This document shows, piece by piece, positions 1-64,000 of a stretch of 64,000 nucleotides of DNA; positions within the stretch are counted from its first letter, which is position 1, and each line of letters opens with the position of its first letter. The notes under the pieces are model-generated. The model was not told where the DNA came from, made no database searches, and was given only the letters and a program-made list of their open reading frames with translations. The position numbers and the translations under genes are program-made. Source of the stretch: Rhodanobacteraceae bacterium. Its GTDB lineage: Bacteria; Pseudomonadota; Gammaproteobacteria; Xanthomonadales; Rhodanobacteraceae. The DNA lies in assembly GCA_021325475.1 (NCBI GenBank), contig JAJPHA010000128.1:1-64000 (forward strand), read 5' to 3'.

Positions 1-42
1 GCAGGTCCTCCGGGGGAGGCTCTGCTTTCGAGGTGTTTCTTG

Positions 43-199
43 GTTACTTCTTTGCACCAGCAAAGAAGTGACCCGCTGTCCGAAGGACAGCGGAAGCTTT
101 GCTCTGGTCAGCAAGTAACCCGCCGGCCGAAGGACAGCGGAAGCTCTGGCTGTCGAAAGTGACCCGCCCGGCCGCGGGCCGAGCGGAAGCTCTGCTCTA
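43..199. repeat. REP-like inverted and direct repeats
   Basis: A 12-bp inverted repeat with one mismatch (GTTACTTCTTTG / CAAAGAAGTGAC, 6-nt loop) is followed by three near-copies of a unit that begins AAGTGACCCGC and ends CGGAAGCTCTGCTCT, starting near 66, 113 and 157. Each unit carries a small palindrome of the TGTCC-GAA-GGACA type. No open frame explains the conservation. It resembles the intergenic REP-like elements of Xanthomonadales genomes (from memory). The left part may continue outside the window. Confidence 0.6.
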
Positions 200-458
200 G
201 CGGCGGGAGAAGGGAACCGCCTGCTGAGGTTCGACGCTTATCAGGTCCGGGTTCGGTCAGACCGTCCCGACGGGGCGCCTCGTGCCCGAGCGGCAGCCCT
301 CGTTAGCCCAACAGTTCCGCTCGCGCGATGGCCAGAGCCTTGCCGCGAGCACGGACCGGGAAGTCGCGCATCGGGCCTGGCGCAGGGCGCACACGAACCT
401 GCGCCGGTTGCCGTTCCCGATGCCAGCCGATACCGCGGTCGCTGCCGCGACCTGAGGA
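200..458. other. Gene-poor stretch downstream of the hydrolase
   Basis: Between the repeat block and the hydrolase stop codon I see no convincing gene. The ORFs listed here (241..1356 minus, 328..606 plus) are arginine/alanine-rich shadows without family features. No tRNA or clear terminator was found. Confidence 0.5.
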
Positions 459-1388
459 TCAATCCGCTGGCACGAGGCGCGCCGCGTGGCGCGCCGCGGC
501 GAGCGGGTCGGCGACGAAGGCGAGCGTGTCGGCGAGCGTCGCCGCGCCGGCGTGGCGGCCGCGCGCCAGCGCCAGCAGGATGCCGGCGTGGCCGACGCCG
601 GGATAGCGCTTGAGCACGGCCACGCCGTTCATGGCGTGGACGCGTTCGGCCATCGCCTCGGCATTGCGCGGTGGCACTTCGTCGTCGGCGTCGCCCGCAA
701 GCAGCAGCAGCGGCGGCTCGTCGCCATCGACGAAGTTGATCGGCTGCGAATCGTAGCGGCCGGCCGGATCGTCGCCGAAGATCTCCGGCTCGGCGTCGAC
801 GAACGGCAGGAACGCATAGGCGCCGGCGACGCCGATCATGCCGGCGAGATCGCGCGGCGCGAGACCGACCGCGGCGAGATGGCGCCGATCGCAGGCCAGC
901 AGTGCCGCGATCTGGCCGCCGGCCGAGTGGCCCATCACGAACAGGCGCTTGGGATCGCCGCCGAATTCCGCGGCGTGATCGCGGGCGTAGCGCACCGCGC
1001 GCGCGGCGTCGCCCATGAACGCCGGAAAGCGCACCTCGGGATATTTGCGGTAATCCGGAATCAGCGTCACGACGCCGTTGGCGGCGAGCGCGTCGCCGAC
1101 GTAGCGGTACCAGCGGCGTTTGCCGGCGACCCAACTGCCGCCGTAGAAGAACACCACCACCGGCGCCGCCTGCGCCGCACGCGGCGCATACACGTCGAGC
1201 GCGAGCCCGTGGTCGGCGTCGAACACCCGATCCGGCGTGCGCACCACCGCGCCGGTGGCCTCGAGCGCGTCCACCGCGCGATAGAACAGGTCGGCGCAGC
1301 CGGTCAGAGCCAGCGTCAGCGCGCACGCCGCCGCCGCCCGCAACCCTGCGACGCATGCATTGCCAAGCCGCCCGCCGGTTCCTATCAT
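459..1388 (-). CDS. Alpha/beta hydrolase lipoprotein (BD-FAE/carboxylesterase-like)
   Basis: A 309-aa serine hydrolase predicted to act on ester substrates in the cell envelope. The N-terminus is a lipoprotein signal with lipobox LTGC (Cys31), so it is probably anchored to a membrane. The nucleophile elbow is GHSAGG (Ser155). The oxyanion-loop HGG of the family appears as YGGS near residue 82. GVGHAG near residue 265 holds the likely catalytic His. The start at 1388 was chosen because it gives the complete lipoprotein signal; the ORF-track extension to 2084 runs antisense through the next gene. It is divergent from the DUF5706 gene, 30 bp away. The substrate is unknown. Confidence 0.85.
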   Translation of the reverse strand: MIGTGGRLGNACVAGLRAAAACALTLALTGCADLFYRAVDALEATGAVVRTPDRVFDADHGLALDVYAPRAAQAAPVVVFFYGGSWVAGKRRWYRYVGDALAANGVVTLIPDYRKYPEVRFPAFMGDAARAVRYARDHAAEFGGDPKRLFVMGHSAGGQIAALLACDRRHLAAVGLAPRDLAGMIGVAGAYAFLPFVDAEPEIFGDDPAGRYDSQPINFVDGDEPPLLLLAGDADDEVPPRNAEAMAERVHAMNGVAVLKRYPGVGHAGILLALARGRHAGAATLADTLAFVADPLAAARHAARLVPAD

Positions 1389-1418
1389 CGGCGCTATTCT
1401 GGCACGCGAGCGTGGACG

Positions 1419-1973
1419 ATGGACCAGCCCAATCCCGCAGACACCACGCCGTTCGCGCACGTGCCGGAGCGCAACACCGGCGACGTCATCCTGCGCACGA
1501 CCCAGCAGCACCACGTCACCCTGAGCGCGATGGCCGACACCAAGGCCAGCATCATCATCACCGTGTCCTCGATCGTGCTGACGCTCAGCATGGGTAAGCT
1601 CGATCAGCCGGAGCTGCGCCTGAGCGTGCTCACCCTCACCGTGTTCACCCTGCTGGCGCTGCTGCTCGCGATCCTCGCCGTGCTGCCGAAATACCGGCCG
1701 CTGCGGCTCAAGACCAGCGAACTGCCGCCGCACTTCAACCTGCTGTTCTTCGGCCATTTCGCCGAACTGTCGCGCGAGCGCTATCTCGCCGAGATCGCGC
1801 GCACGATGAAACCCGACGGCTCGGTCTACGCCGCGATGGCCAAGGACATCTACAGCCTCGGCTACTATCTCGCGCACCACAAGTACTTCTATCTGCGCCT
1901 GAGCTACCTCAGTTTTCTCACCGGCTTCATCGCCGCCTCGCTGCTGCAACTGTGGCGGCTGATCGTGCATTGA
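1419..1973 (+). CDS. Pycsar-effector-family membrane protein (DUF5706)
   Basis: A 184-aa protein whose order of features matches the DUF5706 (Pycsar effector, PycTM-type) family as I know it. A polar N-terminus is followed by an ADTKAS segment running into a hydrophobic helix (about 43-60), a second helix (about 67-89), the family signature NLLFFGHFAELS (about 106-117), a DIYSLG motif and a C-terminal helix. In characterised Pycsar systems such proteins are activated by cCMP/cUMP and damage the inner membrane during phage infection. No uridylate/cytidylate cyclase lies next to it here, so a defence role is inference only. The ATG at 1419 is 65 bp before the next gene is preceded by its own ribosome site. 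Confidence 0.75.
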   Translation: MDQPNPADTTPFAHVPERNTGDVILRTTQQHHVTLSAMADTKASIIITVSSIVLTLSMGKLDQPELRLSVLTLTVFTLLALLLAILAVLPKYRPLRLKTSELPPHFNLLFFGHFAELSRERYLAEIARTMKPDGSVYAAMAKDIYSLGYYLAHHKYFYLRLSYLSFLTGFIAASLLQLWRLIVH

Positions 1974-2038
1974 CCGCCCGTTGACCCCGCGTCGCGCCCG
2001 GCGCCGTTGCACGCGGCGACCTGGGCAAGGAGAAGAAC

Positions 2039-5000
2039 ATGGGCAAGCGTCTGGTGTTCGCGGCATTCGTATACTTGTTCGCAAATTCGGCGGCGCCGCA
2101 GACGACGGAGCCGGCGATTCCCCCGGAACTCAAGGATTGGCGCGGGTGGGTGCTGAAGGATCTCGACTACCGCGCCTGTCCGTTCCTGGCCAACGAGACG
2201 CCGAACCGCGCCGAGGCCTTCGTCTGCGCCTGGCCGGGGTCGTTGAATCTCGACGCCGCGGCCGACGGCGCCCGCTTCCACGTGCGCTGGCGCGTCGAGG
2301 CGCCGACCTTCGTGCCGCTGCCGGGCGACGCCGAGCACTGGCCGCAGCAGGTGACGGTGAACGGCCAGCGCCAGGCGGTCGTCGGCCGCGACGGCGCGCC
2401 ATGGCTGTGGTTGACCGCCGGCAGCTACGACGTCGCCGGCCACATCCCCTGGCGCGAGCGGCCGCAGACGCTGCGCGTGCCCGCGCGCATCGGTCTGGTC
2501 GCGCTCGGCATCGACGGCAAGACCATCGCCCCGGTGCAGCGCGAAGGCGACGAGGTGACGCTCGGGCGCGGCACGACCGCCGCGCCGGAAGCCGACAGCC
2601 TGCAGTTGCGCGTGTTCCGCAAGCTCGCCGACGGCGTGCCGGCGGAGCTCACCACGCGGATCGAACTCGACGTCGCCGGACAGGCGCGCGAGGAAACCTT
2701 CGGCCCGGTGTTGCCGGAGGGCTTCGTGCCGCTGTCGCTCGCCGCGACCTGGCCGGCACGACTCGACGACGACGGTCGCCTGCATGTCCAGGTGCAGCCC
2801 GGACAGGACACGCTGACGATCGCCGCGCGCGCCACGACGCCGTTGACCAGGGCGGTCGCGCGGCTTGCGCCCGCGCCGTGGCCGCGCCAGGAGATCTGGA
2901 GCTACGCCGCGGCGCCGGAGTTGCGCGTCACCGTGGCGAGCGGCAAGCTGCAGGTCGATCCGCGCCAGTCGGGCGTGCCTGCCGACTGGCACGAGTTCCC
3001 GGCGTTCGCGCTCGACGACGGTGCGACGCTTTCGATCGAACAACGCGCGCGCGGACTCGCGGCCGACGAAGGCAATCGCCTGACGCTCGCGCGCGAGGCC
3101 TGGCTCGACTTCGACGGCGGCGGCTGGTACGCGCGCGATCGCATCGGCGGCACGATGCAGCGGCGCTGGCGGTTCGACGTCGCCCCGCCGCTCATGCTCG
3201 AGCGCGCCGAGGCGTTGAATTCGCGGCGCGGTCCGAACGGCGGCGCCGAACCGCTGCTCGTCACGCGCGGCGCGGAGCCCGCGCTGACCGGCGTCGAGTG
3301 GCGCACGCCCGAGGTGAACCTCGCCGCCGGCGTGCGCATCGCCGGCGCGGCGACGCTGCCGGTCGCCGGCTGGCAGGATACCTTCGACCGCGTCGATGCG
3401 ACGCTGCATCTGCCGTTCGGTTACAAGTTGCTCGCCGCGCCCGGCGCCGACGGCGCCGTCGGCAGCTGGATGTCGGCCTGGACGCTGCTCGACGTGTTCG
3501 TCTGCGCGATCCTGGTGTTGCTCGCCGCGCGCCTGCTCGGTCTCATCGGCGGCATCGCCGCGACGGCGTACCTGCTGCTCGGCTACCAGGAATCCGGCGC
3601 GCCGTTCGCGAGCCTGATCGGCGTGCTCGCGCTCGCGCTCATCGCCCGCGCGCTGCCGGCGGGCAAGCTGCGCACCGCGGCGACCACGCTCGGCCGGATC
3701 GCGCTGCTCCTGCTCGTGCTCGTCGCGCTGCCGTTCGCCGCCGATCAACTGCGCTACGCGCTGTATCCGCAGCTCGAAGGCGGCGTGGTTTCGCTCGGCA
3801 TGCTGGAGCAGGAAAGCGCGAAGGTGGTCGAGACACAGCGCGAAGCCGACAACGTTCCGCAGCAGTCGATGGCGACGCCACCGCCACCGGTCGCTCCGGC
3901 CCCGGCGATGCGGGCGATGCGGCCCGCGGCGGCGCCGAAGGCGGCGGCCGAGACCAAGGCATTCACGGCTTCCACCGGCAATCGATCGGACTTGATCGAC
4001 CACTACGGCGAATCGACCGTGACCCAGACCGGCCGCGGCGAACCGAGCTGGACGCTCGGCAGCAGCGCACGGTTGTCCTGGAGCGGGCCGGTGTTGGTGA
4101 CACAGGACGTGCGCCTGGTGATCGCGCCGCCGTGGCTGACGCGCGTCTTGCGCATCGTGCTGGTCGCGCTGCTCGGCTGGCTGATCGGGCGTCTGCTCGG
4201 CGGCCTCGCGGCCTGGCCGCGGCTGGGCGGCGTGCGCCTCGGCATCGTCATCGCCATCATCGCCGGCGCGACCGCGCTGCCGGCGGCGCGCGCGGCGGAG
4301 TTTCCCTCCGAGCAGTTGCTCGGCGAACTGCGCCAGCGCCTGACCGAGCCGCCGAAGTGCGCGCCGGCGTGCGCCAGCCTGGCCGAGGCGCGGGTGAGCG
4401 CGAGCGGCGAGACCATCGTCGTGGCGCTCGAGGCGCAGGCCGCCGAACGCATCGCCCTGCCGCTGCCGGCCGGCGACGCCGGGATGATGCTGAAAAGTAT
4501 CAAAGTGGACGGTCTGCCGGAGGACACGCTGTTGCGCGGCGCCAACGGCACGCCGTGGCTGACGCTCAACCGCGGCGTGCATCGCGTCGATCTCGAATAC
4601 GTGGCCTTTGCCGACAAGCTCGCCCTCGCGTTTCCGCTCCGGCCCGCGCGCGTGCTGTTCTCCGGCAGCGGCTGGGAGGCGGGCGGACTCGGCGACGATC
4701 GCCTGCTGGCGGAAACCCTGAGCCTGACCCGCGCGCGCGGCGCGGCGGCGGCGCGCGGCAGCGCCGGTGCGCAGCAGTTCCCGCCGTATGTGCGGGTGAC
4801 GCGCCATCTCGCGCTCGGGCTCGACTGGAGCGTGTCCACCGAGGTGCGGCGGCTGGCGCCGGCGCAGGGCGGATTCGCGGTGACGGTGCCGGTGCTGGCG
4901 GGCGAGCACGTCACCACGCCGGGTAGAAAAGTGGAAAATGGGACGACCGAGGTCGCCTTCGCCGACGGCCAGGAAGCGGTGAACTGGAACGGCACGCTCG

Positions 5001-6154
5001 ACAAGGCCGATACCTTCCGCCTCACCGCGCCGCCGCTCGCCGATCACGCCGAGGTCTGGCGCGTGCTGGTGAGCCCGATGTGGCACGCGCAGTTCGCTGG
5101 CGTGCCCGAGACCGCGCTCGGCGCCGGCGAGAACGCCTCGGACTACCGCGAATTCGAATTCCAGCCGCTGCCCGGCGAGACGCTCACGCTCACCATCGCA
5201 CGGCCGGCCGCGGTGCAGGGCGCGACGCGCGCGATCGACGCGGTGAGCCTGATGAGCGACGCCGGCCAGCACGCGGCCACGCACACGCTCGGCTTCACCG
5301 TGCGCGCGAGCCAGGGCGGCGAGCAGACCATCGCGCTGCCCGCCGACGCCGAGGTGCTCGCCGTCCACCGCGACGGCGACACGCTCAATCTGCGGCCGCT
5401 GGACGGCAAGCTCACCCTGCCGCTGACGCCCGGCAGCCATCGCTTCGAGGTCCGCTTCCGCGAGCCGCAGCCGATCGGCATCGTCGCGCGCACGCCGTCC
5501 GTCGCGCTCGGTCTGCCGGCGGCCAATATCGGCATCGGTCTGGCCCTGCCGGCCGATCGCTGGCTGCTCGCGACCTCCGGTCCGCGCGTCGGCCCGGCGG
5601 TGCTGTACTGGGGCGAGCTCGCGCTCATGATCCTGGTCGCTTTCGTGCTGTCGCGCACCGGACGCACGCGCCTGAAATTCCGCGACTGGCTGCTGCTCGG
5701 TCTCGGCTTCTCGACGTTCTCGTGGGCGGCGCTGGTGGTCGTCGTGCTGTGGCTGTTCGCCTTCGACTGGCGCCGGCGGCAGGCGCCGACCGGCGAGACC
5801 GCGTTCAATCTGGTGCAGATCGGCCTGGCGCTGCTCACGCTGGTCGCGCTCTTGTGTCTGGTCTCGGCGATTCCGCAGGGCCTGCTCGGCCAGCCGGCGA
5901 TGCACGTGACCGGCAACGGTTCGAGCGCGCACTCGCTGGCCTGGTTCCTCGATCGCAGCGCCGACGCCTTGCCGCAGGGCAGTGCGTTCAGCGTGCCGCT
6001 GTGGGTATACAAGGTGCTGATGCTGGCCTGGGCGCTGTGGCTGGCGAATGCCTTGATCGGCTGGCTGCGCGATGCGTTCGGCGCCTGGACCGCCGGCGGC
6101 TACTGGCGCGCCAAGGCGCCGGCGCCGACGCCGCCGGACGCGCCGAAACCCTGA
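2039..6154 (+). CDS. Large multi-pass envelope protein, unknown function
   Basis: A 1371-aa protein I cannot assign. A Sec signal (about 1-20) precedes a long beta-rich extracytoplasmic region (about 25-470). A hydrophobic cluster follows at about 475-580 (three to four helices). Next come an Ala/Pro/Met-rich linker (about 610-650), two more helices near 700-760 and a second soluble beta-rich region. At least four helices near 1180-1360 close the protein before a Pro-rich tail. This could be a membrane-embedded transporter accessory or sensor. The ribosome site AAGGAGAAG sits just before the ATG. The gene ends 2 bp before prmC, so co-transcription is likely. It holds three AT-rich islets (near 2070, 4495 and 4930). 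Confidence 0.8.
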
Positions 6155-6156
6155 CG

Positions 6157-6993
6157 ATGCGGGTCGGCGAGCTCGCCGCCGAGGCCGCCGCGGCGCTCGC
6201 CGGCGACGACGCGCCGCGCGAGGCCGAGATCCTGCTCGCGCACGCGCTCGGCCGCTCGCGCGCCTGGTTGTACGCCCATCGCGATGACGCCGTCGCCGCG
6301 GCGACGGTGACGCGCCTGCGCGCGCTGGTCGCACGCCGCGCCGCCGGCGAGCCGGTGGCCTACCTGACCGGACAGCGCGAATTCTGGTCGCTCGAGCTCG
6401 CGGTGACGCCGGCGGTGCTGATCCCGCGTGCGGAGACCGAGCTGCTGGTCGAGTGCGCGTTGCAGCATATTCCACAAGGCGTCAAAGTGGACATTGCCGA
6501 TCTCGGCACCGGCAGCGGCGCGGTCGCGCTCGCGCTCGCGCGCGAGCGCCCGCAGGCGCGCGTGCTGGCGACGGACGCGAGCGCGGCAGCGCTTGCCGTG
6601 GCCCGCGCCAACGCCGCGCGGCTCGGCTTCGGCAATGTCGCCTTTGCGCGCGGCGCCTGGTGCGCGGCGCTGGGCCGGCGGCGCTTCGACGCGATCGTCG
6701 CCAATCCGCCGTATCTCGCCGCGGACGATCCGCATCTCGCCCAGGGCGATCTGCGCTTCGAGCCGCGCAGCGCGCTGGTCGCCGGCGGCGACGGACTCGA
6801 CGCGATCCGCACGATCGCGCGCGCGGCGCCGGCGCACCTCAAGGCCGGCGGCTGGCTGCTGCTCGAACACGGCGCCGATCAGGGCCGCGACGTGCGCGCC
6901 GTCCTGCAACAAAATGGATTTGTGGAAGTGTTCACTGCGCGCGACCTCGAGCGGCGCGAGCGGGTGAGCGGCGGCGCATGCCGCGCCGTTTAA
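6157..6993 (+). CDS. prmC: Peptide chain release factor N5-glutamine methyltransferase PrmC
   Basis: A 278-aa SAM-dependent methyltransferase that modifies the GGQ glutamine of release factors 1 and 2. The N-terminal helical domain (1-85) is followed by the Rossmann SAM site DLGTGSG (115-121) and the substrate-binding NPPY motif (183-186). The length is normal. The ATG follows the 1371-aa gene's stop by 2 nt. Its stop overlaps the convergent dxs stop by 4 nt. Two patches (6465-6495 and 6905-6934) switch to A/T-ending codons, unlike the rest of the gene. Confidence 0.95.
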
Positions 6994-8888
6994 CCCGCGC
7001 TGCGCGCTCCGATGCGCGGCGCGGGCGCGAACTGCGGCCAGCGCGCGAGCACGGCGGCGCGGATGCCGGCGGCGTCGATGCCGGCCTCGGCGAGCAACTG
7101 CTCGCGGCTGGCGTGTTCGAGAAAGCGATCGGGCAGGCCGAGGTGCAGCAGGGGGACCGGCAGGTTCCTCGTCGCGAGCAGTTCGGCGACCGCGCTGCCG
7201 GCACCGCCGGCGACGGCGTTGTCCTCGATCGTGACCAGCGCGGCGTGGGTGCGCGCGAGCTCCAGCACCAGCGCCTCGTCGAGCGGCTTGACGAACCGCA
7301 TGTTGGCCACGCTGGCGCCGAGCTCGGCGCCGACCTCGAGCGCCGCCGCGAGCGGCGCGCCGAAGGCCAGCAGCGCGAGCCCCGCGCCGCGCCGGCGCAG
7401 CTCCGCCTTGCCGATCGGCAGCGCCTTGAGCTCCGGTTCGATCTTCGCGCCCGGTCCGGTGCCGCGCGGATAGCGCACCGCGGCGGGGCCGGGATGCCGG
7501 TAGGCGGTGGTGAGCAACTGCCGGCATTCGTTCTCGTCGGCCGGCGCCGCCACCAGCAGATTGGGAATGCAGCGCAGATAGGTGAGATCGAAGCTGCCGG
7601 CGTGGGTGGCGCCGTCGGGCCCGACCACGCCGCCGCGGTCGATGGCGAAGGTGACGTCGAGATTCTGGATCGCGACGTCGTGGATCAGCTGGTCGTAGGC
7701 GCGCTGCAGGAACGTGGAATAGATCGCGACTACCGGCTTCATGCCCTCGCAGGCCATGCCGGCGGCGAGCGTGACCGCGTGCTGTTCGGCGATGCCGACA
7801 TCGAAATAGCGCTGCGGGAACTCGCGCGAGAAGCGCACCAGACCGGAGCCCTCGCGCATCGCCGGGGTGATGCCGATCAGGTGCGGATCGCTCGCGGCCA
7901 TGTCGCACAGCCATTGCGAGAAGACATCGGTATAGCTCTGCCTCGCGGGGGGCTTCTTCACCAGCCCGAGTGCGGGATCGAACGGTCCGACGGCGTGGTA
8001 TTCGATCTGCTCGCGTTCGGCCGGCGGGTAGCCCTTGCCCTTGGTGGTGACGACGTGCAGCAGGCGCGGTCCGGACAGGTCCTTCACCGTCTTCAGCGAG
8101 TGCAGCAGCAGCGGCAGATCGTGGCCGTCGATCGGACCGAAATAATGGAAGCCGAATTCCTCGAACAGCGTGGACGGCACGAACATGCCCTTCAGATGTT
8201 CTTCCCAGCGCTTGAGGAAGCGCCACAGCAGACTGTCGCGCTTGAGCCGGCGCTTGGCGCCTTCGCGCATCGCATTCAACCGCCGGCTGGTCATCAGGCG
8301 CGCCAGCATCTTCGGCAGCGCGCCGACGTTCTCGCTGATCGACATCTGGTTGTCGTTGAGGATCACCAGCAGATCGGCATCGACGTCGCCGCCGTGGTGC
8401 AGCGCCTCGTAGGCCATGCCGCCGGTCAGGCCGCCGTCGCCGATCACGGCGACGATCTTGCGCGCCTCGCCGCGCCGCTGCGCGGCGATGGCCATGCCGA
8501 GCGCGGCGGAGATCGAGGTGGAGGAGTGACCGACGCCGAAGGTGTCGTAGGCGCTTTCCTCGCGTTTCGGGAACGGCGCGAGACCGCCTTTCTGCTTGAT
8601 CGTGGAGATGCGGTCGCGACGGCCGGTGAGGATCTTGTGCGGATAGCACTGGTGCCCCACGTCCCAGACCAGGCGATCCTCCGGCGTGGCGAACAGGTAG
8701 TGCAGCGCCACCGTCAGTTCGACCACGCCGAGCCCGGCGCCGAAGTGGCCGCCGGCGCCGGCGACCGATTCGATCAGATACTCGCGCAGCTCGCGGGCGA
8801 GCTCCGGCAGCTCGCGCTCGTCGAGCCGGCGGAGGTCCTGGGGACTGTCGATGCGGGCGAGGCGCGGGTAGCGCGCTGGATCGATCAT
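6990..8888 (-). CDS. dxs: 1-deoxy-D-xylulose-5-phosphate synthase
   Basis: A 632-aa thiamine-diphosphate enzyme that condenses pyruvate and glyceraldehyde-3-phosphate, the first step of the MEP isoprenoid route; it also supplies thiamine and pyridoxal precursors. Family features are [16 protein letters not shown] near the N-terminus, the ThDP/metal site [14 protein letters not shown] with NDN downstream, the [10 protein letters not shown] segment and a transketolase C-terminal domain. The ATG at 8888 (MIDPARYP) fits the family; the ORF-track extension to 9560 overlaps the HNH gene. It stands alone here, without the common ispA/xseB neighbours. Confidence 0.97.
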
Positions 8889-9043
8889 GACGGACAAACG
8901 GCCTTGCGGAACCGCATTTTCGGCGATCCGGCGCGGTGCGGCAAGCAATCCGCGCCGGCATTCGTGGCCGGGATCGGGCGCCGGCGTGGCAGCATCGGGA
9001 CGCGGTGTTCCCGACCCGGCACGCCGCGCAGCGTTGCCGCGGT

Positions 9044-9640
9044 TCAGGCGGCCGGCCGGCGGTGCTTCGGCAGATGGCTCATCAGGAATTCCATCTGGTC
9101 GGCGAGGATGTTGCGATTGGAAAGAATCAGGTGCTCGACCCAGCTCGGCCGATACGGCACGGCGAGCAGCGGCATGCCCGCCTGCTGCGGCGTGCGGCAG
9201 CCCTTGCGGACGTTGCAGGCGAGGCAGGCGGTGACGCAGTTCTCCCAGGTGTCGCGGCCGCCCTTCGACAGCGGCACGACGTGGTCGCGGGTCAGCTCGC
9301 CGCGGCTGAAGTGGTCGCCGCAATACAGGCACAGCATGCGGTCGCGCGCGAACAGCGCGGCGTTGGTCAGGGCCGGCGCGGGATCGATCAGGCTGGGCCG
9401 GGCATGGCCGCGGCTGGCGACGATGGGATGCAGGTCGATCAGGCTTTGCGTACCGCTCGCGCGGTTGATGCCGCCGTGGATGGTGAGGCACGGATCGCCG
9501 AGCGTCCAGGCCACGGCACCGCGCACATACAGACACACCGCGTCCTGCCAACTCATCCAATCCAGGATGCGCCCGCTGGAGTCCAGGGACAGGACGCGGG
9601 TGCTATGGATGTCGCTGCTAGTTCGGACCTCGACCAGCAT
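9044..9640 (-). CDS. HNH endonuclease family protein
   Basis: A 198-aa protein. The first part ([16 protein letters not shown]) is the conserved lead-in of a widespread proteobacterial HNH family. The nuclease core contains CLYCG, then [11 protein letters not shown] (the HNH His), an Asn in WENCV, and CLACN (second zinc knuckle). I chose the ATG at 9640 because GGAGGAG ends 3 nt before it; the ORF-track start at 9706 has no such site and adds 22 non-family residues. The role is unknown. It is an orphan with no methylase or phage genes nearby. Confidence 0.85.
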
Positions 9641-9643
9641 GGG

Positions 9644-9650
9644 CTCCTCC
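9644..9650 (-). promoter_or_regulatory. Ribosome binding site deciding the HNH start
   Basis: GGAGGAG on the minus strand, followed by CCC and ATG (9640). It is a near-perfect anti-Shine-Dalgarno match and supports the shorter HNH start over 9706. Confidence 0.7.
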
Positions 9651-9769
9651 GCAAGTTCTACTTCTACCGGACGCGCTCGCATCGGCCGAGCATAGACCAT
9701 TTGCATGAACTTTGCTCGCGAGGAAAGCGCGCCTTGAGCGCGCTTTCGCTCGGCGGAGACCTGAAATTC

Positions 9770-12247
9770 TCAGTGCCCGGTCTGCGTGGAAAGCATCTGA
9801 ATGGCGATATTGTTGCGCGTGAAGCTGCCGCCGGCAGCGTAGGCGGCTTGAATCGAGGCCGTGCCGCTGGGTTGCTGCCCGTTCATGATCGGATTCAAGG
9901 TCAACGTCATGGTGCCGATCGACGGGCCCGGCTGCGTTCCGCCGGTGGGCGGCGAACAGGTCCGGCAATAGCCGTTGGCGATCTGGTACAGCGGCATCGT
10001 TGCGGATGGCGTTGAACCGCCGGACAGGGTCGCCGAGCCGGTGGCCCACGTTGGCTGGTTGTTGGGGCCCGGGTAGTACACGGTGACGATCACCGTCGGA
10101 TTGCCGCCGCCGTTGGCGACATCGACCAATTCGAATCCCCAGCCGGAGTCGGAAGGGGCGTACCAATGGCCGTTGTAGTCCGGTGTTGCGTGTGCAGACA
10201 GCGCGACGATCGGTTCCACGCACCAAGTGCCCGATTCGTTGCCGATGGTCCACGCCATCACGCCGAGCATCGCCGATTGGCTGCGATCGCTATTTCGGCA
10301 CGCCGGCGAATTCGCGGCCTGGTTGAAATCGATCACCACCGTGCCCTGCACGCTCGCGTCCGGCATCACGTTGAGCTGGCCCGGTTGATTCGAGGCGTAC
10401 CTCACGCGATACAACGTGCCGCCGTTGCTTTGCAGTGACGGCAGGAATACACCATCCACGAGATGGCCGACGGCTTGGTACCACTCGGGCGTGCCGTCCG
10501 CTTCATAAGTATAAAATGTCATGAAATACACATCACCGTTCACCGCGTCGTGGAAGGCCAGTTGGAAGTCGAAACCGTGGCCGTTGTGCGTACGGTCGTA
10601 CCAGTTGCTGGGGATGGGCGTCGGCAACGTCGGCATCGTCGCCGCGGCGTTGGACCAGCCGACCGGCGCCAGCATCGGCACGGCCAGGCCCATCGAGCGC
10701 AGGTTCTCGTTCGAGTAGTACGCATTCATCATGTCGCCGCTCTGCACGGTGTGCGACAGCGTCGAGGAGGGCTGGGTGGTGCAATCGGCGGTCTTGCTCT
10801 TGTCGCACGGCGCGTACAGGCTCGGGAAATCGTCCGGCGCGGCGCGGCCGGCATTGACGTTGGTGCCGCTGGCGCCGGCGGCGACCGCGTCCAGCCAGCG
10901 CAGGCCGGTGCAGGGGGCGATGTAGTTGCCGCAGTTGTAGAGCCCCGGCACGTAGCTTCCGGCGCTCGTCACGGTGCCGCCGGAGACGAGCGCGGCGGCG
11001 CGCGCGGCGTCGTGGCTGCCGTTGACCTCGTAGCCGAGGAACGGCGTGTAGGTGTGGGCGGTGCCGTCGACGATGGCGACGTTGTCGTCGTAGATGTCGT
11101 CGTAGGGGCCCTCGGTCAGGTTCTGGTAGGCGATCGCGCCGGTGTGTTGGGTGGTGTCGATCACGAGGCCGGCTCGCGCGCCGAGCGGGCCCTGGCTGGT
11201 ATCGGTATTGACCAGGCCGATGAAGCCGAGGCCATGGGTCATCTCGTGCATGGCGACGCTGATGAAGTCGAGACCGCTGCCGCCCGGCGTGTAGCCGTAG
11301 TAGAACTTCTCACCGTGGATGACGTTGGACTGGCCGATGTCCTCGTTGAACGTCGCCTCGATTTCCTCGTTGTCCACGCCGTCGCATGGTCCGCCGGCGA
11401 GACCGCACAGGCTGGTTCCCGAAAGCCGCACCGCCGCGGTGGCGGGATACCAGGTGTACTTCTTCGGCAGCATGTTCAGCGGGTACTGCGGCGCGTCGTA
11501 GAGGAAGGTCAGCGGCGAGGCATGCGCGAGGATCGCCGAGTCGTTGTCGCCGCCGAGATGCGCACCGCAGGCGTGCACGGTGATCGGAATCGGAATCTGC
11601 AATTGCTGCTGCAACTGCTGCGCGGCATAGGTCAGGGCGTTCTGGCGCTGCGCCCCCAGCGTGGTGCCGGGATTGCCGCCGACCGGCGTGGCCGGGGTGC
11701 TATCGGTCCAGAAGCTGTCGTCGCAGTCGTTGGCCGGATCGCTCGAGCCGCTGCGCGGGTGCGCGAAATCGAGCGTGATGGTTGCCGACGGTACGTTCGC
11801 CGCGGTGGTTGCGGTCAGGCTACCGCTGGCGTTGCCGTTGCCGCCGTTGATCACCGCGATGTACCAGCGGCCGGCCTGCAGCGGCACGCGGCTCGAACGC
11901 AGCACGGTGATCGATTCGTTCGAGGTCGAACTCACGGAGTGGTATTGCGCCGAGCGGTTGAGCAGGTCGTAGCTCACCGTCGGGTAACCGGCTTGCGGAT
12001 CCTGGGTCGGAAACGGCGTGGCGTATCGCAGGAACAGATCCACGTCGCCGCCGAATGCCGTGACGTTGACGACGAGCTGCTGCGCGCTGCCGTCGACGTC
12101 GAGGTAGTAGTTCGACACGTAACTCGATGCCGGCAGCGACAACGTGGCCGGCTGTCCGGAAACCAGCGCGGTGTCGGCGAAACCGGCGCCGGCGAAACCC
12201 AGGGCGAGCGCGCCGACGGCGCAGGCGAAGTGACGCGCGCGGCTCAT
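9770..12247 (-). CDS. Secreted zincin metallopeptidase with PPC and tandem SGWGF-type repeats
   Basis: An 825-aa exported protein with a signal peptide of about 24 residues. Residues 25-150 look like a bacterial pre-peptidase C-terminal (PPC) beta-domain (DVDLFLRY, GRWYIAV). The catalytic region has HEMTHGLGFIG (334-344): zinc His334 and His338 with Glu335 as base. The usual third metzincin His/Asp at position 344 is Gly, so the third ligand must lie elsewhere. The C-terminus carries two diverged beta-repeats, with GHGFDFQ and SGWGFELV cores, of the kind common in Xanthomonadales secreted proteins. ATG overlaps the upstream gene's stop (ATGA), so the two are translationally coupled. An AT-rich islet lies at 10504-10531. 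Confidence 0.85.
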   Translation of the reverse strand: MSRARHFACAVGALALGFAGAGFADTALVSGQPATLSLPASSYVSNYYLDVDGSAQQLVVNVTAFGGDVDLFLRYATPFPTQDPQAGYPTVSYDLLNRSAQYHSVSSTSNESITVLRSSRVPLQAGRWYIAVINGGNGNASGSLTATTAANVPSATITLDFAHPRSGSSDPANDCDDSFWTDSTPATPVGGNPGTTLGAQRQNALTYAAQQLQQQLQIPIPITVHACGAHLGGDNDSAILAHASPLTFLYDAPQYPLNMLPKKYTWYPATAAVRLSGTSLCGLAGGPCDGVDNEEIEATFNEDIGQSNVIHGEKFYYGYTPGGSGLDFISVAMHEMTHGLGFIGLVNTDTSQGPLGARAGLVIDTTQHTGAIAYQNLTEGPYDDIYDDNVAIVDGTAHTYTPFLGYEVNGSHDAARAAALVSGGTVTSAGSYVPGLYNCGNYIAPCTGLRWLDAVAAGASGTNVNAGRAAPDDFPSLYAPCDKSKTADCTTQPSSTLSHTVQSGDMMNAYYSNENLRSMGLAVPMLAPVGWSNAAATMPTLPTPIPSNWYDRTHNGHGFDFQLAFHDAVNGDVYFMTFYTYEADGTPEWYQAVGHLVDGVFLPSLQSNGGTLYRVRYASNQPGQLNVMPDASVQGTVVIDFNQAANSPACRNSDRSQSAMLGVMAWTIGNESGTWCVEPIVALSAHATPDYNGHWYAPSDSGWGFELVDVANGGGNPTVIVTVYYPGPNNQPTWATGSATLSGGSTPSATMPLYQIANGYCRTCSPPTGGTQPGPSIGTMTLTLNPIMNGQQPSGTASIQAAYAAGGSFTRNNIAIQMLSTQTGH

Positions 12248-12534
12248 GGCTGCGGCGCTCCCTGCGCGCTGCGCACCCGTTCGAGCAAGGCCCGCGCCGG
12301 CGGATTCGGCTGATCGACACAGTGCACGACGAGGCTGCCGTCGGCACGTCGCACGACGCGCGTTTCGCTCAGCGTCGGCGCCAGCACGCGCGGTGCGGCG
12401 AGGGGTTTGCCGCTGCCCGCGGCGGTCGCGGAGGAGGGCGCGAGCGGTTGCGGCTGCGGCGCGGACGAATCCGCGGCGTGCGCCGCGGCGAACATCGCCA
12501 CACCGAGGAAAAGACACATCCAGCGATAAGTCAT
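12244..12534 (-). CDS. Small exported protein upstream of the metallopeptidase
   Basis: A 96-aa protein with a clear Sec signal (cleavage likely after AAAHA, about residue 20), a Pro/Ala-rich linker and a C-terminal part containing RRADGSLVVHC. No known family. The start codon at 12534 follows AGGGTGA at good spacing. The stop overlaps the metallopeptidase start by 4 nt, so the pair is almost certainly made together. A chaperone, inhibitor or activator of the protease is possible but unproven. Confidence 0.7.
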   Translation of the reverse strand: MTYRWMCLFLGVAMFAAAHAADSSAPQPQPLAPSSATAAGSGKPLAAPRVLAPTLSETRVVRRADGSLVVHCVDQPNPPARALLERVRSAQGAPQP

Positions 12535-12646
12535 GAGATCACCCTGGTGGAGAACCGATCCGTACGTTGGCGCGACGACCGCGCCGACGCATTCCATGGA
12601 AAAACCGCGTACCGATCGCGCCGGGCGATCGTCCGCGTCGCGCATC

Positions 12647-13459
12647 TTACCCTTTCGCACGTGAAGAAACGCGAACCGGGACTGCGGGCAGACAGCGGAT
12701 CGCGCCGTCTCCGGGGCGATAGCTCGCGCGCAGCACCCGCTGCAGATACGCCTCCGCGCCGGCGACCGCCGCGCGCGGCGCGCGGCCGAGCGCGAGTCCC
12801 GCGGCGATGGCGGCGGCGAGCACGCAGCCGGTGCCGTGCGCCGGGAACGGCAGACGCCGGTGACGAAACTCGCGCGTGCCGTGAGCATCGACCAACACAT
12901 CGCGCACCAGCGCACCACGGGCGTGCCCCCCCTTGAGCAGCACGCTGCATGCGCCGAGCGCCAGCAGCTCCCGTGTCGCCGCGGGTCCGCCCACGGCATG
13001 GCCGAGCAAGGCCGCCGCCTCGGGCAGGTTCGGCGTCAGCACGGTGGCGAGCGGCACCAGCCGCGCGCGCAGTGCGGCCACGGCGCTCGACGGCAGGAGC
13101 GGCCTGCCGCTCGTGGCGACCAGCACCGGATCGAGCACGATGTTGCGCGCGCGCACGCGCCGCAATGCCGCCGCGACCGCCGCGACGTTGGCGCGCGAAC
13201 CGAGCATGCCGATCTTGACCGCGGCGACGTCGAAGTCATCGAACACCGTCTCGATCTGTTGCACGACTTCGCGCGCCGGCAGGCAGTGCACCGACACCAC
13301 CCGGCGCGTGTTCTGCGCGGTCACGGCGGTGATCGCGCTCAGGCCGTGCAGGCCGAAGGCGGCGAAGGTCTTGAGATCGGCCTGGATGCCGGCGCCGCCG
13401 CCCGAATCGGAACCGGCGATGGTCAGCACGGAGCGGGGACGTTGTGCCCGGTGGTTCAT
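12647..13459 (-). CDS. thiD: Hydroxymethylpyrimidine kinase / phosphomethylpyrimidine kinase
   Basis: A 270-aa ribokinase-fold enzyme that phosphorylates HMP and HMP-P in thiamine synthesis and salvage. Visible features are the N-terminal [18 protein letters not shown] substrate/Gly motif, [17 protein letters not shown] and the C-terminal anion-hole/catalytic PAHGTGC. The ATG at 13459 gives the family-typical N-terminus; another in-frame ATG lies 12 nt upstream. No TPP riboswitch was recognised in the short divergent region upstream. No other thiamine genes are in the window. Confidence 0.95.
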
Positions 13460-13554
13460 GGGATGTTGCATTCCTGCGACAGGAGGTCGGAATCTTGCCG
13501 GCGCGCCGCGCGAAAACCCAATTCGCACGCGGCGTCTGGGCAGGTCCGGGTGGC

Positions 13555-13583
13555 TTGACCGGATGTTGCGTTTTTGCCAAGAT
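13555..13583 (+). promoter_or_regulatory. Candidate promoter of the outer-membrane protein gene
   Basis: TTGACC, a 17-bp spacer and CAAGAT, about 40 bp before the ATG at 13625. The -35 is good and the -10 weak. Confidence 0.4.
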
Positions 13584-13624
13584 GCGCGGCGGAGACACCA
13601 CACCTCCTAACGCATCAAGGGCAC

Positions 13625-14842
13625 ATGCGTCGGTCAACAGCCAACGTGGCGAAACTTGCGGGAGCGCTGGGTACCATCCTCGCGCTCCCGCTTTCTTTTG
13701 CCGCGGCGGCGGAGGCCGATCGCGCCCGCGAGGAGGCGGCTGCGCTCCGCACGCTCGCCGAGACGCCGAGCATACTCGATGCCTGGCGCGATTACGCGCT
13801 GGCCGATCTCACCCGCGGGTTTTCCTGGACGGCGGACGATCGCGCGCTGGTCGTGGCCGCGCCGTCGCTGTTCGATCGCAGCATCGCGCACGTCGCGCCG
13901 CCGGCGACGCTGTTCACCGGCGCGATGCCGGCGCCGCCGCTGCAGGTGACCTATCTCAAGACCCGCATCGCCGACACGCCGGCGCTGCTGCCGGCGTACA
14001 CGCCGAATCTGCTGCCGGACTACACGCCGGGACTGCAGCGCTACATCGTGGCGCCGACCGTATCGCAACGCTGGGGCGAGAACGGCGCGATCAGCTTCTC
14101 GGCGATCTTCGCCTATCAGCGCTTCGCCGGGCTCGGGCTCGGCGTGGACAGCATTCCGGTGCAGGACGGCGCCTATCCGGTGGTGCCGCTGCACGGCACC
14201 TCGAGCGCATCCGGCAGCTACGGCGTCGGCATGCGCGTGGACTTCCGCAGCCAATTCAGCGAGCGGCTGAGCTGGCAGATCGGCTACCAGTCGCGCGTCA
14301 ACATGGACGCGTTCAACAACTATCGCGGCGTCTATTCCGAGCCCGGCAGCTTCGACATCCCGGCGAGCGCCAATGTGAGCCTCGGCTATGCCGTCACGCC
14401 GGATTTCAAGCTCGACGTCGGCGTCGAGCGCGTCATGTACAGCCAGATCACGCCGTTCACCAGCGATGCGCTGCCGACCCGCTTCCTGGTGCTGCTTGGC
14501 AGCGAGATCAGCCCGGCGTTCGCCTGGCAGAACCTGAGCGTGTATTCCTTCGGCGGCAGCTTCCGCGATCCGACCGGCAGCGTCTGGTCGTTGCACTACA
14601 GCACCCGCGAGCAGCCGCTGCCGACCTCGCGCCTGTTGCAGAACGCGCTGGAGCCGTATCTCGCCACGCACAACATCGAGTTCGGCTTCGCCCATGCGTT
14701 CGGCGCGAATTCGAGCCTGCGCGTGGCGGCCACCTACGCGCCGACCCAGTTCGTGCTCGGTCTGCCGACGAGCTTCAGCCTGCGCAACGGCAACGACGGC
14801 AACCAGATCGAGTACGAAGTGCTCTGGACCACGCGCTTCTGA
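13625..14842 (+). CDS. FadL-like outer-membrane beta-barrel protein
   Basis: A 405-aa protein with a Sec signal (cleavage near FAAAAEA, about residue 27) and alternating beta-strands through to a terminal TTRF, the aromatic end expected for BAM-assembled barrels. The middle (GYQSRVNMDAFNNYRG, then FDIPASANVSLGY) resembles the FadL/OmpP1 hydrophobic-compound transporter family, in which this segment is well conserved. Length is also typical. The substrate cannot be told. The ATG at 13625 was preferred over 13574 because it starts the signal peptide directly. It is divergent from thiD and convergent with the PhoH gene. Confidence 0.7.
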   Translation: MRRSTANVAKLAGALGTILALPLSFAAAAEADRAREEAAALRTLAETPSILDAWRDYALADLTRGFSWTADDRALVVAAPSLFDRSIAHVAPPATLFTGAMPAPPLQVTYLKTRIADTPALLPAYTPNLLPDYTPGLQRYIVAPTVSQRWGENGAISFSAIFAYQRFAGLGLGVDSIPVQDGAYPVVPLHGTSSASGSYGVGMRVDFRSQFSERLSWQIGYQSRVNMDAFNNYRGVYSEPGSFDIPASANVSLGYAVTPDFKLDVGVERVMYSQITPFTSDALPTRFLVLLGSEISPAFAWQNLSVYSFGGSFRDPTGSVWSLHYSTREQPLPTSRLLQNALEPYLATHNIEFGFAHAFGANSSLRVAATYAPTQFVLGLPTSFSLRNGNDGNQIEYEVLWTTRF

Positions 14843-14857
14843 GCGCGCGGTCGGCCC

Positions 14858-16249
14858 TCACAGCGTCTCCGAAGCGTAGTCGGCCAGCCGCGAGCGTTCG
14901 CCGCGGCGCAGGGTCACGTGCGCCGAGTGCTCCCAGCCCTTGAAGCGGTCCACCGCGTAGGTCAGCCCCGAGGTGGTTTCGGTGAGATACGGCGTGTCGA
15001 TCTGCTCGACGTTGCCGAGGCACACCATCTTGCTGCCGGGACCGGCGCGGGTGAGCAGGGTCTTCATCTGCTTCGGCGTCAGATTCTGCGCCTCGTCGAT
15101 GATGACGTAACGATTGAGGAAGGTGCGCCCGCGCATGAAGTTGAGCGAGCGGATCTTGATGCGCGAGGCGAGCAGGTCGTTGGTCGCCGCGCGGCCCCAG
15201 CCGCCGCCTTCCTGCGGCGTGGCCAGCACTTCCAGATTGTCGGTGAGCGCACCCATCCACGGCGTCATCTTCTCCTCCTCGGTGCCGGGCAGGAAGCCGA
15301 TGTCCTCGCCGACCGATACCGTGGCGCGGGTCATGATGATCTCGCGGTAGCGCTGCTGGTCCATGGTCTGCGCCAGCCCCGCGGCGAGCGCGAGCAGGGT
15401 CTTGCCGGTGCCGGCGGTGCCGAGCAGGGTGACGAAGTCCACCTCGGGGTCCATCAACGCGTTGAGCGCGAAGTTCTGTTCGCGGTTGCGCGCGGAGATG
15501 CCCCAGACCGTGTGCGAACTGTGGCGGTAGTCCTCGACGATCTGCAGCGTGGCCAGCCGGCCCTGGCTGCGCAGCACGCGCAGCTCGATGTCGTTCTCTT
15601 CCGGCAGATACAGGAACTGGTGCGGCTGCCAGTCCTCGTCCTTGCGCATCTTCAGTTCGTAGAACGTGTGACCGCGCTCGGACCAGGAGCGCACCTCCGG
15701 GTGGCGGTCCCAGAAGTCCTGCGGCAATTCGGTGTGGCCGGCGTAGAGCAGGCTGAAATCGTCGAGCGCGCGATCGTTTTCGTAGTCTTCGGCCGGAATG
15801 CCGAAGATCGACGCCTTGATGCGCAGGTTGATGTCCTTCGACACCAGCACGATCGGCACTTCTGGCCGTTGCTCGCGCAAGGCCACGATCGACGCCAGGA
15901 TCAGATTGTCGGGCAACTGCCCGCGCGCGCCGTTCGGCGCGAGGTTGCGGGTCTGGAAATGCAGGCGCCCGCTCTGCGCCCGGCGTTCCAGTTGCAGGCC
16001 CTGCGGCTGCCTCAGCTCGAGCCCCTGTTCGATTCGCCGCGGGTCGCCGTGTTCGATCAGCTCGTTGATGAAGCGGCTGACCTGGCGCGCGTTGCGCGAG
16101 ACTTCCGACATGCCCTTCTTCGCCGCGTCGAGTTCCTCGAGTACCGTCATCGGCAGGAACACGTCGTGTTCCTCGAAGCGGAACAGGGCGGTCGGATCGT
16201 GCATCAGCACGTTGGTGTCGAGCACGTAGATGCGCTTGCCTTTGGTCAT
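14858..16249 (-). CDS. PIN-PhoH family ATPase/RNase (PhoH2/YlaK type)
   Basis: A 463-aa protein joining an N-terminal PIN nuclease domain (VLDTNVLMHD at 9-18; conserved acidic residues to about 150) to a C-terminal PhoH ATPase with Walker A GTAGTGKTLL (about 263-272), Walker B VIIDEAQN and sensor Gln in the EQIDTPYL region. Related PhoH2 proteins are RNA helicase/RNases. Both active sites look intact. It is 8 bp upstream, in the same direction, of no tightly coupled gene, and is convergent with the outer-membrane protein gene (15-bp gap). Confidence 0.93.
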   Translation of the reverse strand: MTKGKRIYVLDTNVLMHDPTALFRFEEHDVFLPMTVLEELDAAKKGMSEVSRNARQVSRFINELIEHGDPRRIEQGLELRQPQGLQLERRAQSGRLHFQTRNLAPNGARGQLPDNLILASIVALREQRPEVPIVLVSKDINLRIKASIFGIPAEDYENDRALDDFSLLYAGHTELPQDFWDRHPEVRSWSERGHTFYELKMRKDEDWQPHQFLYLPEENDIELRVLRSQGRLATLQIVEDYRHSSHTVWGISARNREQNFALNALMDPEVDFVTLLGTAGTGKTLLALAAGLAQTMDQQRYREIIMTRATVSVGEDIGFLPGTEEEKMTPWMGALTDNLEVLATPQEGGGWGRAATNDLLASRIKIRSLNFMRGRTFLNRYVIIDEAQNLTPKQMKTLLTRAGPGSKMVCLGNVEQIDTPYLTETTSGLTYAVDRFKGWEHSAHVTLRRGERSRLADYASETL

Positions 16250-16331
16250 GGGGTTCGGCGATCAGCAGCGGGGGAAGGGGAACGGGCGCGGCGCGGAGGC
16301 ATTCGCCGAAGGCAACGGCATGTCGCGTGCC

Positions 16332-16796
16332 TCATGCGCCGGATTCGGTGAGCGCGGCCAGCACCGCCGCGGCGTGGCCCGGCACCTTGACGCCGCGCCA
16401 CTCGCGCCGCAGGCGGCCGTCGGGACCGATCAGGAACGTGCTGCGCACCACGCCGAGATGGCGCCTGCCGTACAGCACCTTCTCGCGGATCACGTCGAAC
16501 GCCTTGCACCAGACCTCGTCGGGATCGCTGACGAGGGCGAACGTGAGCTTGTGCTTGGTGCGGAATGATTCGTGCGCGGCGAGCGAGTCGCGTGACACGC
16601 CGAGCACGACGGCGTCGTGGCGCGCGAACTCGGCGGCGAGATCGCGGAACTCCTGCGCCTCGCGCGTGCAACCGGGCGTATGGTCCTTCGGATAGAAGTA
16701 CACCACCACCGGCCGCCCGCGCAGATCGCGCAGACGAACCGCCCCGGCGGTGCTGACGCCGCGCAGATCCGGTACGGTTTGGCCGACGGCGATCAT
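16332..16796 (-). CDS. bcp: Thioredoxin-dependent peroxiredoxin, Bcp type
   Basis: A 154-aa peroxiredoxin that reduces hydroperoxides. The peroxidatic Cys lies in the canonical TPGCTREAQ (about 42-50), with the conserved Arg in GVVRSTFLIG. The second Cys common at Cp+5 in Bcp is not present there (TREAQ), so resolution may use a distal Cys (WCKAF) or be 1-Cys. The ORF track uses a TTG one codon earlier. The ATG at 16796 overlaps the GcvR stop by one base (TGATG), indicating coupling. Confidence 0.92.
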   Translation of the reverse strand: MIAVGQTVPDLRGVSTAGAVRLRDLRGRPVVVYFYPKDHTPGCTREAQEFRDLAAEFARHDAVVLGVSRDSLAAHESFRTKHKLTFALVSDPDEVWCKAFDVIREKVLYGRRHLGVVRSTFLIGPDGRLRREWRGVKVPGHAAAVLAALTESGA

Positions 16797-17356
16797 CAAT
16801 ACTTCATCGGGTCCATGATCGCGTCAAGGTTCAGGCCGTCGCAGAACTCGAGAAAATCGTCGCGCAACGCGGCGATGTGGGTGCTCGCCGGAATGCCGAT
16901 GCTGAGCTGCGCCGAGAACATGTCGGCGCCGGTCTGCATGGCGCGGTAACGGGTGGACTGCAACTGCTCGATGCGGATGCCGTGCTGGTGCATGAACTCG
17001 GCGATCTGAAAAAGTATACCCGGCTTGTCGGCAGCCACGACCTCGACGACGTACGGCAGCAGGTTCGGCTGCGCCGGTTTCGGACCGGTGCGGAAATGCT
17101 GCAACCGCAGCTTCTCGTCGCGCTCCAGCCGGCTCAGTGCCGATTCGAGCTTGGCGATCGCATCCCACGGCCCGACCGCCAGCACCAGCACGGAGACCTC
17201 GCCGCCGATCGCCGCGACCCGCGTCTCGGTCAGATTGCAGCCGCAGTCGGCGATGCGTTTGGCGATGGCGGTCAGCGGCGAGCGCGACTGCGCCGCGAAC
17301 GCGCTGATGAGCAGGTAATTCTCGTTGGCCGTGGGGCGGGGTGCGGTGTCGGTCAA
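16796..17356 (-). CDS. gcvR: Double-ACT regulatory protein, GcvR-like
   Basis: A 186-aa protein with two ACT domains (about 10-85 and 100-180). It matches the glycine cleavage system transcriptional repressor family: LISAFAAQSRSPLTAIAKRIADCGC begins ACT1 and VVAADKPGILFQIAEFM begins ACT2. E. coli GcvR binds glycine and restrains GcvA. No gcvA or gcv operon is nearby, so the partner is unknown. The bcp-gcvR pairing is common in gammaproteobacteria. An AT-rich islet (17008-17019) encodes GILFQ with A/T-ending codons. It is divergent from dapA. Confidence 0.88.
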   Translation of the reverse strand: MTDTAPRPTANENYLLISAFAAQSRSPLTAIAKRIADCGCNLTETRVAAIGGEVSVLVLAVGPWDAIAKLESALSRLERDEKLRLQHFRTGPKPAQPNLLPYVVEVVAADKPGILFQIAEFMHQHGIRIEQLQSTRYRAMQTGADMFSAQLSIGIPASTHIAALRDDFLEFCDGLNLDAIMDPMKY

Positions 17357-17465
17357 AGCGGGCGTTTCCCGGGCTTGGCGTGGCTGGCGCGCGCAAGGCG
17401 CAGAATACTTGCCACGCTACCCAGCCGCAAGTAACATCGCGGGCCCGCGCCCAGCCGGACTTTCC

Positions 17466-18380
17466 GTGATCAAGCTCATCGGCAGCATCTGCGCGCTGGC
17501 CACGCCGTTCCGCGACGACGGTGTCGATCTCGCCGCGTTCACCGCCCTGCTCGAATACCAGCTGGCCGGCGGCACCCAGGCGCTGGTCGTCGCCGGCTCC
17601 ACCGGCGAAGCGCACGCGCTCGAGACGGACGAATTCGATCGGCTGCTCGCCTGCGCGGTGGAGCGCGTCGCCGGGCGCGTGCCGGTGCTGGCCGGCACCG
17701 GCACGGCGAACACACGCAAGACCATCGCGGCGACGCGTCGCGCGCAGGCGCTCGGCGCCGACGCGGCACTGGTGGTGACGCCGTACTACGTGCGGCCGAC
17801 CCAGGAAGGGTTGCTGCGCCATTTCAGCGAAGTCGCCGAACACGGCGGTCTGCCGGTGGTGCTGTACAACGTGCCCACCCGCACGGGTTGCGATCTGTTG
17901 CCCGAGACGGTCGCGCGGCTGCGCGCGCACGAGCGCATCGTCGCCATCAAGGAAGCGCGCGGCGATCCGGCGCGGGTGAGCGCACTCGTCGCGTTGCAGG
18001 GCCCGGAATTCGCGGTGCTGAGCGGTGACGATCCGAGCTGCGCGCAGGCGATGCTTGCCGGCGCGCAGGGCGTGATCTCGGTCGCGGCCAACGTCGCGCC
18101 GGCGGCGCTGCGTGCGCTCTGCGACGCGGCGCGCGCCGGCGATGTGCAGCGGACGCAGGAGTTCGACGCGCGCCTGGCGCCGCTGTACGCGCTGCTCGGC
18201 GTCGAGCCGAACCCGATTCCGGTAAAATGGTGTCTGCACGAACTCGGCTTCGGCAGCGCCGATCCGCGTCTGCCGCTGCTGCCGTTGAGCGCGCCGCATC
18301 GCGCCCAGGCGCGCGGCGTGTTGCAGAGCCTGGGTCTCGTGACGCCGGCAGTTCAGCCGGCGCACAGCAGTGCGGCGTGA
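17466..18380 (+). CDS. dapA: 4-hydroxy-tetrahydrodipicolinate synthase
   Basis: A 304-aa class I aldolase-fold enzyme that condenses pyruvate and aspartate semialdehyde in lysine/diaminopimelate synthesis. Features are GSICALATPF at the N-terminus, GSTGEAHALE, VTPYYVRPTQEG with the Tyr relay, YNVPTRTG and Schiff-base Lys in VAIKEA. There is no ATG near the expected start. GTG at 17466 gives the family N-terminus; the ORF-track start (17325) lies inside the divergent gcvR upstream region. bamC follows, an arrangement conserved from E. coli (dapA-nlpB). Confidence 0.95.
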   Translation: MIKLIGSICALATPFRDDGVDLAAFTALLEYQLAGGTQALVVAGSTGEAHALETDEFDRLLACAVERVAGRVPVLAGTGTANTRKTIAATRRAQALGADAALVVTPYYVRPTQEGLLRHFSEVAEHGGLPVVLYNVPTRTGCDLLPETVARLRAHERIVAIKEARGDPARVSALVALQGPEFAVLSGDDPSCAQAMLAGAQGVISVAANVAPAALRALCDAARAGDVQRTQEFDARLAPLYALLGVEPNPIPVKWCLHELGFGSADPRLPLLPLSAPHRAQARGVLQSLGLVTPAVQPAHSSAA

Positions 18381-18423
18381 GACTGCGCCATCGCCCTCCG
18401 TGCCACTCCAACCGGGATTCATC

Positions 18424-19059
18424 GTGAACCGTATCGTCAACCTCCACTGGTCCGCTGCCGTTGCTGTCGCCGTCGCGTTGAGCGGGTGCAGCTGGTTCCA
18501 TCACCGCGACAACTACTACGCCAAGGCGACCGAGGCGCGCCCGCTGGAAGTGCCGCCGGATCTCGATGCACCGCCGAGTTCGGGCGAACTCGTCGTGCCG
18601 GGCGCCGACCGACCGGCGGCGCCGGCGACGTCCGCGCCGCCCGCGATCGGCAGCGCGCCGCCGGCCGTCGCCGCGAGCGGCTCCGGTCTGCACGTGGCCG
18701 ACAGCGTCGACAACGCCTGGCGTCGCGTCGGTCTCGCGCTCGAGCGCGCGCAGGTGGGCACGATCAGCGCGCGCGACGAAGCGGCGCACAGTTACACGGT
18801 CGAGGTCGCCGGCTTGCGCGCCCCGAGCCCGCCGCCGCCGGCCGAAGAGCATCACTGGTACACGCGCATCCTGCATCCGTTCGGCGGCGGCAAGAGCGAC
18901 GCGGCCAGCGCCACGGAATCGCGGCCGGTCAGTGGGCGTCTGACGGTCAAGGTGCTCCGCGACGGTGACGGTGCGCGCGTGGAAGTGGAAGGCGCCGCCG
19001 GCGACAGCGCGGAAGCGGCGCAGCGGGTGCTGGCGGTGCTGCGCGAGCGGCTGACCTGA
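18424..19059 (+). CDS. bamC: BamC-like outer-membrane assembly lipoprotein
   Basis: A 211-aa lipoprotein with lipobox LSGC (Cys about 21). An unstructured Pro/Ala-rich segment with the BamC-typical RPLEVPPDLDAPPSS stretch (about 39-53) follows, then one predicted helix-grip domain (VADSVDNAWRRVGLALER). It appears shorter than E. coli BamC (about 344 aa): the second helix-grip domain is reduced or absent. In the BAM complex the N-terminal stretch binds BamD. GTG start at 18424. Its position behind dapA supports the call. Confidence 0.8.
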   Translation: MNRIVNLHWSAAVAVAVALSGCSWFHHRDNYYAKATEARPLEVPPDLDAPPSSGELVVPGADRPAAPATSAPPAIGSAPPAVAASGSGLHVADSVDNAWRRVGLALERAQVGTISARDEAAHSYTVEVAGLRAPSPPPPAEEHHWYTRILHPFGGGKSDAASATESRPVSGRLTVKVLRDGDGARVEVEGAAGDSAEAAQRVLAVLRERLT

Positions 19060-19101
19060 TCTTGTAAAAAGTATACTGTCGGCGACAGCGCGACGATCGG
19101 C

Positions 19102-19123
19102 CCCGCCGCGGTTCGGCGGCGGG
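19102..19123. terminator. Candidate bidirectional terminator between bamC and fdxA
   Basis: A GC stem, CCCGCCGC / GCGGCGGG, with a 6-nt loop between convergent genes, without a strong T-run on either side. It could terminate or simply stabilise both 3' ends. Confidence 0.4.
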
Positions 19124-19124
19124 T

Positions 19125-19448
19125 TCAGCGTTCCAGCAGCGGCAACTTGTCCGGCTTGCCGTCCCACTCCTTGGCGTCGGGCGGCGGATCCTTGCGCACG
19201 GTGAGCACCGGCCAGGCCTTCGCCAGTTCGGCGTTGAGCTGGATGAAGTGTTCCTGTCCGGCCGGCACGTCGTCCTCGGGGAAGATCGCGTTGGCCGGGC
19301 ACTCCGGTTCGCACAGCGTGCAGTCGATGCATTCCTCGGGATCGATCACGAGGAAGTTCGGCCCCTCGTGGAAGCAGTCCACCGGGCAGACCTCGACGCA
19401 ATCGGTGTACTTGCACTTGATGCAGTTTTCGGTGACGACGAAGGGCAT
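19125..19448 (-). CDS. fdxA: Seven-iron ferredoxin FdxA
   Basis: A 107-aa ferredoxin of the FdxA type (one 3Fe-4S and one 4Fe-4S cluster). It begins [22 protein letters not shown], followed by [12 protein letters not shown], giving the expected cysteine pattern, and ends with the family's long C-terminal tail. The ATG at 19448 gives the invariant start; the ORF-track extension adds a non-family leader. It likely carries electrons in the cytoplasm. Single-gene unit, convergent with bamC. Confidence 0.95.
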
Positions 19449-19596
19449 GGCGAACGGAACAAGGCCGACAGCGTGCGGAAGGATAGCAGCAATCGCGACC
19501 GGCCAAGGAACCCGCGACGGCACGTCTGACCGTTCGCCCGGCCGCAGGATCGACGGCCCAGCCTTGCCGGCGTGTGCCGTGCCCGGTCATCGGGGA

Positions 19597-19672
19597 TGGC
19601 GCTCCCTACGAGGTTCGAACTCGTGTTCCCGCCTTGAGAGGGCGATGTCCTAGACCACTAGACGAAGGGAGC
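19597..19672 (-). tRNA. tRNA-Glu (anticodon CTC)
   Basis: Read on the minus strand the gene starts GCTCCCTTCGTCTAG and ends with a matching acceptor arm, discriminator G and an encoded CCA. The anticodon loop is C-TCTC-AA between a TCGCC/GGCGG stem, giving anticodon CTC (codon GAG). The T-arm contains the standard GTTCGAA. Length 76 nt including CCA. It decodes a codon expected to be very common in this GC-rich genome. Confidence 0.95.
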
Positions 19673-19701
19673 GCGCGTTGGGGAAAACCCGCGCGGGCGC
19701 T

Positions 19702-19729
19702 AGTATAACGATTTCGCGACGCGGAACAA
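19702..19729 (-). promoter_or_regulatory. Promoter of tRNA-Glu
   Basis: On the minus strand TTGTTC, a 16-bp spacer and TATACT lie about 30 bp before the tRNA 5' end. They sit in the divergent gap with pcnB. Confidence 0.5.
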
Positions 19730-19762
19730 TTCCCGCCGCCGCGAGCCAGCCAGGCCACCGGA

Positions 19763-21133
19763 ATGAGCCAACCCGTACCGAACCAGCTTGCCGCGATCGC
19801 GGCCCGCCTGCGCGTGATTCCGCGCGAGGCGCACAATATCTCGCGCAAGCACATCTCGCCCGGCGCGCTGCGCGTGTTGTATCGGCTGCACGAGGCCGGT
19901 CATGCCGCGTTCCTGGTCGGCGGCGCGGTGCGCGATCTCCTGCTCGGCGGGCGGCCGAAGGATTTCGACGTCGCCACCGATGCCACACCGGAGCAGGTCA
20001 AGCGCCTGTTCCGCAACTGCCGCCTGATCGGCCGTCGCTTCCGCCTGGCGCACGTCGTGTTCGGCAACGAGATCGTCGAAGTCGCCACATTCCGCGGCGC
20101 CGGCGACGACGGCAGCGGCGACCGCCACGTGGTCGATGGCCGCATCGTCCGCGACAACGTCTGGGGCACGATCGAGGAAGACGCGGTGCGCCGCGACTTC
20201 ACCGTCAACGCGCTGTACTACGACATCGCCGACTTCAGCGTGCGCGACTACGTCGGCGGATTCGCCGATCTCGAGGCGCGCACCCTGCGTCTGATCGGCG
20301 ATCCGGTGCAGCGCTACCGCGAGGATCCGGTACGCATGCTGCGCGCGGTGCGGCTCGCGGCGAAGCTCGATTTCACCATCGCCCCGGAGGCGCGCGCGCC
20401 GTTCGCCGAGCTCGGCGAACTGCTGCTGCACGCGCCGCCGGCGCGGCTGTTCGACGAGACGCTCAAGATGTTCCTGGCCGGCCACGCAGCCAAGAGTTTC
20501 CGCGCGCTGGAGGCGTCCGGCCTGCTCGCCGATGTGTTCCCGCTCACCGCGCGCGCGCTGGCGTTCCGCGGTGGCGACAGCCTGCGCGCGATGATCGAGG
20601 CGGGGCTCGCCGGCACCGACGCGCGCGTCGCCGAGGACAAGCCGGTGACGCCGGCGTTCCTGTTCGCGATCCTGCTGTGGGGCGCGGTGCGCGCCCAGGT
20701 CGAACGCGAGATCGCGCGCGGCGTCGATCCGGTGCTCGCCTGGCAGCGCGTGAGCCATCACGTCATCGCCGAGCAGGCCAAACAGGTCGCCATTCCGCGG
20801 CGCTTCGGCCTGGTGATGCAGGAGATCTGGACCTTGCAGCCGCGCTTCGAACAGCGCACGCGCAAGCGTGTGTTCCGCTTGCTGGCGCATCCGCGGTTCC
20901 GCGCCGCCTACGATTTCCTGCTGCTGCGCGCGGTCGAAGGCGAAGCCGTGGCCGAGCTCGGGCGCTGGTGGACCGAGGCGCAAGCCTTGCCGCACGAGGA
21001 ACTGGCGGCACGGTTGGGTAGCGCGCCGCCCGCAGCGGCGGCCGCGGCCAGCACCGAAGCGCCGCCGCCGACGGGGCGGCGACGTCGGCGTCGGCGCAAG
21101 CCCGCGCCCGCGCCGGCGAACGACACGGCATGA
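19763..21133 (+). CDS. pcnB: Poly(A) polymerase I
   Basis: A 456-aa class II nucleotidyltransferase that adds 3' poly(A) to RNA and promotes decay. The active site is GGAVRDLLLGGRPKDFDVATDA (about 52-73), with the two Asp in DFD, followed by RRDFTVNALYY and the RNA-binding region RYREDPVRMLRAVRLAAKL. The C-terminus is a basic tail (GRRRRRRRKP) as in E. coli PAP I. Its basic tail and lack of an HD domain favour PAP over CCA-adding enzyme. The stop overlaps folK by 4 nt (ATGA). Confidence 0.93.
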   Translation: MSQPVPNQLAAIAARLRVIPREAHNISRKHISPGALRVLYRLHEAGHAAFLVGGAVRDLLLGGRPKDFDVATDATPEQVKRLFRNCRLIGRRFRLAHVVFGNEIVEVATFRGAGDDGSGDRHVVDGRIVRDNVWGTIEEDAVRRDFTVNALYYDIADFSVRDYVGGFADLEARTLRLIGDPVQRYREDPVRMLRAVRLAAKLDFTIAPEARAPFAELGELLLHAPPARLFDETLKMFLAGHAAKSFRALEASGLLADVFPLTARALAFRGGDSLRAMIEAGLAGTDARVAEDKPVTPAFLFAILLWGAVRAQVEREIARGVDPVLAWQRVSHHVIAEQAKQVAIPRRFGLVMQEIWTLQPRFEQRTRKRVFRLLAHPRFRAAYDFLLLRAVEGEAVAELGRWWTEAQALPHEELAARLGSAPPAAAAAASTEAPPPTGRRRRRRRKPAPAPANDTA

Positions 21134-21639
21134 CGCGGACCGCGGCCTACATCGGTCTCGGCAGCAATCTGGCCGACCCGCGCGCGCAGATCGAACGCGC
21201 CCTGCACGCGCTCGCCACCCTCGCCGACACCCGCCTCGTGCGCGTCTCGCGCCTGTATCGCAGTGCTCCGTGGGGGCTCGCCGCGCAGCCGGATTTTGTC
21301 AACGCGGCGGCGGCGCTCGAGACCAATCTCTCGCCGCACGCGCTGCTCGCGGCGCTGTTGGCGATCGAGCGCGCCGCGGGCCGCGAACGCGGCGGCGTCC
21401 GCTACGGGCCGCGGGTGATCGATCTCGATCTCCTGGTCCACGGCGAGTGGCTGCTCGACGAACCCGGTCTGCACCTGCCGCATCCGCGACTGCACGAGCG
21501 CGCCTTCGTGCTCGTGCCGCTGGTCGAGATCGCGCCGGACCTGATCGTGCCGGGTCGCGGGCCGGCACGTGCGTTGCTCGCGGCGGTCGATGCCAGCACC
21601 TGCCGGGTGCTTGAGTCGGCGCCCGCGGCAACGGAATAA
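21130..21639 (+). CDS. folK: 2-amino-4-hydroxy-6-hydroxymethyldihydropteridine pyrophosphokinase
   Basis: A 169-aa enzyme that transfers pyrophosphate from ATP to 6-hydroxymethyl-dihydropterin in folate synthesis. [12 protein letters not shown] opens the fold, RSAPWG and [13 protein letters not shown] follow, and [13 protein letters not shown] carries the two metal-binding Asp. Length is normal. It is coupled to pcnB by an ATGA overlap and is followed 25 bp later by panB, the same pcnB-folK-panB-panC order as in E. coli. Confidence 0.96.
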
Positions 21640-21664
21640 TGCGCCGTCCCACGGGAGACCCTAC

Positions 21665-22489
21665 ATGTCCGCCCACGCCAGACCCGCCGGTGCGCGCGCG
21701 CCGGTGACCGTGCCGCGCCTGCACGAGATGAAGGCCGCCGGCGAGAAGATCGTCGCGCTTACCGCCTATGACGCGAGCTTCGCCGCGCTGTGCGACGCCG
21801 CCGGTGTCGATGTCGTGCTGGTGGGCGACTCGCTCGGCATGGTCGTGCAGGGACACGCGAGTACGCTGCCGGTGACGGTCGACGACATGGTCTACCACAC
21901 CGCCGCCGTGGCGCGCGGCGTGCGTACCGCGCTGCTGGTGGCGGACCTGCCGTTCCTGAGTTTCCGCGACGCCGACACCGCGCTGCGTTCCTCGGCGCGG
22001 CTGCTCGCCGAAGGCGGCGCGGCAATGGTCAAGCTCGAAGGCGCCGACTACGTGCTCGAGGCGATCGCCGCGCTCGCGCGCCGGTCGATTCCGGTGTGCG
22101 CGCATCTCGGGCTGACGCCGCAATCCGTGCACAAGCTCGGCGGCTACCGCGTGCAGGGCAAGACGAAACCGGCTGCCGAACGCCTGCTGGCCGATGCGCG
22201 CGCGGTGCAGGACGCGGGCGCGGACCTGCTGGTGCTCGAGTGCGTGCCGGCGGCGCTCGCCGGGCGCATCCGTTCGGAGCTCGCGATTCCGACCATCGGC
22301 ATCGGCGCCGGCGCGGATTGCGACGGCCAGGTGCTGGTGCTCTACGACATGCTCGGCATCACCTCCGGCAAGCGTCCGAAATTCAGCAAGGACTTTCTCG
22401 CCGGCCGCGGCTCCGTGCTCGAGGCGATCCGCGCCTACGCCGAGGCGGTGCGCGGCGGCGCGTTTCCCGCCGCCGAGCACGCGTTCTGA
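21665..22489 (+). CDS. panB: 3-methyl-2-oxobutanoate hydroxymethyltransferase
   Basis: A 274-aa enzyme that transfers a hydroxymethyl group from methylene-THF to ketoisovalerate to form ketopantoate, the first pantothenate step. Motifs are [33 protein letters not shown] and [17 protein letters not shown]. The ATG at 21665 follows GGGAGA at good spacing; the ORF-track start 21569 lies inside folK. It is followed by panC after one base. Confidence 0.96.
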
Positions 22490-22490
22490 C

Positions 22491-23348
22491 ATGGAAACCG
22501 TGACCCGTGCCGAGGCGTTGCGCGCGCGGATCGCCGCCTGGCGCCGTGCCGGTGCGCGCATCGGCTTCGTGCCGACCATGGGCAATCTGCACGCCGGACA
22601 TTACTCCCTGATCGCGATCGCCCGCGCGCGCGCCGAGCGCGTCGTCGCCAGCGTGTTCGTCAATCCGACCCAGTTCGGTCCGCGCGAGGATTTCGCCAGC
22701 TACCCGCGCACGCTGGCGGAGGATCAGGCCGGCTTGGCGGCGAGCGGCTGCGATCTCCTGTTCGCGCCGGAGGTCGAGGAGATGTACCCGTTCGGCACGA
22801 GCGGCGGCGTCCGCGTCGAGGTGCCGGGGCTGGGCGACGTGCTCGACGGCGCCGCGCGTCCGGGGCACTTCGCCGGCGTGGCGACGGTGGTGACCAAGCT
22901 GCTCAATCTGGTCCAGCCGGAACTCGCCGTGTTCGGCCAGAAGGATTATCAGCAACTGCTGGTGATTCGCCGATTGGTGGCGGATCTCCGTTTGCCGGTC
23001 GAGATCGTCGGCGCGCCCACCGTGCGCGAGGCCAACGGTCTGGCGATGAGTTCGCGCAATCAATATCTCAGCGCCGAGGAGCGCGAACGTGCCGGCGTGA
23101 TCCATCGCACGCTGCGCGCGATGCGCGAGGCCGTGCTCGCAGGGCGAACCGTGGATACCGTGGAGCAGGAGGCCATGCGCGCGCTCGCCGCGGCCGGGCT
23201 CGTGCCGGACTATGCGGTCGTGCGCCGCGCCGCGGACCTAACAGCGCCGGATCCCGGTGTGCGCACGGGGTTGATCGCCCTCATCGCCGCCAGACTCGGT
23301 CGCGCGCGACTGATCGACAATCTGCTCATCGACGACGCAGACCAGTAG
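22491..23348 (+). CDS. panC: Pantothenate synthetase
   Basis: A 285-aa enzyme joining pantoate and beta-alanine with ATP. The nucleotidyl-transferase signature HAGH lies in VPTMGNLHAGHYSLI (about 22-36). FVNPTQFGP, FGQKDYQQL and MSSRNQYLS (KMSKS-like) are all intact. The start is one base after the panB stop. Followed by a strong intrinsic terminator rather than directly by panD. Confidence 0.96.
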   Translation: METVTRAEALRARIAAWRRAGARIGFVPTMGNLHAGHYSLIAIARARAERVVASVFVNPTQFGPREDFASYPRTLAEDQAGLAASGCDLLFAPEVEEMYPFGTSGGVRVEVPGLGDVLDGAARPGHFAGVATVVTKLLNLVQPELAVFGQKDYQQLLVIRRLVADLRLPVEIVGAPTVREANGLAMSSRNQYLSAEERERAGVIHRTLRAMREAVLAGRTVDTVEQEAMRALAAAGLVPDYAVVRRAADLTAPDPGVRTGLIALIAARLGRARLIDNLLIDDADQ

Positions 23349-23380
23349 CGAAACCGCCGCATTTGTGGTAATCTGGCCAC

Positions 23381-23492
23381 CGCTTCGGGATTTTTGCAAC
23401 AAGTGTTCGTTGCCCCGGGGTAGCAGGGCGCATTGTTTGGTAATCGTCACTCCGAATTTCCACCCTCGCCGGTCTTGGCGAGGGTTTTTTTT
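23381..23492 (+). ncRNA. Candidate small RNA or attenuated leader
   Basis: A possible transcript from just after TGGTAATCT to the intrinsic terminator, about 112 nt. It can fold a GCAAC/GTTGC hairpin enclosed by a CGGG/CCCG pairing, followed by the terminator stem. I do not recognise a known Rfam family. It may be an independent sRNA or the 3' end of the panC transcript. Confidence 0.3.
23463..23492 (+). terminator. Rho-independent terminator after panC
   Basis: A perfect 8-bp stem CCCTCGCC / GGCGAGGG with a 6-nt loop and eight T residues. Strong intrinsic terminator. Confidence 0.92.
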
Positions 23493-23557
23493 GCCCGGTA
23501 AATCACGAGATTGAGCTCTGATTTTCAAGTAATTCCTAGATCCCCGCCGAAACGCTC

Positions 23558-23587
23558 TTGCTGATGATGTCCGGAACAGGGGATAAT
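23558..23587 (+). promoter_or_regulatory. panD promoter
   Basis: TTGCTG, an 18-bp spacer and GATAAT. Transcription would start near 23594, about 70 nt before the panD ATG and beyond the terminator, so panD is transcribed separately. Confidence 0.6.
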
Positions 23588-23662
23588 TTTTGCATCGCCG
23601 CAATACTTGGCGGCCGGATTGTTGCAAAGACACAACATCGCCCGTTCCGGAACGAGGTCGTC

Positions 23663-24043
23663 ATGCAGCTCAACATGCTCAAAGCCAAGATCCATCGCGT
23701 CCGCGTGACCCACGCCGAGCTGCACTATGAAGGTTCCTGCGCCATCGACGGCCGATTGCTCGATGCCTCCGGAATCCGCGAGTACGAACAGATCCACATC
23801 TACAACGTCAACAACGGCCAGCGTTTCATCACCTACGCGATTCGCGCCGACGAAGGTTCCGGCATCATCTCGGTCAACGGCGCGGCGGCCCATCGCGCCG
23901 CGCCGGGCGATATCGTCATCATCTGCGCCTATGCGCAATTGAGCGAAGCCGAGGCCGCGCAGTTCAAGCCGACCCTGGTCTATGTGGACCAGGAAAACCG
24001 GCTCACCCACACCAAGCATTCGATCCCGAAGCAGGCGGCGTAA
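23663..24043 (+). CDS. panD: Aspartate 1-decarboxylase proenzyme
   Basis: A 126-aa pyruvoyl enzyme that makes beta-alanine for pantothenate. Self-cleavage occurs at Gly24-Ser25 in [10 protein letters not shown], giving the pyruvoyl group. [13 protein letters not shown] and [10 protein letters not shown] are typical. The ATG at 23663 places the cleavage site at the usual residue number; the ORF-track start 23558 falls in the promoter. It is separated from panC by a terminator and has its own promoter. Confidence 0.96.
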
Positions 24044-24062
24044 GGCACACGCCGCGGGATAC

Positions 24063-25133
24063 TCACGCCGCGGCCGTGTCCCGGCCGAGCTGACGATCCA
24101 GCGCCCAGCGCACATGTTCGCGCACCAGCGCGGACGGATGGTGCTCGCGCGTGCGCAGGGCTGCGACGATCGCCGCGTCGCGCGGCGCGTTGCCGAGCGC
24201 GACGGCGACATTGCGCAGCCACTGCTCGTGACCGATGCGGCGGATCGCGGAACCGGCCGTGCGGGCGAGAAACTCCGCCTCGTCCCAGGCGAACAGGCGC
24301 ACCAGACTCGCGCCGTCGAGACCATGGCGCACGGCGAAATCCGGTTCCACGCTCTTGCGTGCGAACTTGTTCCACGGGCACACCAGTTGGCAGTCGTCGC
24401 AGCCGTAGATGCGGTTGCCGATCAACGGGCGCAGCTCGAGCGGGATGCTGCCGCGCAGCTCGATGGTGAGATAGGCGATGCAACGGCGCGCGTCGAGCTG
24501 ATACGGCGCGATGATCGCCTGCGTCGGACAGACCGCAAGGCAGCGCGTGCAGGTGCCGCAATGCGCGGATGCCGGCGCGTCGCAGGGCAGCGGCAGATCG
24601 GTGTAGAGCTCGCCGAGGAAGAACCACGATCCGGCCTGGGCGTTGATCAGGTTCGTGTGCTTGCCGATCCAGCCGAGTCCGGCGTTGCGCGCCAGCGCCT
24701 TCTCCAGCACCGGTGCCGAATCGACGAAGGCGCGATAGCCGAACGGCCCGACCCGGGTGGCGATGCGGTCGGCGAGCCGCTGCAAGCGCGTGCGCAGCAG
24801 CTTGTGGTAGTCGCGGCCGAGCGCATACCGCGAAACGTAGCCGAGGTCCGGATCGCCGAGCACCTCCCAGGCGTCGCGCGCGTCCGGCGGATCGTAATCC
24901 ATCCGCACCGAGATCACGCGCAGCGTGCCCGCGTGCAGCTCGGCGGGACGGCTGCGCCGGGTGCCATGGCGCGCCATGTAGTCCATCTCGCCGTGGCGAC
25001 CCGCGGCGAGCCAGTCGAGCAGATGCGCCTCGTCGGCGGAGAGCTCGGTGGCGGTGATGCCGACCTGCTGGAAACCGAGCTCGACGCCCCAGCGCTTGAT
25101 GTCGTGCGCGAGCTGCGCGTAGTCGTGACTCAC
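24063..25133 (-). CDS. queG: Epoxyqueuosine reductase
   Basis: A 356-aa cobalamin and 4Fe-4S enzyme for the last step of queuosine synthesis in tRNA. Visible features are RYALGRDYHKLLR and GKHTNLIN (cobalamin region), two ferredoxin-like Cys clusters (CGTCTRCLAVCPTQAI and CDDCQLVCPWNK) and a C-terminal HEAT-like segment. Normal length. It is divergent from the nnr gene, as in many gammaproteobacteria where queG, nnr and tsaE lie together. Confidence 0.95.
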   Translation of the reverse strand: MSHDYAQLAHDIKRWGVELGFQQVGITATELSADEAHLLDWLAAGRHGEMDYMARHGTRRSRPAELHAGTLRVISVRMDYDPPDARDAWEVLGDPDLGYVSRYALGRDYHKLLRTRLQRLADRIATRVGPFGYRAFVDSAPVLEKALARNAGLGWIGKHTNLINAQAGSWFFLGELYTDLPLPCDAPASAHCGTCTRCLAVCPTQAIIAPYQLDARRCIAYLTIELRGSIPLELRPLIGNRIYGCDDCQLVCPWNKFARKSVEPDFAVRHGLDGASLVRLFAWDEAEFLARTAGSAIRRIGHEQWLRNVAVALGNAPRDAAIVAALRTREHHPSALVREHVRWALDRQLGRDTAAA

Positions 25134-25221
25134 GTCGGAACTATAGCAGTACGCGCCGCACCGAGGTCGCCGCGGACGCGCGGTGTCGATCGCGCCGCCG
25201 AGTCAGTGTGTCGAAGCGCAC

Positions 25222-25227
25222 TATAAT
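25222..25227 (+). promoter_or_regulatory. -10 box of nnr (probably leaderless)
   Basis: TATAAT ends 8 nt before the ATG at 25236, so transcription should start at or next to the start codon. No clear -35. Confidence 0.45.
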
Positions 25228-25235
25228 CGCCGCGC

Positions 25236-26726
25236 ATGACGGTCCGACTCTACACCGCCGCCGAGGTGCGCGCGCTCGATCGCGCCGCGATCGAGGTGCT
25301 CGGCATCGCCGGTTACGTGCTGATGCAGCGCGCCGCCGCGGCGGCGTGGCGAACTTTGCGCGCGCGCTGGCCGCAGGCGCGGCGCGTCGTCGTGTGCTGC
25401 GGTCCCGGCAACAACGGCGGCGATGGGTATCTCTTGGCCACCATCGCCCGCGAGGCGGGGTTGGACGCGCACGTGATCGGGCTGGGCGCGCCGGCGGACG
25501 GCTCCGATGCGGCGCGCGCACGCGCCGACTGGCTCGCGCACGGCGGTCGCATCGGCGCGGCGCAGGACCCGTTGCCGGACGCCGATGTCCATGTGGACGC
25601 CTTGTTCGGCACCGGGCTCGCGCGACCGATCGAGGGTGCGGCGCGCCAGCTCATCGAGCGGCTGCGGGAATCGGCGACCCGCGTGCTCGCGCTCGACGTG
25701 CCTTCGGGGATCGACGCCGACACCGGCAACGTGCTCGGCGTGGCGGTACCGGCGACGGCGACCATCAGCTTCGTCGCCCACAAGTGCGGCCTGTTCACCG
25801 GGCCGGCGCTCGAACATCGCGGCGATCTCGTGCTCGACACGCTGGCGTTGCCCGAGGAACTGTACGCCCGCGTGCCTTCGACGATCCGGCTGCTCGACAT
25901 GCGCCGGATGGCGGCGTGGTTGCCGCCGCGCGCGCGCCATGCGCACAAGGGCCAGTTCGGTCATGTGCTGGCCGTGGGCGGCGATCACGGCATGGGCGGT
26001 GCGATCCGGCTCGCCGGCGAAGCGGCGCTGCGCGTGGGCGCGGGGCTGGTCAGCCTCGCCACCCGTGCCGAGCATGTCGCCGCGATCAACGCCGGTCGGC
26101 CGGAGCTGATGGTGCACGGCGTACAAGATGCCGCCGGCATCACCGCCTTGCTGGCGCGCGCGACGGTGGTGGCGCTCGGACCGGGGCTCGGCCAGAGCGC
26201 CTGGAGCCGCGGCGTGTGGCAGGCCGCGCTCGCCGCCGGCAAACCCACCGTGCTGGACGCGGACGGTCTCAATCTGCTCGCGCAGAAACCGGTCGCCCTG
26301 CCGGCCGCATGCGTGCTCACGCCGCATCCCGGCGAAGCCGCGCGTCTGCTCGGTTGCCGGCCGGACGACGTCGAGCGCGATCGCTTCGCCGCCGCGCGCG
26401 AGCTGGCGCGTCATCACCGTGCCGTGGTCGTGCTCAAGGGCGCCGGAACGATCATCGCGCATCCGGACGGCGAGATCGCGGTGTGCCCGTGGGGCAATCC
26501 CGGCATGGCCAGCGGCGGCATGGGCGACGTGCTCACCGGCGTGATCGCCGGATTGCTGGCACAGGGTTTGCCGCCGTCGCGCGCCGCGCGGCTCGGCGTG
26601 GGTCTGCACGCCCAGGCCGGCGACGCCGCGGCGCAAGGCGGCGAGGCGGGCCTGATCGCGAGCGATCTGTTCCCGCACCTGCGCGCGCTGCGCAATGCGG
26701 GCCTGCGGGAGTACCAGACGCCATGA
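25236..26726 (+). CDS. nnr: Bifunctional NAD(P)HX epimerase / ADP-dependent dehydratase
   Basis: A 496-aa fusion that repairs hydrated NAD(P)H. The N-terminal YjeF-type epimerase (about 1-215) has CGPGNNGGDGYLLA and LDVPSGIDADTG. The C-terminal ribokinase-like dehydratase (about 220-496) has HKGQFGHVLAVGGDHGMGGA and the GNPGMASGGMGDVLTG nucleotide/catalytic motif. The order and length match E. coli YjeF. It overlaps tsaE by ATGA. Confidence 0.95.
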   Translation: MTVRLYTAAEVRALDRAAIEVLGIAGYVLMQRAAAAAWRTLRARWPQARRVVVCCGPGNNGGDGYLLATIAREAGLDAHVIGLGAPADGSDAARARADWLAHGGRIGAAQDPLPDADVHVDALFGTGLARPIEGAARQLIERLRESATRVLALDVPSGIDADTGNVLGVAVPATATISFVAHKCGLFTGPALEHRGDLVLDTLALPEELYARVPSTIRLLDMRRMAAWLPPRARHAHKGQFGHVLAVGGDHGMGGAIRLAGEAALRVGAGLVSLATRAEHVAAINAGRPELMVHGVQDAAGITALLARATVVALGPGLGQSAWSRGVWQAALAAGKPTVLDADGLNLLAQKPVALPAACVLTPHPGEAARLLGCRPDDVERDRFAAARELARHHRAVVVLKGAGTIIAHPDGEIAVCPWGNPGMASGGMGDVLTGVIAGLLAQGLPPSRAARLGVGLHAQAGDAAAQGGEAGLIASDLFPHLRALRNAGLREYQTP

Positions 26727-27208
26727 TCTCGTATTCCGGTCTCGACGAGGCGGGTCTGACCCGACTGGCCGGCCGCCTCGCCGGCGCGGTCGCGAGCGGC
26801 GGTGTCATCCATCTCGCCGGACCGCTCGGTTCGGGCAAGACCACGTTCGCGCGCGCGTTGCTCGGCGCGCTCGGCGTGCGCACGCGGATCAAGAGCCCGA
26901 CCTACAGCCTGATCGAATCCTACGATCTCGGCGCGCTCGGCGCGCTGCACCTCGATCTGTACCGCATCGCCGCGGCGGAGGAAGTCGAATGGCTCGGCCT
27001 GCGCGATTACGCCGGCGGCCGCTGGCTGTGGTTGATCGAGTGGCCGGAACGCGCGCCGGAGGCGATCCCGGCGCCCGATCTCATCGTGCGCCTGGCGCAT
27101 GCGGGCGATGCGCGCGACGTCGCTCTGGTGGCGACGACCGCGCTCGGACGCCAGTGGTTGGAACAGAGTGGGTTCATCGAAACTCGGCAAGCCGGGACAG
27201 TAAGTTAG
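26723..27208 (+). CDS. tsaE: tRNA t6A biosynthesis ATPase TsaE
   Basis: A 161-aa P-loop ATPase that works with TsaB/TsaD to make t6A37 in ANN-decoding tRNAs. Walker A is GPLGSGKTTF, the switch region is IKSPTYSLIESY, and HLDLYRI and LIEWPER follow. The start overlaps nnr's stop (ATGA). Normal length. A following amidase gene matches the conserved nnr-tsaE-amiC order. Confidence 0.95.
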   Translation: MISYSGLDEAGLTRLAGRLAGAVASGGVIHLAGPLGSGKTTFARALLGALGVRTRIKSPTYSLIESYDLGALGALHLDLYRIAAAEEVEWLGLRDYAGGRWLWLIEWPERAPEAIPAPDLIVRLAHAGDARDVALVATTALGRQWLEQSGFIETRQAGTVS

Positions 27209-27308
27209 GCCGGGTTTCTTGAAACGCGCGTAGTAGTTTCGCTTAAATTTGCGATTTGTATAGAAAAATACTTGAAATCGCCGCGCGTTTCGCGCTAAAT
27301 ACGCGGCC

Positions 27309-28577
27309 ATGAGGGGCGGGTTTCGCGAGCGCATGATGATTTGGGGCGGCGGCGCGCTGCTGCTGGCGCTCGGCTTGGTCGCGCGCGCCGCCGAAGTTCG
27401 CGCGATGCGCATCGATCCGACGCCGGACTTCACCCGCGTCACCTTCGAGCTCAGCGGCCCGCTCGACTACAAGCTGTTCGCCATCGCCAACCCGGACCGG
27501 ATCGTGCTCGATTTGCACGCCGCGCGCTTCGCCGCCGGCTTCGCCGCGCCGGCGGGCGACGGGCTGCTGAAGGGCGTGCGCACGGGGCAGCGCGATCCCG
27601 GCGACCTGCGCGTGGTGTTCGACCTCGACCACGGCGTGCGGCCGCAGAGCTTCCTGTTGCCGCCGAACGAGGACGGCGGCTACCGGCTGGTTGTGGATTT
27701 GTATAAAAAGGAAAAATCCCGCATCGCCGCGGTCAAGAACGCGCGCGCGCTGGAGGCGAAGCCGCGCGACGTGGTCGTCGCCATCGACGCCGGCCACGGC
27801 GGTGTCGATCCCGGCGCGATCGGCGCCGGCGGCGCGCGCGAGAAGAACATCACCCTGGCGGTGGCGCGCGATCTCAAGCGCCTGATCGACCGGCAGCCGG
27901 GCATGAGCGCGGTGCTCACCCGTGACGGCGACTATTTCCTGCCGTTGAAGGAGCGCTACCAGAAGGCGCGTGCGGCCAAGGCGGACCTGTTCATCTCGAT
28001 CCACGCCGACGCCTACACCAGCGGCGACGCCAGCGGCTCCTCGGTGTGGATGCTGTCGCCGCGCGGCGCCAGCAGCGAAGCGGCACGCTGGCTCGCCGAG
28101 CGCGAGAATCGCGCCGATCTGGTCGGCGGCGTCTCGCTCGAGAACAAGGATGATACGCTCGCCGCGGTGCTGCTGGACCTGTCGCAGAGCGCCACGCTCG
28201 AGGCGAGTGGCGCGGTCGCCGAGCAGGTGCTGCGTGCGCTCGCCCGAATCGGCCCGACCCATCGCGGCTACGTCGAGAAGGCGAACTTCGTCGTGTTGCG
28301 TTCGCCCGACGTGCCGTCGATCCTGGTCGAGACCGCGTTCATCACCAACCCGGCCGAGGAGCGGCGCCTGACCAACGCGCAGCAGCAGGAGAAGCTCGCC
28401 GCGGCGATCCTCGACGGCGTGCGCGAGTACTTCCGGGCGGCGCCGCCGCCGGGAAGCTGGTTCGCGGCGAATGCGCGCAAGGACAAGCTGCGCGTGGCGG
28501 CGACGCGCGCGGCCGCCGACGATTCGGCGGACGCCACGCTCGATCAACACGCCGTGGCGCGCGCGCCGAGCTCGTGA
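27309..28577 (+). CDS. amiC: N-acetylmuramoyl-L-alanine amidase, AmiC-like
   Basis: A 422-aa periplasmic zinc amidase that cuts peptide side chains from septal peptidoglycan. It has an N-terminal signal/anchor (about 8-28) and an AMIN domain (about 30-135; FTRVTFELSGPLDYKLF). The Amidase_3 domain (about 150-385) has zinc His in AIDAGHGGVDPGA, Glu in REKNITL, His in ISIHADAY and Glu in VETAFITN. No LysM repeat is visible. The usual following mutL is not present here. An AT-rich islet (27691-27718) falls between the two domains. The 100-bp region upstream is AT-rich with a CGATTT/AAATCG inverted repeat. Confidence 0.92.
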   Translation: MRGGFRERMMIWGGGALLLALGLVARAAEVRAMRIDPTPDFTRVTFELSGPLDYKLFAIANPDRIVLDLHAARFAAGFAAPAGDGLLKGVRTGQRDPGDLRVVFDLDHGVRPQSFLLPPNEDGGYRLVVDLYKKEKSRIAAVKNARALEAKPRDVVVAIDAGHGGVDPGAIGAGGAREKNITLAVARDLKRLIDRQPGMSAVLTRDGDYFLPLKERYQKARAAKADLFISIHADAYTSGDASGSSVWMLSPRGASSEAARWLAERENRADLVGGVSLENKDDTLAAVLLDLSQSATLEASGAVAEQVLRALARIGPTHRGYVEKANFVVLRSPDVPSILVETAFITNPAEERRLTNAQQQEKLAAAILDGVREYFRAAPPPGSWFAANARKDKLRVAATRAAADDSADATLDQHAVARAPSS

Positions 28578-28605
28578 CGCGCGTACACCGCGCGGCGAAT
28601 CCGCG

Positions 28606-29124
28606 TCAGCGGAATCGGTCCGGCACCGGATGCACGTGGCCGCAGGCCTGGCACGTGCGCGCCGCGACGGAACGGTAGAAGCGCTCGAACACTGCGGGGA
28701 AATCGGTCTCGATGTTCCGCAGCACGAAGAATTCCTCGTACAGCTTGTGGTTGCAGCGTTCGCAGAACCACAGCAGACCGTCCTGCTCGTGCGGCAGGCG
28801 CTTGCGCTCGATGACCAGGCCGATCGAGCCGGCCATGCGCTGCGGCGAGTGCGGCACGCGCGGCGGCAGATAGAAGATCTCGCCGGCGCGGATCGGCACG
28901 TCGCGCGCGCGGCCGTCCTCCTGGATCCTGAGCACCATCTCGCCTTCGAGCTGGTAGAAGAATTCCGGACCCTCGTCCCAGTGGTAGTCGCTGCGCTGGT
29001 TCGGGCCGCCGACCACCATGACGATGAAGTCGCCGTCGACGATGCACTTGTTGCCGACCGGCGGCTGGAGCAGGTGCCGGTGCTGGTCGATCCATTTGCG
29101 GAAATCGATCGGCGGGGCGAGCAT
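28606..29124 (-). CDS. nbaC: 3-hydroxyanthranilate 3,4-dioxygenase
   Basis: A 172-aa cupin dioxygenase that opens 3-hydroxyanthranilate to 2-amino-3-carboxymuconate semialdehyde. Iron ligands are visible as [10 protein letters not shown] (His and Glu) and PPRVPHSP (His). The C-terminal rubredoxin-like metal site has two CxxC pairs (CERC and CQAC), as in the bacterial enzyme. It starts 1 bp after the RidA-type gene's stop and is the last gene of the minus-strand run. It could serve catabolism or de novo NAD synthesis; the neighbours favour catabolism. Confidence 0.93.
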
Positions 29125-29125
29125 G

Positions 29126-29548
29126 TCAGCGATTCTCCGGCAGTGCGGCGATGCACTTCAACTCGATCGCGATCGGCGTCGGCAGCATGGCGATGCCGAG
29201 CGTGGTGCGGCACGGCTGTGCGGTCGTGAAGAATTCGGCGTAGACCCGATTGTAGATTGGGAAGTCGCGCGTGAGGTCGGTGAGGAACACGGTGACGTCG
29301 ACCAGATCCTCGAAGCGCGCACCGCAGGCCTCGAGCACCAGCCGCACGTTGGCGAACACGGCGCGGCACTGGGCCTCGATGTAGCCGATCAGACGGCCGT
29401 CGGCGTCGTAGACGTTGCCGGGGATGGCGTTGGTGGCCGGATCGCGCGGCCCGATGCCGGACAGGAACAGGAGCTGGCCGACGCGGCGCGCGTGCGGATA
29501 GGCGCCGACCGGCGCGGGAGCGGCGTGGGCGATGACGATGTCACTCAT
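29126..29548 (-). CDS. amnD: 2-aminomuconate deaminase, RidA family
   Basis: A 140-aa RidA/YjgF-fold protein. The sequence ([42 protein letters not shown]-like [16 protein letters not shown]) fits the AmnD/NbaF branch, which hydrolyses 2-aminomuconate to 4-oxalocrotonate and ammonia, rather than the general imine deaminase RidA. Its position between a 2-aminomuconate semialdehyde dehydrogenase and HAO supports this. Its start overlaps the upstream gene's end by 8 nt. Confidence 0.88.
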
Positions 29549-30947
29549 GGTGGACGGCGGTGGTCGGGTCGACCGTGATTTCGCGGGTCAGCAGCGTGCG
29601 GTTGCCGCGGTCGATCGTGCGCAGTCGGTAGCGGCCGGCACGCAGGAACAGCCGGCTCTGGGCTTCGCCGTGGCCTTCGAGGATGCGTTGGTTGGCCGGG
29701 GCGTTCGGATCGACCACGTTGAGCACGGTGCGGTCGGCGGCGACGGCGTCGTCGCCCTCGTCGGCGTAGCGCGCCTCGACCAGGCACGGAAACTGGTTGC
29801 GGCAGAGCTCGCCGCCGACGGCATACGGCAGGCGCAGGCCGTCGAGCGTCAGCCAGTCCGGTCGCTGCTTCATCGTTGTCGCCGGCGGAAACCACACGCT
29901 CAAGTCGTACTTGCCGGGCTTCAGCGTCCACGGCGCACCGTCGCCGCCGACGAACACGATCGGCTGGCGCGGATGCAGCGCATCCATCACGGCGTGGTAA
30001 TAGGGATGATCCTGGTCCGGCCGCGCGTGCTGGATCAGCATGGTCTGCTCGATGGTCAGCGGATCGATGCCGGAGATCTCGGCGAAGAATTCACCCATGC
30101 TGCGGCCGCCGAGGTACTTGCCAGACTTCTGCACGTGCGCGAAACCGGCGTTGACCACCAGACGCGCATTCGGATCCTTGCGGAACACCTCGCGGTAGAG
30201 CTTCTCCGCACCGGCGCGTTCGCGCGCATCGCCGGCGCCGGCGTTCTCGACGTCATAGGCGAGCACGGTGTAGCCGAGCTTGAGCGCGGTGCGCACCATT
30301 TCGCCGTACAGCGGCTCGTCGACGTAGAAGCCGCTCTTCGCGGTCGGATAGCCGCGCTTCATCAGCGCGTGATCGGAATCGTACAGCGTCTCGGCGGCGA
30401 AATGGGTGAAGCCGAGTTCGCGCAGCTTCGGCAGCAGCTCGATGGTCAGCGTGCGCGTGATCGGCGCGCTGTGCGCCTCGTTGAAGAACACCGCCTTGCG
30501 CGATCTGGCGAGCTCCAGGATCACCGCCGCCGCGGGCTTCGCCGCGTAGCCGCCGGCGAGCGGCGATGGCCCGTCGTCGGCCTGCGGCGGCTGGGCGATG
30601 GAGAAGCTCGCCGCGGCGCCGTCGTAGTCGCCGATGTAGGTCTGGAACCACGACAGGTACTGGCCGAAGATCAGGCGGAAGGCGCGTTCCTGATTGGCGT
30701 CGTACGCGGTCTGCATGTGTTCGTATTGCGCGAGCAGGCCGGGCCGCTTCTGCGCGACGCGCATGATCTCGTCGGATTTGTCCGCCGCGGCCAGTTGCAG
30801 CCGGCGCCATTCCGCCGGCGAGATCTCCTCGCTGCTCGGCGTCTTCACCTGGCTGTCGGCGGCGGCTGCGCCGAACGCGGCGGACGCGATCAGCAACGTG
30901 CCGATCGCGAACCATCGGCAGCACAGCGCAAGGCGAGGGGCGGGCAT
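29541..30947 (-). CDS. Exported EreA/ChaN-like protein in the aminomuconate cluster
   Basis: A 468-aa protein with a Sec signal (about 1-30, cleavage near AAAADS). The middle (AVFFNEAHSAPITR, then GFTHFAAETLYDSD and GYPTAKSGFYVDEP) resembles the EreA/ChaN/TIKI superfamily, whose active site is Gly-Glu-x-His. Here it reads Asn-Glu-Ala-His. This is a motif resemblance only, and no enzymatic function is claimed. A C-terminal beta-rich part follows. It is tightly packed within the catabolic run (7 bp after the dehydrogenase, overlapping amnD by 8 nt), so it is made with cytoplasmic enzymes although it is exported. Confidence 0.7.
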   Translation of the reverse strand: MPAPRLALCCRWFAIGTLLIASAAFGAAAADSQVKTPSSEEISPAEWRRLQLAAADKSDEIMRVAQKRPGLLAQYEHMQTAYDANQERAFRLIFGQYLSWFQTYIGDYDGAAASFSIAQPPQADDGPSPLAGGYAAKPAAAVILELARSRKAVFFNEAHSAPITRTLTIELLPKLRELGFTHFAAETLYDSDHALMKRGYPTAKSGFYVDEPLYGEMVRTALKLGYTVLAYDVENAGAGDARERAGAEKLYREVFRKDPNARLVVNAGFAHVQKSGKYLGGRSMGEFFAEISGIDPLTIEQTMLIQHARPDQDHPYYHAVMDALHPRQPIVFVGGDGAPWTLKPGKYDLSVWFPPATTMKQRPDWLTLDGLRLPYAVGGELCRNQFPCLVEARYADEGDDAVAADRTVLNVVDPNAPANQRILEGHGEAQSRLFLRAGRYRLRTIDRGNRTLLTREITVDPTTAVHHE

Positions 30948-30954
30948 GCGGGGC

Positions 30955-32409
30955 TTACTCCAGCGACACGCAGACGTTCTTCGCTTCGGTGAAGAAGCGC
31001 AAGGCCTCGAAGCCGCCTTCGCGGCCGACGCCGGACTGCTTGACGCCGCCGAACGGCGTGCGCAGATCGCGGCGCATCCAGCAGTTGATCCAGACGATGC
31101 CGGACTCCAGCCGCGCGGCCACGCGGTGTGCGCGCGCAAGCTCGGTCGTCCATACCGACGCGGCCAGGCCGTAGGGCGTCGCGTTGGCGATGGCGACGGC
31201 CTCGTCCTCGTTGTCGAACGGCGCGAGCGTGACCACCGGACCGAAGATTTCCTCCTGATTGGTGCGGCAGCGCGCATCGAGACCGGCGATCACCGTCGGC
31301 GCGATGAACCAGCCGTCGGCGCAGCGGCCGGCCAGGCGCACGGCGTCGCCGCCGCACAGCACCTCGCCGCCCTCGGCGCGGGCCAGCGCGATGTGGCCCA
31401 GCACCTTGTCGAAGTGCGCGCGCGAGACCACCGCGCCGAGATCGCTCGCGGCATCCAGCGGATCGCCGACGCGCAGCTTGCGCGCCTTTTCCACAAAGAT
31501 ACTTGTGAACTCGTCATAGACGCGGCGCTCGATCAGGATGCGCGAGCCGCACAGGCAGATCTGGCCCTGGTTGGAGAACGCCGAGCGCAACAGCACGTCC
31601 CAGTTCGCCGCGTTGGCGTTCCAGTCCGCGAAGACCAAGGTCGGATTCTTGCCGCCCATCTCCAGCGACAGCTTCTTGAATTGCGGCGCGGTCGCGGCGG
31701 CGATCGCGGCGCCGGTGCGGGTGGAACCGGTGAACGAGATCGCCTTGATGTCGGGATGCTCGATCAGGGCCTGGCCGGCCGTCGCGCCGCGGCCGTGCAC
31801 GATGTTGAGCACGCCGGCCGGCAGGCTCGCCTCGCGGCAGGCTTCGGCGAACATGGTCGCGGTGAGCGGCGTGATCTCCGAGGGTTTCGCCACCACCGTG
31901 TTGCCCGCGGCCAGCGCCGGCGCGATCTTCCAGGTGAAAAGATACAGCGGCAGATTCCACGGCGAGATGCAGCCGACCGCGCCGAGCGGCTGGCGCAGGG
32001 TGTAGTTGAGCGCCGCCGAGGTCGCGTGCGATTCGCTGGCGAACTGCGACGCCGCGCCGGCGAAGAAGCGCAGATTGAGCACGGCGCGCGGGATGTCCAC
32101 GGCGCGAGCGAGCGCGAGCGGCTTGCCGGTGTCGCGCGATTCGGCGGCGACGAACTCGTCGAAGCGGGACTGCACCGCGTTCGCCAGGCGGTGCAGCCAG
32201 CCGGCGCGCTCCTCTCCCGTCAGGCGCGACCAAGCGGGAAACGCGCGCCGTGCGGCCGCCACCGCGGCGGCGACGTCGTCGCCGTCGCTGTCCGGACAGC
32301 GCGCATAGACCGCGCCGACGGCGGGCTCGTGGACCTCGAGATGGGCTCCCGCGCGGCTCGCACGCAGTTCGCCGTCGATGTAGTTGGAGAGGGTGATGGG
32401 TGCGGCCAT
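30955..32409 (-). CDS. amnC: 2-aminomuconate (or 2-hydroxymuconate) 6-semialdehyde dehydrogenase
   Basis: A 484-aa NAD-dependent aldehyde dehydrogenase. Features are the catalytic Cys in GQICLCGSRI, general base Glu in LEMGGKNP, cofactor Lys in VVAKPSE and the SPWNLPLYLFTWKIAPAL segment characteristic of the aminomuconate/hydroxymuconate semialdehyde group. It oxidises 2-aminomuconate semialdehyde to 2-aminomuconate, the substrate of the neighbouring deaminase. Two AT-rich islets (31486-31510 and 31934-31946) encode conserved segments with A/T-ending codons. ATG at 32409; the ORF-track extension is upstream noise. Confidence 0.9.
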   Translation of the reverse strand: MAAPITLSNYIDGELRASRAGAHLEVHEPAVGAVYARCPDSDGDDVAAAVAAARRAFPAWSRLTGEERAGWLHRLANAVQSRFDEFVAAESRDTGKPLALARAVDIPRAVLNLRFFAGAASQFASESHATSAALNYTLRQPLGAVGCISPWNLPLYLFTWKIAPALAAGNTVVAKPSEITPLTATMFAEACREASLPAGVLNIVHGRGATAGQALIEHPDIKAISFTGSTRTGAAIAAATAPQFKKLSLEMGGKNPTLVFADWNANAANWDVLLRSAFSNQGQICLCGSRILIERRVYDEFTSIFVEKARKLRVGDPLDAASDLGAVVSRAHFDKVLGHIALARAEGGEVLCGGDAVRLAGRCADGWFIAPTVIAGLDARCRTNQEEIFGPVVTLAPFDNEDEAVAIANATPYGLAASVWTTELARAHRVAARLESGIVWINCWMRRDLRTPFGGVKQSGVGREGGFEALRFFTEAKNVCVSLE

Positions 32410-32506
32410 GGCTTGAGAGTACCCGATCCGCACACGCGCCGACCATGCCGGAAGGGCCTCCCCCGATCCGGCGGCGTGCGCGGTGAACCGCGTCGTGGCG
32501 GATCGA

Positions 32507-33295
32507 TCACAAGGACTGCGTGCGCCCGCCGTCCACCGGCAGGTTGATGCCGTTGATGTAAGCGGCCGCCGGCGAGGCGAGAAACGCGATCGCGGCGGCG
32601 ATTTCACTAGGTTCAGCGAAACGCCCGAGCGGCACGCTCGCCAGCATCGCCCGGGCGATGGCGTCTTCGCTCTCACCGCTCCGGCCGGCGCGATCGGCGA
32701 GGATCTGCGCGAGGCGTTGTGTCCTGGTGTAGCCCGGCAGGACGTTGTTCACCGTGATGCCGAACGGCCCGAGCTCGGTGGCGAGCGTCTTGGCCCAGCT
32801 CGCCATCGCGCCGCGCACGGTGTTGGACACGCCGAGATTGCGGATCGGTTCCTTGACCGAGGTCGAGATCACATTGATCACGCGGCCGTAGCCCGCGCCG
32901 CGCATGCCGGGCAGCACCGCCTGCAGCAGGATCTGCGCCGCCATGACGTGTTGATTGAAGGCGATGCGAAAGTCGTCGAGGCTCGCGGTGTGCGCCGGGC
33001 CGCCCGGCGGGCCGCCGCTGTTGTTGACCAGGATCTGCACCGGCTGCGCGTTGGCGGTCGCCTCGACCTTGGCGCGCAGCGCGGCGTGATCGTTCATGTC
33101 GACGGCGACCGCGGCGTGGCGCTGCGCGGCGTGCGCGCGCGGCAACTCGGCGAGCACGCGCGCGAGCGCATCGGCCGAGCGCGCCAGCAGGGTGACGTCG
33201 GCGCCGAGCGCGGCCAGTTCCAGCGCCGCGGCGCGGCCGATGCCCTGCGAGGCGCCGCAGACGAGCGCATGTTTGCCGGCGAGATCGAGGTTCAT
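32507..33295 (-). CDS. SDR family oxidoreductase lacking the usual catalytic Tyr-Lys
   Basis: A 262-aa Rossmann protein. The cofactor site GASQGIG (about 14-20) and NNSGG are clear, and the C-terminal VDGG motif is normal. Where classical SDRs have YxxxK, this one has LGVSNTVRGAM, with neither Tyr nor Lys at the expected positions; I recall a subgroup of SDRs with similar SNTVR-type motifs. It may bind NAD(P) without classical chemistry or use other residues. The start overlaps the 102-aa gene's stop (ATGA). It lies 97 bp before the dehydrogenase, so it probably belongs to the same operon. Confidence 0.88.
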   Translation of the reverse strand: MNLDLAGKHALVCGASQGIGRAAALELAALGADVTLLARSADALARVLAELPRAHAAQRHAAVAVDMNDHAALRAKVEATANAQPVQILVNNSGGPPGGPAHTASLDDFRIAFNQHVMAAQILLQAVLPGMRGAGYGRVINVISTSVKEPIRNLGVSNTVRGAMASWAKTLATELGPFGITVNNVLPGYTRTQRLAQILADRAGRSGESEDAIARAMLASVPLGRFAEPSEIAAAIAFLASPAAAYINGINLPVDGGRTQSL

Positions 33296-33600
33296 GCGTG
33301 TCCCCGGGCGAGCTTGGTGGTCATGCGCGGCAACAGCGCCGCGTCGTTCTCGGCGGTGGGCGGCGCCAGCGCATCGAGCGCGAAGCCGAGCGCGGCGGCG
33401 TCCTCGGCGTCGAGGCCGTCGTAGGCGCGGAATTCGGCGTCGAGCAGCGCCGCGTGCGCGGCGTCCTCGTCGTCGTAGCGAAAGGTGGCGCCGCTGGCGT
33501 CGAACACCTCCGCCGCGCCCGAGTCGAGCACGCGCAGCCGCGCCCACACCAGCGTGTCGCCGAGGCCCGCCACCCACCATTGTTCGCGCGCGGCGGCCAT
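33292..33600 (-). CDS. Small acidic protein, unknown
   Basis: A 102-aa acidic protein (many Asp/Glu/Ala) with no family I recognise. It begins MAAAREQWWVAGLG and has DDEDAAHAALLDAEF near the middle. No signal or membrane segment. It starts 5 bp after asnS and its stop overlaps the SDR start (ATGA), a packing that argues strongly for a real gene. Confidence 0.65.
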   Translation of the reverse strand: MAAAREQWWVAGLGDTLVWARLRVLDSGAAEVFDASGATFRYDDEDAAHAALLDAEFRAYDGLDAEDAAALGFALDALAPPTAENDAALLPRMTTKLARGHA

Positions 33601-33605
33601 GGCGC

Positions 33606-35006
<1,401 letters not shown>

Positions 35007-35097
35007 GCCTTGAAACTCCCGGGAAATGGCGCCACGTGGACGAGGCGCGCATGATAGCGGAAGCGCACCAGGCTGCGGCGATGGCGGAAATCCGAAG

Positions 35098-35103
35098 TAC
35101 AAT
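35098..35103 (+). promoter_or_regulatory. -10 box of the Fe-S carrier gene (probably leaderless)
   Basis: TACAAT ends 6 nt before the ATG at 35110, placing the predicted transcription start on the start codon. Confidence 0.4.
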
Positions 35104-35109
35104 GATGCC

Positions 35110-35448
35110 ATGAACATCCAGCTCACCTCGGCCGCGCGCGCGCGCATGCAGCACTTCCTCGCCGCCAACCCCGCGGCGGCGGGCGTGCGCTTCGGCGTGC
35201 GCAAGACCGGCTGCTCGGGCTACGCCTATACCGTGGAGTTGGCCGAGCGGATCGACGCGGACGACCGCGTGCTCGAACGCGACGGCATCCGTCTGGTCGT
35301 GGACGCGCAGAGCCTGCCGCTGGTCGATGGCACCGAAATCGATTTCGCCCGCCAGGGGCTGAACGCGGCCTTCGTCTTCCGCAACCCCAACGTGACCGGC
35401 GCGTGCGGCTGCGGCGAGAGTTTCACGGTGGAGGGGAGCGGGGAGTAG
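35110..35448 (+). CDS. A-type iron-sulfur carrier (HesB/IscA/ErpA family)
   Basis: A 112-aa Fe-S scaffold/carrier. The three ligand cysteines are present: one in KTGCSGYAY and two in GACGCGESF. The length and HesB fold match IscA/ErpA/SufA; isolated from isc/suf genes it could be ErpA, but I do not assign the symbol. The last codons and the stop lie inside a GGGAGTR heptamer array, so the C-terminal VEGSGE is encoded by the repeat. Confidence 0.9.
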
Positions 35449-35463
35449 GGAGTGGGGAGTGGG
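35434..35463 (+). repeat. Heptamer array GGGAGTR (module A)
   Basis: Four consecutive units: GGGAGCG, GGGAGTA, GGGAGTG, GGGAGTG. They overlap the end of the Fe-S carrier gene, including its stop codon TAG. Confidence 0.85.
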
Positions 35464-35544
35464 CCAAGCAACGGCTCCGCGCCCGCGTTGCGCGGGCAGG
35501 CAGGAACGCTTTGCCGATTTCCAAAGACCTTGCTGCTTTTTCCA

Positions 35545-35565
35545 CTCACCGCTGACCGCTCACGC
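35545..35565 (+). repeat. Heptamer array CTCACCG (module B, inverted)
   Basis: Three units: CTCACCG, CTGACCG, CTCACGC. They are the reverse complement of the module found at 44937. The preceding GCTTTTTCCAC is shared (inverted) with 45024-45034. Confidence 0.75.
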
Positions 35566-35573
35566 CCCACCAA

Positions 35574-35602
35574 TTGCGACAACCGCCCGATTCGCCTACA
35601 AT
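35574..35602 (+). promoter_or_regulatory. Promoter of rpsF-rpsR-rplI
   Basis: TTGCGA, a 17-bp spacer and TACAAT. The 5' leader would be about 90 nt, room for an S6:S18-type regulatory RNA, although I did not establish that fold. Confidence 0.65.
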
Positions 35603-35697
35603 TCGCGCCCCTTCGCACCGGCGAAGGACCTTGCCTCACCGCGCGTCGGGAGGCTGCCGCGGCGGAATCCTCCGTCCGGTATCCACGAGGAGACAAC

Positions 35698-36123
35698 ATG
35701 CGTCATTACGAGATCGTGTTTCTGGTCCACCCTGACCAGAGCGAACAGGTGCCCGCGATGATCGAGCGCTACAAGGCGCTGATCGAGGGCGACAAGGGCC
35801 GCATCCACCGCCTGGAAGACTGGGGTCGTCGTCAGCTCGCGTATCCGATCGACCACCTGGCCAAGGCGCACTACGTGCTCATGAACATCGAGTGCGGCCA
35901 GAAGGTGCTCAAGGAACTCGAATCCGGCTTCCGCTTCAACGACGCCGTGCTGCGCCACCTCATCATCGCGCGCGAGGGGCCGGTCACCGAGCAGTCGTTC
36001 ATCCTCAAGAACAAGGACGACAAGGGCGGCCGCCGCCGCGACGAGGAAGGCTTCGGGTTCGGCGAGGACGAGGAACCGCGCCGCGAGCCGCGCGCCGCTG
36101 CGCCCGCGGCCAATGCCGAATAA
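35698..36123 (+). CDS. rpsF: 30S ribosomal protein S6
   Basis: A 141-aa small-subunit protein that pairs with S18 on the platform. [26 protein letters not shown] and HYVLMNIE are the family blocks. The C-terminal tail (about 100-141) is acidic then Ala-rich, as in many gammaproteobacteria where glutamates are added after translation. Good GGAG site before the ATG at 35698. First gene of rpsF-rpsR-rplI; no priB lies between. Confidence 0.97.
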
Positions 36124-36156
36124 GCCGAGTCGCCACCACCGTTTCCGGAGCATCCC

Positions 36157-36381
36157 ATGTCCAAGTTTTTCCGCCGCAAGAAATTCTGCCGTTTCACCGC
36201 CGAAGGCGCGGTCGACATCGACTACAAGGACCTGAACACGCTGCGCCAGTACATCAGCGAGACCGGCAAGATCGTGCCCAGCCGCATCACCGGCACCAAG
36301 GCCCGCTATCAGCGCCAGCTCGCGCTCGCGATCAAGCGCGCGCGCTTCCTGGCCCTGCTGCCGTATTGCGACAACCACTGA
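36157..36381 (+). CDS. rpsR: 30S ribosomal protein S18
   Basis: A 74-aa protein beginning [13 protein letters not shown], with [24 protein letters not shown] as the RNA-binding core and [11 protein letters not shown]. Complete. It binds 16S rRNA as a dimer with S6. It sits 33 bp after rpsF and 68 bp before rplI. Confidence 0.98.
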
Positions 36382-36449
36382 CAATCCGCTCCTCGGACAA
36401 CTGAGGCTAGCTGCGCCGGTTCGCCGGCGCTAACGAATCGGAGAATGTG

Positions 36450-36899
36450 ATGGAAGTCATCCTGCTGCAAAAAGTGAAGAACCTCGGCAACCTCGGCGAC
36501 AAGGTCCGGGTGAAGCCGGGTTATGGCCGCAATTTCCTGGTGCCCTACGGCAAGGCGGTGCCGGCCACCGAGGCCAACGTGGCCGAATTCGAGAAGCGCC
36601 GCGCCGAGTACGAGGCGAAGGCGAACGAAGTGCTCGCCGCCGCCGAGGCGCGCAAGGCCGCGCTCGAGGGCGCGAGCGTCACGATCCGCGCCAACGCCAG
36701 TCCGGAAGGCAAGCTGTTCGGCTCGGTCGGTCCGCGCGACATCGCCGAGGCGTTCAGCGCCGCCGGCAAGCCGCTGCAGAAGTGCGAGGTGGTGATGGGC
36801 GAAGGTCCGATCCGCCACACCGGCGAGTTCGAGATCCACGTGCAACTGCACGCCGACGTGCATACCACGGTGAAGGTGACCGTCAGCACCCAGGAGTGA
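36450..36899 (+). CDS. rplI: 50S ribosomal protein L9
   Basis: A 149-aa two-domain protein. The N-terminal 23S-binding domain ([19 protein letters not shown], then [16 protein letters not shown]), a long connecting helix and the C-terminal domain ([15 protein letters not shown]) are complete. The ATG at 36450 fits the invariant MEVILL start; the ORF track uses a GTG one codon earlier. Followed by a strong terminator. Confidence 0.98.
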
Positions 36900-37247
36900 A
36901 CGGCGCACCGCGCAAGGCAACGCACGAACGGGCGCCGCGGCGCCCGTTTTTTTTCTTCTCCCACGTTGGCGACGCGTGGAGCCACGCGCTCCTGCCGCGG
37001 GCGAATCGTCGACTCACAACTTATCCCCAAGTTGATCCAGTAGCCGATCAACAAGCAGATGTGCCAGCATGCCGGACCACCGCGGCGGATGCCATCCGGA
37101 CGCGGTGAATCTTCCGGTCACGGATGCCGTCGGAATCCGGCAGGGATGCGGTGCAGTCTCGCACGGTGAGACGACGCGCGCGGAACATGCGCGATCATCC
37201 ACTCGCCGCGCGGCTGCGTAGACCAACCCGTGCACAAGCTAGCGTTC
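36900..37247. other. rplI-dnaB intergenic region
   Basis: 348 bp holding the rplI terminator at its left end. At 37016-37033 there is an inverted repeat CAACTT-ATCCCC-AAGTTG, which includes TTATCCCCA, one mismatch from a DnaA box. I see no clear promoter, tRNA or small gene in the rest; the plus-strand ORFs here lack family features. Confidence 0.45.
36928..36955 (+). terminator. Rho-independent terminator after rplI
   Basis: A near-continuous GC palindrome ACGGGCGCCGCGGCGCCCGT followed by eight T residues. Confidence 0.92.
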
Positions 37248-38627
37248 ATGGCTGCATCGCCCGATCGAGTCTTTGCTCCCCGCGTCGACACGCTGCGCGT
37301 CCCGCCGCATTCGATCGAGGCGGAACAGGCCGTGCTCGGCGGCCTGATGCTGGACGAGCGCGCCTGGGAGCGCGTCGCCGACCGTCTGCGCGAGGAGGAT
37401 TTCTACCGCAAGGACCACCGCCTGATCTTCCGCGCGATCGCCGAACTCGCGGAGAAGAACCTGCCGTGCGACGCGGTGACGCTCGGCGAATGGTTCGAGG
37501 CGAACGGCCTCGCCGAGCTGGTCGGCGGCTCGAGCTACGTGATCCAGCTCGCCAACGCCACGCCGAGCGCGGCGAACATCGTCGCCTACGCCGACATCGT
37601 CCGCGAGAAGTCGATCCTGCGGCAATTGATCGACGTCGGCACCGAGATCGCCGGCGACGGCTACCAGCCGGAGGGACGCAGCACGCAGGAGATCCTCGAA
37701 ACCGCCGAGCAGCGCGTGTTCCGCATCGCCGAATCCGGCGCGCGCGGCCGCAAGAGCTTCGTGCCGATGCGCGCGGCGGTGAAGGAGGCGTTCCAGATCC
37801 TGCACCAGCGCTACGAGAGCAAGGGCGCGGTCACCGGGCTCGCCACCGGCTTCGCCGACCTCGACGAGCTGACCGCGGGCCTGCAACCGGCGGACCTCAT
37901 CATCATCGCCGCGCGTCCGTCGATGGGCAAGACCGCGCTCGCCATCAACCTCGCCGAGCACGCCGCGCTGAAGTCGAAGAAGGCGGTGGCGATCTTCTCG
38001 ATGGAAATGTCGGCCTCGCAGCTCGCGTTCCGCCTGATCTCCTCGCTCGGCCGGATCAACCAGCAGCACCTGCGCACCGGCGACATCCAGGAGGAGGAAT
38101 GGCCGCGCGTGACCAGCGCCATCACGCTGTTGTCGGACGCCCGCATCTTCATCGACGACACCCCGGCGCTGTCGCCGGCGGAACTGCGCGCGCGCGCGCG
38201 CCGGCTCAAGCGCGAGCACGACCTCGGCCTGATCGTGATCGACTACCTGCAGCTCATGCAGGTGCCCGGCAACAAGGAGAATCGCGCCACCGAGATTTCC
38301 GAAATCTCGCGCGGCCTGAAGAGCCTGGCCAAGGAACTGAACATCCCGGTGATCGCCCTGTCGCAGCTCAACCGTTCGCTCGAACAGCGCACCGACAAGC
38401 GCCCGGTGATGGCGGACCTGCGCGAATCCGGCGCGATCGAGCAGGACGCCGACGTGATCCTGTTCATCTACCGCGACGAGTACTACAACCCCGAATCCAG
38501 CGACAAGGGCACCGCCGAAATCATCATCGGCAAGCAGCGCAACGGCCCCACCGGCACGATCAAGCTCACCTTCCTCGGCCAGTACACCAAGTTCGAGAAT
38601 TTCGCATCGGAGAGCCATGCCGGGTGA
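37248..38627 (+). CDS. dnaB: Replicative DNA helicase
   Basis: A 459-aa hexameric 5'-3' helicase. The N-terminal domain (about 15-120, PHSIEAEQAVLGGLM) binds primase. The RecA-like domain has Walker A ARPSMGKTALA, motif 2 LGLIVIDYLQLM, motif 3 IALSQLNRSLEQR and Arg finger region near GKQRNGPTGTIKL. ATG at 37248; a GTG at 37230 is also possible, and neither has a strong ribosome site. No intein. alr follows after 18 bp, as in E. coli. Confidence 0.97.
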   Translation: MAASPDRVFAPRVDTLRVPPHSIEAEQAVLGGLMLDERAWERVADRLREEDFYRKDHRLIFRAIAELAEKNLPCDAVTLGEWFEANGLAELVGGSSYVIQLANATPSAANIVAYADIVREKSILRQLIDVGTEIAGDGYQPEGRSTQEILETAEQRVFRIAESGARGRKSFVPMRAAVKEAFQILHQRYESKGAVTGLATGFADLDELTAGLQPADLIIIAARPSMGKTALAINLAEHAALKSKKAVAIFSMEMSASQLAFRLISSLGRINQQHLRTGDIQEEEWPRVTSAITLLSDARIFIDDTPALSPAELRARARRLKREHDLGLIVIDYLQLMQVPGNKENRATEISEISRGLKSLAKELNIPVIALSQLNRSLEQRTDKRPVMADLRESGAIEQDADVILFIYRDEYYNPESSDKGTAEIIIGKQRNGPTGTIKLTFLGQYTKFENFASESHAG

Positions 38628-38645
38628 GCGGATAACGGGGCGCCC

Positions 38646-39728
38646 ATGAGCCGCACCGCGCTCGCGACGATCCATCTCGGCGCGCTGCGCCGCAACTTCG
38701 CGCGCGTGCGCACGCTCGCCGGCGACGCCCGCATCATGGCCGTGGTCAAGGCCGATGCGTACGGCCACGGCCTCGAACGCGTCGCACGCACGCTCGACCA
38801 AGCCGATGCCTTCGGCGTGGCCGCGATCGGCGACGGTCTGCGCCTGCGCGCCGCCGGCATCGGCACGCGCATCGTGGTGCTGTCCGGGCCGGACGAGGCC
38901 GCCGATCTCGCCGAATTCCGTCGTCTCGCGCTCGATGCCGTGATCCATCACGAATCGCAGCTCGACTGGCTCGAGGCCGATCGCGACCCGCGCCCGCTGC
39001 GGGTGTGGCTGAAGATCGACACCGGCATGCACCGGCTCGGCTTCGCGCCGGAGCAGGCGGCGGCGGCGCACGCGCGGCTGCGCGCGCTCGCCAATGTCGA
39101 TCGCGAGCTCGTGCTGATGACGCACTTCGCCGCCTCCGACGAGTTCGACAGCCCGCGCACGCCGGCGCAGATGCGCGCGTTCGCGCAGGCGGTCGCCGGC
39201 CTGGACGGGGCGTGGTCGCTGGCCAATTCCGCGGCGCTGCTCGGCTGGCCGGCGGCGCGCGGCGACTGGGTGCGGGTCGGCGGCGTGCTCTACGGCCTGT
39301 CGGCGATCGCCGGCAAGAGTGGCGCCGAGCTCGGGTTCGCGCCGGCGATGACATTGTCCACAAAGCTGATTTCGATAAAAAATATACAACGCTGCGAGAC
39401 CATCGGCTATGGCGGCGCGTTCGTGTGCCCAGAGGACATGCCGATCGGCGTCGCCGCGATCGGCTACGGCGATGGCTATCCGCGCGGCGTGCGCGCCGGC
39501 GCGCCGGTGCTGGTCAACGGCGTGCGCGCGCCGATCATCGGGCGCGTGTCGATGGACCTCCTCACCGTCGATCTGCGCGGCGTGCCGCAGGCGCGGGTCG
39601 GCGACCGCGTCGTGCTGTGGGGGCCGGAACTGCCGGTCGAGGAAATCGCCGCCTGCGCCGGCACGATCGGCTACGACCTCACCTGCGGCGTGACCCGGCG
39701 CGTGCTGTTCGTGGAGGATACGGACTGA
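38646..39728 (+). CDS. alr: Alanine racemase
   Basis: A 360-aa PLP enzyme supplying D-alanine for peptidoglycan. The PLP Lys is in AVVKADAYGHG (about 35), the catalytic Tyr from the partner subunit in TIGYGGAF and the substrate-binding VSMDLLTVDL near the C-terminus. Normal length. A 40-bp AT-rich islet (39351-39390) runs across STKLISIKNIQRC just before the catalytic Tyr, with codons such as ATA, AAA and AAT that are otherwise avoided. Confidence 0.96.
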   Translation: MSRTALATIHLGALRRNFARVRTLAGDARIMAVVKADAYGHGLERVARTLDQADAFGVAAIGDGLRLRAAGIGTRIVVLSGPDEAADLAEFRRLALDAVIHHESQLDWLEADRDPRPLRVWLKIDTGMHRLGFAPEQAAAAHARLRALANVDRELVLMTHFAASDEFDSPRTPAQMRAFAQAVAGLDGAWSLANSAALLGWPAARGDWVRVGGVLYGLSAIAGKSGAELGFAPAMTLSTKLISIKNIQRCETIGYGGAFVCPEDMPIGVAAIGYGDGYPRGVRAGAPVLVNGVRAPIIGRVSMDLLTVDLRGVPQARVGDRVVLWGPELPVEEIAACAGTIGYDLTCGVTRRVLFVEDTD

Positions 39729-39747
39729 GGAGGGGCGGTTCGATGTT

Positions 39748-39766
39748 TAACGCCATGCGTTATAAT
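39748..39766 (+). promoter_or_regulatory. higBA promoter and candidate HigA operator
   Basis: A perfect inverted repeat TAACGC-CAT-GCGTTA overlaps a -10 box TATAAT (39761-39766). A repressor bound here would block RNA polymerase, as expected for autoregulation by HigA. The -10 is 8 nt from the GTG of the toxin gene, so the mRNA is probably leaderless. Confidence 0.6.
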
Positions 39767-39774
39767 CGGCAGCC

Positions 39775-40053
39775 GTGATCCGAAGTTTCCGTTGCGCGGA
39801 CACGCGGCGCCTGTTCGAGACGGGCAAGGCACGCCGCTGTAGCGCGATTGCAACGGTGGCGACCCGCAAACTCGTGCAGCTCGACAGCGCCCATGAACTG
39901 CGCGACCTGCGCTCGCCGCCCGGCAACCGGCTCGAAGCACTGCGCGGCGAGCGCGCCGGCCAGTACAGCGTATGCATCAACGATCAGTTTCGGATCTGTT
40001 TCCGTTGGACCGAGCTCGGTCCGGCGGATGTGGAAATCGTGGATTGCCATTGA
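39775..40053 (+). CDS. higB: HigB/RelE-type mRNA interferase toxin
   Basis: A 92-aa toxin of the HigB-1/RelE family, ribosome-dependent RNases. The N-terminus (IRSFRCADTRRLFETGK) and C-terminal QYSVCINDQFRICFRW...VEIVDCH blocks are characteristic; the last carries the usual Arg/His residues. It uses a GTG start. The antitoxin follows after 10 bp, giving the toxin-first order typical of higBA. The pair lies between alr and radA. Confidence 0.92.
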   Translation: MIRSFRCADTRRLFETGKARRCSAIATVATRKLVQLDSAHELRDLRSPPGNRLEALRGERAGQYSVCINDQFRICFRWTELGPADVEIVDCH

Positions 40054-40063
40054 GGACTGCATC

Positions 40064-40363
40064 ATGCGCAAGAACGGCATGCGACCGATCCACCCGGGCG
40101 AAGTCCTGCGCGAGGACTATCTCGCCGAGCTCGGCATGAGCGCGAATGCGCTGGCCAAGGCACTGAAGGTGCCTGCGCCGCGCATCAACGACATCGTGCG
40201 TGAGCGGCGCGGAATTTCCGCCGACACCGCGCTGCGCCTGGCGCGCTATTTCGACACGACGCCACGGTTCTGGCTGAACCTCCAGCTCACCTACGATCTG
40301 CGCATCGCCGAGGCGCGATCCGGGCGCAGGATTGCGCGTGAAGTACCGCGCAAGGCGGCGTGA
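40064..40363 (+). CDS. higA: HigA-type antitoxin
   Basis: A 99-aa Xre-family helix-turn-helix protein. IHPGEVLREDYLAELGMSANALAKALKV begins the fold, then the recognition helix RINDIVRERRGIS and FWLNLQLTYDLRIA, the hallmark of HigA antitoxins. It should neutralise HigB and repress the shared promoter through the palindrome at 39748. Confidence 0.92.
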   Translation: MRKNGMRPIHPGEVLREDYLAELGMSANALAKALKVPAPRINDIVRERRGISADTALRLARYFDTTPRFWLNLQLTYDLRIAEARSGRRIAREVPRKAA

Positions 40364-40519
40364 GCGCCGTGTCGAGACCCGGTCGCTACGCCAAGGAAAC
40401 GCCGGAGCACCTGCTGGGGCGGGGCGACACGAAGTGTCCGCTCGGACTCGGTGCGCTGCGCGAACCCGGCGCGCGATCGAGATCCGCAGGCCGATTCGAG
40501 ATCGGAGCCCGGCGTTGGG

Positions 40520-41899
40520 ATGTCGCGCATGGCTAAACCCCGGACCGCCTACGTCTGCGGCCAGTGCGGCGCCGAATACGCCAAGTGGCAGGACCAGTGC
40601 GAGGCCTGCGGGGCGTGGAACGCACTGGCCGAGGTCGTGGTCGAGGCGGCGCGCGCCGCGGCCGGTGTGCGGCGCGGCGGCTACGCCGGCGCGGCGCCGG
40701 CGCGGATCGTGGCGCTGGCCGACGTCGCGGCGGAAGCGCAGACGCGCACGCGCATCGGCATCGACGAACTCGACCGCGTGCTCGGCGGCGGTCTGGTGGC
40801 GGGTTCGGTGGTGCTGGTCGGCGGCGACCCCGGCATCGGCAAGTCCACGCTGCTGTTGCAGACCCTGGGCGCGCTCGGCGCGCGCCTGCGCACGCTGTAC
40901 GTGAGCGGCGAGGAATCGCTGGCGCAGATCGCGGCGCGCGCGCAGCGGCTCGGGTTGCCGCTCGCGCAGCTGCGCTGCCTGGCCGAGACCTGCGTCGAGC
41001 GTATTGTGGAAAATGCGCAAAAAGATACTCCGCAGGTGCTGGTGGTCGATTCGATCCAGACCGTCTGGACGGAGCTGCTCACCGCGGCGCCGGGTTCGGT
41101 GTCGCAGGTGCGCGAGTCCGCCGCGCGCCTGGTGCGCCACGCCAAGGAGACCGCGACCAGCATCTTCCTGGTCGGCCACGTCACCAAGGAAGGCGGCATC
41201 GCCGGGCCGCGCGTGCTCGAGCACATGGTCGATGCGGTGTTGTACTTCGAGGGCGAATCCGGCAGCCGCTTCCGCGTGCTGCGCGCGTTCAAGAACCGCT
41301 TCGGCGCGGTCAACGAGCTCGGTGTGTTCGCGATGACCGAGCACGGTCTGCGCGAGGTGCCGAATCCGTCGGCGATCTTCCTGTCCGCGCACGCCGGGCC
41401 GACGTCCGGCAGCGCGGTGATGGTCACGCGCGAGGGCACCCGGCCGCTGCTGGTGGAGGTGCAGGCGCTGGTCGATCAGTCGCCGCTCGCCAATCCGCGC
41501 CGTGTGGCGCTCGGCCTCGAACAGAACCGGCTCGCCATGCTGCTCGCGGTGCTGCACCGTCACGGCGGTCTCGCGGTGTACGACCAGGACGTGTTCGTCA
41601 ACGTGGTCGGCGGCATCCGCGTGCAGGAGACGGCGGCGGATCTGCCGGTGCTGCTCGCCGTGCTGTCGAGTTTCCGCGACCGGCCGCTGCCGGAGAAACT
41701 GGTCGCGTTCGGCGAGGTGGGCTTGTCCGGCGAGATCCGGCCGGTGCCGCACGGCGAGGAGCGGCTGAAGGAGGCGGCGACGCACGGCTTCCGCAAGGCG
41801 ATCGTGGCCAAGGGCAACGCGCCGAAAAAGGCGAAAATGGGAGAAATGGAAATTGTCGCCGTGCAGCGGCTGGCCGAGGCGCTGGAGGCGGCGGGTTGA
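40520..41899 (+). CDS. radA: DNA repair protein RadA
   Basis: A 459-aa branch-migration ATPase for recombination intermediates. An N-terminal C4 zinc finger (CGQCG and CEACG), RecA-like Walker A GGDPGIGKSTLL, the RadA KNRFG motif and a C-terminal Lon-protease-like domain are all intact. ATG at 40520 or 40529. Two AT-rich islets are striking: 41002-41031 (IVENAQKDT) and 41824-41856 (PKKAKMGEMEIV). It follows higBA after a 156-bp stretch with no visible gene. Confidence 0.96.
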   Translation: MSRMAKPRTAYVCGQCGAEYAKWQDQCEACGAWNALAEVVVEAARAAAGVRRGGYAGAAPARIVALADVAAEAQTRTRIGIDELDRVLGGGLVAGSVVLVGGDPGIGKSTLLLQTLGALGARLRTLYVSGEESLAQIAARAQRLGLPLAQLRCLAETCVERIVENAQKDTPQVLVVDSIQTVWTELLTAAPGSVSQVRESAARLVRHAKETATSIFLVGHVTKEGGIAGPRVLEHMVDAVLYFEGESGSRFRVLRAFKNRFGAVNELGVFAMTEHGLREVPNPSAIFLSAHAGPTSGSAVMVTREGTRPLLVEVQALVDQSPLANPRRVALGLEQNRLAMLLAVLHRHGGLAVYDQDVFVNVVGGIRVQETAADLPVLLAVLSSFRDRPLPEKLVAFGEVGLSGEIRPVPHGEERLKEAATHGFRKAIVAKGNAPKKAKMGEMEIVAVQRLAEALEAAG

Positions 41900-41906
41900 G
41901 GAGGGG

Positions 41907-41949
41907 CGGGAGTGGGAAGTTCAGCCCTCGGCCCTCAGCTCTCATCCGC
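41907..41949 (+). repeat. Heptamer modules A and C
   Basis: GGGAGTG GGAAGTT (module A, decayed) is followed by GCCCTCG GCCCTCA GCTCTCA (module C). It lies between the radA and GT39 stop codons. Confidence 0.7.
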
Positions 41950-41952
41950 CCC

Positions 41953-43704
41953 TCACCCCGCCTCGTTCTGATCCTCCGGCCGGATGCGCGGCACGCAGCC
42001 GGGGAGCACGGCGTCGGCGCGGAACAGCCACCAGTCGCGGCGATTGGCGCGGCCGACGTGCTGGGCCTTGTTGCGGTCGACGCAGTCGCCCATCGCCGCT
42101 TCCAGAATGAACACCGCGCGTTTCGCGGGCTGTTCGGTCAACCATTGCACGGCTTGCGTGTACTGCTCCTCCCACGGCGTGACGAAGCCGAACTCGCGCA
42201 CCGGCCCCTGCGCCATGAGCAGGTTCTGTTCCTTCCAGGCGACGAGGCCGATCGTGGTGTCGGCGCCGGCCAGCTCGCGCGCCCGGCGCATCACGCCGGC
42301 GGCGGAGTTGGAATCGTTGAGCAGCGGGTAGGACCACACGCTCCAGATCAGCCACAGCCCGGCCAGGCCGCCGAGCAGCGCGCGCACGCCGCGGCGCGGC
42401 AGGCAGACGAGCGCGCTCAACACGAACGCGCTGCCCATCGCGATCAGCATGACCCAGAGAATCCAGTCGAGATCCTCGAGATGGCGTTCGCGCACCAGAC
42501 GCTCGGCGAAGCCGGCATGGCTGGTCAGCGCCCACAGACCCACCCCCATCAACAGCAACCCGAACAGCAGGGTGAGCGCGTAGGCAGCGCGCCGCAGCCA
42601 GTCCGTGCCGACGAGCGATGCGAGATAGGGCGCGAGCGCCAGCGCGGTCATCGGCAGCGCCGGCATCAGGTAGACGTCGCGTTTGCCCGACGGCACGCTG
42701 AAGAACACGAGCAGCAGCGCCGCCCAGGCGAGCGGCAGCATCACCCGCGCCTCGCCGGCACGGACATCGCGCCACCAGCGCGGCGCGGCGGCGACGAGCG
42801 CGACCGACAGCGGGAACCAGCTCAGCAGCACGACCGGCACGTAGTACCAGAACGGCTGGGCGTGGTCCCACGAGTGCGCGTAGCGGCCCGCGGTCTGGTG
42901 GAAGAACAGATCCTCGACATAGGCGGCGTACTCCGGGGTGTCGTGCGCGCGCGCGGCGAGCACGACCGGCACGGCCCAGGCCAGCACCGGCGCGGCGAAC
43001 GCGAGCGCGCCGGCCAGCCAGCGCCAGAGCGAACGCTCGGTCCGCGCCACCCCCGGCCAGTCGCGCAGGCGCGCGAACAGGTAGGGCGCGAACAGCAGGA
43101 AGGCAAGCACGCCCACGCCCTTGGTCACCACGCCGAGGCCCGCGGCCAAGCAGCCGATCCAGTACGCGCGCCAGTCCGGGCCGAGCAGGAAATGCCGCAG
43201 CAGGCCCCAGTTGGCGAGCGTGAGCCACGCCATTGCCAGCGGATCGATCTGCGCGCGCTTGACCTGATACAGGAACTGGAACGCGAACAGCAGCGCGGTC
43301 ATGGCGTACAGGCCCGCGCGACGGTTCCACAAGCGCCGGCCCAGGTCGTAGATCAGCACGAGGGTGAGCAGGCCGGCGAGGAGCGACGGCAGCAGGAAGG
43401 CCACGCGCCACTCGCCGCAGAGCTTGTAGGCGATCGCCTGCAGCCAGAACAGCATCGGCGGCTTGTCGGAATACAACTCGTGGCCGCGGTGCGGGAACAG
43501 CCAGTCGCCGGATTCGACCATCTGCTTGGCGGCGAGCGCGAAGCGCGGCTCGTCCGAAGGCCACGGATCGCGCAGGCCGATGCCGGCGCCGAGCAGGATC
43601 AGCGCGAGCAGCAGCAACAGCCAGACGTAGGCGCGGCTGGGCTCGGGCGCCGGCGGCGCCAGGGCGGTGTCCGTACCGGCCAGCGCGGGCATCGGCTCAG
43701 GCAC
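41953..43704 (-). CDS. GT39-family membrane glycosyltransferase (ArnT-like)
   Basis: A 583-aa inner-membrane enzyme with about 11-12 helices. The first periplasmic loop has DPWPSDEPRFALAAKQM, with the acidic motif of the ArnT/PMT superfamily, then LYSDKPPMLFWLQA. It likely transfers a sugar from a polyprenyl-phosphate carrier to lipid A, protein or another acceptor; the acceptor is unknown. The GTG at 43704 overlaps the PilZ gene by 8 nt. An ATG at 43692 is an alternative. Confidence 0.85.
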   Translation of the reverse strand: MPEPMPALAGTDTALAPPAPEPSRAYVWLLLLLALILLGAGIGLRDPWPSDEPRFALAAKQMVESGDWLFPHRGHELYSDKPPMLFWLQAIAYKLCGEWRVAFLLPSLLAGLLTLVLIYDLGRRLWNRRAGLYAMTALLFAFQFLYQVKRAQIDPLAMAWLTLANWGLLRHFLLGPDWRAYWIGCLAAGLGVVTKGVGVLAFLLFAPYLFARLRDWPGVARTERSLWRWLAGALAFAAPVLAWAVPVVLAARAHDTPEYAAYVEDLFFHQTAGRYAHSWDHAQPFWYYVPVVLLSWFPLSVALVAAAPRWWRDVRAGEARVMLPLAWAALLLVFFSVPSGKRDVYLMPALPMTALALAPYLASLVGTDWLRRAAYALTLLFGLLLMGVGLWALTSHAGFAERLVRERHLEDLDWILWVMLIAMGSAFVLSALVCLPRRGVRALLGGLAGLWLIWSVWSYPLLNDSNSAAGVMRRARELAGADTTIGLVAWKEQNLLMAQGPVREFGFVTPWEEQYTQAVQWLTEQPAKRAVFILEAAMGDCVDRNKAQHVGRANRRDWWLFRADAVLPGCVPRIRPEDQNEAG

Positions 43705-44068
43705 CGAGCGCCGACAACTCGCGGTTGAGCAGGGCCGGATCGCCGAGGTTGAGCTCCACCAGGCGCTTCAACTCGGCGAAACTGTCGAGATCGATCTTCT
43801 GCCACTGGAAGCCGATCCGGTGCGGCATGACGTGCGCGGTGGTCACGCCCATGCTGATGATCACGCTGTGATTGATGCGCAGGTCCATGCGGAAGCGCGC
43901 GCCGACCTTGCCGTTCCAGTCCACCGGACGTTCGATCAGCACGCCCTTGAGCGAAATGTCGACCAGGCGCGTCTCCCACATCGCCTTGTCCGAGTAGAGC
44001 TTGACCATGCCCTCGAACGTGAAGCGCCGGAACCGGCGGCGATCGGCGTGGCTGGATTCGGGGCTCAT
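43697..44068 (-). CDS. PilZ domain protein
   Basis: A 123-aa single-domain PilZ protein. HADRRRFRRF (about 7-16) contains the c-di-GMP-binding RxxxR motif and VDISLKGVLIE the (D/N)xSxxG motif (DISLKG), so ligand binding looks intact. It may relay c-di-GMP to the overlapping glycosyltransferase or act elsewhere. The start at 44068 (MSPESSH) is preferred; upstream in-frame codons belong to the reading-through ORF. Confidence 0.88.
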   Translation of the reverse strand: MSPESSHADRRRFRRFTFEGMVKLYSDKAMWETRLVDISLKGVLIERPVDWNGKVGARFRMDLRINHSVIISMGVTTAHVMPHRIGFQWQKIDLDSFAELKRLVELNLGDPALLNRELSALGA

Positions 44069-44100
44069 GATCGGAATTCTGCACATGCCCCCGGGCACGA

Positions 44101-44898
44101 TCAAGGCACGCGCTTGAGGATCACTTCCAGCACGAAGCGGCTGCCGAAATAGGCGAGCAGCAGCAGCAGCATGCCGAGCAACGTCAGGCGCACCGCGCGC
44201 CGTCCGCGCCAGCCGTAGCGCCAGCGACCGTGCAGCAGCGTGCCGAACACCAGCCACGCCGCGATCGACAGCACGGTCTTGTGCGCCAGATGCTGGGCGA
44301 ACAGGTTCTCGACGAACAGGATGCCGGAGAGCAACGTCAGGGTGAGCAGCACGAAACCCGCGCCGATGAGCTGGAACATCAGCGCTTCGGTCAGCGTCAG
44401 CGGCGGCAGGGCCTCGGCGATGCCGCCGAGGCGGCGCGTGCGCAGCGCGTGTTCCTGCAACGCCAGCAGGATCGCAAGCACCGCGGCCACGCTCAACACG
44501 CTGTAGCCGAGCAGCGCGAATACCACGTGCAATTTGATCTGCCATTCGATCGGCAACGGCTGCGTGGCCGGAGCGATCAGCACGTCGAGCAGCAGCAGCA
44601 CCGCCGCCAGCGGGAAGGCGATCACGCCGAGCGTGGCGATCGGCCGCACCAGGTTGACCAGGAGGCACAGTGCCGCGATGCAACCGCCGACCAGCGACAG
44701 CGCGGCGAAGAAGTGCAGATCCACGCCGCCGCCATGCTTGGCGACCAGCACGCCGGCGTGGGTACACACCGCGACCGCCGCAACGAACAGGCCGGCGGCA
44801 CGCGGCAGCGGATGACGATGCAGCAAGGGCAGGGCGAGTACCAGGGCGGCGGCGAGGTACAGCGCCGCGGCGACGAAGGCAAGGACGTGGATCGGCAT
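44101..44898 (-). CDS. CcsA/YpjD-like cytochrome c assembly family protein
   Basis: A 265-aa protein of about eight membrane helices from the CcsA/CcmC/YpjD group. Histidines in LHFFAALSLVGG, KLHVVFALLGYSVLS and AHKTVLSIAAW could be haem ligands. It is the homologue found beside ffh in most gammaproteobacteria (E. coli ypjD). The exact function is unproven. It is divergent from ffh; the gap is filled with heptamer repeats. Confidence 0.88.
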   Translation of the reverse strand: MPIHVLAFVAAALYLAAALVLALPLLHRHPLPRAAGLFVAAVAVCTHAGVLVAKHGGGVDLHFFAALSLVGGCIAALCLLVNLVRPIATLGVIAFPLAAVLLLLDVLIAPATQPLPIEWQIKLHVVFALLGYSVLSVAAVLAILLALQEHALRTRRLGGIAEALPPLTLTEALMFQLIGAGFVLLTLTLLSGILFVENLFAQHLAHKTVLSIAAWLVFGTLLHGRWRYGWRGRRAVRLTLLGMLLLLLAYFGSRFVLEVILKRVP

Positions 44899-44936
44899 GC
44901 CGCAAGTGTGGCACAACGGGGTGGGTGTGGTGAGGA

Positions 44937-44964
44937 GTGAGCGGTGAGCGGTGAGCGGTGAGCG
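44937..44964 (+). repeat. Heptamer array GTGAGCG (module B)
   Basis: Four perfect units of GTGAGCG. It is followed after 27 bp by module A and then module C, the most complete set in the window. Confidence 0.9.
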
Positions 44965-44991
44965 GAAAGAGCCACGTCGCGCGCTGAAATC

Positions 44992-45026
44992 GGGAGTGGG
45001 GAGTGGGGAGTAGGGAGTAGGAAGTG
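44992..45026 (+). repeat. Heptamer array GGGAGTR (module A)
   Basis: Five units: GGGAGTG x2, GGGAGTA x2, GGAAGTG. The edge AGTGGAAAAAGC resembles words in the intragenic AT-rich islets. Confidence 0.9.
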
Positions 45027-45040
45027 GAAAAAGCTTTACA

Positions 45041-45152
45041 GCCCTCAGCCCTCGGCCCTCGGCCCTCAGCCCTCAGCCCTCAGCCCTCAGCCCTCGGCCC
45101 TCAGCCCTCGGCCCTCGGCCCTCGGCCCTCGGCCCTCGGCCCTCGGCCCTCC
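45041..45152 (+). repeat. 16-unit heptamer array GCCCTCR (module C) upstream of ffh
   Basis: Sixteen consecutive 7-bp units, five GCCCTCA, ten GCCCTCG and a final GCCCTCC. It ends 2 bp before the -10 box TATAAT of ffh, so the whole -35 region is made of repeat. Confidence 0.95.
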
Positions 45153-45154
45153 GC

Positions 45155-45160
45155 TATAAT
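45155..45160 (+). promoter_or_regulatory. -10 box of ffh
   Basis: TATAAT, 29 bp before the ATG at 45190. The -35 position is occupied by the heptamer array and has no TTGACA-like match. Confidence 0.6.
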
Positions 45161-45189
45161 TCCCGCCTTTCCGCCCCGCGGCCCCAGCC

Positions 45190-46578
45190 ATGTTCGAGAC
45201 CCTGAGCCAACGCCTGTCCGCCACCGTCGAGCGTCTGCGCGGCCGCGCGCGGCTGACCGAGGCGAACATCCGCGAGTCGTTGCGCGAGGTGCGCATCGCC
45301 CTGCTCGAGGCCGATGTCGCGTTGCCGGTGGTGCAGGCGCTGATCCAGCGCGTGCAGGCGCGCGCGGTGGGGCAGGAAGTGCTGAAGAGCCTCACGCCCG
45401 GCCAGGCGCTGGTCAAGGTGGTGCGCGACGAGCTCACCGCCGTGATGGGCAGCGCCACGAGCGAGCTCAATCTCCACTGCCCGCCACCGGCGGTGGTGCT
45501 GCTCGCCGGCCTGCAGGGTTCCGGCAAGACCACCAGCGTGGCCAAGCTGGCGAAGTTCCTGAAGGAACGCAAGAAGAAGAAAGTGATGGTGGTGAGCTGC
45601 GACGTGTATCGTCCGGCCGCGATCGAGCAGTTGCGCCTGCTCGCCGAACAGGTGGACGTGCCGTGCCATCCGGCGAGCGCCGATCAGGATCCGATCGCGA
45701 TCGCACGGAGCGCGGTCGATGCGGCGCGCAAGCAGTTCGTCGATGTGCTGTTGGTCGACACCGCCGGCCGGCTCGCCATCGATCAGGCGATGATGGACGA
45801 GATCAAGGCGTTGCAGGCCGCGCTCGCGCCGATCGAAACCCTGTTCGTGGTCGATGCCATGACCGGCCAGGACGCGGCGAACACCGCCAAGGCCTTCGCC
45901 GAGGCATTGCCGCTGACCGGCGTGATCCTGACCAAGACCGACGGCGACGCGCGCGGCGGCGCGGCGCTGTCGGTGCGCTACATCACCGGCCGGCCGATCA
46001 AGTTCATCGGCGTCAGCGAAAAGCCGGACGGCCTCGATGCATTCCATCCCGATCGCCTCGCCCAGCGCATCCTCGGCATGGGCGACGTGCTGTCGCTGGT
46101 CGAGCAGGTCGAGCAGAAGGTCGATCGCGAGAAGGCGGCCAAGCTCGCCGAGAAGGTCATCAAGGGCAAGCGCTTCGACATGAACGACATGCGCGACCAG
46201 TTGCAGCAGATGCTCGGCATGGGCGGCCTGTCGTCGCTGATGGACAAGCTGCCGGGCGTGGGCACTCTGCCGGAGAACGTCAAGTCCCGGATCAACGACC
46301 GCGAACTGGTGCGCATGGTGGCGATCATCAATTCCATGACCAAGCAGGAGCGCCGTCATCCCGACCTGCTCAACGGCTCGCGCAAGGCGCGCATCGCCCG
46401 CGGCTCGGGCACGCAGCCGGCGGACGTCAACCGTCTGCTCAAGCAGTACCTGCAGATGGAGAAGATGATGTCGAAGCTCTCCTCCGGCGGCATCAAGGGC
46501 CTGATGCGGCAGATGAGTGCCGCGATGAAGGGCATGGGCGGCGGCGGTCTGCCGCCGGGCGGCCTGGCGGGACGCTGA
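45190..46578 (+). CDS. ffh: Signal recognition particle protein Ffh
   Basis: A 462-aa SRP54 GTPase that targets membrane proteins co-translationally with 4.5S RNA and FtsY. N domain (1-90), G domain with GLQGSGKTTSVAKLA, DTAGRL and TKTDGDARGG, then the Met-rich M domain with the RNA-binding SGxG-like segment (RGSGTQPADVNRLLKQ). Complete. rpsP normally follows; here an exported three-gene module intervenes. Confidence 0.98.
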   Translation: MFETLSQRLSATVERLRGRARLTEANIRESLREVRIALLEADVALPVVQALIQRVQARAVGQEVLKSLTPGQALVKVVRDELTAVMGSATSELNLHCPPPAVVLLAGLQGSGKTTSVAKLAKFLKERKKKKVMVVSCDVYRPAAIEQLRLLAEQVDVPCHPASADQDPIAIARSAVDAARKQFVDVLLVDTAGRLAIDQAMMDEIKALQAALAPIETLFVVDAMTGQDAANTAKAFAEALPLTGVILTKTDGDARGGAALSVRYITGRPIKFIGVSEKPDGLDAFHPDRLAQRILGMGDVLSLVEQVEQKVDREKAAKLAEKVIKGKRFDMNDMRDQLQQMLGMGGLSSLMDKLPGVGTLPENVKSRINDRELVRMVAIINSMTKQERRHPDLLNGSRKARIARGSGTQPADVNRLLKQYLQMEKMMSKLSSGGIKGLMRQMSAAMKGMGGGGLPPGGLAGR

Positions 46579-46776
46579 GCGATCCCGGCGCGCGGCACGC
46601 CACGTTCGCCGACTCCCCGGCCGCGCGCGATCCTGTCAACCGACGCCACCCCCGCGCGTTGACCTCGCGCGACGGGCCATTCCGCCAATCGGATATCCGT
46701 CACATTCGCGAGCGTTCGCGGGGACTATCTTGCGATGGTGCCGTGCTCGCGGCAGAACCTGGCGAGGGGTGAGTCG

Positions 46777-48558
46777 ATGAAACCGTGGATCCGGGCGCTT
46801 TCCATCTTCCTCACGGCCGCCGTGCCGCTGGCGCAGGCGACGGTGCACGATCACCTGTTCAAGGGCAGCTTCGACATACCGGCCGATGCACCGGCGAGTA
46901 GCAACGACGCCGCGCGCTTTCTCACCCAGGCCACCTTCGGCCCCACGTCGGCCGACATCAATTACCTGATGGCGCAGGGCGTCGGCGAATGGATCGACGA
47001 GCAGCTCGCCAAGCCGACCACGCTGGCCGAGCCGACCGTCGAGGCGGTCTTCAACGCGCGCACCAACGGCGGCCAGGGCGTGAACCAGACGCAACGCCTC
47101 AACCGCCTCTACTGGCAGGCGGTATACGCGCCGGATCAACTGCGTCAGCGCATGGCCTATGCGCTCAGCCAGATCTTCGTCGTCTCCGATCAGTCGAGCG
47201 CGATCAACCAGGACGTCGTGCCGATGACGCACTACTGGGATCTCTTGGCCGGCGACGCCTTCGGCTACTACGGCATCTTGCTCAGCGACGTCACCTACAA
47301 CCCGACCATGGGCAAGTACCTCAACGCGTTCCATAACACGAGGTCGTTTTGCAGCGGCGGCAATTGCACCAGTCCCGACGAGAACTATGCGCGCGAGGTG
47401 ATGCAGTTGTTCTCGATCGGCCTGATCCTGCTCAACATGGATCATTCGCCGGTGCTGAACGGCGGCCAGACGATACCGACCTACGACCAGACCGTGATCA
47501 CCCACACGGCCAAGGTGTTCACCGGTTTCACCTATTCGGATGCGCCGACCAACCCGCCCAACTTCAACTTCGGTGGCGTGACCTTCGCCGGCCAGTACAA
47601 CCCGATGGCCTGCTGGGGTACGGAGCTGTTCCCGGCGAGCAGCAACAACATGAAGCACGACATCACCGGCGACGATGGCACGACCAACACGCCGAAGACG
47701 GTGCTCGGCGGCGCGACGATTCCCGCCAACCAGACCTGCGCGCAGGACGTGGCGGACGAGATCGCCATCATCGCCTCGCACCAGAACGTGGCGCCGTTCA
47801 TTTCCCGGCAGTTGATCCAGCGCTTCGTCAGTAGCAATCCGTCGCCGGCGTACATCCAGCGCGTGGCCAGCGTGTTCGACACGCCGGGCAACGATCTCGG
47901 CGACGTGATCAAGGCGATCCTCACCGACAGCGAGGCGCGCAATCCGCCCGCGTTGCCCACGCCCGGCGTCGGCGCTTGCCCGAGCGGCGGCAATTGCGAC
48001 AGCTACGGCAAGCTGCGCGAGCCGGTGCTGCGCCTGACCGCGATGTGGCGCGCCTTCAACGCCCAGGCGCCGGCGCCGGACGCCTACGGCGAGATCGCGA
48101 TGATCGGCAGCGGCGGTTTCCAGGGCGCGCTGGGACAGAACTTTCTCGAATCGCCCACCGTGTTCAATTTCTATCTGCCGGATTACCAGTTGCCGGGCGT
48201 GTTCGCCGACAACAATCTGTATTCGCCGGAATTCCAGATCACCAACGCCTCCAGCACCTACACCACGGCGAACCTGTACGACAGCTTCATCGCCAAGGCG
48301 TATCAGGGCATGACCAATCCGCCGACGAACCGTCCGCTGATCGATCTGTCGTCGCTCACCGCCAATGTCGGCAATCCGTCGGCGATGGTGGCGACGATCA
48401 ACGCCAATATGCTGTACGGCACGATGTCGCCGAGCATGAGCGCACGCCTGACGACGATGCTGACGAGCCTGGCGAGCGCGAATGCGTCGGCGCAGGAACA
48501 GGCCTGGTCGCTGATCTACGTGACCATGCTCTCGCCCGAATACGCCACCCAGCGCTGA
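46777..48558 (+). CDS. DUF1800 exported protein
   Basis: A 593-aa protein with a Sec signal (about 1-20). It matches DUF1800: AARFLTQATFGPT at about 46-58, RQRMAYALSQIFVVS, NYAREVMQLFSIGL, and QLIQRFVSSNPSPAYIQRVASVF. Biochemical function unknown; the family is almost always next to DUF1501. A good GAGGGGTGAG ribosome site precedes the ATG at 46777. The DUF1501 gene follows after 10 bp. Confidence 0.9.
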   Translation: MKPWIRALSIFLTAAVPLAQATVHDHLFKGSFDIPADAPASSNDAARFLTQATFGPTSADINYLMAQGVGEWIDEQLAKPTTLAEPTVEAVFNARTNGGQGVNQTQRLNRLYWQAVYAPDQLRQRMAYALSQIFVVSDQSSAINQDVVPMTHYWDLLAGDAFGYYGILLSDVTYNPTMGKYLNAFHNTRSFCSGGNCTSPDENYAREVMQLFSIGLILLNMDHSPVLNGGQTIPTYDQTVITHTAKVFTGFTYSDAPTNPPNFNFGGVTFAGQYNPMACWGTELFPASSNNMKHDITGDDGTTNTPKTVLGGATIPANQTCAQDVADEIAIIASHQNVAPFISRQLIQRFVSSNPSPAYIQRVASVFDTPGNDLGDVIKAILTDSEARNPPALPTPGVGACPSGGNCDSYGKLREPVLRLTAMWRAFNAQAPAPDAYGEIAMIGSGGFQGALGQNFLESPTVFNFYLPDYQLPGVFADNNLYSPEFQITNASSTYTTANLYDSFIAKAYQGMTNPPTNRPLIDLSSLTANVGNPSAMVATINANMLYGTMSPSMSARLTTMLTSLASANASAQEQAWSLIYVTMLSPEYATQR

Positions 48559-48568
48559 GGAGGCCGCC

Positions 48569-50113
48569 ATGAGTCCCGCACGCAATTCCCGCCGCGATTT
48601 TCTGCGCAAGGTCGCCTGCCTCGCCTGCAGCGGCGGCGCGAGCGCGCTGCTCCCGCAACTGCGCATGATCGGCACGGCGATGGCCGCCGGCCCGCTGTCC
48701 GGCTACAAGGCGCTGGTCTGCATCTACCTCGCCGGCGGCAACGATTCGTGGAACCTGCTGGTGCCCTACGACAGCAACGGCACGAATCTGCGCTACGACG
48801 TCTACATGAACGCGCGCAACGGCGTGTTCAGCGGCTCGAACACCGATGGCCTGGCGCTGGCGCGGCCGTCCCCGGGCGATCCCCAGATCGTCACCGACAC
48901 CAACGACGGCAACAACGCGACGAACCGGTACTTCCTGCATCCGAGCCTCACCAATCTGGCGAGCATCTATCGGTCGAACAAGCTCGCCTTCGCGATCAAC
49001 GTCGGCACGCTGGTCAAACCGATCAACATGGTCGATTACAACCAGAGTGCAAGCAACCGGCCGCCGCAGTTGTTCTCGCACGCCGACCAGACCAACCTCT
49101 GGCACCAGGGCAACACGAGTGCCAACTCGAGCCTCGGCTGGGGCGGGCTGTGTGCCGACGACTTGCAGGCGCAGGGGGCGAATCTCACCACCTCGCCGCA
49201 GTTGTCGCTGTGCGTCTCGGTGGCGGGTTCGAACCGCTTCGAGGTCGGCAACGTGGTCAACAATCCGTATCAGCTTTCCTCGAGCGGCTTGACCAACCTC
49301 GCGGACATGTGCAACAGCGGCTCCTGTTCGGCGACCCGGACCGCGCGCGACAGCGCGCTCAACGATCTGCTCGCCGCCACCTACGCCAGCGATTTCGCCG
49401 CGCAGTACGCCGGCATCTTCGGGCAGGGTCGCGCCTTGTACTCGTTGCTGAGTCCCGACCTCGGCCAGGGCACCTACGCGGTGTCCACGATCTTCCCGAA
49501 CACGACACTCGGCAACCAGCTCAAGATCGTCGCCGAGATGATCAAGCTGTGCAATCCGGTCACGGGCAAGGGCTACGCCTCGCGGCAGATCTTCTTCGTG
49601 CAGCTCGGCGGATTCGATCTGCATTCCGGCGAGATGTCGACCAACGTCAACAGCACCACCGATCACGCCGGCCTGCTGACGCAGCTCGATCAGGCGGTCG
49701 CCGCGTTCTGGACCGAGATGGGTGCGCAGGGCATGCAGAACAACGTCACCGCCTTCACCATGACCGAGTTCGCGCGCACGCTGCAATCGAACGGCGCCGG
49801 TTCCGATCACGCCTGGGGCGGCATCCAGTTCGCGCTGGGCGGCGCGGTCAACGGCGGCGCGCTCTACACCAAGGGTTCGGGCTCGAACGGCAAGGGCATC
49901 GACGGCGCGTTTCCGAATCTGGCCTACGGGTCGATGTCGAACCCGAATCCGAATGCGTTCTCGCGCGGCCAGCTCATTCCGGGCATTGCCGTCGAACAAT
50001 ACGCCGCCACCTTCGCCAAGTGGATGGACGTGACGAACGGCAACCTCAACACGATCTTCCCGAACCTGCCCAACTTCCCCGGCGGCACGCTCGGCTTCCT
50101 GCCGGCGGCCTGA
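48569..50113 (+). CDS. DUF1501 Tat-exported protein
   Basis: A 514-aa protein with a twin-arginine signal (SRRDFLRKVACLACSGG, about 7-23), so it is exported folded. DUF1501 is related to sulfatases/alkaline phosphatases: YLAGGNDSWNLLVPYD opens the fold, LGGFDLHSGE and FTMTEFARTLQSNGAGSDHAWGG carry the conserved Asp/His residues. Function is unknown. It is co-transcribed with DUF1800 and the cytochrome-like gene (5-bp gap). Confidence 0.9.
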   Translation: MSPARNSRRDFLRKVACLACSGGASALLPQLRMIGTAMAAGPLSGYKALVCIYLAGGNDSWNLLVPYDSNGTNLRYDVYMNARNGVFSGSNTDGLALARPSPGDPQIVTDTNDGNNATNRYFLHPSLTNLASIYRSNKLAFAINVGTLVKPINMVDYNQSASNRPPQLFSHADQTNLWHQGNTSANSSLGWGGLCADDLQAQGANLTTSPQLSLCVSVAGSNRFEVGNVVNNPYQLSSSGLTNLADMCNSGSCSATRTARDSALNDLLAATYASDFAAQYAGIFGQGRALYSLLSPDLGQGTYAVSTIFPNTTLGNQLKIVAEMIKLCNPVTGKGYASRQIFFVQLGGFDLHSGEMSTNVNSTTDHAGLLTQLDQAVAAFWTEMGAQGMQNNVTAFTMTEFARTLQSNGAGSDHAWGGIQFALGGAVNGGALYTKGSGSNGKGIDGAFPNLAYGSMSNPNPNAFSRGQLIPGIAVEQYAATFAKWMDVTNGNLNTIFPNLPNFPGGTLGFLPAA

Positions 50114-50118
50114 GCGCC

Positions 50119-50700
50119 ATGCCGCGCGCGGATCGATTGCGTCGCCGGCGTGGCGCGGAGGCGTGCGTGACGCTCACGGCCATCGCCGGCGCCGTGCTCG
50201 GTCTGATCGTGACGCTGCCGGCGGCGAGCACGACGCCGAGCGGTTGCACCAGCATCGCCGACATTCCGCCCACCTACAGCGGCATCCAGTTCGGTGCGGC
50301 GATCGAGGGCATCTTCACCAACTTCAACGGCATGGGAAACGGCTGTACCGACTGCCATACGACGAACGGCGGGACCAACACACCTTCCGGTTACCTCAAC
50401 CTCGATCCGAGCGAAACCTCGCCGTGGACCAATCTCGTCAACGTGGAAAGTCCGATGTATCCGGGCTTGATCTATGTCGTGCCGAATCGCCCCGAGCAAA
50501 GCCTGCTGTTCCAGAAGGTCAATTGCGATGTTCCCGGCGGTGGCGGCCGCATGCCGGATCATGGCTATCCGGATGGCATGACCACGCTCAGCCCCTACCA
50601 GCAGGCATTGATCTACGACTGGATCGCCGAGGGTGCGCCCGCCGGCACGACCGACGGCATCTTCCGCAACGGTTTCGACGTCCGTGGTTTCGCGCAGTAG
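50119..50700 (+). CDS. Exported cytochrome-c-like protein with IFRNGFD tail
   Basis: A 193-aa protein. A basic N-terminus and hydrophobic helix (about 15-37) form a signal or anchor. CTDCH (near 75) is a single CxxCH haem c site, followed by SPMYPGLIYVVPNRPEQSLLFQKV and RMPDHGYP, in which a Met could be the distal ligand, as in planctomycete-type cytochromes. It ends in GIFRNGFDVRGFAQ, a tail of the IFxxGF type seen in secreted Xanthomonadales proteins. It may take or pass electrons for the DUF1501/DUF1800 pair; this is inference. Confidence 0.75.
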   Translation: MPRADRLRRRRGAEACVTLTAIAGAVLGLIVTLPAASTTPSGCTSIADIPPTYSGIQFGAAIEGIFTNFNGMGNGCTDCHTTNGGTNTPSGYLNLDPSETSPWTNLVNVESPMYPGLIYVVPNRPEQSLLFQKVNCDVPGGGGRMPDHGYPDGMTTLSPYQQALIYDWIAEGAPAGTTDGIFRNGFDVRGFAQ

Positions 50701-50752
50701 CTGCGGGGTGGCCGCCAAGCCGTTGAGTCGCTGCAATTTTCTCCGATTCTGC

Positions 50753-50758
50753 TAGAAT
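50753..50758 (+). promoter_or_regulatory. -10 box of the rpsP operon
   Basis: TAGAAT about 80 bp before rpsP. A TTGAGT lies at 50723 but the spacing (24 bp) is too long for a standard promoter. Confidence 0.35.
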
Positions 50759-50836
50759 ACCGCGCTTCTCGCGGCCGCCCGCGACGTGCAGGTACCGGCG
50801 GCCGGATGAACGTTGTCCATCTTCGAGTACACAACC

Positions 50837-51094
50837 ATGGTCAAGATTCGCCTGTCCCGGGGCGGCGCCAAGGGGCGTCCGTTCTATCACATCGTCGTGG
50901 CCGACCAGCGCAAGGCGCGCGACGGCCGCAAGATCGAGCGTCTGGGTTTCTACAATCCGGTCGCGTCCGGCAAGGAAGTGCGGCTGCAGCTCGACACCGA
51001 GAAGGTGAAGGCGTGGGTCGCCAAGGGCGCGCAGATGACCGACAAGGTGCGCCTGCTGATGAAGGAAGCGAGCAAGCAGGCCCGCGCGGCCTGA
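50837..51094 (+). CDS. rpsP: 30S ribosomal protein S16
   Basis: An 85-aa assembly protein of the 30S body. [23 protein letters not shown] and [12 protein letters not shown] are invariant blocks. ATG at 50837; the ORF-track start eight codons upstream is not family-like. It opens the rpsP-rimM-trmD-rplS operon. Confidence 0.98.
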
Positions 51095-51108
51095 AGCCGC
51101 CGCGCGCC

Positions 51109-51618
51109 GTGACGGCCGACAAGCGGGTTCTGATCGGCAGAGTCGTCGGCGTGTACGGGGTGCACGGCTGGGTGCGGCTGGAATCGTATACCGAGCCGCG
51201 CACGCGGATTTTTTCCTACCAACCGTGGCAGGTAGCGAGCACGCGCGGCGAAGCGGAAATCGCCGGCGCGCACGGGCGGGCGCAGGGCAGGGGACTGATC
51301 GGCAAGCTGCCCGGCTGCGAGGATCGCGATGCGGCGGCGGCGCTGGTGGGGGCGACGATCCACGTGCCGCGTGCGGCCTTGCCGCCACCGCGCCACGGCG
51401 AGTTCTACTGGACCGATCTCGAGGGACTGGAGGTGGCGACCGTGCAGGGCGTGGCGTTGGGGCGAGTCAGTCACCTGTTCGCCACCGGTGCGAACGACGT
51501 CCTCGTGGTGCGCGACGGTGCGCGCGAACGCCTGATCCCGTTCGTGCCGGAACGCTACGTGCGCGAGGTGGATCTGGTGCGGGGTCGCCTGGTGGTCGAT
51601 TGGGATCCGGACTTTTGA
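51109..51618 (+). CDS. rimM: Ribosome maturation factor RimM
   Basis: A 169-aa protein for 16S processing that binds S19. RimM N-domain (VLIGRVVGVYGVHGWVRLESYT) and PRC-barrel (EFYWTDLEGLEV) with RLIPFVPERYVREVDL at the end. There is no ATG; GTG at 51109 gives the usual start. An AT-rich patch near 51184-51220 covers SYTEP and RIFSYQ. Confidence 0.95.
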   Translation: MTADKRVLIGRVVGVYGVHGWVRLESYTEPRTRIFSYQPWQVASTRGEAEIAGAHGRAQGRGLIGKLPGCEDRDAAAALVGATIHVPRAALPPPRHGEFYWTDLEGLEVATVQGVALGRVSHLFATGANDVLVVRDGARERLIPFVPERYVREVDLVRGRLVVDWDPDF

Positions 51619-51654
51619 TCGGAACATCGCCGGTCGGATGCCGGCCCGAACGCC

Positions 51655-52395
51655 ATGCGCATCGACGTCGTCACGCTGTTTCCGGATCTGATCGCGCACT
51701 GCGCGGCGGCGGGCGTGGTGGGCCGGGCGCAGGAGCGCGGGCTGTTGCAGGTGGTGGCGTGGAATCCGCGCGACTACACCAGCGACCCGTACCGCCGCGT
51801 CGACGAGCGGCCGTTCGGCGGCGGGCCGGGCATGGTGATGCTGATCGATCCGTTGCGTGCGGCGCTCGCCGCGGCGCGCGCGGCGGCGGCGGAGGCGGCG
51901 CCGGTGATTTATCTGAGCCCGCAGGGCGCGCGCCTGAATCAGGCCAGGGTGCGGGAACTCGCGCAACGGCCACGCCTGATTCTGCTGTGCGGGCGTTACG
52001 AGGGGGTCGACGAGCGCCTGCTCGAGCATGAAGTGGACGAGGAGATTTCCATCGGCGACTACGTGCTTTCGGGCGGCGAACTGGCGGCGGCGGTGCTGAT
52101 CGACGCGATCGGCCGGCTGCAGGAAGGCGCGTTGAACGATGCGGAGTCCGCCGCGCAGGATTCGTTTTCCGACGGTCTGCTCGACTGCCCGCATTACACC
52201 CGTCCCGAGCGTCACGAATTGGGTGTGGTGCCGCCGGTGCTGCTGTCCGGCGACCACGCCGCGATCCGGCGCTGGCGGCGCAAACAGGCCCTGGGGCGCA
52301 CCTGGCAGCGTCGCCCGGACCTGCTGGCAGGGCGCCAGTTGGAACCGGAAGATCAAAAACTTTTGCTTGAGTTTCAAGAAGATACGAAAATTTAA
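51655..52395 (+). CDS. trmD: tRNA (guanine37-N1)-methyltransferase
   Basis: A 246-aa SPOUT methyltransferase that makes m1G37 and prevents frameshifting. [25 protein letters not shown] and the trefoil-knot segment [13 protein letters not shown]...[13 protein letters not shown] are intact. The last 17 codons ([15 protein letters not shown]) are abruptly AT-rich compared with the rest of the gene and merge into the rplS promoter region. Confidence 0.97.
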
Positions 52396-52428
52396 TGAAA
52401 TCGGCCCTAAATCCGGGCGAAGTCCGCG

Positions 52429-52434
52429 TATAAT
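52429..52434 (+). promoter_or_regulatory. -10 box of rplS
   Basis: TATAAT 21 bp before the rplS ATG, giving L19 a second promoter inside the operon. No clear -35. Confidence 0.5.
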
Positions 52435-52455
52435 TTCCATCCATCGGTGAGTGCC

Positions 52456-52818
52456 ATGAACATCCTGCAGAAATTCGAAGCTGAACAGATCACGCGAACC
52501 TTGCCCGAATTCGGGCCGGGCGACACGGTGGTCGTCAACGTCAAGGTGAAGGAAGGCAACCGCGAGCGCGTGCAGGCCTACGAAGGCATCTGCATCGCGA
52601 AAAAGAACGCCGGGCTCAATTCCGCTTTCACCGTGCGCAAGATTTCGCATGGCACCGGAGTCGAGCGCGTGTTCCAGGCGCACAGCCCGGCGATCGAGTC
52701 GGTGACCGTCAAGCGTCGCGGCAAGGTTCGCGGCGCCAAGCTCTATTACCTGCGTCAGTTGGAAGGCAAGGCCGCGCGCATCCAGGAAGACCTGGCCAAG
52801 CACGCCGGCGACGAATAA
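52456..52818 (+). CDS. rplS: 50S ribosomal protein L19
   Basis: A 120-aa protein at the 30S-50S interface. [26 protein letters not shown] and [18 protein letters not shown] are family blocks. ATG at 52456 rather than the upstream GTG of the ORF track. Followed by a strong hairpin terminator. Confidence 0.98.
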
Positions 52819-52873
52819 GCCTAAGGACAACCTCTCCATCTTGGAGCATCGAGTCGCGTCTTTGCTCCTCGTC

Positions 52874-52910
52874 CAAAGCGACCGTCGGCAACGGCGGTCG
52901 CTTTGTCTTT
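52874..52910 (+). terminator. Intrinsic terminator after rplS
   Basis: A perfect 11-bp stem CAAAGCGACCG / CGGTCGCTTTG with a 10-nt loop, followed by TCTTT. Confidence 0.8.
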
Positions 52911-52913
52911 ATG

Positions 52914-52955
52914 GGGAGTGGGCTGAGGGCTGAGGGCTGAGGGCCGAGGGCTGAA
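52914..52955 (+). repeat. Heptamer array: module A then inverted module C
   Basis: GGGAGTG, then GGCTGAG x3, GGCCGAG and GGCTGAA (the reverse complement of GCCCTCR in another register). All period 7. Confidence 0.85.
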
Positions 52956-52980
52956 TGGCGCGCCTTTTCCCATTTCCGTT

Positions 52981-53005
52981 CACCGCTGACCGCTCACTGC
53001 TCACG
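52981..53005 (+). repeat. Heptamer array: inverted module B
   Basis: CACCGCT, GACCGCT, CACTGCT, then partial CACGG. It matches the inverted B module at 35545. Confidence 0.75.
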
Positions 53006-53123
53006 GTTCTCGGACGGCCGAGCGAGTATGAGCGTCTGGCGCGACATCCGTGCGCGGCTTGAATTCGCGATGGACTGTCCCTATCCGCCGGAAATCGGCG
53101 TCCGCAGTTCAGGAACGAAACCC

Positions 53124-54998
53124 ATGACCAGCGCAACGGAAACCCGCAAGTTCACGGCGGAGGTGGACCAGGTGCTGCATCTGGTCACGCATTCGCTCTA
53201 TTCGCACAAGGAAATCTTCCTGCGCGAGCTGATTTCCAACGCCGCCGACGCCTGCGACAAACTGCGGTTCGAGGCGATCGGCAAGCCCGAGCTGCTCGCC
53301 GGCGACGGCGAGCTGCGCATCGATGTCAGCGTCGATCGCCAGGCGCGCACGATCAGCGTGCGCGACAACGGCATCGGCATGACCGCCGACGAGGTCGTCG
53401 CCAACATCGGCACCATCGCGAGCTCCGGCACGCGCAAGTTCCTGGAGGCGCTGTCCGCGGAGCAGAAGGCCGATGCCAATCTGATCGGGCAGTTCGGCGT
53501 CGGGTTCTATTCGGCCTTCGTCGTCGCCGACCAGGTGACTCTGGTCACCCGCCGCGCGGGCGCGGACGAGTCCGCCGGGGTGCGCTGGGAATCGGCCGGC
53601 AGCGGCGAGTACACGCTGGCGAGCGCGGCGGTACCGAGCCGCGGCACGACGGTGACGCTGCACCTGAAACCCGAGGAGGACGAATTTCTCGAGGAGTGGC
53701 AATTGCGCAGCCTGATCGCGCGCTACTCCGATCACATCGGCTTCCCGATCCGCATGCCGAAGCTCAAGGACGGCAAGCCGACCGGCGAGTGGGAGACGGT
53801 GAATCAGGCCTCGGCGCTGTGGACGCGACCGAAGAACGAGCTCAAGGACGAGGAATACCGCGGCTTCTACAAGCACCTCAGCCACGATTTCGGCGATCCG
53901 CTCGCCTGGACGCACAACCGTGTCGAGGGCACCCAGAACTTCACCTCGCTGCTCTACCTGCCGGCCAGGGTGCCGTTCGATCTCCTGCTCGGCGGACGCG
54001 ACGAGCGCAAGGGCTTGAAACTCTACGTCAAGCGCGTCTTCATCATGGACGCCTCCGAGCAGCTGCTGCCGGCCTATCTGCGCTTCGTGCGCGGCGTGGT
54101 CGATTCCGACGATCTGCCGCTCAACGTCAGCCGCGAACTGCTGCAGCAGAACCGCACCATCGACAAGCTGCGCGCGGCCTGTACCCGGCGCGTGCTGGAT
54201 CTGCTCGACAAGCTCGCCAAGGACGAGCCGGAGAAATACGCGACGTTCTGGAACGCATTCGGCAGCGTGTTCAAGGAGGGCCTCGCCGAAGATGCCGCGA
54301 ACCGGGAACGCATCGCCAAACTGCTGCGCTTCGCCTCGACCAAGTCCGACGGTCCGGCGCAGACCGTGGCGCTCGACGACTACCTCGGCCGCATGCTGCC
54401 GAACCAGGACGCGATCTACTATCTCACCGCCGACGGCTACGCCGCGGCGAAGGGCAGTCCGCAACTCGAGGCGCTCAGGGCGCTGGGCGTGGAAGTGCTG
54501 CTGCTCTACGACCGCATCGACGAATGGATGGCCGGTTATCTCACCGAATACGCCGGCAAGAAGCTGCGCAACGTCGCCAAGGGCGATCTCGATCTCGACC
54601 GGCTCGCCGGCGGCGACGCCGCCAAGCGCAAGGAAACGGAGAAGTCCGCCGAGGGCGTGGTGCGGAAGCTGAAGGAACTGCTCGGCGAGCGGGTGCGCGA
54701 CGTGCGCGTCAGCGCGCGTCTGACGGATTCGCCGGCGTGTCTGGTGCTCGGCGAACACGATCTCGGTCTGGCGATGCAGCGCCTGTTGCGCCAGGCCGGC
54801 CACGAGGTTCCGGCGAGCAAGCCGATCCTCGAGATCCATCCGGCGCATCCGCTGATCGCGAAACTGGACCAGGAAACCGACACGGTGCGCGCGACCGACC
54901 TCGCCCTGCTGCTGCTCGATCAGGCACAGTTGCTCGACGGCGGCGTGCTCGAGGATCCGGCGGCCTACGTGCGCCGGGTCAACGCGCTGCTGGTCTGA
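53124..54998 (+). CDS. htpG: Molecular chaperone HtpG (Hsp90)
   Basis: A 624-aa Hsp90. The GHKL ATPase domain has ELISNAADACDKLR, DNGIGM and GQFGVGFYSAF. The middle domain has the Arg in LNVSRELLQQNR. The C-terminal dimer domain is complete. ATG at 53124 (MTSATETRKF) matches the family start. Its 3' end overlaps the convergent beta-lactamase gene by 20 nt. Confidence 0.97.
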   Translation: MTSATETRKFTAEVDQVLHLVTHSLYSHKEIFLRELISNAADACDKLRFEAIGKPELLAGDGELRIDVSVDRQARTISVRDNGIGMTADEVVANIGTIASSGTRKFLEALSAEQKADANLIGQFGVGFYSAFVVADQVTLVTRRAGADESAGVRWESAGSGEYTLASAAVPSRGTTVTLHLKPEEDEFLEEWQLRSLIARYSDHIGFPIRMPKLKDGKPTGEWETVNQASALWTRPKNELKDEEYRGFYKHLSHDFGDPLAWTHNRVEGTQNFTSLLYLPARVPFDLLLGGRDERKGLKLYVKRVFIMDASEQLLPAYLRFVRGVVDSDDLPLNVSRELLQQNRTIDKLRAACTRRVLDLLDKLAKDEPEKYATFWNAFGSVFKEGLAEDAANRERIAKLLRFASTKSDGPAQTVALDDYLGRMLPNQDAIYYLTADGYAAAKGSPQLEALRALGVEVLLLYDRIDEWMAGYLTEYAGKKLRNVAKGDLDLDRLAGGDAAKRKETEKSAEGVVRKLKELLGERVRDVRVSARLTDSPACLVLGEHDLGLAMQRLLRQAGHEVPASKPILEIHPAHPLIAKLDQETDTVRATDLALLLLDQAQLLDGGVLEDPAAYVRRVNALLV

Positions 54999-55944
54999 GC
55001 CGGCCGCTCGGCCGCTCCGCTTGCTCCTCGGCGATGCGGGCGTCGAGCAGCGTCTCGGCCTCGTGCGCGTAGCGGCGGCATGCGCTCGGATCGACGAACG
55101 GATTGGATTCGGCGCCGGCGCGCAGTCGCTGCAGCTTGGCCGGAATATCGGCGAGGTCGGGATGGACGGTCAGCAGGATGTCGCAGGGCAGCGCGGCCAC
55201 GCTTTGTATACTTTTGCGAAAGCGCGGAGTCAGGTCCGGGTGCGTGGCGTCGGCGAGAAAGTGGAAGCCCGGCGCCGAGACCGCGTTCAGGCTGTCGGCG
55301 TAGACAATCCGGAGACAGCGCTCCCCCTCGCAGTCGCGCCAGCTCCACGTGGTACTGCCGGGTGTGTGTCCCGGCGTGAAATGGGCGGTGACGACGATGT
55401 CGCCGAGCGTGACGCTGTCGCCGTCGCGCAGCTCGCGCATGGGCTGCGTCACCGGCGGGAAGCGCGCCGGGTCACGGCGGCTCGGGTCGACATAGCCTGC
55501 CTGCGGATCGTCCGGCGTGGCGTGCCCGGCCCGCAAGGCGGCGGCTCCGGACGGACTGGCCACCACCGTCGCGCCGCTGTCGCGCGCCAGCGCGGCGATG
55601 CCGCCGGCGTGGTCGTAGTGCGCGTGCGAGTTGAGGATGAACTTGATATCGCCGACGCGCAGGCCGAGCTTGGCGATGTTCGCCTCGATCAGCGGCACCG
55701 ATTGCGGCAGATCGCCGTCGAGCAGGATCAGACCTTGGCCGGTGCGGATCAGGATCGCACTCAGTCCCGCGACGCCAACATAGTACGTGTGGCCGAACAC
55801 GCGCGCCGGTTCCTGCGGCGCGTTCCATTTCGCCGCGACCTCGAGCTGGATCGGGCGCGTCAGCGCATCATCGTCGCCGGCGCGCGCCGCTGCGCCGGCA
55901 ATAGTCGAGGTTGCCGCGCAGGCAGCGAGGAGGAGTTTGCGCAT
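54979..55944 (-). CDS. Metallo-beta-lactamase, subclass B3-like
   Basis: A 321-aa exported zinc hydrolase (Sec signal about 1-22). Zinc ligands are all in place: HAHYDH (site 1 and 2), GHTPGS (His196 equivalent) and LLTVHPD (His263 equivalent). The lead-in VGVAGLSAILIRTGQGLILLDG and FHFLAD region are as in subclass B3 enzymes (L1, GOB and CAR-type). It could hydrolyse beta-lactams or be a related lactonase; substrate is unproven. A Cys pair (CEGERC, near 210) is typical of some B3 members. An AT-rich islet (55203-55216) encodes KSIQS. No regulator (ampR) nearby. Confidence 0.82.
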   Translation of the reverse strand: MRKLLLAACAATSTIAGAAARAGDDDALTRPIQLEVAAKWNAPQEPARVFGHTYYVGVAGLSAILIRTGQGLILLDGDLPQSVPLIEANIAKLGLRVGDIKFILNSHAHYDHAGGIAALARDSGATVVASPSGAAALRAGHATPDDPQAGYVDPSRRDPARFPPVTQPMRELRDGDSVTLGDIVVTAHFTPGHTPGSTTWSWRDCEGERCLRIVYADSLNAVSAPGFHFLADATHPDLTPRFRKSIQSVAALPCDILLTVHPDLADIPAKLQRLRAGAESNPFVDPSACRRYAHEAETLLDARIAEEQAERPSGRLRPAAR

Positions 55945-55965
55945 CGCAGGTCTCGGACGTGGCAA

Positions 55966-58542
55966 TCAGATCAGTTGCTTCAGGCGATATAGCATTTCCA
56001 GCGCCTCGCGCGGCGAAAGCGTGTCCGGGTCGAGTGTGCGCAGGGCTTCCTCTGCGGCCGACGGCGCGGCGAACAGGGCGAGTTGTGGCGGCGTCTCCGC
56101 GGGCCCCGGCCCCGGTGCGGCGGCGCGTTCGACGGCGGCGTGCTGCCGCTCGAGCGCGGCGAGGTAGCGTTGCGCCTGCGCGATCACCGTCTTCGGCACG
56201 CCGGCGAGCTGCGCCACCTGCAGCCCGAAGCTGCGGTTGGCCGGACCTTCCTTGACCGCGTGCAGGAAGACCAGTGCATCGCCGTATTCGATCGCGTCGA
56301 GATGCACATTGGCGATGCCGGCATGCTGGGTGGCGAGTTCGGTCAGTTCGAAGTAGTGCGTGGCGAACAGGGTGAAGGCGCGGTTGCGCGTCGCCAGATG
56401 CTCGGCGCAGGCGCGCGCGAGTGCGAGGCCGTCGTAGGTCGAGGTGCCGCGGCCGACCTCGTCCATCAGCACCAGGCTCGCGGCGGTCGCGTTGTGCAGG
56501 ATGTTCGCGGTCTCGCTCATTTCGACCATGAACGTGGACTGGCCGCCGGCGAGGTCGTCGCCGGCGCCGATGCGGGTGAAGATGCGGTCGATCGGGCCGA
56601 GCGTCGCCGCCGCGGCCGGCACGTAGCTGCCGATGTGGGCGAGCAGCACGATCAGCGCGGTCTGGCGCATGTAGGTCGATTTGCCGCCCATGTTCGGGCC
56701 GGTGATGATCAGCATGCGCCGGGTCTCGTCGAGCACGAGATCGTTCGGCTCGAACGGCTCGCCGCGCACCTGCTCCACCACCGGATGGCGTCCGCGTTCG
56801 ATGCGCAGGCCGGGCGCGTCGCTCAGTGCCGGCAGGGTCCAGTCGAGCGTCGCGGCGCGCTCGGCGAAGGCGGCGAGGATGTCGAGCTCGGCCATCGCGG
56901 CCGCCGCCTGCTTGAGCGGCGCAAGTTGCCCGATGAGTTCGTCGAGCAGGCGCTCGTACAAGGCGCGTTCGCGCATCAGCGCGCGTTCCCGCGCCGACAG
57001 CACGCGATCCTCGAATGCCTTCAATTCCTCGGTGATGTAGCGCTCGGCGCCCTTGATCGTCTGCCGCCGCGTGTAATGCGCCGGCGCCTTGTCGGCCTGG
57101 CCCTTGCTGATCTCGATGTAGTAGCCGTGCACGCGGTTGTAGCCGACCTTGAGCGTGGCGATGCCGGTCGCGGCCTTCTCGCGTTGCTCGAGCTCGACCA
57201 GAAATCGATCCGCGTTCGTCGCCAGCGCGCGCAGCTCGTCGAGTTCGGCGTCGAAGCCGTCGCGAATCGCACCACCGTCGCGCAGCAGCGCCGGCGGCTG
57301 CTCGGGCAGCGCGGCGGCCAGATGCGCGGCGGTGGCGGCGTGGTCGCCGATCGCGGCGACCAGCTCGCGCAATCGCGGGCTGTCGCAGTCGGCGAGCGCC
57401 GCGCCGAGCGCCGGCGCCGCGGCCAGGCCGTCGCGCAAGGTGGCGAGATCGCGCGGCCGCGCTGAGCGCAGCGCGACGCGCGCAAGGATGCGTTCGAGAT
57501 CGCCGATGCGGCGCAGGGTTTCGCGCAGGCCTTCGTGGCGGCGCGCGTCGATCAGGCTTTCCACCGCCTGATAGCGCCGCCGCAGCACGTCGCGGTCGCG
57601 CAGCGGGCGGTGCAGCCAGCGGCGCAGCGCGCGTGCGCCCATCGGCGTGATCGTCGTGTCGAGCACGCCGAGCAGGGTGTGGTCGCTGCGACCGGACGGA
57701 TGGGTGTCGAGCTCGAGGTTGCGTCGCGTGGCGGCATCGAGCGCGATGGTCTCCGCGGCGCTTTCCACGGCCAGGCCGGACAGGTGCGGCAGCGCCGATT
57801 TCTGCGTCTCCTGCAGATAGCCGAGCAGGCAGCCCGCGGCGCCGATCGCGAGCGCCAGCGATTCGCAGCCGAAGCCGGCGAGATCGCGCGTGCCGAAGAA
57901 CCCGCACAAGCGCCGGCGCGCGCTGTCGGCGTCGAAATGCCACGGCGCGCGCTTGCGCAGGCCGGGCAACGCGGTCACGCACGCGGGCCAGTCCGCGTCC
58001 TCGGCGATGAGCGTCTCCGCCGGCGTCAGCCGCGCCAGTTCCGCGGCGAGCGCCGCCGCGTCGTTCGCTTCGTTGAGCAGGAAGCGGCCGCCGGCGAGAT
58101 CGACCCAGGCGAGCCCGTAGCCTTGCCGGCCGGCGGCGATGGCGAGCAGCAGATTGTCGCGGCGCTCCTCGAGCAGCGTCTCCTCGGTCACCGTGCCGGG
58201 CGTGACCACGCGCACGACCTTGCGCTCGACCAGGCCCTTGGCCTGTGCCGGATCGCCGATCTGTTCGCAGATCGCCACCGATTCGCCGAGCTTGAGCAGC
58301 TTCGCCAGATAGCCGTCGACGGCGTGAACCGGCACGCCCGCCATCGGGATCGGCGCGCCGGCGGACTGGCCGCGCTGGGTGAGGGTAAGATCGAGCAGCC
58401 GCGCCGCCTTGCGCGCGTCGTCGTAGAACAGCTCGTAGAAATCGCCCATGCGGAAGAACAGGAGCGTGTCCGGATACTCCGCCTTGGCGGCGAAGTACTG
58501 GCGCATCAGCGGCGTGTGCTGGGCGAGGTCGTCGCGGTTCAT
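55966..58542 (-). CDS. mutS: DNA mismatch repair protein MutS
   Basis: An 858-aa mismatch sensor. Mismatch-binding [11 protein letters not shown] (Phe-x-Glu motif) near the N-terminus, lever/clamp domains and ATPase Walker [14 protein letters not shown], with [12 protein letters not shown] and the C-terminal tetramer segment [18 protein letters not shown] at 58542 matches the family; the ORF-track extension antisense to cinA is noise. Divergent from cinA by 69 bp. Confidence 0.97.
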
Positions 58543-58611
58543 GCGTTGGCTTTGCGATGCGGCGGAAAATCGGCTAGAAGGCGGATGGGCATTGTAGTGG
58601 AGTCCGATGCG

Positions 58612-59118
58612 ATGACGTCCGCAACGCCGAACGACCGCGAATTGCACGCGCTGGCCGAGCGTGTCGCCGGCGCGTTCGCCGCGCAGCGCGCGACGCTGGT
58701 CACGGCCGAGTCGTGCACCGGCGGCTGGATCGCCAAGACGCTCACCGACATTTCCGGTTCGTCGGCGTGGTTCGAGTGCGGTGTGGTGGCCTACAGCTAC
58801 GAGGCCAAGGAAGCCTTGCTCGGCGTGCGCCCGGAGACACTCGAACAGCATGGCGCGGTCAGCCGCGAAACCGCGATCGAGATGGTGTCCGGCGCGCTCG
58901 CCCGCTACGGCGCGACCGTCGCCGTCGCCGTGACCGGCATCGCCGGACCGAGCGGCGGCACACCGGAGAAGCCGGTGGGAACGGTGTGGATCGGCTGGAA
59001 GCGGCGCGGCGGCTACGCGCGGACCGAGCTGTTCCATTTCCGCGGCGACCGCGAAGCGGTGCGTCGGCAGACGGTCGCGGCGGCGCTCGCCGGCGTTCAG
59101 AAAATTCTTACGGACTGA
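58612..59118 (+). CDS. pncC: CinA-family nicotinamide-nucleotide amidohydrolase
   Basis: A 168-aa stand-alone CinA C-terminal domain that deamidates NMN to NaMN in pyridine recycling. [15 protein letters not shown] holds the catalytic Ser, then [38 protein letters not shown]. The start at 58612 was chosen for the GGAG 8 nt upstream. The N-terminal COG1058 domain of long CinA is absent. It lies directly before recA, as in many bacteria. Confidence 0.93.
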
Positions 59119-59302
59119 CGCGACGAACGGCGCATGCGGCGGATCGGCGGCTGTGAAATAATCGCCGCCTGAAGGATCCGATGCCGTTGCCGCTCACGCT
59201 CACGGAACCGCGGCACAAGCCGCGCGCCGGCCGCCGTCGCAGACGCTGAGACGGCACGCGTTCAGTATCTTCCCACACGCATACTTTCCCGAGGATTTCG
59301 CG

Positions 59303-60343
<1,041 letters not shown>

Positions 60344-60356
60344 TCCGATCGCAGCG

Positions 60357-60848
60357 GTGAAGCGCAAGCGCGAGACCGGCAAGACGCCCGACGCCTACGA
60401 CCGGGCGCTCGGCCTGCTCGCGCGCCGCGAGCATTCCGCGCGCGAGCTCGCCGCGAAACTCGCGCGCCGCGGCGTGGACGCGGCGGCGAGCGCCGCGGCG
60501 CTGCGCGAACTCAAGCGGCGCGACTACCAGAGCGACGCACGATTCGGCGAAATGCTGGTGCGTACCCGCATCGCGGCCGGCTACGGACCGCGCTGGATCG
60601 TCGCCGAGCTTGCGACGCACGGCATCGGCGAGGCGCAGGCGCGCGCGCTGCTCGACGCGGCCGGTCCGAACTGGGCCGAGGTGGCGCGCGCCCAGTTGCG
60701 CCGACGGTACGGTGGCGCGCCGCCAGGCAGTCGCGCCGAACGCGCCAAGCGCGCGACCTATCTCGCGCATCGCGGCTTCGATGCCGCCACGGTACAATCC
60801 CTGCTCCGCGCGGAGTGGTTGGAGTCATCGGCCGACGAGTTGGATTGA
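60357..60848 (+). CDS. recX: Regulatory protein RecX
   Basis: A 163-aa RecA modulator made of three-helix repeats. ALGLLARREHSARELAAKLARRG opens repeat 1, YQSDARFGEMLVRTRIAAGYGPRWI repeat 2. No ATG fits; GTG at 60357 starts 14 bp after the recA stop. Order recA-recX-alaS is standard. Confidence 0.9.
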   Translation: MKRKRETGKTPDAYDRALGLLARREHSARELAAKLARRGVDAAASAAALRELKRRDYQSDARFGEMLVRTRIAAGYGPRWIVAELATHGIGEAQARALLDAAGPNWAEVARAQLRRRYGGAPPGSRAERAKRATYLAHRGFDAATVQSLLRAEWLESSADELD

Positions 60849-60908
60849 TTGCTCGGTTGCCCGCACCCATTCTTGCCGGGTGAACCGTTTCCGCTCTCCG
60901 CCGATCCG

Positions 60909-63542
60909 ATGAAGACCAGCGCCGAAATCCGCCAGACGTTTCTCGACTTCTTCCGGTCGAAGGGGCACGCCATCGTGCCCTCGACGCCGCTCGTGCCCGG
61001 CAACGACCCGACGCTGCTGTTCACCAACTCGGGCATGGTGCCGTTCAAGAACGCGTTCCTCGGCAGCGAGCCGCCGCCGGCGCCGCGCGTCGCCGACGTG
61101 CAACGCTGCCTGCGCGCCGGCGGCAAGCACAACGATCTCGATTCGGTCGGCTACACCGCGCGGCATCACACGTTCTTCGAGATGCTCGGCAACTGGTCGT
61201 TCGGCGACTACTTCAAGCGCGAGGCGATCGTCTGGGCCTGGGAGCTCCTGACCGGAGTATACAAATTGCCGGAATCGCGGTTGATGGTCACGGTCTACCA
61301 CACCGACGACGAGGCCTACGAGCTGTGGCGCAAGGAGATCGGCCTGCCGCCGGAGAAGATCGTGCGCATCGGCGACAACAAGGGCGCGCCGTTCGCCTCC
61401 GACAACTTCTGGCAGATGGCCGACACCGGCCCGTGCGGGCCGTGTACCGAAATCTTCTATGACCATGGTCCGCAGATCGCGGGCGGGCCGCCCGGTTCGG
61501 CGGATGCCGACGGCGACCGCTACATCGAGATCTGGAATCTCGTGTTCATGCAGTTCGACCGCGCCGCCGACGGCACGTTGAGCCGATTGCCGGCGCCGTG
61601 CGTGGATACGGGCATGGGCCTGGAACGGCTCGCCGCCGTGCTGCAAGGCGTGCATTCGAACTACGAGATCGACCTGTTCCAGCGCCTGATCCGGGCGGCG
61701 GCGACGCTCACCGCCACGCCGGATCTCGAGAACAAATCGCTGCGCGTGATCGCCGATCACATCCGCGCCTGCGCGTTCCTGATCGTCGACGGCGTGCTGC
61801 CGTCGAACGAGGGCCGCGGTTACGTGCTCCGCCGCATCATCCGCCGCGCGCTGCGTCACGGCTACATGCTCGGCGTGCGCGCGCCGTTCTTCCACAAGCT
61901 GGTGGCGACGCTCGCCGAGGAGATGGGCGCGGCGTATCCGGAACTCCCGGCGAAGCAGGCGAGCGTCGAGCAGGCATTGCTCGCCGAGGAGGAGCGCTTC
62001 GGCGAGACCCTGGAGAACGGCATGAAGGTGTTCGAGGAAGTCGCCGCGCGTGCCGGACGCATCATTCCGGGCGCCGACGCGTTCCGCCTGTACGACACCT
62101 ACGGCTTCCCGGTCGATCTCACCGCCGACATCGCGCGCGAACGCGGGCTCGGCGTGGACATGGCGGGCTTCGAGCAGGCGATGAACGCGCAGCGCGAACG
62201 CGCGCGCGCGGCGAGCCAGTTCGAGGCCAGAGGCACGCTCTCCGCCGAGCTGGTGCAGCAGCTTGCGCCGACCGAATTCCTCGGCTACGACGCGCTCGCC
62301 GCCGACGGCCTCACCCTTCTCGCCATCGTGCGCGACGGCCGTGCGGTCGAGACGCTCGGCGACGGCGAGGCGGCGACGCTGATCCTCGATCGCACGCCGT
62401 TCTACGCCGAATCCGGCGGCCAGGTCGGCGACACCGGTCTGCTCGGCAACGCCGACGGCGAGTACACGGTCACCGACACGATCAAGCTCGCCGGCGCGTT
62501 CCATGGTCACGTCGGCACCTGGCGCGGCCGGCCGCTGCGTGCCGGCGCGCGCCTGCGCGGCGAGGTGGATCGCACGCGCCGTCAGGCGACGGTGCTCAAT
62601 CACTCGGCGACGCATCTGCTGCACGCGGCATTGCGCAAGGTGCTGGGCGAGCACGTGATGCAGAAGGGCTCGCTGGTGGCGCCCGATCGGCTGCGCTTCG
62701 ACTTCTCGCACTTCAAGCCGGTGTCGGCGGAGGAGCTGCGGACGATCGAGGATCTGGTCAACGCCGAGATCCGCCGCAACGTCGCCGCCGAAGTGCGGCA
62801 CATGGCGTACCAGGAAGCCATCGATTTCGGCGCGATGGCGCTGTTCGGCGAAAAGTACGGTGACCGCGTGCGCGTGCTGAAGCTGGGCGACTTCTCCACC
62901 GAGCTCTGCGGTGGCACGCACGTGTCGCGCACCGGCGACATCGGTCTGTTCAAGATCGTCAGCGAAGGCGGCGTGGCCGCCGGCATCCGCCGCATCGAGG
63001 CGCTGACCGGCGCCGGCGCGCTCGCCTACGTGCGCGAGGAGGAGCAGCGCCTCGGCCAGATGGCGCAATTGCTGGGCGCGAGCGGCGGCGATGCGGTCGA
63101 CAAGCTGCGCCAGTGGTTCGAGCGGCAGAAGAAGCTCGAGCGCGAACTCGAGGCGCTGAAAGCGAAGGCGGCGAGCGCGGCGACGCAGGATTTGAGCGCC
63201 AATGCGCGCGACGTGCACGGCATCAAGGTGGTCGCGGCGCGTCTGGACGGCGCCGACGCGAAGACGCTGCGCGACAGCGTCGATCAGTTCAAGCAGAAGC
63301 TCGGCGATTGCGTGGTGCTGCTTGCCGGCGGCAGCGGCGGCAAGATCGCTCTCGTCGCCGGCGTTCACGGCAAGGCGCTGGCCCGGATCAAGGCCGGCGA
63401 GCTCGTCGCGCACGTGGCGCAGCAGATCGGCGGCAAGGGCGGCGGGCGCGCCGATCTGGCGCAGGGTGGCGGCGAGGATACACCGGCGCTCGCGGCCGCG
63501 CTCGCGGCGGTTCCGGAGTGGGTCGGCGCCAAACTGGCGTGA
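60909..63542 (+). CDS. alaS: Alanyl-tRNA synthetase
   Basis: An 877-aa class II enzyme. Aminoacylation core ([26 protein letters not shown]), editing domain with [14 protein letters not shown] and [13 protein letters not shown] (zinc), and C-Ala domain. Complete. ATG at 60909. It has an AT-rich islet at 61254-61268 (GVYKL). csrA follows after 248 bp. Confidence 0.98.
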
Positions 63543-63593
63543 CTTCCGCCACGCGCCTTCGCCGCTGCGGTGTGCGAGTCTCGCACGCGCGAA

Positions 63594-63623
63594 TTGCGCG
63601 AACGCGATCCGCTGGGCTAGTAT
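63594..63623 (+). promoter_or_regulatory. Candidate csrA promoter
   Basis: TTGCGC, an 18-bp spacer and TAGTAT. The leader would be about 160 nt and includes a 40-codon arginine-rich open frame (63640-63762) of uncertain reality. Confidence 0.45.
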
Positions 63624-63790
63624 CCACCACACTTTCGAGATGGCTGCAAGGACACGGCGTACTCGCCTGTCTCATAAGAAGAAACGCGCACGGTGCGCGC
63701 GACTGCTCCGGGGCATGGGCGTGACGAATGCCGCGGACGGTCGTCGCGCAGCAGTTCGTTAGGAACGACGATAGCCGTAAGGAGAAGATC

Positions 63791-63994
63791 ATGTTGATTT
63801 TGACGCGCCGAGTGGGCGAGACGTTGATGATCGGCGACGCAGTGGCCGTGACGGTGCTGGGGGTGAAGGGCAATCAGGTGCGTATTGGCATCAATGCGCC
63901 GAAGGACGTCGCCGTCCATCGCGAGGAAATCTATCAACGCATCAAGCGCGAACAGGAGACCCCGAGCGGGGAGACACCGCCGGTCGCGAGCTGA
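63791..63994 (+). CDS. csrA: Carbon storage regulator CsrA/RsmA
   Basis: A 67-aa dimeric RNA-binding regulator that blocks ribosome sites at GGA motifs. [41 protein letters not shown] is the full conserved core; Arg44-equivalent is kept. An AAGGAGAAG site precedes the ATG at 63791; such a GGA at its own start may permit autoregulation. alaS-csrA order is conserved in gammaproteobacteria. Confidence 0.98.
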
Positions 63995-64000
63995 TTTCCC

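Follow-up and report, generated by a model that had tools for sequence, protein, structure and literature searches.

The three-gene unit between ffh and rpsP

In the window, the stretch of 64,000 nucleotides analysed here, three genes lie between ffh and rpsP, all on the strand of these two flanking genes, with successive intergenic gaps of 198, 10, 5 and 145 bp from ffh to rpsP (Table 1). The initial annotation had described them as a tight unit encoding a Sec-exported DUF1800 protein, a Tat-exported DUF1501 protein and a single-CxxCH protein, and each element of this description is borne out. The DUF1800 protein begins with a Sec-type signal peptide (about residues 1-22), the DUF1501 protein carries a Tat signal (TIGR01409, NCBIfam; 21.6 bits against a cut-off of 16.7) and the third protein has one CxxCH. 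No promoter or terminator consensus was found within the three-gene unit, so that the case for an operon comes from the spacing and conservation of the genes; they may well form one transcription unit, a claim that shares the even chance which we give to the explanation proposed below as a whole. The search for PADLOC defence families found none, and the search for related loci returned no named relatives.

Table 1. Features of the ffh-rpsP region (positions in the window)
Feature	Position	Strand	Basis
ffh, left flank	45190..46578	+	ORF; orthologues in relatives at 60-88% identity
DUF1800 protein gene, 593 aa	46777..48558	+	PF08811, E 4.9e-77
N-terminal motif copy in the DUF1800 protein, LFKGSFD (residues 27-33), shortly after the signal peptide	46855..46875	+	direct reading
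DUF1501 protein gene, 514 aa	48569..50113	+	PF07394, E 2.2e-23; TIGR01409 above cut-off; AF2 pLDDT 79.5; Foldseek
One-haem c-type cytochrome gene, 193 aa, PSCyt1-like	50119..50700	+	PSCyt1 and FoxE matches
Predicted haem-binding CxxCH (cytochrome residues 76-80)	50344..50358	+	direct reading; C79 and H80 invariant, C76 nearly so (17 sequences)
C-terminal tag of the cytochrome, IFRNGFD (residues 181-187, six before the stop)	50659..50679	+	direct reading
rpsP, right flank, first gene of rpsP-rimM-trmD-rplS	50846..51094	+	ORF and synteny

As had been supposed, ffh and rpsP are usually neighbours: the gap between them measures 101-456 bp in 11 of the 15 relatives in which both were seen. A synteny search for the triad located it at the same position in further species of this genus as well as in a second one. 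It occupies the ffh-rpsP gap in three genomes (G009, G071 and G133), is the immediate neighbour of ffh in G011 and G013 and on contig C60 of G009, with the rpsP side outside the coverage, and in G006 shares the gap with two further envelope-type genes. Such a distribution could in principle be due to chance, an unrelated cytochrome having come to lie beside a pair of housekeeping genes in a permissive gap, and in relatives inserts of other kinds do occur there (1.2 kb in G001, 3.8 kb in G057 and 2.3 kb in G083) besides the two genes of G006. However, the order and spacing of the triad are retained at other sites (G001, in tandem, G030, G044 and G106), and chance assembly, already disfavoured, is highly improbable.

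The DUF1800 and DUF1501 proteins

The assignment of the DUF1800 protein to PF08811 is clear (260.3 bits against a curated cut-off of 26.1). Its AF2 model (pLDDT 80.5) has no PDB match at E <= 0.001, the best being at E 0.32, and PDB sequence relatives of note were found neither for this protein nor for the DUF1501 protein. The latter matches PF07394 with 83.5 bits (curated cut-off 27). A Foldseek search with its model places sulfatases, alkaline phosphatases and LtaS first among PDB structures (E 2.6e-4, with a probability of 0.98, for the best); the top matches all belong to the alkaline phosphatase/sulfatase superfamily, with TM-scores of only about 0.3. Asp and His residues of metal-ligand type (D59, D350, H352, D413 and H414), invariant in 32 sequences, may correspond to those of this superfamily. 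In contrast to classical sulfatases, the 514-residue sequence lacks the formylglycine signature C/S-x-P-x-R, and the DUF1501 protein is therefore not one of them. The earlier term "sulfatase-like" thus stands for the fold and fails for the classical signature.

Operon pairs of DUF1800 and DUF1501 genes are known, including pairs beside bacterial chitin synthases (PMC5122149). The present locus resembles them in having the same two families in tandem and a Tat signal on the DUF1501 protein, and differs in its third, haem-protein gene and in the terminal tag described below. No chitin synthase was seen in the triad flanks that were read.

The cytochrome and its spread

The third protein has both sequence hallmarks of a class I c-type cytochrome, namely CxxCH and an invariant distal-type methionine (M145, in GRMP). 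PSCyt1 (PF07635) is matched by 16 of the 17 members of the family to which this protein belongs (best E 8e-6), the window cytochrome itself scoring 14.1 bits, under the curated cut-off of 22, and the haem domain of FoxE matches it at E 1.7e-8. It shares with the "planctomycete-specific" PSCyt1 cytochromes c the single CxxCH, the MP motif and the DWI..GA end, but it is free-standing with DUF1800 as partner, whereas PSCyt1 is fused to DUF1549/DUF1553.

Relatives of the DUF1501 protein are present in 96 of 120 related genomes and those of the cytochrome in 39. Within the genus, the cytochrome gene lies directly 3' of DUF1501 at every readable tag-positive triad locus and is missing from six genomes (G002, G003, G007, G010, G012 and G014). 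The proposed link of haem to DUF1800/DUF1501 is accordingly real in the closest clade, but it is local: most of the more distant pairs have no cytochrome beside them. The absence of the cytochrome gene next to most pairs, which the initial annotation had named as counting against its proposal, is thus seen for distant pairs but not in the closest clade. Judged by these distributions, DUF1800-DUF1501 is a general pair and the cytochrome a clade-specific third member.

These observations bear on the suggestion of the initial annotation that the three proteins form a dedicated redox complex, the haem protein serving a DUF1501/DUF1800 enzyme. The tight triad of the closest clade, the resemblance of the cytochrome to PSCyt1 and FoxE and the enzyme-superfamily fold of DUF1501 all speak for it, while the distant pairs, most of which lack an adjacent cytochrome, speak against it. 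We regard it as a tentative reading, somewhat short of even probability. It is compatible with the secretion-based explanation set out below, since it concerns function and not routing.

A terminal tag on exported proteins

The motif [ILV]Fx[DN]GF[ED] is common to the mature N-terminus of the DUF1800 protein and the C-terminus of the cytochrome. The two copies, absent from the initial annotation, are the only ones in the window, and nearly all triad cytochromes retain an IFRNGFD-type tag. The DUF1501 protein, too, can bear the tag: in Sedimenticola MAGs it terminates in IFANGFE.

The genome of the window holds 23 motif sites, against one for the reversed control, and 19 of the 23 lie no more than six residues from a stop. 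Across 72 genomes of the order, counts of tag plus stop range from 2 to 43 per genome, with one control match in the whole set. A signal-peptide-like start was found in 69 of 83 tagged reading frames as against 483 of 1525 untagged ones, and the tag is carried by unrelated protein families, always at a terminus. By these counts the motif tags the ends of exported proteins throughout the genome. The view that it is general in Gammaproteobacteria was rejected: outside the order, one or two matches occur in 15 of 364 genomes, and control matches in 11. Among the genomes surveyed, it is hardly found outside Lysobacterales. Two families of the order use RFE and SFE variants, IFxDRFE/IFxDSFE reaching up to 80 matches there against 0-2 for the control.

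The GlyGly-CTERM/rhombosortase, PEP-CTERM and MYXO-CTERM systems likewise have a short C-terminal end that recurs on many unrelated exported proteins and whose distribution follows that of a single machine. It is conceivable, if rather unlikely, that the tag, too, serves for surface attachment or processing, being read by an enzyme or receptor on proteins already secreted by the second type II secretion system (T2SS) described below; the link between tag and secretion system would then be indirect, the system supplying the clients. Two models, "myxosortase-dependent M36" and "rhombosortase-dependent M36", fit one tagged protein of M36 type as far as its end, at which the tag replaces the sorting tail normally found there; a "choice-of-anchor" domain is present in another tagged protein; and a cytochrome of family f7 (L053) has, in place of the tag, a hydrophobic tail that contains arginine. 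Moreover, in Vibrio the T2SS secretes GlyGly-CTERM proteins that stay on the surface (PMC13393428). However, the new tag differs from all three systems: its sequences contain neither a membrane helix nor a basic tail, and it also occurs at mature N-termini. Their partner is a protease, whereas the candidate partner here is a secretion system, and no dedicated enzyme was identified. There were no known sorting-tag models among the NCBIfam matches, and the neighbourhood of tagged genes, inspected as a route to the reader of the tag, revealed no recurring gene family. Surface sorting alone would also leave unexplained the joint loss of tag and secretion system.

Co-distribution with a second type II secretion system

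The genome of the window encodes the GspD (TIGR02517, 578 bits) and GspC (T2SSC, E 1.8e-30) of this second system, called class A. Class-A GspD forms a clade of its own, apart from the Xps-like class B, and is closest to the XcpQ and enteric GspD structures. PDZ matches were obtained in three of three GspC proteins examined in relatives, as in the PDZ-bearing GspC systems exemplified by EpsC of Vibrio and OutC of Dickeya. Near the class-A loci, reading frames for C, D, E and F were recognised.

Presence of GspD as such was rejected as a correlate of the tag, class B occurring in nearly all genomes. Class-A GspD, which was chosen as a candidate to compare with the tag rather than picked out by a full screen of co-distributed genes, agrees with it in 83 of the 91 genomes on the Ffh tree (49 with both, 34 with neither, eight with class A only and none with the tag only), and the distribution of GspC is nearly the same. 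The eight class-A genomes without a recognised tag include three of a genus with divergent class-A GspD. The three tag-positive genomes without class A (G050, G114 and G170) are all fragmented, and one genome (G012) has a GspC match but neither class-A GspD nor tag. Families f7 and f10, considered as breaking the association, were dismissed in this respect for most of their members, which use tag variants. But for the three fragmented exceptions, the tag is found only where the second T2SS, with a PDZ-containing GspC and class-A GspD, is present.

Such a pattern might also arise if the tag were an old structural or lineage-specific end motif that co-occurs with the system by shared ancestry, with no direct link. 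For the most part, both the motif and the system occur within one order, in which they are probably ancestral, and independent gains and losses are few: there are about six class-A changes on the Ffh tree, and the independent pairs that are informative, three or four in number, all point the same way but fall short of significance. Nevertheless, the losses agree in every informative pair, and one loss nested in the genus removed class-A GspD, tags, DUF1800 motif and cytochrome together. The motif stands at the N-terminal position of DUF1800 in 30 of 33 cases in tag-positive genomes and in none of 10 in tag-negative ones, orthologous DUF1800 proteins lacking it exactly in the genomes that lack the system. 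Together with the strictly terminal position of the tag on unrelated families, this makes shared ancestry alone an unlikely explanation.

Proposed routing of the triad

The explanation that we favour, at about an even chance, is that the triad is an exported assembly routed by means of the tag to the class-A T2SS. The three exported proteins probably work together. The subunits would fold in the periplasm, DUF1501 being already folded before Tat export, and then associate; the tag would hand them to the class-A system and so to the outside or the cell surface. The tags on two different subunits suggest a complex that leaves as a unit. Once outside, the DUF1501 protein might act on a phosphate or sulfate ester, or be a binding protein with that fold, DUF1800 might be its scaffold, and the cytochrome might serve as an added electron-transfer or haem-dependent part.

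It seems possible, with less confidence, that the PDZ domain of GspC reads the tag. In Vibrio, the PDZ domain of EpsC is required for secretion of VesB (PMC12369372). On the other hand, classical PDZ ligands are carboxyl-terminal, and the N-terminal copy does not conform to this. In its broadest form the proposal is a doubtful one that we hold well below even probability: that [ILV]Fx[DN][GRS]F[ED] is a linear T2SS recruitment signal that has the PDZ domain of GspC or the N-domains of class-A GspD as its reader and that would route dozens of unrelated exported proteins per genome, including the triad complex, in Lysobacterales. Known determinants of T2SS cargo are structural loops or domains, with no common linear signal reported (PMC11981180, PMC12369372, PMC7949064), and a linear seven-residue tag would differ from them.

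Implications

Recent papers on cargo choice by the T2SS report no conserved or linear signal (PMC11981180, PMC12369372). The tag described here is short, defined by its position, present on dozens of unrelated proteins and tied to one T2SS class, and is a candidate secretion or surface-sorting signal. If it is a surface-sorting signal, it would still point to a sorting system that apparently has not been described before and that serves an entire bacterial order, whose secreted or surface proteome would become readable from sequence. For the triad, it may provide the first concrete lead on the destination of DUF1800/DUF1501 proteins.

Genomic context of the triad

The initial annotation placed a tight three-gene unit between ffh and rpsP, and the unit is present at the stated position, with the Tat signal and single CxxCH that it described; all five genes share one strand. 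Intergenic gaps from ffh through DUF1800, DUF1501 and the cytochrome gene to rpsP are 198, 10, 5 and 145 bp. The insertion is notable because ffh and rpsP are normally adjacent, as that annotation also stated: 15 relatives showed both genes, and in 11 of these they lie 101-456 bp apart.

Genes of the triad and its neighbours (window coordinates)
Gene	Position	Strand	Remarks
ffh	45190-46578	+	Left neighbour of triad
DUF1800	46777-48558	+	PF08811 match far over cut-off
DUF1501	48569-50113	+	PF07394 match far over cut-off; Tat signal over cut-off
Cytochrome	50119-50700	+	Single CxxCH
rpsP	50846-51094	+	Right neighbour of triad

The same triad occupies this gap in three genomes of two genera (G009, G071 and G133). 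In G011 and G013, as well as on contig C60 of G009, it adjoins ffh; these loci were read on the ffh side only. In G006 the gap holds the triad and two large envelope-type genes. The triad moves as a block: G001 has it in tandem, and G030, G044 and G106 have it at different sites. In some relatives two large genes separate the cytochrome gene from rpsP (loci L064:4378-11836, L073:5580-13098 and L071:772-8265); they encode a lipoprotein-like protein of 1650 residues and a membrane-anchored protein of 800 residues, which may be a bacterial alpha-2-macroglobulin and penicillin-binding protein 1C. In G030 a DUF1800-DUF1501 pair (L497:10881-14330) closely follows rplS, at the opposite end of this ribosomal cluster.

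Of 120 related genomes, 96 contain relatives of DUF1501 and 39 contain relatives of the cytochrome. The cytochrome gene immediately follows DUF1501 at the loci of the closest DUF1501 relatives; six same-genus genomes have DUF1800-DUF1501 pairs without it. The general unit is the DUF1800-DUF1501 pair, with the cytochrome as a clade-specific third member. The redox complex proposed initially, which presupposed a cytochrome gene beside most such pairs in close relatives, survives for the nearest clade and is weakened for distant pairs. The genome studied here has a second pair without cytochrome (contig C34, L094:5007-8520), its DUF1800 N-terminus carrying LFHDGME, and a third, solitary DUF1800 (contig C130, L095:2752-4215).

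Features of the three proteins

The top PDB matches of the predicted DUF1501 model (pLDDT 79.5) in a structure search are sulfatases, alkaline phosphatases and LtaS (best E 2.6e-4; TM-scores near 0.3). Residues D59, D350, H352, D413 and H414 are invariant among 32 sequences and are of the kinds that bind metal in the sulfatase/alkaline-phosphatase superfamily; the sulfatase signature C/S-x-P-x-R was not found in the DUF1501 sequence of the window. DUF1800 is predicted to be mostly helical (pLDDT 80.5), and the PDB search with its model gave no credible fold match. The cytochrome belongs to a PSCyt1-like family (16 of 17 members match), which is also similar to the FoxE haem domain (E 1.7e-8). 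The residues invariant in this family are C43, C79, H80, C136 and M145, of which C43 and C136, outside the haem site, could form a disulphide.

A terminal tag and its bearers

The mature N-terminus of DUF1800 (TVHDHLFKGSFD) and the C-terminal end of the cytochrome (GIFRNGFDVRGFAQ) carry the only two copies in the window of the motif [ILV]Fx[DN]GF[ED], here called the GFE tag. Searching the same genome with a DNA pattern that encodes [FILMV]F-x-[DN]-G-F-[DE] gave 23 sites, 19 of them at most 6 residues from a stop codon, against one with the reversed control. With the stop codon included, related genomes have up to 43 sites each, and the reversed pattern matched once across all 198 genomes. Tag calls rest on exact DNA patterns, on genome completeness and on thresholds of at least 2 GFE or at least 5 variant sites.

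Among Gammaproteobacteria outside the Lysobacterales, 15 of 364 genomes have 1-2 matches, which we regard as background since the control matches in 11. In a scan of named genomes the tag fell mostly in Lysobacterales (Dokdonella, Tahibacter, Chiayiivirga, Pseudofulvimonas, Aquimonas, Marinicella and further MAGs); scattered matches in other phyla are close to the number expected by chance (about 23 by our estimate), several falling outside credible genes. The motif strings did not occur in the literature searched, nor did tagged proteins match any NCBIfam tag model.

Two families use variants instead (loci L061 and L361-L390), IFxDSFE in f7 and IFxDRFE in f10, with 80 matches in G105 and 42 in G080 against 0-2 for the control. 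Variant sites are mostly C-terminal; some matches of the looser variant pattern are internal. At an f7 locus (L053), the frame picked for the relative of the cytochrome lacks the tag at its end and has instead a hydrophobic tail with arginine, resembling known sorting tails.

Judged by their predicted N-termini, tag bearers are exported proteins: by a simple rule, a signal-peptide-like start is present in 69 of the 83 complete long reading frames with a tag and in 483 of the 1525 without one. The set is enriched in tags by the way loci were fetched, so that only the contrast is informative. The tag bearers belong to unrelated families, including M12- and M14-type metallopeptidases, an M36-like protein, Calx-beta and repeat proteins, and in Sedimenticola MAGs the DUF1501 protein itself ends in IFANGFE. 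Neighbourhood comparison found no recurrent gene family beside tagged genes. One possible role of the tag is surface sorting of clients already secreted, in line with the known sorting precedent of GlyGly-CTERM (PMC13393428); the M36-like protein has the tag in place of the rhombosortase or myxosortase tails of its relatives.

Co-occurrence with a second type II secretion system

Nearly every genome searched has a GspD; those with the tag have an additional GspD that scores higher. The GspD tree separates a universal, Xps-like class B from class A, whose members are nearest to enteric and XcpQ-type structures and are encoded with gspC, gspE and gspF; all three class-A GspC proteins examined gave PDZ matches. 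Among related genomes, 69 carry the GFE tag (at least 2 sites) together with class A and 107 carry neither; class A occurs alone in 20 and the tag alone in 3 (Fisher p 4e-31, kinship ignored), class-A GspD having been tested as a hypothesis, not picked from an all-gene screen. The three tag-only genomes are all fragmented, and many of the 20 with class A only belong to f7 and f10, the users of the variant tags. The distribution of GspC is nearly the same, except in G012, where a good match (C271:747-1133) in a genome lacking class-A GspD and tags could be a leftover gene, an assembly gap or contamination. In genus g25 (G039, G056, G070, G144 and G156) the class-A GspD is divergent and no tag was recognised; these genomes may have a tag of a different kind or put the system to a different use.

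Of the 91 genomes placed on an Ffh tree, 49 have both tag and class A, 34 have neither and 8 have class A alone; the tag never occurs alone. The tree shows about 6 changes of class A, and independent pairs are concordant in 3-4 cases and opposite in none, too few for significance. The most telling loss is nested within the genus of the window (G002, G003, G007, G012 and G014), where class-A GspD has disappeared together with the tags, the N-terminal motif of DUF1800 and the cytochrome. A looser form of the DUF1800 motif occurs in 30 of 33 sequences from tag-positive and 0 of 10 from tag-negative genomes (p = 1.5e-7, overstated since the sequences are related).

Possible role of the tag

The evidence for these readings is comparative throughout. 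Beside surface sorting, the tag may serve to recruit its bearers to the class-A system. The first candidate for reading it would be the PDZ domain of GspC, which agrees with the requirement for the EpsC PDZ domain in secretion of Vibrio VesB (PMC12369372). The simplest account of the triad is that it would be one exported assembly, addressed by its tags to the class-A system. If GspC reads the tag, GspC of f7 and f10 is predicted to change in step with the SFE and RFE variants. According to recent papers, no conserved or linear type II secretion signal is known (PMC11981180, PMC12369372, PMC7949064), and for that reason a tag acting as a type II recruitment signal would, if true, matter.
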